35,133 nucleotides of DNA from IMG/VR virus record IMGVR_UViG_3300025101_000080, positions 1-35,133 of that record, one strand, 5' to 3'. The position numbers were made by a program, and so were the translations under genes. Numbering within the stretch: the first letter of the stretch is position 1; the number at the start of each line of letters is the position of its first letter. The notes below the pieces were generated by a model, which ran no database searches, was not told the DNA's origin, and worked only from the letters and a program-made list of their open reading frames with translations. The DNA comes from a virus. Shown one piece after another: positions 1-35,133 of this stretch.

Positions 1-360
1 TTTTATATTCAAGAGAAAGTAAACTTTGCAAAGCAAATGGCCCAACTGGTTAAGTTTGCCAGCAAAAGAGAGGCAGCAAAGATAAAGAAAGCACTTAATG
101 CGTGTATACGTGAACAGAGAGAGGTAATACCCGAAGAGTTCACGGATCTATGTGATATTAACCTTATCCGTTTATGGTTGTTAGTAAATGATATGAAGCA
201 CCAAATGTTGGCCAGTTGCTGCCATGAAGCTACCATTCGTACCATGTATGAATGGGATTATGTACCCCCAGAGGGATTTGTATTTGATAATGGGTTCGGT
301 ACTTATAAACTGGTAGACCGTCAATGTTTCAGTTTTGTTAACTTCCACGCTCACAGTTAG
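1..360 (+). CDS. Hypothetical protein, 5' end possibly outside window
   Basis: I do not recognise this protein. The frame is open to the window edge; the first ATG is at 37 (107 residues), but no Shine-Dalgarno precedes it and in-frame codons continue upstream, so the true start may lie outside. The N-terminal part is basic and lysine-rich and looks helical (residues 5-30 from the ATG). The middle is Leu/Met/Cys-rich, and the C-terminus is aromatic with several Phe and His residues. There is no signal peptide or clear membrane segment. It lies upstream of a run of small phage genes on the same strand, with 42 bases before the next start. It is probably a small accessory gene; no function can be assigned. 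Confidence 0.6.
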   Translation, partial: FYIQEKVNFAKQMAQLVKFASKREAAKIKKALNACIREQREVIPEEFTDLCDINLIRLWLLVNDMKHQMLASCCHEATIRTMYEWDYVPPEGFVFDNGFGTYKLVDRQCFSFVNFHAHS

Positions 361-368
361 TAATGCGT

Positions 369-402
369 TATAATAGATGTATACACAAAGGATTTCCCCC
401 CT
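369..402 (+). promoter_or_regulatory. Leader copy 1: TATAAT box, SD and C6 tract
   Basis: TATAAT (369-374) is followed by ATACACAAAGGA and a C6 tract directly before the ATG at 403. The TATAAT could be a -10 box, but no good -35 is seen 16-18 bases upstream. The AAAGGA is a usable Shine-Dalgarno. An almost identical leader precedes the gene at 727, so this is a duplicated control element. Confidence 0.5.
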
Positions 403-648
403 ATGACAAATCAAACTTACAACGGATGGACAGACTACACTACTTGGAACTGTGCCTTGTGGATTAACAACGAACCCGCAATTTACAACGTAGCAGCAGA
501 GTGTAAAGACTACAACGAATTTTTATTTCAAATGCAGGTGATGTGTGGTTTTCATTCTACACCAGACGGAGCAGACTACGGAGAGGCAGACCAAAAAGAA
601 ATGGATGAATTAATTCAAAGGATCACCACACCAACAGAAGTCTGGTAA
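403..648 (+). CDS. NGWTNYETW-type small phage protein
   Basis: This is an 81-residue protein whose N-terminus (residues 7-28) matches the 'NGWTxYxTWNxALWINN' signature of a small protein widespread in phages, including cyanophages, and of unknown function. The C-terminal half is acidic (DGADYGEADQKEMDEL region) and probably helical. The ATG at 403 is supported by AAAGGA about 10 bases upstream. There is no signal peptide or membrane segment. A convincing intrinsic terminator follows (666-694), so the gene appears to be transcribed as a short unit. Family membership is from memory of the signature; the role is unknown. Confidence 0.8.
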   Translation: MTNQTYNGWTDYTTWNCALWINNEPAIYNVAAECKDYNEFLFQMQVMCGFHSTPDGADYGEADQKEMDELIQRITTPTEVW

Positions 649-665
649 TATAAACAATTGTTTCA

Positions 666-694
666 GATGCTCGCAATCCGTGAGCATCTCTTTT
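666..694 (+). terminator. Rho-independent terminator
   Basis: A perfect 7-bp stem, GATGCTC (666-672) with GAGCATC (682-688), and a 9-base loop are followed by TCTTTT. It lies 17 bases after the stop at 648, so it most likely ends the transcript of the W-rich small protein gene. Confidence 0.8.
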
Positions 695-726
695 ATAATA
701 AGTACATACACAAAGGAGTCCCCCCT
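694..726 (+). promoter_or_regulatory. Leader copy 2: TATAAT box, SD and C6 tract
   Basis: TATAAT (694-699), then ATACACAAAGGAG and a C6 tract ending in T just before the ATG at 727. This nearly repeats the leader at 369-402. It starts inside the T-tract of the terminator, so termination and re-initiation are tightly packed here. No clear -35 box is seen, so the promoter role is tentative; the AAAGGAG Shine-Dalgarno is convincing. Confidence 0.5.
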
Positions 727-981
727 ATGAACAAAGCAAAAGCAATCGCAGACAGAATACTTAAGAGTGATAGTTTTGAAAACGTGGCACATGTATGCTG
801 TGACTGGGAAGAGTTCGTATTTGAAGTTGCAGAGTGGGGAGTTGACCACATCGCAACAGTTGAGTTTGACGACTTGACCCCACAGGATGTAAAGGAGTTA
901 GATACATTCATTGCTTCCTTTGGTTGCTCACCAGAGAATCCACACCCTTGCAGTAAGTACGCAGACCCCATCTTCGCATAG
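727..981 (+). CDS. Small acidic hypothetical protein
   Basis: This 84-residue protein is not recognised. The frame is open from an ATG at 658, but that start would read through the terminator hairpin and has no ribosome site; the ATG at 727 has AAAGGAG upstream and is preferred. The protein is acidic, with a helical N-terminus (residues 1-15), a Cys-Cys pair near residue 25, and a segment containing 'TPQDVKELDTFIAS' that looks like a helix-turn. The C-terminus has two further cysteines and several prolines. It shares its leader with the W-rich gene at 403, which suggests joint regulation. Confidence 0.75.
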   Translation: MNKAKAIADRILKSDSFENVAHVCCDWEEFVFEVAEWGVDHIATVEFDDLTPQDVKELDTFIASFGCSPENPHPCSKYADPIFA

Positions 982-1007
982 GGTCATTCGTTCGTGACAC
1001 AGCCAGT

Positions 1008-1025
1008 CCCCCCGTTTATGGGGGG
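1008..1025 (+). terminator. C6/G6 hairpin downstream of 84-residue gene
   Basis: CCCCCC (1008-1013), loop GTTTAT, GGGGGG (1020-1025). The stem is very strong but no T-run follows (CGGTTTATAAAAACG comes next), so it may be an mRNA-stabilising hairpin or a weak terminator rather than a classic one. The bases before it (AGTCCCCCC) resemble the leader element at 694-726. Confidence 0.45.
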
Positions 1026-1085
1026 CGGTTTATAAAAACGCATGGGACTCCCAATCTATAAAGTGTTACGAAAGCGAGACAACTA

Positions 1086-1110
1086 TTACACTCATTGTAA
1101 ATTTTTTTTT
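1086..1110 (+). terminator. Weak intrinsic terminator candidate
   Basis: TTACA (1086-1090) and TGTAA (1096-1100) form a short AT-rich stem with a 5-base loop, followed by A and nine T's (1102-1110). The stem is weak but the T-run is long. It lies in the non-coding interval before the AbrB-like gene; the interval 982-1143 otherwise shows only the C6/G6 hairpin and two copies of TATAAAAACG (around 1031 and 1116). Confidence 0.35.
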
Positions 1111-1143
1111 CGCTATATAAAAACGATGACAGGATTTTATTAT

Positions 1144-1320
1144 ATGCAAAAAAATTCCGGTGGCCAAATTACTTCTATACAGGTTGATGTTTCGACAGGT
1201 GAATACTGTGCGATTATACCGGAATGGATTATAAACGAAATGGGTTGGTACGAAGATACAAAGTTAAATTGGAAGATAGATGACGATAGTGTAGTAATGG
1301 AAGAAACCGAAGAGGAGTAA
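1144..1320 (+). CDS. AbrB/MazE-like small DNA-binding protein candidate
   Basis: This 58-residue protein has the sequence pattern of a SpoVT/AbrB-type swapped-hairpin: a strand pair with 'DVSTGEY', then 'IPEWIINEMGWYEDTKLNWKI' (a turn, helix and strand like the 'IPkeireelGlkpGDkle' of MazE/AbrB), and an acidic tail. Similar short proteins are frequent in cyanophages. The frame extends upstream to ATGs at 1042 and 1126, but the longer version would translate the T9 run and has no ribosome site; AGGA at 1131-1134 favours 1144. A role as transcription factor or antitoxin-like regulator is inferred from the fold pattern only; no toxin gene is adjacent. Confidence 0.65.
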   Translation: MQKNSGGQITSIQVDVSTGEYCAIIPEWIINEMGWYEDTKLNWKIDDDSVVMEETEEE

Positions 1321-1344
1321 AAACCGCCCATAGAGATTTGCTTA

Positions 1345-1373
1345 TTGACATATAGATATCTGTGAGTTACAAT
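1345..1373 (+). promoter_or_regulatory. Sigma-70 type promoter for glycosyltransferase gene
   Basis: TTGACA (1345-1350), a 17-base spacer, and TACAAT (1368-1373): a full -35 match and a five-of-six -10 match at ideal spacing. Transcription would start near 1380, leaving a short leader before the ATG at 1396. It is the best host-type promoter in the window and implies early or host-polymerase transcription of the genes that follow. Confidence 0.8.
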
Positions 1374-1395
1374 ATATGTGTACATTGAATCAATT

Positions 1396-2226
1396 ATGGC
1401 CAAAGGATTTAAGGTGAAAGCCAAACAACCTGTTCAACAAGAACCTGAATGGGATTATGAATTAGCAAAGCAGTTAATAAGAGGAAAGAAAATAGTATTT
1501 TGTTTGCCCGGTAGAGGTGTTTCATATACTTACTTGAAGAACTTCGTACAATTATGTTTTGATATTGTACAAGCAGGTGGAGGTATACAGATATCTCAGG
1601 ATTACTCTTCAATGGTAAACTTTGCAAGATGTAAGTGTCTAGGAGCAAATGTTCTCAGAGGCCCTGATCAATTACCTTGGGATGGTAAACTTGAGTATGA
1701 CTGGCAGTTATGGATCGATTCTGATATTGTTTTCTCGACAGAGAAGTTCTATCAGTTAGTCCTTAACTCAGTTCCAAGTGAAGCAGTTACTTATAATGAC
1801 AAGCAAGTTGTTGTAGATAGTTCAAAGATCAGACCAATTGTATCTGGTTGGTATTGTACTGAAGATGGTCGTACTACATCAGTTGCTCACTGGTTAGATG
1901 AGGAAGATTTCTCAAACAATGGTGGAGTCATGAATCATGAAACACTCGATACTATACAGAAGAGAAAGAAACCGTTCACTGTGGATTATGCAGGATTCGG
2001 TTGGTTACTGATACAGAAGGGAGTCTTTGAGGACTTTGATGAGAACGGTAAGAAGAGAATGCCTTATCCTTGGTTTGCTCCAAAGATGCAGATCTTTGAG
2101 TCTGGTCAAGTACAGGATATGTGTGGCGAAGATGTCTCGTTCTGTCTCGATGCCAAAGAGGCTGGTTATGAAATCTGGTGCGACCCTCGAATTCGTGTCG
2201 GACATGAAAAAACTCGGATTATTTAA
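1396..2226 (+). CDS. GT-A type glycosyltransferase-like protein
   Basis: This 276-residue protein looks like a GT-A fold nucleotide-diphospho-sugar transferase. After a basic N-terminal tail (residues 1-25) comes a first beta strand, 'KIVFCLPGRG' (about 31-40), then a helix, and a 'WIDSDIVF' segment with the DxD-like metal/nucleotide-sugar motif near D108 and D110. Near the C-terminus, 'GEDVSFCLDAKEAGY' (about 244-258) and a 'GHEK' motif resemble the acceptor and metal-binding end of family-2-like enzymes. The frame starts at a GTG (1378), but the promoter's predicted start site falls there, so ATG 1396 is preferred. Donor and acceptor are unknown: surface glycan, virion protein and DNA are all possible. 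A CCC codon is used in 'LPGR' and GGC in 'RGPD', part of the codon-context effect seen window-wide. Confidence 0.75.
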   Translation: MAKGFKVKAKQPVQQEPEWDYELAKQLIRGKKIVFCLPGRGVSYTYLKNFVQLCFDIVQAGGGIQISQDYSSMVNFARCKCLGANVLRGPDQLPWDGKLEYDWQLWIDSDIVFSTEKFYQLVLNSVPSEAVTYNDKQVVVDSSKIRPIVSGWYCTEDGRTTSVAHWLDEEDFSNNGGVMNHETLDTIQKRKKPFTVDYAGFGWLLIQKGVFEDFDENGKKRMPYPWFAPKMQIFESGQVQDMCGEDVSFCLDAKEAGYEIWCDPRIRVGHEKTRII

Positions 2227-2229
2227 ATT

Positions 2230-2310
2230 ATGATTACATTCTTTTCAATATTATTGATTGCCTTTATCTTTGTTATCTACATATTGTTTAAGTACGACCC
2301 AAATATATGA
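2230..2310 (+). CDS. 26-residue membrane microprotein
   Basis: Four bases after the glycosyltransferase stop, an ATG opens a 26-codon frame whose product is almost all hydrophobic (Ile, Leu, Phe, Val, residues 2-20) and ends in a charged 'KYDPNI' tail. This is a single transmembrane helix with a short C-terminal tail. Its stop overlaps the next start in an ATGA arrangement, which supports real translation. No Shine-Dalgarno is obvious, so coupling to the upstream gene is likely. Function is unknown; small membrane peptides are common in T4-type phages. Confidence 0.55.
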   Translation: MITFFSILLIAFIFVIYILFKYDPNI

Positions 2311-2474
2311 AGACCACAAAGTATGCGATACTGCAAGATGGTAAAGAGGTGTACACCGATCTGACACAATCTGAGTGTTTTGATCGGATGCAGGACTTTG
2401 CCATTGAGTTTTATCTTACTGGAAAGAACGACCCAAGTTCATTTAAGGTTGAAATGAGTACTGATGAAGAATAA
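2307..2474 (+). CDS. Small hypothetical protein, 55 residues
   Basis: The ATG overlaps the stop of the membrane microprotein (ATGA). The product is a soluble, slightly acidic 55-residue protein that starts with a strand-like 'KYAILQDGKEVY' segment, then a helix containing 'ECFDRMQDFAIEFY', and ends 'STDEE'. The fold looks like a small alpha/beta unit. I do not recognise a family. It is a middle gene of a tightly packed set (2230-2681). Confidence 0.65.
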   Translation: MKTTKYAILQDGKEVYTDLTQSECFDRMQDFAIEFYLTGKNDPSSFKVEMSTDEE

Positions 2475-2507
2475 ACCGCGTAACTCGGCTCGTAAGGAGA
2501 AAGGAAA

Positions 2508-2681
2508 ATGCCAATGAATAAACAAACGAAGTTAATGTATGCCCTAGAGCACATTGATCATTTGTATGATTACATTGAAGGTAATGAAGATGAAAGGAAA
2601 CTTCGTGAACACTTAGTTTACCTTGATAGTGAATTAACTAAACAGATGTCCAAAGAACTTAAACGCAAACTAAACCGATGA
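2508..2681 (+). CDS. Small helical hypothetical protein, 57 residues
   Basis: An ATG at 2508 is preceded by AAGGAG and AAAGGA (2494-2505), one of the best ribosome sites in the window. A second in-frame ATG is at 2514. The product is 57 residues, highly charged, and predicted to be nearly all helix, with an EDERKLREHL stretch and a lysine/arginine-rich end (KRKLNR). Its stop overlaps the next start (ATGA). No family is recognised. Confidence 0.7.
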   Translation: MPMNKQTKLMYALEHIDHLYDYIEGNEDERKLREHLVYLDSELTKQMSKELKRKLNR

Positions 2682-3409
2682 GTACACTAATTGCCAATCT
2701 ACCCTCCTATGAAGTATGGGTAAGAAAAGAATACCTGACTGATCATAAGAGTGGTCATGGTGAATTTGTAAAGGGAGTATGGGTTGCTGCCAAGTCAATT
2801 CCCGGTAGGGCTTTTTACTTTGAAACCTATCTACCTGATTATGCTGCAATGTTCGATAAGTTACCAATCTCTGCATTTACAACTGATCCTGAGACTCCTA
2901 CACCGGATATGACATTACATAACCTGCAGTTTTGGAACTGTATGGACTATGGTGTAGTGGCAGTACAGAAGCAATTTATCGGTTCAATGCACTTTGAAGT
3001 GATGACAAGGGACTTTGGCAATCAAACAGGCACTTATATTTGTACTTTAGACAACTATCATGAGAGTGTAGACGCAATTGACTACTCTACAAGTGAACAA
3101 CCTGCTGAACACAAGTCTCATAACCTTTTAGAGCTGGATAATGGTCAGTTTTGCCTCTATCCAAACAACAGAATGAGGATATATGACAATAGTATTACAC
3201 CAGAAGAACCAAAAGTGCCCGATTTTAAGGTATCAACAGTATATTATCAGGTTGAAAACGGTCATGACCGTGATGGATTGGGTTCAGAGGACAATTATTT
3301 CTGGAAAACATCAAAAGAACGCAAAAATGATGAAAATTGGGACTATGAAACGAATAATAAGTCATTTATAAAGAGTAAAGGTATCCCTTCACCCGAAGAT
3401 ATTGGATAA
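2678..3409 (+). CDS. Conserved-type cyanophage hypothetical protein, 243 residues
   Basis: This 243-residue soluble protein begins in an ATGA overlap with the preceding gene. The N-terminal 120 residues look like mixed beta and loop with many aromatic residues (YEVWVRKEY, FYFETYLPDY). The middle contains 'LELDNGQFCLYPNNRMRIYDNS', a beta-hairpin-like stretch. The last 60 residues are polar, Lys/Asp/Asn-rich and probably extended. No signal peptide or membrane segment is present, and I see no catalytic motif. The stop overlaps a GATAAATA sequence that may be a variant late promoter. Function unknown. Confidence 0.75.
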   Translation: MSTLIANLPSYEVWVRKEYLTDHKSGHGEFVKGVWVAAKSIPGRAFYFETYLPDYAAMFDKLPISAFTTDPETPTPDMTLHNLQFWNCMDYGVVAVQKQFIGSMHFEVMTRDFGNQTGTYICTLDNYHESVDAIDYSTSEQPAEHKSHNLLELDNGQFCLYPNNRMRIYDNSITPEEPKVPDFKVSTVYYQVENGHDRDGLGSEDNYFWKTSKERKNDENWDYETNNKSFIKSKGIPSPEDIG

Positions 3410-3412
3410 ATA
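3405..3412 (+). promoter_or_regulatory. Possible variant late promoter GATAAATA
   Basis: GATAAATA differs by one base from the T4 late box TATAAATA and overlaps the stop codon at 3407-3409. It is 20 bases upstream of the ATG at 3432. If active it would transcribe the 46-residue gene and speD late. Single-base variants occur by chance in AT-rich DNA, so this is tentative. Confidence 0.35.
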
Positions 3413-3431
3413 CAATCTAAAAGACAAAAAA

Positions 3432-3572
3432 ATGGTAATTAAAGTGGATAAATCAGAAGAATTTAAGAAAAGTGGTCGTAAATTGATCAGTGAGTACGAT
3501 GGACATGAATATTACAAGGATGAAGAGGAAGAAAAACCTCAATTTTTAAGTGAAAATTCAGAAACTACATGA
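3432..3572 (+). CDS. Acidic small protein upstream of speD
   Basis: A 46-residue, strongly charged protein: a basic first half (KVDKSEEFKKSGRK), then 'EYDGHEYYKDEEEEKP', ending in polar residues. It has no membrane segment. Its TGA overlaps the ATG of speD (ATGA), so the two are probably translationally coupled. No family is recognised. The short length and acidic C-terminus make it likely disordered in part. Confidence 0.6.
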   Translation: MVIKVDKSEEFKKSGRKLISEYDGHEYYKDEEEEKPQFLSENSETT

Positions 3573-3919
3573 AAAACGTGAAAAATGCTCATATGGGCAC
3601 TCATTTATTAGTTGAAGTGTACAATGTACCCTTTGATAAGTTGAATAATGCAAAAGATCTTACAAATAAGATGTTAGCTGCAGTCAAAGCAGAAAAATAC
3701 ACCCTTTTAAACTGCTTTCTTCATAAATTTGAACCTCAAGGGGTGACTGTTAACCTTACACTTGCCGAAAGTCACTTTGCTTTGCATACTTGGCCTGAAA
3801 AACAGTGTGTTGCGTTCGATATTTTCACTTGTGGTAGCAAAAATCCCCGTTCACTTGCATGGTGGATACTAAATTACTTCGATTCTGATGATTACATTAT
3901 GAAAGACTTCGCAAGATAG
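3569..3919 (+). CDS. speD: SpeD-family pyruvoyl decarboxylase (S-adenosylmethionine decarboxylase type)
   Basis: This 116-residue protein belongs to the bacterial class 1b AdoMet decarboxylase family, normal size for the family. It makes decarboxylated AdoMet for spermidine synthesis after self-cleavage to a pyruvoyl enzyme. The cleavage motif 'AESHFALHTWPE' places the pyruvoyl-forming serine at S68, the processing histidine at H73 and the 'TCG' catalytic cysteine at C88, the same spacing as in the Thermotoga enzyme (S63, H68, C83). 'HKFEPQGVT' (52-60) is also conserved. The start at 3569 overlaps the upstream gene; M9 is an alternative. speD is a known auxiliary metabolic gene of cyanophages. 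Some SpeD relatives decarboxylate ornithine or arginine instead, so the substrate is not certain. Confidence 0.93.
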   Translation: MKNVKNAHMGTHLLVEVYNVPFDKLNNAKDLTNKMLAAVKAEKYTLLNCFLHKFEPQGVTVNLTLAESHFALHTWPEKQCVAFDIFTCGSKNPRSLAWWILNYFDSDDYIMKDFAR

Positions 3920-3920
3920 G

Positions 3921-3928
3921 TATAAATA
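3921..3928 (+). promoter_or_regulatory. T4-type late promoter before gp25
   Basis: An exact TATAAATA begins two bases after the speD stop and lies 19 bases upstream of the gp25 ATG. This matches the sigma-gp55 late promoter used by T4-type phages. No Shine-Dalgarno follows; the leader is A-rich. Confidence 0.85.
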
Positions 3929-3946
3929 ATAAAAAAAGTCTGTTAA

Positions 3947-4351
3947 ATGGCGGTAAAACGTATATCTAGAGCGTTTAAAGACATAAATTTGTCTTTTACA
4001 CCTCATCCTGTCACAAAAGATCTTACTGTATTGCGTAATGAAAACGCAATTAAGAGGTCTGTAAGGAATATTGTACAAACAATACCGACTGAAAGATTTT
4101 TTAACTCGATTTTAGGATCTGAGGTTCGTGATTTACTATTTGATAACTTTATTGACTTTGGTACTGCATCAGCAATCAAGGATCAAATAAGAATATCAAT
4201 TGAAAACTTTGAACCTAGAGTTGATAATTTAGAAGTGAATGTTGAACCTAGACCTGATCAGAATGAATTTGAGGTGAATGTACTATTTGATATTATTGGT
4301 CAAGAGTTTCCACAACAAGACTTTACGTTCATATTACAAGCCACAAGATAA
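3947..4351 (+). CDS. 25: Baseplate wedge subunit gp25
   Basis: This 134-residue protein is T4 gp25 (GPW_gp25 family), the small wedge component that sits at the baseplate/sheath junction and helps trigger sheath assembly. The N-terminal 'FKDINLSFTPHPVTKDL' and the 'NENAIKRSVRNIVQTIPTER' helix with 'LLFDNFIDFGT' are typical of the family, and the C-terminal strands (VEPRPDQNEFEVNVLFDI) complete the fold. Length matches T4 gp25 (132). No Shine-Dalgarno precedes it, and its stop shares a base with the gp6 start (TAATG). It is the first gene of the late block. Confidence 0.93.
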   Translation: MAVKRISRAFKDINLSFTPHPVTKDLTVLRNENAIKRSVRNIVQTIPTERFFNSILGSEVRDLLFDNFIDFGTASAIKDQIRISIENFEPRVDNLEVNVEPRPDQNEFEVNVLFDIIGQEFPQQDFTFILQATR

Positions 4352-6249
4352 TGCCGTTTACAAAATTCACCAATTTAGACTTTGATCAGATAAGGGAACA
4401 GATTAAAGACTATCTTCGAGCAAATTCCAACTTTTCAGACTTTGATTTTGAAGGGTCTAACTTCTCTGTACTAATTGATACCCTTGCATATAATACGTAT
4501 ATTTCTGCATTCAACTCAAACTTGGTTGTAAATGAGTCATTTCTTGATTCTGCAACTCTAAGAGAGAACGTTGTATCACTTGCACGAAACATTGGTTACG
4601 TACCACGCTCTAAAACGGCAGCCAGAGCATCAATTAAGTTTCAGGTTGCAACTAATACAAGTAGTCCGACAATAACTCTACAACCCGGTCTAGTGTGTGT
4701 TGGAACTCAGGATGATAGTGATTTTGTATTTTCTATATCTGAAAGCATAACAACTACAGTAAATAGTGGACTTGCTCAATTTGGAACAGTAGATGAACCA
4801 ATTAAAGTTCTTGAAGGAACTTATCTTACATCGCAATTTGTTGTTGATGGATCTTTAGAGCAAAGATTTATTTTAAATAACTCATCTATTGACACATCTT
4901 CAATTGTCGTATATGTAAAAGGTGCTGCAGATCCCGGATTAGGTAAACAGTATAATTTAATTGATAACATTGTTAATGTTACATCCGCATCTGAGACATT
5001 CTTGATACAGGAAGTACAGGATGAGAACTATGAATTGTTATTTGGTGATGGAACATTTGGTAAAAAAATAGAAGACGGTGCAGTAATTACAGTTCAATAT
5101 GTTGTTACTTCAGGTAAGGATGGTAATGGGCCATCTGTGTTTACATTCTCTGGTAGTTTTCAAGATTCAAACAATAATATAGTAGTACCAACATCAATAC
5201 CAAATGTAGATACTATACAGGCATCCTCAAATGGTGGTGACATCGAATCAATTGACTCAGTTAAATATTTTGCACCTAGACTCTACTCTGCACAGTACAG
5301 GGCAGTTACAGCAAGAGATTACGAAAGTATAATCCAAACTGTATATCCTAACACAGAAAGTGTATCAGTCGTGGGTGGTGAAGAGTTAGATCCACCTCAA
5401 TTTGGTACGGTATTCATTACTATTAAACCAAAGAATGGTGATTTTGTATCTGACTTTGATAAAACACAAATTTTACAGAAGTTGAAGAGTTACTCTTTAA
5501 CAGGTATTAATCAAAAGATTGTAGATCTACAGGTATTGTATGTGGAAGTTGAATCATTCATATACTATAATTCGACTGCAGTTGAAAATGTAAATGATCT
5601 TAAGACTAAAATTACATCATCTCTTACAACTTACTCTCGATCAGGAGATGTAAATCGATTTGGTGGTAGATTTAAGTATAGTAAGGTATTGAATGTAATT
5701 GATAATATTGATAAAGCAATTACCTCTAACATTACAAGAATACAAATACGTCGTAATTTGAATGCACTGATCAATCAGTTTGCTCAGTATGAATTATGTT
5801 TTGGTAATCAATTTAATGTAAAGCCTGGTGGATTGAACATTAAGAGTACAGGATTTAAAATTCAAGGTAATAGTGATACTGTTTATATTACTGATACACC
5901 AAATGCAGATTTACTGACTGGAGTTGTCTCTGTAGTTAAAAAGGATTTGGAAACAGGAACCAATGTTGTTGTGGTTAAATCTGCAGGAACTGTTGATTAT
6001 ATTCATGGTGAGGTTAATTTAACTACAATTAACATTACGGAAACTGAAAAGGCAAATAATATTGTCGAAGTACAGGCATTCCCAGAATCCAATGATGTCA
6101 TAGGATTACAAGATCTATACTTAGATTTTAACATCCCCAGTAGTACCATAAATATGGTGAAGGACACTATTACATCTGGTGAGCAAATATCTGGTGTTGG
6201 CTATAAGGTAACATCATCCTACTCAAACGGAGAACTAAACAGGTCATAA
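4351..6249 (+). CDS. 6: Baseplate wedge subunit gp6 (baseplate J-like)
   Basis: This 632-residue protein is T4 gp6, the wedge protein that dimerises to form the inner baseplate ring. The N-terminal part (residues 1-95) has the conserved 'GSNFSVLIDTLAYNTYISA' and 'TLRENVVSLARNIGYVPRSK' segments of gp6/baseplate J proteins. A central domain contains 'RAVTARDYESIIQTVYPN', also a baseplate J hallmark. The size is close to T4 gp6 (660). It follows gp25 through a TAATG overlap and is followed after one base by the giant protein gene, as gp6 is followed by gp7 in T4. Confidence 0.92.
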   Translation: MPFTKFTNLDFDQIREQIKDYLRANSNFSDFDFEGSNFSVLIDTLAYNTYISAFNSNLVVNESFLDSATLRENVVSLARNIGYVPRSKTAARASIKFQVATNTSSPTITLQPGLVCVGTQDDSDFVFSISESITTTVNSGLAQFGTVDEPIKVLEGTYLTSQFVVDGSLEQRFILNNSSIDTSSIVVYVKGAADPGLGKQYNLIDNIVNVTSASETFLIQEVQDENYELLFGDGTFGKKIEDGAVITVQYVVTSGKDGNGPSVFTFSGSFQDSNNNIVVPTSIPNVDTIQASSNGGDIESIDSVKYFAPRLYSAQYRAVTARDYESIIQTVYPNTESVSVVGGEELDPPQFGTVFITIKPKNGDFVSDFDKTQILQKLKSYSLTGINQKIVDLQVLYVEVESFIYYNSTAVENVNDLKTKITSSLTTYSRSGDVNRFGGRFKYSKVLNVIDNIDKAITSNITRIQIRRNLNALINQFAQYELCFGNQFNVKPGGLNIKSTGFKIQGNSDTVYITDTPNADLLTGVVSVVKKDLETGTNVVVVKSAGTVDYIHGEVNLTTINITETEKANNIVEVQAFPESNDVIGLQDLYLDFNIPSSTINMVKDTITSGEQISGVGYKVTSSYSNGELNRS

Positions 6250-6250
6250 A

Positions 6251-9200
6251 ATGATAGGAACTGGAATCGAAAAACGTATACAAGTTCAGCAAATAATCGA
6301 AAGTCAACTTCCTGAGTTTATACTCTCAGAAAGTCCTAAGACAGTTGACTTTTTAAAGCAATACTACATCTCTCAGGAGCATCGAGGTGGTGTAGTAGAT
6401 TTAAGTGACAATCTAGATCAATATATTAAATTAGATAATTTAACACCAGAGGTAATTGTTGGTGTTACAACTCTTACTGCAGGTATAACAACTGCAAGTG
6501 ATACTATTACAGTATCGACAACTAAAGGTTTTCCGAATGAGTATGGTCTTTTAAAGATAGATGATGAGGTAATTACATATACTGGTATTACAACTAATAG
6601 TTTTACAGGTTGTGTAAGAGGTTTTAGTGGTATCACATCATTTACTGATACAAATAATCCCGGTGAATTAGTATTCACACAATCAACCACAAGTGTTCAT
6701 GATGCTAATTCTGTAGTTAATAACCTAAGTGTTCTGTTTCTACAGGAGTTTTATAAGAAAGTAAAGACTTCTCTAACACCAGGCCTTGAAGATACTAAAT
6801 TTATATCTGATTTAGATGTTAGTAACTTCATTAAAGAATCCAAATCATTATACCAATCTAAAGGAACAGCAGAATCTTTCCGCATTTTGTTTAATGTTTT
6901 GTATGGATTGTCTCCAAAGATCATTGACCTAGAAGAATTTTTAGTCAAACCATCTGGTGCTGAGTATATTCGTAGAGAAATAATATTAGCAGAGGTAATA
7001 AGTGGTGATCCAAATAAATTACTTGGACAAACAGTTACAAAATCAGATGATTTACAAACTAATGCTTCGGTATCAGAAGTTGAAATAGTAACACGAAATA
7101 GAAAGACTTTCTACAAGATTAGTTTATTTGTAGGATTCAATGATAGAAGTGGTATTAATGGTACATTTACCATACCCGGAAAATCAAAATCAATAGGTAA
7201 TGTATCTGCAGGATCCTCTGTAATCACCGTAGATTCGACTGTAGGGTTCGGAACGACAGGGACAGTAATATCTGGCATAAACACAATTACATACGGTGAC
7301 AAGACTGTTAACCAGTTCTTAAACTGTACCGGTATTGGATCATCAATTTCAAGTACTGACGATGTAAGGGCTGATGAATTTATATTTGGATATGAAGATG
7401 GTGATTTAACTAAAAGAGTAGAATTAAGAATAACAGGTGTTTTATCTGATTTTGAATTACTAGAAAGAACAGGATCCAGTGTTACCAGTGAAGGTGAGAG
7501 AATTACTGTTAAAAATTTAGGAGAAGTAGTACCAAATCCAAGTGTAAACAAAACCAAAAAAGAAGTATTTTTTAATTCATGGATTTACAATACATCATGT
7601 ACATTTGAAATTGACTCAATTAATGGATCGACATTCTTACTTAAATCTGACTTTGATAAGTCAAATCTAAAAGAGGGTGATAAAGTTGATATTATAAGGA
7701 GAGGAACTGAGATTGTAGATGTATCCGATGCAGTAATTAAAACCACAAATCCGACTGGATTGCAGGATAAGCAATTAATATTAGATAATATTGTAGGATT
7801 CACTCCTGCAACAGGTATCAGTTATAATATTCGTAGAAAATTAGATAGGGCTTTTAGTACTACATCACAATTACAGTTTGGTAATAATGTAATTACATCC
7901 AATGTTCAGAATACTTATAATGACGGTGATGAAAATTACTATGTTGCATCTTCATCATTACCATCATATGACATTACCGAAACTGTATCAAAGAGTGTTA
8001 TTCCTAATTCAACAGGAACTTCTCTGCAAGGATTTAATAATGTAACACAAAAATATTCAATTATATCATTTGCAACTGATACTGAATTTAGAACAGGTGA
8101 TGCAATATTCTATAAACCTTCAAGTACACCTTTAACAGGTTTAGAAGAGGGTGTATATTACGTTGAAGTATTATCACAGAAGAATCAGATAAGAATATAC
8201 AGTTCAAGATCATTCATACCAATCTCAGATTTCTTAGAATTTACATCAAGTGGTTCAGGAAGTCATAGTTTTGTACTTTTACGTCATAAAAACGAACTCA
8301 TTGGTGTTCAGAAGATACTTAAAAAATTCCCAACCGAAGCAAATATTGAATCTGGTTCATCGACACCTACAGAACCCGGTTCAACCGGTATATTGGTAAA
8401 TGGTGTAGAGATAACAAACTACAAATCACTGGATAAAATTTATTATGGCCCACTTAAAGATGTAAAGGTTTTCAATGGTGGTAGTAATTTTGATGTAATA
8501 AATCTTCCAAATATTATATTACCTCAAGTTGCATCAGGTACAACTGCTTTAGTTCAACCTGTTATTCAAGGAACTCTTAAAGAAGTTCTTGTTGATCAAC
8601 AAGATTTTGATATTGAAAATGTCTTATCACTTACATTAAGTGGTGGTAATGGAACTGGTGCTATATTAAAACCAATTGTATCTAAAAGATTTAGAGAATT
8701 ATCATTTGATGGCAGAAATTCTGCTACAAGAGGTGGTGTTGATATTGCAAATGATCAAATTATTTTTGATAAACCACATAATTTACTTAGTGGTGAACCA
8801 TTAGTATATAATAATAACAATAATTTATCATTAGGTGTAGGATCCTTTAAAGGATCTAATACTGATCAAAATAAAACATTATCAAATGGATCAATATATT
8901 TCCCAGAAGTAGTTGGCATATCATCAATAAAATTATTTGAAACACTTAACGATTTTAACTCAGGTATCAATACTGTTGGATTTACAACTGTAAATACTCA
9001 GGGTACTCATAAATTCAGATTACTAAACAAGAAAAATCATCTTCGTTCAGTAGTCATTGAAAATGCAGGAACAGACTATACTAATCGTAAATTACTTGTA
9101 AAACCAGTTAGTATATCAACGATTGAAAATACTGTTAACTTTGTAGATCATGGATTCTTAGATGGTGAAGTTGTAGCATATAATTTTGAAGCAGGTGGAG

Positions 9201-12200
9201 CCACTATTGTTGGTTTATCATCTGCAAATCAGTATAAAGTTATTGCATTAGATAATGATACATTTAGAGTTGCTAATGCAGGTGTAGGGGGAACAGACAA
9301 CTCTGATTATCTCAGAGGTGATTATGTTAAATTTACTAGTGCTGGTACAGGATTACAAGAATTTAAATATCCTGAAATTGAATTAAATATTAAAGCAGTA
9401 TATTCACCAACAACATTTGCACGTAATGGTGATTTAGTTGTAACACCAGTTGTTCGTGGATCAATTATTAAAAATTATCTGTATGAACCCGGAACAAATT
9501 ACGGATCAGAAATACTTAACTTTGAGAAAAAACCCGGAGTAACATTACAAAACGGTAAGCAGGCTGAAATAAGAGCAATTGCATCTGAAGGTAAAATTAT
9601 TGCAGTAGATATTAGATTTGGAGGAAAAGAATATTTCTCTCCACCTGACTTAGAATTTGTCGGAGTTGGATCTGGTGTTGGTGCAAAATTAAGACCTATT
9701 GTAACTAATGGTAAAATTACAGATGTAAAAATAGTAAATCCCGGAATAGGTTATACAGCAACACCAACTGTAAGAGTCAAACCTGCTGGAAGTGGACAAA
9801 TATTTGAACCATCAATCAGATCTTTAACAATTAATAGTTTAACTCGATTTGGTGATGAAGTATTATTAAGGGAGTCTGATGATAACTTGCAGTATGCAGT
9901 TGTTGGATATAATACATCAATTTACTCAACATTATTTGAAGATCCAGATTCAATTACAGGACATTCTCCTATAGTTGGTTGGGCATATGATGGAAACCCA
10001 ATTTATGGGCCTTACGGTTACAGTGATCCTGCAGATTCGGATTCAGCAATAGTAATTTTAAATACAAGTTATACTCTGAATACAAGTAATGTAACTAATA
10101 GACCTACATCTTTTGCAGGTGGTTTCTTTGTTGAAGATCATCAATATGATGATTCTGGTGATTTGGATGAAAGTAATGGTAGATTCTGTAAAACACCTGA
10201 CTATCCAAATGGTGTTTATGCATATTTTGTTGGTGTAAGCACTGGTGCTCAAGGTAATCTTGATCCTAAGTTCCCATACTTTATAGGTGATAACTATAGA
10301 TCAAAACCAATTGATGATAACTTCTTAATAGATCAAAATAATTTTGATTTTAATACAAGCAAACTTATCAGAAATACCCTTCCATACAAAGTTGCAGATC
10401 CAACAGCTGATAATGATTTCCTTATTGAATCAAATGAATCTGTTGAACAAAGTTCTATTGTAGAATCTGTAACAAGAGGTTCCGTAGAAGGTTTCCAAAT
10501 TGTTGAATCTGGTAGTGATTTTAAAGTTGGAGATAGTCTAAACTTTGATAATACTAATTCCTCTGGAGGGGGTGCTAGTGCCTCTATATCAAAGGTAACT
10601 GGTAAACCAATTACAAGTGTAGATACAACAGTTCAGACCTATAATAACGTCGTATACGTTAGAGATAGTGCAACTCAAGTAAGTGCTTTCATATCAACAT
10701 CACATACATTTGCAAATAACGATCAAATCGTTGTTTCAGGTCTATCTACTAGCATTCCAAACTTAACTGATTCTCATAAAGTTGGTGTAAGTTCTGTGCA
10801 AGTTGCTCTTTATAAAGAACTTGGTGCAAATTCTTCTGCAGGTATCGTTACTGACATATACGTTTCTAGTATTCCTGATAGAGTATCTGCAGGAAGTAGT
10901 ATTGGTATTGGAACAGAAAAACTACTTGTACTCAATACATTTAGAGATAGACAGATATTAAGAGTTAAGAGAGGTGTTGTAGGTGCTGCACATACTTTAT
11001 CTGCACCTGTTTTAACAGTTCCTCAAAAGTTTACTATACCAATAGTTACTGATCCTTTTGAATCAAAGATAGATGATAAAGTTTTCTTCAATCCAAAGGA
11101 GCAAGTTGGACTAGCATTGACTGCTGGAACTGTCATTGGTATGGCTAAATCATTCACAACTGGTGAATTATCGAAAGTTATTAGTGTTCCTGCAAAGAGT
11201 ATCTTCCTACCTAATCATCCATTTGTAAGTAATCAGCAATTAACATTTAAAATTCCTAGTGGTGCAGGTGCATTATCCGTTGGTACAGGTGTAACTCAAG
11301 CAGTAACTGCTAGTTTTAACTTATCAGATGGTGCTACTGTATTTGCTAAAAGAATTTCAAGTGATTTAGTAGGATTGTCAACAATCAAAGGTGGAGAGAC
11401 TATTTTCTTCAAGACATCACCTACTGATAGTTTTGAATACTTACTTGAATCTAATTTTACACAAGTAACTGGTAAGGCTCAGGAAATAACAGCACATGTT
11501 GCAGTATCAACTTCTCACGGTTTAACTGAATTAGATACTATCGATCTTACTTTAGATTCAAACAGATCTGGTGGAACTGGTATATCAACTTCAGTTATAG
11601 TTAAGTATTCTTCATCAGAAGATAAAATTCTTATCAATCCATTAACTGTAGCACAAACAAATATTGGTGCCGATACAATCTTTAAAGATGATCATGGATT
11701 CTCAACTGGTGAAAAAGTATTTTACGATGGTGGAACATCACAAGCAACAGGTTTATCAACTTCATCATATTTTGTATACAGAATAGATGATAATTCATTC
11801 CAACTTGGTGAAACTTTATTTGATGTTCAGAATGAACCCCCTAAAGTAGTTGGTATTACAACAAATACTGGTGGAAGTGGCCAAGAGTTCTCACTAATTA
11901 ATCCTTCACTATCAGTTACTAAAAATAATGATTTAGTATTCTATGTTTCTGATTCTTCATTAAATGGATTTAAGTTCAATTTATATTATGATAAAGACTT
12001 TAAGAATGAATTTGTATCTACTGGATCAACTGAATCATTCTCTGTTACTAAAGTAGGAACAGTAGGTGTAGGAACAACTGCAACAGTTACTCTTAATTAC
12101 AAATCAGAAAATCCAATTAACGTTTTCTATACACTAGAGAAGACTGGATTTATTAGTACATCAGATACTGATGTTCAGAATGGATCAAGAATCAATTATA

Positions 12201-15200
12201 TTAATAGCGAATATGAAGGAACATACACTGCTTTTGGTGTAGGAACCACATCATTTAACATATCATTACAAAATGTTCCTGAAAAATTAAATTATGTTCA
12301 GACTGAAGTAGATACAATGTCTTATTTGACCAATTCTACATCAGCATCTGGTGGAGTTGGAAGAATTAACTTAGCATCTGGTGGTTTTGGTTATAAAAAG
12401 ATTCCCGGAATATCCAGTATAACATCTGTAAATGGTATAAACTCAAAAATACTTTGCTTATCATCTAGTGTGAACAAGATAAACAAGGTTCGTATTTTGG
12501 ATCCTGGCTTTGAGTATCATTCAGATCAAACACTAAGACCAGAAGCAAGAATATCTCCAACAATAACTCTTATTAACTCAGATGTAATTTCTGAAATACA
12601 AGTTATATCTGGTGGTAAAAACTACATCTCAGCTCCTGATTTAGTTGTTGTTGATCCAGAAACAGGGCAATTAACTGATCAAGGTGTTATTGAACTATCA
12701 TTAAACTCAAGTTCTATTGCATCTGTTAATATTATTAGTTCTCCAAAAGGATTAAAACCAGTTGAACAAAGAATTAGAACAATCAATAACTCAAATGGTA
12801 TATCAGTTTCAAGTATATCTGGTATGTCAACAACCACGACAACTGGTATTGTAACTTGTACATTAGTAACACCCATAGGTGGATTTGCTCCAGCACCATT
12901 TGCTGTAGGTGATCAGATATTTGTAGAAGGTATTCAACTTGAGTCAACTGAAGGATCCGGTTATAACTCAACAGATCATGGATTCGTATTCTTTACTATA
13001 AGTGACTATCAAAACACCAGTCCTGCAAAATTAGAATTTAATCTAACAGGTATTGGTGTAAGTATTGGTATTGCAAAAACATCTCAAACCAATTATGCAA
13101 CAATCACTAATTTCAACAATTATCCTCAGTTTAGAACAATTCAAAAATCTGCTGAGTTCAGAATAGGTGAGAGGTTAGCAGTTAAAGAAAATAATAACTT
13201 TGTATTATCTAATCTATCTGTTCTTGAGAATAATCCTGATGAATTTATCAAGATATTTGGTAAGAGAGAATTAGTTGTTGGAGATGAGATAAGAGGTGAG
13301 ATAACTGGTACACAGGCCACAATCAATTCTATCGCATTAAACAGAGGAAGATTTGATGTAGATTATGCACTCAGACAGGATCGTGGATGGAATACTGAAG
13401 TTGGTAAATTGAGTGAAGATTATCAGGTTTTAGCAGATAATGATTACTACCAAAACTTATCATACACAATTCAGAGTCCAATAACCTTTGAAGAAATTGT
13501 AGATCCTGTGAATAGACTTGTTCATACTACAGGATTAAAGAATTTTGCTGATACTGGTATTACATCAACTGCAAAAAGTGGTATTTCTTCAACATCTGAT
13601 CTTGTTATTGCAAGAGACCTTGTAAGTGAGGAAAGAGTAGATACTATCAACAACTTTGACTTAGTAGTTGATACAGATACACTTATTGGAGGAACTCAAT
13701 CTAAATTCCTTAAATTACGCAATCAAAAACTTGCAAGTTACATTGAGTGTAGAACAAACCGTGTTCTTGATATCGATGATATTAGTTCTCAGTTCTCAAA
13801 TACAAATAGTTCTCAAAATAATAGAATTGACTTTGCAATAAATGAAAATTATGAAAGTTTCTTAATTCAGACTAAAAATCCAACTACAAGTGAGATTCAG
13901 GTAGATGAGGTAGTTGTATTCAAAGATAATACTGATACATTTACTTTTGAGAAAAACAATATAGGTATTGGAACTCAAAAAATTGTTGATGTTATTGGAT
14001 TTACAGATTCAGCAACAAGTGATACTTCATTAAGAGTCACTCCAACAGACCCATTTGATGATGATTTAGATATCAAAGTATATCGTAATACATTCAATAG
14101 CACATTAGCTGGTATCAATACACAGAGTGTTGGATTTGTTAACTTAGTTGGTGTTGCAAAATCAGTTAACCCAAGCACTACAGTTAGTCTTGTAAGTTCT
14201 CCTGTAGGAGTTACATCTGCATTCTATGCAACTGTAGAGGTTACTGATGCTGATACAAATGAAAAGAATTTAGTCGATATCTATGCAACTCATGATGGAA
14301 CAAACTCATACTTCACTGAGTACTACGTTGATAGTGGTGATATTGCAAACTTCTCATCAAACTTTATTGGAACATTCACTTCAAATCTAAGTGGAGGTAT
14401 TCTTTCAATTGATTTCCAAAATACAGGTATTCATACTGCAATACTTAGATCAAAAGCAGTTGGTCTTGGACTTACATCAGTTGGAATAGGAACATTTAGA
14501 TTTAAAGATACTGCACAATTAGATGGATCTGAAAGAACTGTTAATTTACAGTCAAACTTTAAACGTGTAAGTAGCACATCCACAATCGTAGGTGTAGATT
14601 CAAACAAATTCAGTACAATTAAGAGTATTGTTAAGGTTGCAGTAGGTTCAACTATTGCAATACATCAAGTTTTAGCAACTCATAATGGAACTGACACTTC
14701 ATTAGTTCATTATCCATTCATATCAATAGGAAGTACAGCTGGTATCGGTACATTTATTGCAAACTACGCAAACAATAAATTCAATCTTAGATTCAATCCT
14801 GATACTGGTGTGTCTGATGCAGAAGTTTCTGCTTACAGTGAAATAATATACACAGATCTTGATCTATTCAATGTTCCACCTGATTTAACATATGGTCGTG
14901 TTACAGAATCAGTTGCAGTTCGTCAATACAATGCTGTAAATGGTAATAGAGCAAATAAAACTGAGTTTGAATTGAAGCATGGTGGTGTTCCAATTTTTGC
15001 AAAAGTATTTTCACCATCGGATGCTACAAAATTAGATCCTGTAACAGGTATCTTTACTATTAATGATCACTTCTTTAGCACAGGTGAAAAACTTAAGTAC
15101 ACACCGAAGAGTACATTTATCGGTGTTACGGCTGATGCGATGGAAACATCTGCAGGAACTGATCTTACAACTGATGTATTTGCAATTAATCTAACCCAAG

Positions 15201-18200
15201 ATACTTTCAAATTAGCATTGACAAAATCAAATGCTAATGCTGGAACTGGTGTTACATTTACATCATTAGGAGCAGGAAATGCTCATCAACTTGAAATGAC
15301 CAAAAAACTTGAGAAGAGTTTGATAAATGTTGATGGATTGATACAATCACCGATAGCATTTACACCTGTTAATACTACAGTTACAAATAATGGTGGTAGT
15401 ATTTCAGCATCAGATGCAATCTTTAGTGTTGCTGGTATTTCATCAATTATTGAAGGAGATATATTAGAAGTTGGAACTGAATTGATGAAAGTTACTTCAG
15501 TTGGTCTTGGAACAACTGCACTTGGCCCAATATCTGGTAACGGTGCATTAAACTTAGTTGGTGTTGACAGAGGATCATTAGGAAGTACAGCAGCATCACA
15601 TAATGATTCAACTGCGATTCGCAAATTTAAAGGATCATTCAATATAGTTGATAGTAAAATACACTTTACAGATGCTCCTAAAGGAACAAACTTTGCAGCA
15701 CAAGATCCATCAAGTTTACCATTCCCAAGATCTGATTTCCACGGTAGAGTCTATCTTAGAAATGATTACACAAATAATAGAATCTTTGATGATATATCAG
15801 ATGGATTTACTGGAATTGCTGCAACACACATAGTTAAAGTTGGTGGAGCAAATACAACTGGTATTCAAACTGGTGGTAGTATTGTTCTTCTAAATGGAAT
15901 ATTCCAAACACCAACAACAGATAATAATCAAGGAAATAATTATGATTATATCTCAGATGCTAGTGCAGGTATTACAACAATCGTATTTACAGGTATTACA
16001 TCTACAGACGGTTCAAAAATTGTTAGTGAATCTGATATTAACTTAAATCAGTTACCTAGAGGTGGAATGATAGTTTCACTTGGATCAACTGGTGGTTTAG
16101 GTGTTGCTCCTCTTGTAGGTGCTGCTGTGACAGTGGTTAAGAATGCAAATGGTGTTCTTACATCTGTTGGTGCTGGTGCAACTGATCAATTAGGATCTGG
16201 ATATCGTGGATCAGTTTCAATCGGTGTTACTGATATTGCTTATGAACATCGTTTTGCAAGTTCTGGTATCGGATCAATAAGAAAGAGTAATTTCAGTACC
16301 GGTGATGCTTTCACTGCCACAAATGCAGTTTATACATCTCATACTGGTGTATTAGTGATAACCATTCCAAATCATGGATTAACTACAAGTGATACAGTTG
16401 GTATTGATACTGGTGGTTTAGTATTCAGATGCTCTAAGGATAATTTCCAAACATTACATCCATATCCTCGTTCAGTATCCGTTACTGCACAAGGAACAAG
16501 AAGTGATCCCGTTGCTGGTATTCAAACAACTATTACTGCTAAAACAACTAATACAATTACTATAAACGTTGGCCCCGGTGGTGGTGCTGGTACAGGTGCA
16601 GTTGTTAATGCAACTGTTGGTGCCGGTGGTACATTAGCATTTACTGTCGCAAATGGTGGTACAGGTTACGTTAATCCAAGAATCAATATACCATCACCAA
16701 CTTATGAAAATCTTGAGGTAGTCGGTGTATCAAGACTAGGAATTGGTGCTACAACAGATACTGGATTAGGATTGAAGATATCTGTAGATGTTGGTGCTGC
16801 TTCAACAGTTGGAGTAGGATCTACACTTCATACAGTTAAATCATTTAAGATCACTAGAAATGGTTTTGGATTTAAGAAAGGAGATGTATTCAAAGTTGTT
16901 GGTTTAGTTACTGATAGACAGTTAACTAATAGAGTCAATGAGTTTGAATTAACAGTTACTGAAACATTTACAGATAACTTCTCATCTTGGGACTTTGGTG
17001 AGTTTGATTTCATTGATCCTATTAAGAACTTACAAAATGGTGTAAGAAAAAGATTCCCAATCAAAGTAAATGGTGAACTATTAAGTTTTGAGATTGATGG
17101 AGCAAATGCTCAGTCATCATTGGTTATTATGCGTAATTTACTTATGATCTATGTGAATGGTGTATTACAAGAACCCGGTGTAGCATATACATTTGATGGT
17201 GGTACTACATTTGCATTCTCAATAGCACCAAGTGCTGATGATGACGTTGCAATCTTCTTCTACAAAGGATCTGTTGGAGGATCTAGCCCAGATACAGTTA
17301 CAGTAGATGTTCAAGAAACATTGAAAGCTGGTGATATTATTGAAGTTGGTTCAATATCAGGTGATTTAGGACAATCTGAAAGAACTGTAATAGGTATTAC
17401 TACATCAGATACATTTGAAACTGAAATTTACACTGGAACAGGTATTAACCAAAATACATTTAAACCAATTGTAAACTGGAAGAAACAAAAAGTTGATAAG
17501 ATTATACGAGGTGATGTTGTATCTAAAGCAAGAGATTCGATTGAACCACTTATATTCCCAACTGCACGAATCATTGGTAATATTTCAACTGCTACGGCTG
17601 CAGGAACAAATATATTTGTTGATGATGCACAGTTCTTTGAATATGAAGAGGATCATTCAAGCATTAACATTAATAGTTTTGGTGGACTATTAATCAATAA
17701 CGTTAATCCAGTTGCTGCTGCTCTTACTGCAACAGTATCTGCTGGAGGAACTATATCTGCTATCACAGTTGTATCTGGTGGAAGTGGTTATGTAGGATCA
17801 ACAACAAGTGTATCAATTGCTGCTCCAGTAGGCGTGGCAAACACATTATTTGCTCAAGTAGGCGTATCTACATTTGCAACTGCAACTGCAACGATTACTA
17901 ACGGATCAATTGCATCAGTAGCAGTAAATAATATTGGTCTTGGATATACAACTGCAAATCCACCAATAGTTCTTGCACCTTTCCCTGAATTGATTTCTGA
18001 AGAGATCACCAATATTAAAGAAGTTGCAGGATTCTCTGGAATAATAACAGGTATTACTACAACAACTGTAGGAGTATCAACATTAGGTCTTAGAATTGGT
18101 CTTGCAAGAACTTCTGATAACTTTAATGATCTTCAGGCTGGATATCCAATTTATATTTTTGATACCACAGTTGGTAATGGAGTAACCTCAATTAACTTAA

Positions 18201-18559
18201 GTGGTAACAATAATGATATTGTTGGTGTTGGAACACTATTTGCAGATAACATCTATATTATTCAATCAATTACTAAGAGTGGACAAAATGCTGAAATAGT
18301 CACGAATATTCACTCAGGAACTGTTCACGCAGGATTGACTGCATCACACACCGCAAATGGTGGGTATAATGGTCGATTCTCATGGGGTAGATTCTTTAAT
18401 TCATCAGGTGCGTTTAGTAGACCAGAACCAATTTCAATTGGTGTAACAGGTCATACAGTTGGACTTTCAACAGGTACAGGAATATCAACTTTCCCAACAA
18501 TTCAAAGGAGAGTATTTGGTCTTCGTGATACCGGTGCAGTCCGTAAAACATTAAGTTGA
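6251..18559 (+). CDS. Giant mosaic virion structural protein in the gp7 position
   Basis: This 4102-residue protein fills the place of T4 gp7 (1032 residues) between gp6 and gp8 and is probably a baseplate wedge or peripheral baseplate protein. The first 250 residues include 'VDFLKQYYISQEHRGG' and 'KGTAESFRILFNVLYG' (about 203-218), a signature of phage baseplate proteins at this position. The rest is a chain of beta-rich modules: 'GxGYTxxPxV' repeats, 'HGfxtGexvxY...GL...Y.V' repeats, 'Id.EvixY...RG..Gt..aH' repeats, a degenerate YHYH domain (about 1240-1330), a 'FRCSKDNFQTLHPYPR' module (about 3390) and a 'LMIYVNGVLQEPGVAYTFDGG' module (about 3630). No cysteine network, signal peptide or membrane segment is seen. 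The frame is unbroken over 12.3 kb. Giant genes here are known in cyanophages; direct gp7 homology is inferred mainly from position. Confidence 0.85.
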   Translation: MIGTGIEKRIQVQQIIESQLPEFILSESPKTVDFLKQYYISQEHRGGVVDLSDNLDQYIKLDNLTPEVIVGVTTLTAGITTASDTITVSTTKGFPNEYGLLKIDDEVITYTGITTNSFTGCVRGFSGITSFTDTNNPGELVFTQSTTSVHDANSVVNNLSVLFLQEFYKKVKTSLTPGLEDTKFISDLDVSNFIKESKSLYQSKGTAESFRILFNVLYGLSPKIIDLEEFLVKPSGAEYIRREIILAEVISGDPNKLLGQTVTKSDDLQTNASVSEVEIVTRNRKTFYKISLFVGFNDRSGINGTFTIPGKSKSIGNVSAGSSVITVDSTVGFGTTGTVISGINTITYGDKTVNQFLNCTGIGSSISSTDDVRADEFIFGYEDGDLTKRVELRITGVLSDFELLERTGSSVTSEGERITVKNLGEVVPNPSVNKTKKEVFFNSWIYNTSCTFEIDSINGSTFLLKSDFDKSNLKEGDKVDIIRRGTEIVDVSDAVIKTTNPTGLQDKQLILDNIVGFTPATGISYNIRRKLDRAFSTTSQLQFGNNVITSNVQNTYNDGDENYYVASSSLPSYDITETVSKSVIPNSTGTSLQGFNNVTQKYSIISFATDTEFRTGDAIFYKPSSTPLTGLEEGVYYVEVLSQKNQIRIYSSRSFIPISDFLEFTSSGSGSHSFVLLRHKNELIGVQKILKKFPTEANIESGSSTPTEPGSTGILVNGVEITNYKSLDKIYYGPLKDVKVFNGGSNFDVINLPNIILPQVASGTTALVQPVIQGTLKEVLVDQQDFDIENVLSLTLSGGNGTGAILKPIVSKRFRELSFDGRNSATRGGVDIANDQIIFDKPHNLLSGEPLVYNNNNNLSLGVGSFKGSNTDQNKTLSNGSIYFPEVVGISSIKLFETLNDFNSGINTVGFTTVNTQGTHKFRLLNKKNHLRSVVIENAGTDYTNRKLLVKPVSISTIENTVNFVDHGFLDGEVVAYNFEAGGATIVGLSSANQYKVIALDNDTFRVANAGVGGTDNSDYLRGDYVKFTSAGTGLQEFKYPEIELNIKAVYSPTTFARNGDLVVTPVVRGSIIKNYLYEPGTNYGSEILNFEKKPGVTLQNGKQAEIRAIASEGKIIAVDIRFGGKEYFSPPDLEFVGVGSGVGAKLRPIVTNGKITDVKIVNPGIGYTATPTVRVKPAGSGQIFEPSIRSLTINSLTRFGDEVLLRESDDNLQYAVVGYNTSIYSTLFEDPDSITGHSPIVGWAYDGNPIYGPYGYSDPADSDSAIVILNTSYTLNTSNVTNRPTSFAGGFFVEDHQYDDSGDLDESNGRFCKTPDYPNGVYAYFVGVSTGAQGNLDPKFPYFIGDNYRSKPIDDNFLIDQNNFDFNTSKLIRNTLPYKVADPTADNDFLIESNESVEQSSIVESVTRGSVEGFQIVESGSDFKVGDSLNFDNTNSSGGGASASISKVTGKPITSVDTTVQTYNNVVYVRDSATQVSAFISTSHTFANNDQIVVSGLSTSIPNLTDSHKVGVSSVQVALYKELGANSSAGIVTDIYVSSIPDRVSAGSSIGIGTEKLLVLNTFRDRQILRVKRGVVGAAHTLSAPVLTVPQKFTIPIVTDPFESKIDDKVFFNPKEQVGLALTAGTVIGMAKSFTTGELSKVISVPAKSIFLPNHPFVSNQQLTFKIPSGAGALSVGTGVTQAVTASFNLSDGATVFAKRISSDLVGLSTIKGGETIFFKTSPTDSFEYLLESNFTQVTGKAQEITAHVAVSTSHGLTELDTIDLTLDSNRSGGTGISTSVIVKYSSSEDKILINPLTVAQTNIGADTIFKDDHGFSTGEKVFYDGGTSQATGLSTSSYFVYRIDDNSFQLGETLFDVQNEPPKVVGITTNTGGSGQEFSLINPSLSVTKNNDLVFYVSDSSLNGFKFNLYYDKDFKNEFVSTGSTESFSVTKVGTVGVGTTATVTLNYKSENPINVFYTLEKTGFISTSDTDVQNGSRINYINSEYEGTYTAFGVGTTSFNISLQNVPEKLNYVQTEVDTMSYLTNSTSASGGVGRINLASGGFGYKKIPGISSITSVNGINSKILCLSSSVNKINKVRILDPGFEYHSDQTLRPEARISPTITLINSDVISEIQVISGGKNYISAPDLVVVDPETGQLTDQGVIELSLNSSSIASVNIISSPKGLKPVEQRIRTINNSNGISVSSISGMSTTTTTGIVTCTLVTPIGGFAPAPFAVGDQIFVEGIQLESTEGSGYNSTDHGFVFFTISDYQNTSPAKLEFNLTGIGVSIGIAKTSQTNYATITNFNNYPQFRTIQKSAEFRIGERLAVKENNNFVLSNLSVLENNPDEFIKIFGKRELVVGDEIRGEITGTQATINSIALNRGRFDVDYALRQDRGWNTEVGKLSEDYQVLADNDYYQNLSYTIQSPITFEEIVDPVNRLVHTTGLKNFADTGITSTAKSGISSTSDLVIARDLVSEERVDTINNFDLVVDTDTLIGGTQSKFLKLRNQKLASYIECRTNRVLDIDDISSQFSNTNSSQNNRIDFAINENYESFLIQTKNPTTSEIQVDEVVVFKDNTDTFTFEKNNIGIGTQKIVDVIGFTDSATSDTSLRVTPTDPFDDDLDIKVYRNTFNSTLAGINTQSVGFVNLVGVAKSVNPSTTVSLVSSPVGVTSAFYATVEVTDADTNEKNLVDIYATHDGTNSYFTEYYVDSGDIANFSSNFIGTFTSNLSGGILSIDFQNTGIHTAILRSKAVGLGLTSVGIGTFRFKDTAQLDGSERTVNLQSNFKRVSSTSTIVGVDSNKFSTIKSIVKVAVGSTIAIHQVLATHNGTDTSLVHYPFISIGSTAGIGTFIANYANNKFNLRFNPDTGVSDAEVSAYSEIIYTDLDLFNVPPDLTYGRVTESVAVRQYNAVNGNRANKTEFELKHGGVPIFAKVFSPSDATKLDPVTGIFTINDHFFSTGEKLKYTPKSTFIGVTADAMETSAGTDLTTDVFAINLTQDTFKLALTKSNANAGTGVTFTSLGAGNAHQLEMTKKLEKSLINVDGLIQSPIAFTPVNTTVTNNGGSISASDAIFSVAGISSIIEGDILEVGTELMKVTSVGLGTTALGPISGNGALNLVGVDRGSLGSTAASHNDSTAIRKFKGSFNIVDSKIHFTDAPKGTNFAAQDPSSLPFPRSDFHGRVYLRNDYTNNRIFDDISDGFTGIAATHIVKVGGANTTGIQTGGSIVLLNGIFQTPTTDNNQGNNYDYISDASAGITTIVFTGITSTDGSKIVSESDINLNQLPRGGMIVSLGSTGGLGVAPLVGAAVTVVKNANGVLTSVGAGATDQLGSGYRGSVSIGVTDIAYEHRFASSGIGSIRKSNFSTGDAFTATNAVYTSHTGVLVITIPNHGLTTSDTVGIDTGGLVFRCSKDNFQTLHPYPRSVSVTAQGTRSDPVAGIQTTITAKTTNTITINVGPGGGAGTGAVVNATVGAGGTLAFTVANGGTGYVNPRINIPSPTYENLEVVGVSRLGIGATTDTGLGLKISVDVGAASTVGVGSTLHTVKSFKITRNGFGFKKGDVFKVVGLVTDRQLTNRVNEFELTVTETFTDNFSSWDFGEFDFIDPIKNLQNGVRKRFPIKVNGELLSFEIDGANAQSSLVIMRNLLMIYVNGVLQEPGVAYTFDGGTTFAFSIAPSADDDVAIFFYKGSVGGSSPDTVTVDVQETLKAGDIIEVGSISGDLGQSERTVIGITTSDTFETEIYTGTGINQNTFKPIVNWKKQKVDKIIRGDVVSKARDSIEPLIFPTARIIGNISTATAAGTNIFVDDAQFFEYEEDHSSININSFGGLLINNVNPVAAALTATVSAGGTISAITVVSGGSGYVGSTTSVSIAAPVGVANTLFAQVGVSTFATATATITNGSIASVAVNNIGLGYTTANPPIVLAPFPELISEEITNIKEVAGFSGIITGITTTTVGVSTLGLRIGLARTSDNFNDLQAGYPIYIFDTTVGNGVTSINLSGNNNDIVGVGTLFADNIYIIQSITKSGQNAEIVTNIHSGTVHAGLTASHTANGGYNGRFSWGRFFNSSGAFSRPEPISIGVTGHTVGLSTGTGISTFPTIQRRVFGLRDTGAVRKTLS
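8460..9800 (+). repeat. GxGY-type and HGF-type protein repeats in giant gene, first cluster
   Basis: The protein carries repeats such as 'VFNGGSNFDVINLPNI', 'ENAGTDYTNRKLLVKP', 'YEPGTNYGSEILNF', 'IRFGGKEYFSPPDLEFV' and 'IVNPGIGYTATPTVRVKP', interleaved with 'DKPHNLLSGEPLVYN' and 'VDHGFLDGEVVAYN'. They alternate with 'G(S/T)GxGAxAxPxV' linkers and read as tandem beta units. Confidence 0.7.
9960..10300 (+). other. Degenerate YHYH-type domain in giant protein
   Basis: The encoded 'GWAYDGNPIYGPYGYSDP' (from about 9976) followed about 45 residues later by 'LDESNGRFCKTPDYPNG' and 'VYAYFVG' matches the order of YHYH domains, but the name-giving histidines are replaced (YAYF). It occurs once in the giant protein, at about residues 1240-1330. 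Confidence 0.7.
12360..12790 (+). repeat. GxGY-type protein repeats in giant gene, second cluster
   Basis: Three successive units: 'LASGGFGYKKIPGIS', 'ILDPGFEYHSDQTLRP' and 'VISGGKNYISAPDLVVVDP', each ending in a strand and separated by about 30 residues of 'NSxxIxxVxI'-like linker. Confidence 0.65.
17760..18000 (+). repeat. GxGY-type protein repeats in giant gene, third cluster
   Basis: Two units, 'VVSGGSGYVGSTTSVSIAAP' and 'VNNIGLGYTTANPPIVLAP', with an Ala/Thr-rich linker 'ATATITNGSIASVAV' between them. Another single unit, 'VANGGTGYVNPRINIPSP', is encoded at about 16645-16700. Confidence 0.65.
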
Positions 18560-18569
18560 TAGTTTCACG

Positions 18570-18577
18570 TATAAATA
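18570..18577 (+). promoter_or_regulatory. T4-type late promoter before gp8
   Basis: An exact TATAAATA lies in the 36-base gap between the giant gene and gp8, 18 bases before the gp8 ATG. This restarts late transcription after the 12.3-kb gene. No Shine-Dalgarno is present. Confidence 0.85.
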
Positions 18578-18595
18578 TAGAAAAAAAGCGATAAA

Positions 18596-20155
18596 ATGCC
18601 AGCAGTAGTCACTGATCAGTTTAGAATATTAAATGCAAGTAACTTTGTTGATACGGTTACTGGGATAGGAGGAACTGATCCATCAAATTCATTTTATGTT
18701 ACATTAGGTCTGCCCAATCCAACAATTGTGGGGTTTGGTAGAACTTCTACATGGAATACAAGCACTCCTAATCCTGTTGATAATATCAATAATAACAACA
18801 ATATTGGTGATACTACTTTATTTGGTAAAAGAGTTACTGGTAAGAATGTAAGAAGATTGATAAGAAAGGTCGATTGGACACAAGGAACAAGATATGAAAT
18901 GTATCGTCATGACTATAGTATTGATTCACCTTCACCGGTAACTCAGTCAGCAAGACTATATGACTCAAGATATTATGTAATTAACGAAAACTTTAATGTA
19001 TACATTTGTATTGATAATGGTTCATCAGGTATCAACACTACTGGAAATGCATCACAAGATCAACCAACCTTTACAGATTTAGAACCATCAAGAGCTGGAG
19101 AGAGTGGAGATGGTTACATTTGGAAGTTCTTGTATACTGTATCACCAAGTGATATTATTAAATTTGATTCAACTGAGTTTATTGCAGTTCCAAATGATTG
19201 GACAACAACTAACGATGCTACAATTCAAGCAGTACGTGAAAATGGTGATTCTGATTTAAACAATAACCAAATTAAGAAAGTTTATATTGATAATCAAGGT
19301 AATGGATATTCAGGGGGAGTTGGCCAAGAATTTAATATTCTAGGAGATGGTACAGGAGGTAAGGTAGTAGTTGATGTAGTCGGAGGTAAGATTACAAACG
19401 CTGTCATATCTGCTGGTGGTAAAGGATATACTTACGGTATTGTTGATTTAGGAACTATCAATGCGAATACCTCTATCAAAGCAAAATTAATACCAATTAT
19501 ACCACCTTCAAAAGGTCATGGATTTAATGTATATGAAGAACTAGGTACAGATAGAGTTCTATGTTATGCAAGATTTGGGGGAGACAACAAAGATTTCCCG
19601 TTTGATACTAAATTTGCTCAAGTCGAACTAGTTAAAAATCCAACATCAGTTGGAACGACATCAATTTACTTTAGTGATTCTTATTCATCACTTAACTCTA
19701 TTAAGTTTCCATCAACTACAACATCAGTTCCAACTATCGGTGAAAAGATTAGTCAATCTGTCACCGGAGGTACAGCTGTTGGTTATGTTGCATCATTTGA
19801 TAAAGAAACTAAAGTATTGAAATACTTCCAAGATAGATCACTCTATTTTGGTAATGGTGAAGATCAAACAGATTATGTTGGTATATCTACTTTGGGACAG
19901 AAGTTTGCATTCCAATCAACTGCAAACCCAATAACTGCTCCAAGTGGATTCTCCGGATCTGTTGAGACTACATTTAGTTCAGGTATTACCACAGTTGGTA
20001 CTAAGAATGTAGGTTTAGGTGTGACTTTCACAAATGGACTTGCTGAACCTGAAATAAATAAAGGGTCAGGTGATATAATCTACATTGACAATAGGGCGAC
20101 TATTACAAGAAACGCAAGACAAAAAGAAGACGTAAAAATCATTCTGGAATTCTAA
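18596..20155 (+). CDS. 8: Baseplate wedge subunit gp8
   Basis: This 519-residue protein is T4 gp8, a wedge component that dimerises in the baseplate. The N-terminal 'TDQFRILNASNFVDTV', the central 'GDGYIWKFLYTVSPSDIIKF' with 'EFIAVPNDW', and the C-terminal 'GDIIYIDNRATITRNARQKE' with 'VKIILEF' align with T4 gp8 (for example 'GDGYVWEYLFEI' and 'GEMIYMENRPPI'). T4 gp8 is only 334 residues; the extra length includes two GxGY-type repeats (about residues 228-290: 'IDNQGNGYSGG', 'ISAGGKGYTYG') followed by a conserved 'KGHGFNVYEELG' segment. It follows its own late promoter and is 3 bases before the next gene. Confidence 0.9.
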   Translation: MPAVVTDQFRILNASNFVDTVTGIGGTDPSNSFYVTLGLPNPTIVGFGRTSTWNTSTPNPVDNINNNNNIGDTTLFGKRVTGKNVRRLIRKVDWTQGTRYEMYRHDYSIDSPSPVTQSARLYDSRYYVINENFNVYICIDNGSSGINTTGNASQDQPTFTDLEPSRAGESGDGYIWKFLYTVSPSDIIKFDSTEFIAVPNDWTTTNDATIQAVRENGDSDLNNNQIKKVYIDNQGNGYSGGVGQEFNILGDGTGGKVVVDVVGGKITNAVISAGGKGYTYGIVDLGTINANTSIKAKLIPIIPPSKGHGFNVYEELGTDRVLCYARFGGDNKDFPFDTKFAQVELVKNPTSVGTTSIYFSDSYSSLNSIKFPSTTTSVPTIGEKISQSVTGGTAVGYVASFDKETKVLKYFQDRSLYFGNGEDQTDYVGISTLGQKFAFQSTANPITAPSGFSGSVETTFSSGITTVGTKNVGLGVTFTNGLAEPEINKGSGDIIYIDNRATITRNARQKEDVKIILEF

Positions 20156-20158
20156 AAA

Positions 20159-23100
20159 ATGCCACAAAAAACGAATTTAAATATAAGTCCTTATTTCGAC
20201 GATTTCAAAAAGGATAATAATTTCTATAGGGTCTTGTTTAATCCGGGAAAACCCGTACAAGCAAGAGAACTAACCACACTTCAATCTATCTTACAAGATC
20301 AGATTGAATCTTTTGGTAGTCATATGTTTAAAGAGGGATCAATGGTGATTCCCGGAAACATATCATATGATGCAGAGTATTTTTCAATAAAATTAGACTC
20401 AAATCATTTAGGTGTTGCAGTTTCAGTATATGTTGATAGTTTAAAAGGCAAAATCTTAACAGGACAAAGTAGTGGCATCAAAGTTCTTGTTGATGATTAT
20501 GCTCTTCCAAATGATTCAACTGGTATTACAGATTTAACATTCTTTATCAAATATATTGATTCTGGTAGTAACAACTCAGTCTCATTCTTAGAGGATGGAG
20601 AGGATTTACTTGTTGATGAGGGATTTGTGTACGGAAATACTCCAGTTAATGCTGGAGACTCTGTGGCTACCCTTATAGAGGCAGATGCTTGTAAAACAGG
20701 ATGTAAGGCATCTATTGCAGATGGTGTATTCTTTATTCGTGGTCATTTTGTTAACGTTTCTGCTGATAAATTAGTTCTTGATCCATATACAAACAACCCA
20801 TCATATAGAGTTGGTTTATTTGTACAGGAAGAATTAGTAAATGCTGATTCAGACTCATCATTGAATGATAATGCAAGAGGATTTTCAAACTTTGCAGCTC
20901 CCGGTGCAGATAGATTAAAAATATCTACAAAACTAACCAAAAAATCATTAACAGATTTTAATGATAAGAATTTTATTGAATTAATTCGTCTTGATGATGG
21001 TGAACTTAAAAAATTACAAAATTCCACACAATATTCTTTAATTAGAGACTACTTTGCAAAAAGAACTTTTGAGGAGTCTGGAAACTACTCACTTAAAAAC
21101 TTCCAATTAAATGCATTTGAATCTCTTAATGATGGTTTATCAAATGAGGGTGTATTTACATCTAATGAAACAACTGATCAAGGTAAAACACCTTCTGATG
21201 ACTTATTAGCACTTAAAGTATCACCCGGAAAGGCATATGTAAGAGGATATGATATTGAAAGACCAGCTACAACAATATTAGACTTAGATAAACCAAGAGA
21301 TAAGAAAGTAATTGAAAATAGTTCAGTACCATTCAGACTTGGTAATTTATTCCAAGTTAACCGTGCTGCTGGAACACCAAAGATTGGTTTAGATGGAACT
21401 GGAACTATTGCTCTATTTGATCAAAGAAAGGGATCAACAAATAACGCAACTGCTGGTACAGGAACTCAAATAGGTGATGCAAGAGTATATGCATTCGAGA
21501 ATCATGATGCATCTGGTGGTTCTGCTGCAACAAAATTTGATTTGTATCTATTTGACATACAAACATATACAGTTTTAGTTGTAAATAAAGCAGTATCAAA
21601 CACTGATTTACCTGATACCTCATTCATAGAGGGTCTTTCAAGTGGTGCAACAGGATTTGCTGTAAGCTCTGGTGGTAATAGTACAACTGTTACATTAAGA
21701 AATACATCAGGAACATTTATTGCTGGTGAAGAAATAAGAATTAATGATAATATTGGTGGTGCTACAAGAAGTATAAAAACTGTAACTGAAAAATCACTTA
21801 GAGATGTCAAATCTGTATACCAAGATGCATCTGCATTAGGTTTGCAGACTGATTTTAGTGCAGATATGGTTCTAAAACAGTCACCAATTAAGGAATTAGG
21901 GCCTGGGGATAATGTTAGTGTAAGTGGATCTAATATTTTAACCTGTGCAGGTAAGACATTTGGTTCACTAAGAGTTGGTGATATATTAATATTCAATTTA
22001 CCGGCAACATCCAATGCACCAAGATTTAATCGTGTATCTGATATTTCTTCTGATTTAAAATCAGTAACACTAGCAGCAGTGACAAGTGTATCAGGAGTTT
22101 GTGTAGGAACCGTATTAGCATCCACAACTTCAACTGGTATTAGTGTTGGTAAACCTGCAGTTAATAATGAAAATGCTGGATTATTTGCACAGTTACAGGA
22201 AAAAAATGTATCTGATGTTGATCTAAGTAACTCAGAATTGACAATTAAAACTCAAATTACTGGTGAAGCCACTGATGCAAATGGTTTGTTATCATTTAAT
22301 CTCTCAAATTTGGTAGGTATTACAAGTGCTTTATTTGAAACATTTGATAATGACAGATATTCAGTGCATCTTTCAAATGGAACTATTGAATCTTTATCAA
22401 CAGATCAGTTTACTTTATCAAATAATGCATCAACAGTAACAATAACAGGATTAACAGCAAGTCAATCAAATGTGGTTGTAAACGCAACTGTGAAAAAAGT
22501 TTCAATCAGCACAAAACAAAAAACATTTGATCGAAGTCATGTTGTTAATGTTGACAAATGTATTTCTGGTATATCAACTGCAAATGGGCTAACACAAAAT
22601 AACTTTGTAGGACTTCGTGTTGATGATAAAGTCATTTCTTTAAATACACCTGATGTTGTTAATGTTGTTGGTGTATATGAATCAGTAACAAATGTTGCTC
22701 CAGTATTAGATAAATTAATCTTTGTAAGTGGACTGTCTTTAAATACTGCTTCAATACTAGGTGAAAAGATAATAGGATCTCAAAGTGGTGCGATAGCTCA
22801 AATTACTGAGAGAACAAATGCAACAACTGTAGAAATTGCATATTTAACTCAACAGAATTTCCTTATAGGTGAAACAGTTACATTTGAAGAATCAAATATT
22901 ATTACTAACTTACAAAATGTCACTGCAGGATCATATTTAAATATAACATCAAGTTTTAATTTAGATAAGGGTCAAAAAAATGCATTCTATGATTTTTCAA
23001 GAATTGTTAGAAAGGATGGAGAAAGAGTTCCAAACAGAAGACTTAAAATTGTAGTAAACAGATATACCATTCCTTCAAATGATAAAGGTGATGTGTATAC

Positions 23101-26100
23101 AGTTGGATCTTATGATGAAGATAGATTTAGTAAAGATGTTCCAATTCTTGAAGGTGATATAAGAGCATCAGATACATTAGACTTTAGACCTAGAGTTGCT
23201 GATTTTTCTGCTACAACTAGTTCACCATTTGATTTCCAAAATAGAAACTTTGCAACTGGTGGTGTGAATCCAACATTAGTTCCATCTCCAAACGAAAGTT
23301 CAATAATTGGAATTAGTCACTATCTACCTAGAACTGATAAATTAATACTTGATCCTTCAGCAAATATTGATAACAGATATACTTCAGGAGAATTTGTTGT
23401 TGTTCAGGGTGTATCATCTAAGAATCCCATAGCTCCAGAGGATATTGAGTTAGGTATGACAGTGGCTAAAATTGAAATGCCAGCATATCTTTATGATCCA
23501 AAAGATGTAAAAATTACTGTAGTTGATAATCGTAGATATACGATGAGAGACATTGGTAAGATTGAGGATAGGGTAGAAAACTTAGAGACAGTTACATCAT
23601 TAAGTCTTCTTGAATTGGATACAAAAACACTCCAAGTACAAGATGCTGATGGTTTATCAAGATTTAAGAGTGGTTTCTTTGTAGATGATTTTAAAAATAA
23701 TTCACTACTTGATGTAAATAATCCAGATTGTAAGGTAGATATTGACTTAGAAAATAGTCAACTTGTAACACCTACTGATTTTTATTCACTTAAACCTGAA
23801 TTAGCATTAGATCCTTCAGTGGATTCTACAACTGCTGATTTTTCTGCAGATCTAAATCTATTAGATTCTGGTATCAGAAAGACCGGTGATATATTAACAT
23901 TAGATTATGAAGAGGTTACACTTCTTGATCAACCATTAGCATCAAGAGTAGAGAATGTAAACCCATTCAATGTTGTATCATTCCGTGGTAATTTGGTTAT
24001 CAATCCTAGTGCAGATACTTGGACAAGAAACGTTATCTTAGATAATGGTAATCGTACATTATTTGGTGATCCTGCTGATAGTTTTGCATCACAAGTATTA
24101 GTAAGTAGTGAACCAGAAACACATATACGTTCAAGAAACGTTGGTTTTGAAGCAACAACACTAAAACCAAACACAAGATACTACCCATTCTTTGATAGTT
24201 CAAGTGGTATTGATATAATTCCAAAATTAGTTGAAGTTACTATGTTCTCTGGTGTGTTTACAATCGGAGAAAATGTTCAAGCATTTGTAAGAACAAGTAC
24301 AACTGGTGATTTTGGCCCACAAAGAATAGGAAGATTTAGGTTATGTCAACCAAATCATAAGATAGGCCCATTCTCAGCACCAACAGGAACATATTCAACA
24401 AATCCTTATAATACAGCAGTTACTATTCCTACAACATATTCATCATCATCAACAGTGTTGAATATTGATATTGCCTCACTTCTAGAGGAAGCACAGGGTA
24501 GATATTTTGGAAGAGTTAATACTGAAACAGTAATTGTTGGTGAAACAAGTGGTGCGATTGCAAATGTATCAAATGTTAGATTATTGACTGATAGAGTTGG
24601 TGATTTAAACGGATCATTCTTTATTCGTAATCCACTATCAACTCCAACACCACCTTTAAGATTTACTAATGGTGATAATTCATTCAAACTAACTTCTAGT
24701 CCAACAAATGAACTTTCAGTTCCCGGTTCACCATCTGTAAGTAGTGTTCAATCAACATATAGTACAAGTGGTATTGTAGATACATTTTCACAGACAACGA
24801 TAGGTATAAGAGAGTTACCACCACCTCCAATTCCTGTAATAATCAATATTACAAACGTATTTGTACAGCAGGAGGTTCAAGATGATGACCCACTTGCTCA
24901 ATCATTTACAGTGGATGAAACTGGTGCATATTTAACATCAGTAGACATCTTTATGAGAAAGAAAGATGCTAAAGAAAAATTAACTGTTCAAATAAGAACT
25001 ATGGAGTTAGGAACTCCAACAACAATTGCAGTTCAAAACTTTGCACAAGTTGTTCTTGATCCTTCCCAAGTTAATGTATCTGAAGATGCATCTGTTGCAA
25101 CAAACGTTAAATTCCCATCACCAATCTTCCTTGAAGGTGGTGAACAATATGCAGTTGTTCTATTAGCACCAACAACTAATAATTATGAGGCATGGATTGC
25201 TCGTATGGGTGATGCAACAATTGATACTCAGGCACTACCTGATTCTGAAAGTGTTGTAATATCTCAGCAGTATATTGGTGGTAGTTTATTTAAATCACAG
25301 AATGGTTCAATCTGGACAGCAAGCCAGTTTGAAGATATGAAGATTAAGTTAAATAAGGCAAAATTCACTACAACAGATGCTACAGCATTCTTCTATAATC
25401 CTTCATTAGATTACGAAAGTGATCAGGTTCCAACACTTGCACCAAATGCAGTAAAAGCATTACCACGTAAGTTGAAAGTTGGTATTGATAATATTACAGC
25501 AGCAATACCTGCTGCTCAATCATTGACTAGCGGTAGAAAAGTTAGTGATAGTACAAGTGCTGGTGCTGTTAATGGACTCATTGAATCTGTTGGTGGCCCA
25601 ATTAATGCTAAAACTATAACGAATGCCGGTATTGGATATTCAAATGGAACATTCACAAGTGTACCAGTATTCCCAATAACTGGTAATGGATCTGGTGCGG
25701 TGGCAAGTGTTACTATATCAAGTAATGTAGTAAACTCAGTTAGTTTTACTACTGCTGGAAGTGGATATGCAGTCGGAGATGTTGTAGGTCTAACCACATC
25801 AAATATGGTAAAAGGTGGTGGTGCTCAGATTACTGTTTCAACAGTAACAGGAACTGATACTTTATACCTTACAAATGTGCAGGGAGAGGCATTTACAACT
25901 GGACAAGATTTGGTTGTATTTAATAATGCTGGAACTGCAGTTGCATATGGAAGCACAGACATTACAAGTTCAGCAGTCCTTAGTGATCTGAATACTGGTA
26001 ATGTATTAGAGGTATCACATTATAATCACGGTATGACTGCCGATAATAACATAGTTGAATTATCAAATGTAGAACCTACTACTCAACCTATTAAGATTGA

Positions 26101-27340
26101 AGCAGAAATAGGACTACAGGATTCAACAATCGTTGTTGGTGCTGCAAACACTTCCGAATTTGCAACATTTGAAGGTATTTCAACATCAACTGGTTATGTG
26201 AAAGTGAATAGTGAAATTATATTCTATAATTCAATTAGTAATACTTCTATAGGTATTGGTCAAAGAGGAGTTGACGGTTCATTAATCGTTAATCATCCAA
26301 TCAATAGTATTGGACGTAAGTATGAGTTCAATGGATTATCTCTAACAGGTATCAATACATCTCATACAATGCCTAATACAGATCTTCTTCAATCTAAGAA
26401 AGATATTGACAAATACTATCTTGAAATACCAAGAGGTGCAGGTAGAGCAAATCTTCAAAATAGATCGGCAGGTGATACTCAGGCTAGTTTCACTGATGAA
26501 AGATCTGGTGGTGGAAAAGAAATTCAAGCATCTAAGAACATTCAGTATAACTCTGTTTATCCTGTGTTCAATACATTACAACCCGGAAAAACAAAAGTTT
26601 CTTCACAGATTAGAACTGTAAGTGGAACTAGTGCAGGTGGTAATGAAGTATCATTCTTAGATCAAGGATATGAAGATATCGAATTGAATAAGGTGAACCC
26701 ACTAGCAACAACAAGAATTGTTGCATCATCTCAAAATGAGGCAGTTAGAGTCAGTGGACTACCTAAAAATAGGACAAGCACTGTATCAATGAGATTTACT
26801 ACAGAGGATGAAAACTTATCTCCAGCAGTTGATACTATGAACGGAACTGTAATCTATGTTAGAAATAGATTAAACAAACCAGTTAGTGACTATGTAAATG
26901 ACGATAGAGTTAAGTTAAATAATGATCCACACGCTGCGGTTTACATTTCAAACCGTGTTGATCTTAAGCAACCAGCAACTTCACTTAAAGTATTAGTAAG
27001 TTCTGATAGAAGAAATTCTGCAGACTTCCGTACGTTATTCAAATTGTTTAGACAAGATTCTGAAGGAATTGAACAATCATTTAATTTATTCCCCGGTTTT
27101 GATAACCTAACAGATACTGATGGAGATGGATTTGGTGATTTAGTTGTAGATGCTTCTAAGAACAGTGGAAGACCAGATGCTTTGACACCTGCGAGTGTTG
27201 ATGGAGAATTTGTTGAATATGTATTCTCAGTTGATGACTTGGCTGAGTTCACAGGATTCCAGATTAAAATTGACATAAACGGTACAAATGAAGCAGAGGC
27301 ACCTAAGTTTAAGGATCTAAGGGTGATAGCTTTAGCATGA
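20159..27340 (+). CDS. DUF4815-type baseplate/tail fibre structural protein (gp9/gp10 position)
   Basis: This 2393-residue protein starts with the DUF4815 pattern 'ISPYFDDFKKDNNFYRVLFN', 'KPVQARELTTLQSILQDQIE' and 'FGSHMFKEGSMVIPG' (residues 8-65), which continues to 'VGSYDEDRF...RASDTLDFRPRV' near residue 1010. A beta-sandwich region (about 1575-1750) has 'DPLAQSFTVDETGAYLTSVD', 'VQIRTMELGTP' and 'GGSLFKSQNGSIWTASQFED', common in phage peripheral baseplate and fibre proteins. Later come two GxGY repeats (about 1820-1880), an 'SEIIFY...RGVDGS...NH' module (about 2010-2060), and a C-terminal domain with 'NRVDLKQPATSLKVLV' and a DTDGDGFGD loop (about 2318). By position it replaces T4 gp9/gp10, but I cannot show homology to either. 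Its stop overlaps the next start (ATGA). Confidence 0.85.
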   Translation: MPQKTNLNISPYFDDFKKDNNFYRVLFNPGKPVQARELTTLQSILQDQIESFGSHMFKEGSMVIPGNISYDAEYFSIKLDSNHLGVAVSVYVDSLKGKILTGQSSGIKVLVDDYALPNDSTGITDLTFFIKYIDSGSNNSVSFLEDGEDLLVDEGFVYGNTPVNAGDSVATLIEADACKTGCKASIADGVFFIRGHFVNVSADKLVLDPYTNNPSYRVGLFVQEELVNADSDSSLNDNARGFSNFAAPGADRLKISTKLTKKSLTDFNDKNFIELIRLDDGELKKLQNSTQYSLIRDYFAKRTFEESGNYSLKNFQLNAFESLNDGLSNEGVFTSNETTDQGKTPSDDLLALKVSPGKAYVRGYDIERPATTILDLDKPRDKKVIENSSVPFRLGNLFQVNRAAGTPKIGLDGTGTIALFDQRKGSTNNATAGTGTQIGDARVYAFENHDASGGSAATKFDLYLFDIQTYTVLVVNKAVSNTDLPDTSFIEGLSSGATGFAVSSGGNSTTVTLRNTSGTFIAGEEIRINDNIGGATRSIKTVTEKSLRDVKSVYQDASALGLQTDFSADMVLKQSPIKELGPGDNVSVSGSNILTCAGKTFGSLRVGDILIFNLPATSNAPRFNRVSDISSDLKSVTLAAVTSVSGVCVGTVLASTTSTGISVGKPAVNNENAGLFAQLQEKNVSDVDLSNSELTIKTQITGEATDANGLLSFNLSNLVGITSALFETFDNDRYSVHLSNGTIESLSTDQFTLSNNASTVTITGLTASQSNVVVNATVKKVSISTKQKTFDRSHVVNVDKCISGISTANGLTQNNFVGLRVDDKVISLNTPDVVNVVGVYESVTNVAPVLDKLIFVSGLSLNTASILGEKIIGSQSGAIAQITERTNATTVEIAYLTQQNFLIGETVTFEESNIITNLQNVTAGSYLNITSSFNLDKGQKNAFYDFSRIVRKDGERVPNRRLKIVVNRYTIPSNDKGDVYTVGSYDEDRFSKDVPILEGDIRASDTLDFRPRVADFSATTSSPFDFQNRNFATGGVNPTLVPSPNESSIIGISHYLPRTDKLILDPSANIDNRYTSGEFVVVQGVSSKNPIAPEDIELGMTVAKIEMPAYLYDPKDVKITVVDNRRYTMRDIGKIEDRVENLETVTSLSLLELDTKTLQVQDADGLSRFKSGFFVDDFKNNSLLDVNNPDCKVDIDLENSQLVTPTDFYSLKPELALDPSVDSTTADFSADLNLLDSGIRKTGDILTLDYEEVTLLDQPLASRVENVNPFNVVSFRGNLVINPSADTWTRNVILDNGNRTLFGDPADSFASQVLVSSEPETHIRSRNVGFEATTLKPNTRYYPFFDSSSGIDIIPKLVEVTMFSGVFTIGENVQAFVRTSTTGDFGPQRIGRFRLCQPNHKIGPFSAPTGTYSTNPYNTAVTIPTTYSSSSTVLNIDIASLLEEAQGRYFGRVNTETVIVGETSGAIANVSNVRLLTDRVGDLNGSFFIRNPLSTPTPPLRFTNGDNSFKLTSSPTNELSVPGSPSVSSVQSTYSTSGIVDTFSQTTIGIRELPPPPIPVIINITNVFVQQEVQDDDPLAQSFTVDETGAYLTSVDIFMRKKDAKEKLTVQIRTMELGTPTTIAVQNFAQVVLDPSQVNVSEDASVATNVKFPSPIFLEGGEQYAVVLLAPTTNNYEAWIARMGDATIDTQALPDSESVVISQQYIGGSLFKSQNGSIWTASQFEDMKIKLNKAKFTTTDATAFFYNPSLDYESDQVPTLAPNAVKALPRKLKVGIDNITAAIPAAQSLTSGRKVSDSTSAGAVNGLIESVGGPINAKTITNAGIGYSNGTFTSVPVFPITGNGSGAVASVTISSNVVNSVSFTTAGSGYAVGDVVGLTTSNMVKGGGAQITVSTVTGTDTLYLTNVQGEAFTTGQDLVVFNNAGTAVAYGSTDITSSAVLSDLNTGNVLEVSHYNHGMTADNNIVELSNVEPTTQPIKIEAEIGLQDSTIVVGAANTSEFATFEGISTSTGYVKVNSEIIFYNSISNTSIGIGQRGVDGSLIVNHPINSIGRKYEFNGLSLTGINTSHTMPNTDLLQSKKDIDKYYLEIPRGAGRANLQNRSAGDTQASFTDERSGGGKEIQASKNIQYNSVYPVFNTLQPGKTKVSSQIRTVSGTSAGGNEVSFLDQGYEDIELNKVNPLATTRIVASSQNEAVRVSGLPKNRTSTVSMRFTTEDENLSPAVDTMNGTVIYVRNRLNKPVSDYVNDDRVKLNNDPHAAVYISNRVDLKQPATSLKVLVSSDRRNSADFRTLFKLFRQDSEGIEQSFNLFPGFDNLTDTDGDGFGDLVVDASKNSGRPDALTPASVDGEFVEYVFSVDDLAEFTGFQIKIDINGTNEAEAPKFKDLRVIALA
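25610..25800 (+). repeat. GxGY-type repeats in the 2393-residue protein
   Basis: Two units, 'ITNAGIGYSNGTFTSVPVFP' and 'FTTAGSGYAVGDVVGLT', with a 'GNGSGAVASVTISS' linker: the same repeat family as in the giant protein, gp8 and gp14. Confidence 0.65.
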
Positions 27341-27543
27341 TTAGAGTTGAAGGACACAAAAATCTCTATAGAGATGAAAAGTCCGGTGCTATCATCAATT
27401 GCGATTCCACTGGATACTCGCAATATAAAAAGTCCAGACACCGGAATCAATCCCAAAAATCTGAGATTGATCGCCTAAGATCCGAGATAGATGAAATCAA
27501 ATCATTGCTCGGTGAAATGATAAAGAAAAATGAATATAAATAA
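27337..27543 (+). CDS. Small coiled-coil protein
   Basis: This 68-residue protein starts in an ATGA overlap with the 2393-residue gene. The first 25 residues are 'VEGHKNLYRDEKSGAIINCD'-like, a short beta unit; the middle is very basic (KKSRHRNQSQK); the end (about residues 40-65) has heptad spacing (IDRLRSEIDEIKSLLGEMI) typical of a coiled coil. Similar small proteins occur at this place in cyanophages. It may be a virion or assembly protein, but no role is shown. Its stop codon overlaps the next late promoter. Confidence 0.75.
   Translation: MIRVEGHKNLYRDEKSGAIINCDSTGYSQYKKSRHRNQSQKSEIDRLRSEIDEIKSLLGEMIKKNEYK
27535..27542 (+). promoter_or_regulatory. T4-type late promoter before 114-residue structural gene
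   Basis: An exact TATAAATA overlaps the stop codon at 27541-27543 and is 29 bases before the ATG at 27572. It would drive the fibre-like and neck genes downstream. Confidence 0.85.
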
Positions 27544-27571
27544 ATCATAGATCATCATTATTATTGAATAG

Positions 27572-27916
27572 ATGGCAGCAGTATATGTTAGCAATCTTGT
27601 TATAAACACAGGAGCGACATTCACACAGAAATTTTCACTTGAAAATGTTTCTTCAAATTCGGCACTTGAGTTGTCTGGATTTGGAGTTAGATCTGAGATG
27701 AGAAAACACTCTGGTAGTGTTGGTGCAGCAGCGACTTTTACAGCGTTGATATCTGACCCAGCCACCGGAACTATTCAAGTCGGACTAACAAGTACTACCA
27801 CTGCTGGATTAAAACCCGGAAGATACGTCTATGACGTTATTGTTTCGGACAGTGCAGGTGAAGTTACAAGAGTTGTAGAAGGATCCGTTTTGGTGCGTCA
27901 AGGAGTAACCCGCTAA
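27572..27916 (+). CDS. Probable virion structural protein, Ig-like
   Basis: A 114-residue beta-rich protein: 'VNTGATFTQKFSLEN'-like first strands, a polar middle, and 'LKPGRYVYDVIVSDSAGEVT' followed by 'VVEGSVLVRQGVTR'. This is the pattern of a small immunoglobulin-like or BppU-N-like beta sandwich found in phage structural proteins. No signal peptide. It is the first gene after a late promoter, and its stop shares a base with the next start (TAATG). It is probably a virion component; exact position in the particle is not known. Confidence 0.7.
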   Translation: MAAVYVSNLVINTGATFTQKFSLENVSSNSALELSGFGVRSEMRKHSGSVGAAATFTALISDPATGTIQVGLTSTTTAGLKPGRYVYDVIVSDSAGEVTRVVEGSVLVRQGVTR

Positions 27917-28146
27917 TGCCAGATAACATAAAAGTCAGAGTTGGTCAACAAAATGCTGTTAAAGTCGTATCGTCTTTAGCAGGAAATGTGAGTGGAACTT
28001 TAGCAGGTTTAGCTGACGTTGACATAACTAATCCACAGAATGGTATGGTTCTGGTATACGATTCTAGCACTACTAAATGGACAGGAGTTCTTGAACTAAC
28101 ACCCGGTTCGCAACAAAACTTAGATATCAATGGGGGAAACTTCTAA
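27916..28146 (+). CDS. Small virion/fibre-associated protein
   Basis: A 76-residue protein with 'LADVDITNPQNGMVLVYDSS' (about 32-51), a motif repeated in many phage fibre proteins ('LsDVdx...dGqvLvyd..tgkW'), ending 'LDINGGNF'. The next protein ends in a similar 'TIDGGTF'. The start overlaps the previous stop, and the ATG of the next gene follows the stop directly. It probably belongs with the 558-residue fibre-like protein. Confidence 0.7.
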   Translation: MPDNIKVRVGQQNAVKVVSSLAGNVSGTLAGLADVDITNPQNGMVLVYDSSTTKWTGVLELTPGSQQNLDINGGNF

Positions 28147-29823
28147 ATGGCAAGTATAATACGAGTAAAAAGATCGACTGGTGCGAGTGCTCCGTCGGGT
28201 CTAAACTTCGGTGAATTAGCATTAACAATTGGTGCTGGAACTCAAGCTAACAGGGGTGAAAGACTCTTTGTTGGTGATGATAGTACTAACTCTGATATTG
28301 TCGGAGGTAAATACTATACCGATCTGATGGCACACGCTGCTGGTGCAGTTGCTGGTGTTTCAAACTCTGCTAACGCAGCAAATGGTTTTGTAGCAATACT
28401 AGATCAAAACCGTAAAGTAGACTTATGGAATGTAGATAATTTAACTTTAGATGCGAATACTTTATCGTCATCTAATACAGACGGAGATATAATATTTGAT
28501 CCGAACGGATCTGGCGAAGTAATGATCCCAGATGACACCAAACTTGGATTTGGTGGTGGTAGTGCAGGAACAGGAACAGCTGATGCGACTATTGAATATG
28601 ATGAAAATGGTTCAGATCAACTAACATTTGCCGGTTCAGATGTAAGATTTAATATTGCAACTCAATCAAATAGTAAAGATACAGGTTCAGTATTTACAGA
28701 GGGTGGACTTGGTGTAGAGAAGAATGTCAATATTGGTGGTAATTTAAATGTAACTGGTGTATCAACATTTGCTGGTGGTACTATAATCCCACCCGGTCAA
28801 GCACTGACAGTTGGTAATATTGGTATTTCATCAAACAGAATCGAAAGTTTAACTGGTGGTGGTAATCAAATCTTTATTGACCCATTCCCAAGTGGATTGA
28901 GTAACGAAGGTGATGTTATCATTAAAGGTAACTTACAAGTTGATGGTACAACAACTAACGTTAACTCTACTACGGTAACAGTTAACGATGCCATCATGAA
29001 GGTTGGTGATGTAACCAGTAAGAGAACTGTTATGGCCACTGTTTCCAGTGGAACAAATACTATCACAGTTGACTCTGTTACTGGATTACAGGTTTCTGAT
29101 GTTATTGCTGGAACAAGTATTCCCAATAATACAACAATTGCTTCAATAAACTCAGGCACAAAAGTAGTAACATTAAGTGCAAACGTCACTGCTGGAATAT
29201 CAACAGCATCTCAGTTAACCATCACTCACGCGAAGGATACTAATACTGACCGTGGTATTTCATTCAACTATAACATAAGTTCAGGTGTAGGTAATAACAA
29301 ACTTGGATTCTTCGGAATGGATGATAGTGCTACTGCTGATACAGATGGCAGTAGAAAGTGGACATACGTTCCTGATGCAACTAACACTGCTGAAGTTATT
29401 TCAGGTACAAAAGGATATCTTGATATCAAAGGTATCTACTATCAGTCAGGAGACTTTGCAACTCATGGTATAGTATACTTTACCAATGCAGGTTTACAGA
29501 CTTCCACAACAGCACCAAGTGCTGCAACATTTACTTCAACTCAGTTATTAACTGCAGTAACTGAAGTCACACTTACACTACCTAGTGCAGTTTCCGTAAC
29601 TGCTGGTGATTTAATCACTCAGGCTGGTGGAACACAACAAGGTGTTGTGAAGAGTACATCAAACTCAACCACAATGGTTTTGATTGGTGTTACTGGTACA
29701 TTTGGTACATCTGCAGATATTGCAAAGAATGGTGCAACCACATCTGTTACACCTAGTGCAGTAAGTGTAAATTACACAAACAAACCTGTCTGGACAACGA
29801 CCATTGATGGGGGAACGTTCTAA
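28147..29823 (+). CDS. Tail fibre-like structural protein
   Basis: This 558-residue protein starts 'IIRVKRSTGASAPSGLNFGE', an N-terminus shared by phage fibre and receptor-binding-like proteins ('PsgLafGELA'). Then come Gly/Thr/Ser/Asn-rich beta repeats: 'VEKNVNIGGNLNVTGVSTFA', 'VIIKGNLQVDGTTTNVNSTT' and 'VNDAIMKVGD', a module typical of marine phage fibres. The C-terminal 100 residues are Thr/Val-rich and end 'WTTTIDGGTF'. No cysteines or membrane segments are seen. Its location between the baseplate genes and gp13 matches T4 gp12/wac, so a short fibre or whisker role is plausible but not proven. Confidence 0.78.
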   Translation: MASIIRVKRSTGASAPSGLNFGELALTIGAGTQANRGERLFVGDDSTNSDIVGGKYYTDLMAHAAGAVAGVSNSANAANGFVAILDQNRKVDLWNVDNLTLDANTLSSSNTDGDIIFDPNGSGEVMIPDDTKLGFGGGSAGTGTADATIEYDENGSDQLTFAGSDVRFNIATQSNSKDTGSVFTEGGLGVEKNVNIGGNLNVTGVSTFAGGTIIPPGQALTVGNIGISSNRIESLTGGGNQIFIDPFPSGLSNEGDVIIKGNLQVDGTTTNVNSTTVTVNDAIMKVGDVTSKRTVMATVSSGTNTITVDSVTGLQVSDVIAGTSIPNNTTIASINSGTKVVTLSANVTAGISTASQLTITHAKDTNTDRGISFNYNISSGVGNNKLGFFGMDDSATADTDGSRKWTYVPDATNTAEVISGTKGYLDIKGIYYQSGDFATHGIVYFTNAGLQTSTTAPSAATFTSTQLLTAVTEVTLTLPSAVSVTAGDLITQAGGTQQGVVKSTSNSTTMVLIGVTGTFGTSADIAKNGATTSVTPSAVSVNYTNKPVWTTTIDGGTF

Positions 29824-29832
29824 CTTTAATTC

Positions 29833-30045
29833 ATGAATAATCAAAATAATGACGTTGATGTGAACACTTTGATTAAACTTTATAATCAAAAAATTGCTAC
29901 ATTGACAAACCAAAATATTCTTTTGGAAGCAAAATTGACAACTGTTTTGACAGACTTTAATGATGAAAAAACAAAATTGGCCGCAGAGGCATTACAGTGG
30001 CAAGAAAAATACGAAAACTTAGCATCTGAGGTTGATACAGATTAA
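29833..30045 (+). CDS. Small coiled-coil protein before gp13
   Basis: A 70-residue, almost fully helical protein with heptad repeats ('NTLIKLYNQKIATLTNQNIL', 'EAKLTTVLTDFNDEKTKLAA'). It is acidic at the end (SEVDTD). Its stop shares a base with the gp13 start (TAATG). No family name is certain. It may be a fibre-associated or assembly coiled coil. Confidence 0.75.
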   Translation: MNNQNNDVDVNTLIKLYNQKIATLTNQNILLEAKLTTVLTDFNDEKTKLAAEALQWQEKYENLASEVDTD

Positions 30046-30902
30046 TGGGAAAACCAGCTACCAGACAACAACTAATAGATTATTCTCTCAGGAAATTGGG
30101 TGCACCAGTTCTTGAGATAAATCTTGATGACGATCAGATTGATGATTTGGTAGATGATGCCTTACAATACTTCAATGAGAGGCATTTTGATGGTGTTGAG
30201 GAAATGTTTCTCAAGCACGAATTTACTCAAGATGAAATTGATAGAGGAAGAGCAAATACTGGGCCTGATTCATCTAATACTGCTGGTATAGTTACTACTA
30301 CAGGAACATCAACAACAATTAGTGGATACGGAACTACAACATCCACATTCATTGAAAATTCTAACTTTATTCAAATTCCAGATTCTGTAATCGGAATTGA
30401 AAAAATATTTAAATTTGACTCTAGTTCAATATCTGGAGGAATGTTTAGTATCAAGTATCAGTTGTTCTTAAACGACTTATACTATTTTAACTCTGTCGAA
30501 CTTCTTCAGTATTCGATGGTAAAGAGTTATTTGGAAGACATAGATTTTCTATTAACACCAGATAGACAAATAAGATTTAACAAGAAGCAGAATAGATTAT
30601 ATCTTGATATGGATTATAAGTCACTTAGAGCTGGTGACTTTATAGTTATTGATTGTCAGAGAATATTAGATCCTGATAATTTTACAAAAATCTATAATGA
30701 TATGTTCTTGAAGATGTACTTAACTGCAATAATGAAACGTCAATGGGGACAAAATTTAATTAAGTTCAGAGGAGTAAAACTTCCCGGTGGATTAGAATTG
30801 AATGGTAGAGAGATATATGAAGATGGTCAACGAGACTTAGAGTTTGCATTAACTAAGTTAAAAGACGAGTACGAGTTGCCTCCTTTAGACTTTATCGGGT
30901 AA
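30045..30902 (+). CDS. 13: Neck protein gp13
   Basis: This 285-residue protein is T4 gp13, a head-completion neck protein that with gp14 seals the portal after packaging. The N-terminal 'TRQQLIDYSLRKLGAPVLEI' and 'DDQIDDLVDDALQYFNERHF' are conserved, as is the C-terminal 'PGGLELNGREIYEDGQRDLE'. Size is close to T4 gp13 (309). A Thr/Ser/Gly-rich loop (about residues 73-105) is probably a surface insertion. It is followed after 5 bases by gp14, in T4 order. Confidence 0.92.
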   Translation: MGKPATRQQLIDYSLRKLGAPVLEINLDDDQIDDLVDDALQYFNERHFDGVEEMFLKHEFTQDEIDRGRANTGPDSSNTAGIVTTTGTSTTISGYGTTTSTFIENSNFIQIPDSVIGIEKIFKFDSSSISGGMFSIKYQLFLNDLYYFNSVELLQYSMVKSYLEDIDFLLTPDRQIRFNKKQNRLYLDMDYKSLRAGDFIVIDCQRILDPDNFTKIYNDMFLKMYLTAIMKRQWGQNLIKFRGVKLPGGLELNGREIYEDGQRDLEFALTKLKDEYELPPLDFIG

Positions 30903-30907
30903 TATGT

Positions 30908-32578
30908 ATGGCATTAAATCCATTTTTTCTACAAGGATCACCCGGTGAACAAAGACTAATTCAAAGTCTGATAAATGAGCAGTTGCAAATTTATGGAGTA
31001 GAAGTTACTTATATTCCAAGAAAGTTTGTAAATAAACAATCCATAATCGAAGAAGTTCAATCATCAAAATTTGATGATAATTTTTTATTGGAAGCATATG
31101 TGAATACCTATGAAGGATATTCGGGTGCTGGTGATGTAATGACTAAGTTTGGTGTAAGTTTACGTGATGAAGTTACCCTTACAATATCTCAAGAAAGATT
31201 TACAGATTTTATTGCACCATTTTTAGATCCAAATGATTACGAATTAGGATCAAGACCTAGAGAAGGAGACTTAATATTTTTCCCACTTGGACAAAGATTA
31301 TTTGAAGTAAAATTTGTAGAGCATGAGAAACCATTCTATCAGCTTGGTAAGAATTATGTTTATGAACTACAATGTGAACTCTTTGAATATGAAGATGAAA
31401 TTATTGACACTTCTATTGATGAGATTGATACACAAGTCGAGGATCAAGGATTTATTACTACATTAAATTTAGTTGGATCTGGATCAACTGCAGAAGCATC
31501 TTCAACTCTTTCTCCTGTAGTTAGTGGATCAACTGGATATTTACGTTCAATTACAGTTCTTAATGATGGAAGTGGATACACATCGACTCCTACAGTCTTT
31601 ATATCGACTTCTAGAAGTGCTTCTGGTGTAAATGCTGCTGCAGTCGCTATAACGACCTCCAGAGGCGGTGTACAGTCGATTAAGGAACTTATACTAACAA
31701 ATGCTGGTGCAGGTTATACACAGGCACCTGATATCAATATAGTCGGTGGTGGTGGAAGTGGTGCAATTGCAACTTGTACAATTGAAAAAACTCAGAAAGG
31801 TGTTATATCATTTACAGTTACTGGTGATGGAACTGGTTACACAAGTATTCCAACAGTTACTATTCAAGGGCCACCGGGAGCAGGAACTACTGCAATTGGT
31901 GAAGCAGTAATTAATACTTCAAATAAACTACAATCCATTCGTGTCAAAAATCCCGGTATTGGATATGGTGTAACTGCACCTACAGTTACTATAGGTAATC
32001 CTAATATTATTACTGGTCGTGGTAACTTTGAACTCAACGATCTTGTTGTTGGTCAACAGTCAAATACTGAAGCAAGAGTTAAAGAATGGGATGCAGACAC
32101 TAAAGTTCTTAAGGTATCTAATGTAGGAATTGGTAGCACTGTTTCTGGATTTAGAGCTGGTGAAGAAATACGAATTCAAACAGGACTTCGTGATGATGGA
32201 CTTAGATTATACAAAGATATCTTTGTTGGATCAGGAGCAACAACTGGTACTCTTGGTATAACAACTACGAAGATTACTGGTATCAATACAACAGGAATAA
32301 ATGTAGGTACTGCACTATCTGAAGTTAGTGGAGTTATAGGTGCTGGAGTTACTGTTCTATCAATTCAACCAACTCAGATTACAATCAGTAGAACAAGTCT
32401 TAACGTTGCAATATCAACCATTACAGTTGCATTTGGATCGACATCATTCATCTCTTACAGCATACGTGAATATGACAAGAGAGATATATATGATAGTTAC
32501 AGCGATAACGACGAGTTTGAAACTGAGGCAGATGCAATCATTGATTTTGCAGAATCTAACCCATTTGGTACATTCTAA
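30908..32578 (+). CDS. 14: Neck protein gp14 with large repeat insertion
   Basis: The first 190 residues are T4 gp14: 'NPFFLQGSPGEQRLIQSLIN', 'VEVTYIPRKFVNK' and 'EVTLTISQERFTDFIAPF' with 'PREGDLIFFPLGQRLFEVKF'. The C-terminal 'YSIREYDKRDIYDSYSDNDE' and 'FAESNPFG' also fit gp14. Between them lie about 330 residues not present in T4 gp14 (256 residues): four GxGY repeats ('VLNDGSGYTSTPTVFIS', 'LTNAGAGYTQAPDINIVGGG', 'VTGDGTGYTSIPTVTIQG', 'VKNPGIGYGVTAPTVTIG') and further beta-rich sequence. The inserted domain probably projects from the neck. Stop shares a base with the gp15 start. Confidence 0.92.
   Translation: MALNPFFLQGSPGEQRLIQSLINEQLQIYGVEVTYIPRKFVNKQSIIEEVQSSKFDDNFLLEAYVNTYEGYSGAGDVMTKFGVSLRDEVTLTISQERFTDFIAPFLDPNDYELGSRPREGDLIFFPLGQRLFEVKFVEHEKPFYQLGKNYVYELQCELFEYEDEIIDTSIDEIDTQVEDQGFITTLNLVGSGSTAEASSTLSPVVSGSTGYLRSITVLNDGSGYTSTPTVFISTSRSASGVNAAAVAITTSRGGVQSIKELILTNAGAGYTQAPDINIVGGGGSGAIATCTIEKTQKGVISFTVTGDGTGYTSIPTVTIQGPPGAGTTAIGEAVINTSNKLQSIRVKNPGIGYGVTAPTVTIGNPNIITGRGNFELNDLVVGQQSNTEARVKEWDADTKVLKVSNVGIGSTVSGFRAGEEIRIQTGLRDDGLRLYKDIFVGSGATTGTLGITTTKITGINTTGINVGTALSEVSGVIGAGVTVLSIQPTQITISRTSLNVAISTITVAFGSTSFISYSIREYDKRDIYDSYSDNDEFETEADAIIDFAESNPFGTF
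31545..32010 (+). repeat. Four GxGY-type repeats inserted in gp14
   Basis: Four units of about 35-40 residues with consensus 'xxxGxGYTxxPTVxI' and Gly/Ala-rich linkers ('GGGGSGAIATCTIEK', 'PPGAGTTAIGEAVIN'). This is the clearest copy of the repeat family in the window. Confidence 0.8.
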
Positions 32579-33624
32579 TGTTAGGAACATATTACTATCA
32601 CGAGATACTTAGAAAGACAGTTATTGCATTCGGTACGCTGTTTAATGATATTCATATTCGACATCAAGATAATAAAGGAAAAGATATTAGTGATATGAAA
32701 GTTGCGTTGGCATATGGCCCAATGCAAAAGTTTTTAGCAAGAATTGAACAACAACCAGAGTTAAATCGATCAACACAGATTACTCTACCTAGAATGTCAT
32801 TTGAGATGACAAACATTACATATGATGCAACAAGAAAAGCAGGTATAACTCAAACATTTAAAGCATCTGATGGTAGTAATCTTCGTAAGGTGTTTATGCC
32901 TGTACCATACAATGTTGGATTTGAATTAAATGTATTGGTAAAATTAAATGATGATGGATTACAAATCGTAGAACAGATACTTCCATATTTCCAACCAGCA
33001 TTCAACTTAAGTGTTGATCTAGTAAGTGTGATTGGTGAGAAGAGAGATATTAGTGTTGTATTAGATAATATATCATTTCAAGATGATTATGAAGGTGATT
33101 TTGCAACTCGAAGAGCATTAATATACACTCTTAATTTTACTGCAAAGACATATCTATTTGGCCCTGTTGCAGATACTCCAGAAGGAATCATCAAAAAGGT
33201 TCAGTTGGATTACCATACAACTATGGACAAAGAGAATGCAAGAAGAGAACTCAGATACGTTACTACTCCACAAGCAGTCAAAGATTATGATAATGATAAC
33301 ACTGCTACATTAACATTTAACGTCAATACATCACAGGTTAGAATCAATGTAAATGATACGAGTGCATTTGCTGTAAAAGATAGAATTGTGATTGATAGTG
33401 AGGTAATGCAAATCAATGAAATACCTGATGCTACAACGTTAGCAGTGAAGAGAGGATTTAGTCGAACTATTAAGGCAGAACATATTGAAAATTCAAAAGT
33501 TAATAAATTAACTACAGCAGACGATGCTCTGATAGAAGTTGGAGATGATTTCGGATTTAATGAAACATCTAGCATCTTTACAGATTCATTACAATTTAAT
33601 CCTGCTACAAGGACAGACTCATGA
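32578..33624 (+). CDS. 15: Tail sheath stabiliser / tail completion protein gp15
   Basis: This 348-residue protein is T4 gp15, which caps the tail and joins it to the neck. 'LQIVEQILPYFQPAFN' is almost identical to T4 gp15, and 'YYYHEILRKTVIAFGTLFND' with 'TLPRMSFEMTNITYDATRK' also match. The first 235 residues cover the family length (T4: 272). The C-terminal extension (about 240-330) holds 'VNDTSAFAVKDRIVIDSEVM' followed by 'VKRGFSRTIKAEH', a module also found in the giant and 2393-residue proteins. ATGA overlap with gp16. Confidence 0.93.
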   Translation: MLGTYYYHEILRKTVIAFGTLFNDIHIRHQDNKGKDISDMKVALAYGPMQKFLARIEQQPELNRSTQITLPRMSFEMTNITYDATRKAGITQTFKASDGSNLRKVFMPVPYNVGFELNVLVKLNDDGLQIVEQILPYFQPAFNLSVDLVSVIGEKRDISVVLDNISFQDDYEGDFATRRALIYTLNFTAKTYLFGPVADTPEGIIKKVQLDYHTTMDKENARRELRYVTTPQAVKDYDNDNTATLTFNVNTSQVRINVNDTSAFAVKDRIVIDSEVMQINEIPDATTLAVKRGFSRTIKAEHIENSKVNKLTTADDALIEVGDDFGFNETSSIFTDSLQFNPATRTDS

Positions 33625-34061
33625 TGAACACAAACTTTGATGATATTGAAAAATCTTTAAATGTAGAAACGTCTATTGTCAAGAAAGAAGATGATAAACC
33701 AGAACTACCAAATGTTGCTCTGAAAAAGGATGATGTTGAGAAGGATTATAATTATACAAGAGGTCAATTGTATTCATTGATTGAAAAAGGCCAAGAGGCA
33801 ATCAATGGTATTATGGAACTTGCTGGAGAGAGTGCAAGTCCAAGAGCATATGAAGTTGCAGGTCAGTTAATTAAAAGTGTTGCAGATAGCACAGATAAAT
33901 TAATGGATCTTCAAAAGAAAGTGAAAGAAATAGATGAAGAAGGTGCAAAAACACAATCAAATGTAACTAATAATGCTTTATTTGTAGGTTCAACAACAGA
34001 ACTTTCAAAAATGCTAAAGAAAGGTTTTCTAAATAATAATGATTCAAAAACTGCAGAATGA
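33621..34061 (+). CDS. 16: Terminase small subunit gp16
   Basis: A 146-residue helical protein that fits T4 gp16 (164 residues), the small terminase that regulates DNA packaging. The acidic, disordered N-terminus (1-40) is followed by helices with 'YTRGQLYSLIEKGQEAINGI' and 'ARAYEVAGQLIKSVADSTDK'-like sequence (PRAYEVAGQLIKSVA here), ending 'TELSKMLKKGF', typical of cyanophage gp16. Two ATGs in a row (33621, 33624) are possible starts; the first overlaps the gp15 stop. It is in T4 order after gp15. Confidence 0.9.
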   Translation: MMNTNFDDIEKSLNVETSIVKKEDDKPELPNVALKKDDVEKDYNYTRGQLYSLIEKGQEAINGIMELAGESASPRAYEVAGQLIKSVADSTDKLMDLQKKVKEIDEEGAKTQSNVTNNALFVGSTTELSKMLKKGFLNNNDSKTAE

Positions 34062-35133
34062 TGAAATCCTGTAAAAAAGGATACTACTATTGCAACACTG
34101 AAAAAAAGTGTATGCCTATTCCTGACGGACATACTGTTCGTGATGATGGGTTTCTTATGAAAGAAGCAAAAGATGGTGATCACGAACCAGAGATGATTCG
34201 TAATCAATTGAAAACTGCAGGTAGAGCATCTAAACGCATTGAAAAACATTCTCGTAATAAGAAGAATTTCAAAGCGTGGGTTCAATCAAAGATAACTAAG
34301 GCATCTGATTACTTAGATACTGCTGCAGATTATCTTGATAGTAAAGAAGTGGAAGAGGCAGCAAATCCTGCACAGCAGGCTGCGATTGCCATTGATATGA
34401 AAAAGAAGGGTAAGAAACCAAAGAACATGAGCGAAGAGGGTCTTCGTGCGTGGTTTGGTAAATCAAGCGGAACTACTAAGTCTGGACGCAAAGTAAAAGG
34501 TTGGGTTCAAGTTGGTGGTAAGTATGACGGTAAACCTTGTGCTCGTCAACCCGGTCAGAAAACAACTCCTAAGTGTACCTCTTCATCAAAGAGAGCATCT
34601 ATGAGTGATAAGGAAAGAGATAGTGCAAGAAGAAGAAAGGTAGCAAAAGACCCTAATCAACCGCAGAAGTCAGGTGCAGCAGCACCAACAATGGTTTCAA
34701 CTGATCCAAAGAAAAAAATGAAAGAAGAATTTACAACATTACCTCTACAGTTAGAAATTCCTAAAACAAAAAGTGATTTCACTAAAGGTTTAATGTTCCG
34801 TGAAAGTTTAGAAGCAAATAGTGGTATGCTATTTGTATTTGATCGTATTGCACAGCAGTCATTCCATATGACTGAAACAACAATACCTCTTGATATTGCA
34901 TTCATTAAAGAAAACGGAATCATTGAGAGTATCAAACCATTAGAACCAAAAGATTCTAATCCAGTATATTCAGAGGGTGCTATTGAGTTAGCAATTGAAG
35001 TAAATCGTGGTTGGTTTGCAGAGAACAATATAGAAGTGGGCGATGAGTTGGTGGTGGAGTACATTGTAGAGGATCCAAAGGAGAAGTATCGTTCAGAAAC
35101 AGGAACTATTTTTGATATCATAAACGAAGTAAA
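34058..35133 (+). CDS. Cys-motif plus DUF192 domain protein, 3' end outside window
   Basis: The frame opens in an ATGA overlap with gp16 and has no stop before the window end (358 codons seen). Numbering from the ATG at 34058: residues 5-24 carry 'CKKGYYYCNTEKKCMPIPDG', a three-cysteine motif seen in cyanophage virion proteins. The middle is very basic; near residues 150-175, 'GGKYDGKPCARQPGQKTTPK' plus a Cys, with a Lys/Arg/Ser-rich stretch, looks like a small metal- or nucleic-acid-binding unit. Residues about 228-345 match DUF192 ('LMFRESLEANSGMLFVFD', 'FHMTETTIPLDIAFI', 'AIELAIEVNRGWFAENNI'). A link to packaging or the virion is suggested only by its place between gp16 and the expected gp17. 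Confidence 0.8.
   Translation, partial: MMKSCKKGYYYCNTEKKCMPIPDGHTVRDDGFLMKEAKDGDHEPEMIRNQLKTAGRASKRIEKHSRNKKNFKAWVQSKITKASDYLDTAADYLDSKEVEEAANPAQQAAIAIDMKKKGKKPKNMSEEGLRAWFGKSSGTTKSGRKVKGWVQVGGKYDGKPCARQPGQKTTPKCTSSSKRASMSDKERDSARRRKVAKDPNQPQKSGAAAPTMVSTDPKKKMKEEFTTLPLQLEIPKTKSDFTKGLMFRESLEANSGMLFVFDRIAQQSFHMTETTIPLDIAFIKENGIIESIKPLEPKDSNPVYSEGAIELAIEVNRGWFAENNIEVGDELVVEYIVEDPKEKYRSETGTIFDIINEV

Follow-up and report, generated by a model that had tools for sequence, protein, structure and literature searches.

The window analysed here is a whole stretch of 35,133 nucleotides of DNA from a marine, cyanophage-like virus. Its GC content was 34.9% and no tRNA was found in it. The last open reading frame (34058-35131, plus strand) comprises 358 codons and was still open at the window end, and its start overlaps the stop codon of gp16 (ATGA). 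The genes at this locus were as follows.

32578..33624, plus strand: gp15, tail sheath stabiliser, by profile matches (context)
33621..34061, plus strand: gp16, terminase small subunit (phrog_445, E 8.2e-55)
34058..35131, plus strand: gene for a mosaic virion-type protein of the T4-GC 119 / phrog_727 family, truncated 3' by the window end

The phrog_727 match of this last gene, referred to below as the cassette gene, had an E value of 8.8e-39 and covered residues 60-251. The order gp13, gp14, gp15, gp16, cassette gene is that of T4-like cyanophages, for example S-SM2, in which the order was the same but two small extra genes were inserted. Farther upstream, before the baseplate genes of the window, positions 2678-3409 matched a PHROG labelled 'ferredoxin' (phrog_3704, E 3.2e-111) with no match in Pfam or PDB, and positions 3569-3919 were assigned to S-adenosylmethionine decarboxylase by PHROG (E 2.8e-31) and by Pfam (AdoMet_dc).

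A preliminary description of this DNA had expected gp17 to follow the cassette gene, had proposed reading past position 35133 and had named a misassembly as a possible source of error. The IMG/VR contig L010 was identical to window positions 31719-35133 at 3406 of 3415 bases and extended 777 bases past the window end, with the cassette gene still open in the same frame, indicating that the gene at the window end is not a misassembly. For gp17, 57 loci of relatives offered 300 or more bases downstream; the gene was there in 52, as expected, directly next in 48, and was not found in 5. For gp16, 62 loci offered 300 or more bases upstream; it was there in 50, directly next in 32, and was not found in 12, and it was thus present without adjoining the cassette gene in 18 of 50 loci. 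Tail-fibre-like genes intervene at the locus in many relatives, and the gp16-gp17 interval is a reported insertion hot spot, according to the available portion of PMC3037559. The P-SSM4 family member lies elsewhere, downstream of a cytidyltransferase gene, with no terminase within the 8.4 kb shown. The linkage to terminase described earlier is therefore common but not fixed.

Cassette composition of the protein and its relatives

When IMG/VR was scanned with the DUF192 portions of four phage proteins, 521 stretches encoding a relative were obtained. The best 80 of the 521 were examined, a choice that is biased to close relatives and in which near-duplicates (e.g. L023/L024) were left in; 49 of these 80 were complete from stop to stop, with 523-1041 codons. 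The window protein consists of the following cassettes, with their occurrence in the 49 complete relatives where counted.

34058..34168, plus strand: N-terminal Cys cassette, C5-x6-C12-x5-C18, ending near M-K-E (40 of 49)
34169..34366, plus strand: helical coil cassette of the AWVQSKITKASDYLD type, ending near V-E-E (22 of 49)
34367..34435, plus strand: short spacer cassette ending M-S-E (missing from some relatives)
34436..34726, plus strand: basic W/Cys cassette (EGLRAWFGKS..DPNQPQKSG), net charge +17, ending M-K-E (41 of 49)
34727..35074, plus strand: DUF192 (PF02643) cassette, net charge -13 (HMM and fold match)
35075..35131, plus strand: post-DUF192 segment ending I-N-E (read on in L010)

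The next cassette, of the WPSAYASG type, starts beyond the window and was seen in L010. The Cys motif, basic middle and DUF192 of the preliminary description were all recovered (C5-x6-C12-x5-C18; net charge +17 over residues 127-223 of the window ORF; E 3.9e-26). The view of a three-part protein stood insofar as these parts are present; the number three was partly an effect of truncation, as relatives carry three or more further cassettes C-terminal to DUF192, and the coil cassette and spacer separate the Cys motif from the basic part.

The complete relatives were strings of about 7-9 recognisable cassettes, mostly basic and often with Cys, most of them with basic tails, and had a median net charge of +38. 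The WPSAYASG cassette was present in all 49 and the R-x-WNC end in 48, followed by the CWxGY (39), TGN (26) and CMH (23) cassettes; DUF192 occurred in 49 of 49 by selection. The C-terminal tail was DUF6321-like in 31 proteins and another basic tail in 16. The two commonest orders comprised seven and eight cassettes (13 and 8 of the 49 proteins, respectively). These counts and orders indicate that the protein is a mosaic and does not have three parts.

An AlphaFold2 model of the window ORF (37 sequences) gave pLDDT values of 66-76 for the Cys cassette block (residues 1-30) and 71-84 for DUF192 residues 271-330, with all remaining blocks, including the first part of DUF192, below 60. No nuclease or packaging family was found for the window ORF in Pfam, PHROGs, NCBIfam or PADLOC, and PADLOC gave no defence-gene match for this ORF or for L021. 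A HEPN match in the coil cassette (E 0.16) was below the cut-off and was rejected.

The window protein matched 362 phage records. A search of phage records with DUF192 alone gave 10 matches, five of them from cyanophages (two records of S-SM2, two of Bellamy and one of SynMITS9220M01) and five from distant non-cyanophages. Besides the 521 IMG/VR stretches, three cultured cyanophages therefore carry DUF192 in this protein. In all three cyanophages the gene lies directly before gp17 and encodes the basic domain DUF6321 (PF19846) at its C-terminal end, a part of the protein that lies beyond the end of the window; the S-SM2 relative matched the window protein with E 3e-82, the match covering 78% of the query. 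Three of the five distant records were examined: in Eggerthella phage LE2-3, DUF192 alone forms a 115-codon gene, with a terminase gene on the opposite strand at a distance of about 0.5 kb, in virus Rctr197k it lies within a 435-codon gene, and the third record lacks annotation.

Seven family members examined, from S-T4, S-CAM9, P-SSM4, S-SKS1, S-SM1, S-SCSM1 and S-B43, were without DUF192. The flanks of the DUF192 slot in S-SCSM1 (KKKVKE / MTEGKDKKGKGSG) and in L010 (KKKMKE / INEVKDKKGKGSG) were alike, and DUF192 therefore looks like a swapped cassette; it is an optional cassette of this protein family. The preliminary description had regarded homologues with the domains in separate genes and unlinked to terminase as evidence against its view. 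Separate genes were found in L098, where the Cys cassette and DUF192 are split into two adjacent genes, but both still lie between gp16 and gp17. In this contig gp15, gp16 and gp17 are beside the cassette genes. L097 and L098 are filed under archaeal and gammaproteobacterial MAGs, and both carry this phage gene.

The DUF192 domain

DUF192 is a widespread domain whose function is unexplained. In the window protein it spans residues 231-332, with E 3.9e-26 and a score of 91.5 bits, where the gathering cut-off is 27. A model of DUF192 alone (AlphaFold2, mean pLDDT 75.7) matched the folds of 3pjy (Z 14.5) and 3m7a (Z 12.7) over 112 residues each, and a weaker fold match was the Synechocystis protein 5h3k (Z 8.0). 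Fold neighbours at Z of 5 or below, sugar-binding modules included, were set aside. A chain of the trypanosome mitoribosome large-subunit assembly intermediate (PDB 7aoi chain XH, 6yxx/6yxy chain EH) also matched the DUF192 fold (Z 8.7-9.5, 21-23% identity) and is a possible lead to the function of DUF192.

The phage domain has SFHM where FWM is usual, and the His was present in 23 of 23 aligned phage sequences. When genome contigs were scanned for DUF192, 97 relatives were obtained and 80 kept. At the FWM position these 80 loci had Trp in 64, His in 2 and other residues in 3, and the pattern was not found in 11; the two His loci were L097 and L098, both carrying the phage gene. Below these two hits came spirochaetes, SAR86 and others with 36-49% identity. 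Since the patterns of the genome scan favour phage-like letters, no origin of the domain is claimed. A hydrophobic stretch within 60 residues before DUF192 was present in 71 of the 80 genome loci, a count that includes L097 and L098. No signal-like stretch was seen before the phage DUF192.

A viral cytidyltransferase-like protein in BFVD (A0A218MMM0_2) has a model that holds a DUF192 match (35% identity, TM 0.66). Judging from this model, a second virion-associated protein may also carry DUF192; neither of two phage-type DUF192 motifs was found on the forward strand of any of 64 cytidyltransferase loci.

Indel junctions and capsid-targeting starts

According to the available portion of PMC9026906, the site of T4 gp21 is L/I-x-E, cleaved behind the Glu, and in gp22 the cut is at Glu-Ala. 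Breakpoints in the cassette protein were collected from an all-pairs alignment of the best 80 relatives as internal indels of at least 12 residues that had good flanks on both sides. This gave 147 distinct breakpoints. For 89 of them the end of an [ILVM]xE motif was no more than 3 residues away, compared to 11% of random positions, which were taken outside DUF192. Within 2 residues the motif was found at 50% of breakpoints (null 8%), and other shapes were rarer: [ILVM]E 18%, [ILVM]xxE 27%, [ILVM]xxxE 20% and Ex[ILVM] 19%. Motifs based on K or D showed little or no enrichment. After similar junctions had been merged into 28 clusters, 12 were mostly at [ILVM]xE versus 2.1 expected. The linkers of 77 of the 80 proteins (three lacked an anchor and were left out) contained on average 9.4 [ILVM]xE motifs versus 5.3 after shuffling, and 74 of the 77 were above expectation. 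Furthermore, Ala followed the E in 25% of 228 [ILVM]xE contexts versus 5% of 631 other E contexts. In their letters the junctions thus resemble the L/I-x-E site of the T4 prohead protease.

Glutamate was also enriched on its own. At about 81% of breakpoints an E in any context lay nearby (null 26%), and at about 48% an E that lacks ILVM two positions ahead of it (null 21%). Relative to its own null, [ILVM]xE was enriched 6.4-fold, EE 6.3-fold, [ILVM]E 5.4-fold and [ST]xE 4.4-fold. Of all linker E contexts, 27% had ILVM two positions before the E, 26% had it two positions after and 21% three positions before. The results for EE and for hydrophobic residues after E make the specificity of the motif weaker. 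The strict T4 motif [IL]xE accounted for 4 of the 28 clusters versus 1.0 expected. The control genes gp14, gp15/16, gp17 and gp18 gave 0 usable breakpoints and a fibre gene gave 1, leaving no cross-gene control, so that the nulls were drawn from the same proteins. DUF192 itself contains [ILVM]xE, and its folding must protect it if the protein is cut at such motifs.

A pattern for T4-like capsid-targeting starts was drawn after SSM2_108, L098 and L009 had been seen, and SSM2_108 is therefore not an independent hit. In T4 the pattern was found in 2 of 26 genes read, exactly ipII and ipIII (start MKTYQEFIAE), and missed ipI. In annotated cyanophage genes it was found in 8 of 126, compared to 0.096 expected by shuffling. 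In S-T4, S-CAM9, S-SCSM1 and S-B43 the gene with such a start immediately follows the cassette gene, in S-SKS1 it is the second gene after the cassette gene, and SSM2_108 directly precedes the cassette gene. In P-SSM4 the starts belonged to the cytidyltransferase and PSSM4_158, and in S-SM2 the cytidyltransferase had the sole one among 52 genes in the stretch. With the P-SSM4 protein as query, 64 cytidyltransferase loci were obtained, of which 58 were judgeable; in 55 a Met fitting the pattern preceded the enzyme core. The cassette protein had no targeting start in any of 64 relatives with a 5' end, and none of 117 candidate starts in the window fitted the pattern. In L098 the Cys cassette belongs to a gene starting MKKFRDFLKE.

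The positions noted for targeting starts, which are like that of T4 IPIII, are L002:4288, L005:6500, L006:6772, L008:5330, L091:5359, L092:5286, L007:872, L007:3206, L242:32762 and L009:2171; in these marine T4-like phages the starts belong to small genes at the gp16-gp17 locus and to the virion cytidyltransferase. Internal targeting-like stretches (SFQDFQE, SWQQFSE) were present just before the CW cassette in L090:23537-25024 and L009:4995-5711, looking as though a gene with a targeting start had become part of the mosaic.

Probable place in the virion and possible function

The virion role suggested in the preliminary description gained support from records and papers on relatives. SSCSM1_29, the S-SCSM1 relative, is labelled 'virion protein' in GenBank, and mass spectrometry of CsCl-purified S-SCSM1 virions gave 45 proteins, according to the available portion of PMC9602691. 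The S-B43 relative is labelled 'structural protein', with no basis given. In the S-SM2 stretches examined, 11 genes carry the note 'similar to Synechococcus phage S-SM1 protein' (gp3, 13, 14, 15, 18, 19, 20, 21, 23, the cytidyltransferase T4-GC 190 and T4-GC 119); apart from T4-GC 119, the genes so marked are all virion genes. The note was absent from 12 genes for which S-SM1 nevertheless has clusters (gp16, gp17, gp22, uvsY, uvsW, gp55, gp47, gp46, GC 139, 142, 146 and 363). In P-SSM4 the S-SM1 note was on T4-GC 190, 119, 425 and 426. Virion mass spectrometry of S-SM1 gave 41 proteins, T4-GC 190 and gp21 included (PMC3037559, available portion). We infer that the note marks the S-SM1 virion set, which would place T4-GC 119 in the virion. 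These labels and mass spectrometry records concern relatives without DUF192 and speak for membership, not for a place within the virion. Taken together, it is likely that the cassette protein belongs to the virion.

Taking the observed architecture, locus, modular exchange coinciding with [ILVM]xE and DUF192 fold as the starting point, the reading we prefer, at a probability of about 0.46, is that the cassette protein is a polyprotein of the head interior that the prohead protease cleaves and that brings basic peptides and DUF192 into the head along with the DNA. The Ala after E, the median net charge of +38 and the targeting starts of nearby genes and of the virion cytidyltransferase also count in its favour. 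The gene product is probably a virion protein and may be cut during head maturation; for head location and cutting by themselves the odds fall slightly short of even. The protein would be made together with the neighbouring structural genes and would enter the prohead with the scaffold core, where a gp21-type prohead protease would cut between cassettes at [ILVM]-x-E. The basic cassettes would bind DNA, and DUF192, with its net charge of -13, would be an optional folded cargo. The basic peptides and DUF192 would then remain with the packaged DNA and enter the host with it. T4 internal proteins are delivered together with packaged DNA. We hold more tentatively that marine T4-like phages carry a rapidly shuffling head polyprotein with prohead-protease sites as cassette borders, from which proteolysis would release small basic Cys peptides and DUF192 for injection with the genome. 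Against the head-polyprotein reading count the missing targeting start, the general glutamate enrichment at junctions, and the rarity of strict [IL]xE, which would require Val and Met to be accepted at the putative site.

These points leave some room for an uncleaved structural protein of the neck, tail or head surface, whose Glu-rich junctions would be flexible linkers tolerant of shuffling. The gene sits among neck and tail genes, tail-fibre-like genes occupy the same locus in many relatives, the virion labels are silent on position, and E and EE are also enriched at breakpoints. However, plain linkers would not be expected to favour ILVM exactly two before E, nor Ala after E, and the high basicity and tiny Cys modules fit DNA contact better than a tail role, so that we consider this explanation somewhat unlikely. 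Less likely still is that DUF192 acts as a metabolic or host-modifying protein that is produced during infection and packaged only incidentally. The genome relatives would suit such a role, being mostly short proteins in which a stretch of signal or membrane type precedes the domain (71 of 80 loci). The phage form, however, is part of a larger virion-type protein encoded among structural genes, has no visible signal-like stretch and carries His in place of the Trp of most genome relatives. The nuclease-associated or DNA-packaging role proposed in the preliminary description, as an accessory working with gp16/gp17, would agree with the position between these genes in most testable loci and with the start overlapping the gp16 stop. 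It is very improbable, as no family match in Pfam, PHROGs, NCBIfam or PADLOC pointed to it, the interval is an insertion hot spot (PMC3037559, available portion), P-SSM4 has the family elsewhere and gp16 is not directly next in 18 of 50 loci. A misassembly or chance ORF, which the contact of the gene with the contig end might suggest, is negligible given the near-identical, extending L010 contig and the 521 IMG/VR stretches with relatives.

The T4-GC 119 family, the gp16-gp17 hot spot (PMC3037559, available portion) and DUF192 were already known. In the literature searched, nothing was found on DUF192 in such a phage protein or on DUF6321, and no paper joined phage polyprotein, prohead protease and internal proteins; a search for capsid targeting together with cyanophage matched only PMC9026906 and gave nothing on targeting in cyanophages. 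The earlier hope that the context could help explain DUF192 is borne out as to where the domain is carried and not yet as to its action. The virion setting gives DUF192 a place, partners and a time of action in culturable phages, which makes its role testable; if injected, its target in the host would be an early one, cytoplasmic or at the envelope. If true, the shuffling of a head polyprotein at protease sites would be a new route by which phages swap packaged cargo. Furthermore, a capsid-targeting start in marine phages could possibly allow packaged, injected proteins to be predicted from sequence.

The closest known proteins are the T4-GC 119 / phrog_727 members SSM2_109, SynMITS9220M01_097 and Bellamy gp123, which share cassettes with the window protein and have DUF192 67.6-69.4% identical to its own; they differ in N-terminal cassettes and length, and in the window gp16 is directly upstream. 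Compared with the usual DUF192/COG1430 proteins (PF02643; 3pjy, 3m7a), the phage copy shares the HMM and the fold over 112 residues but is embedded in a long virion-type protein, lacks a signal-like stretch and has SFHM. The cassette protein differs from the T4 internal head proteins in being a single long mosaic chain with no targeting start and with putative cleavage, and resembles T4 IPI, IPII, IPIII and gp22, as described in the available portion of PMC9026906, in that basic proteins or peptides are linked to gp21-type sites.
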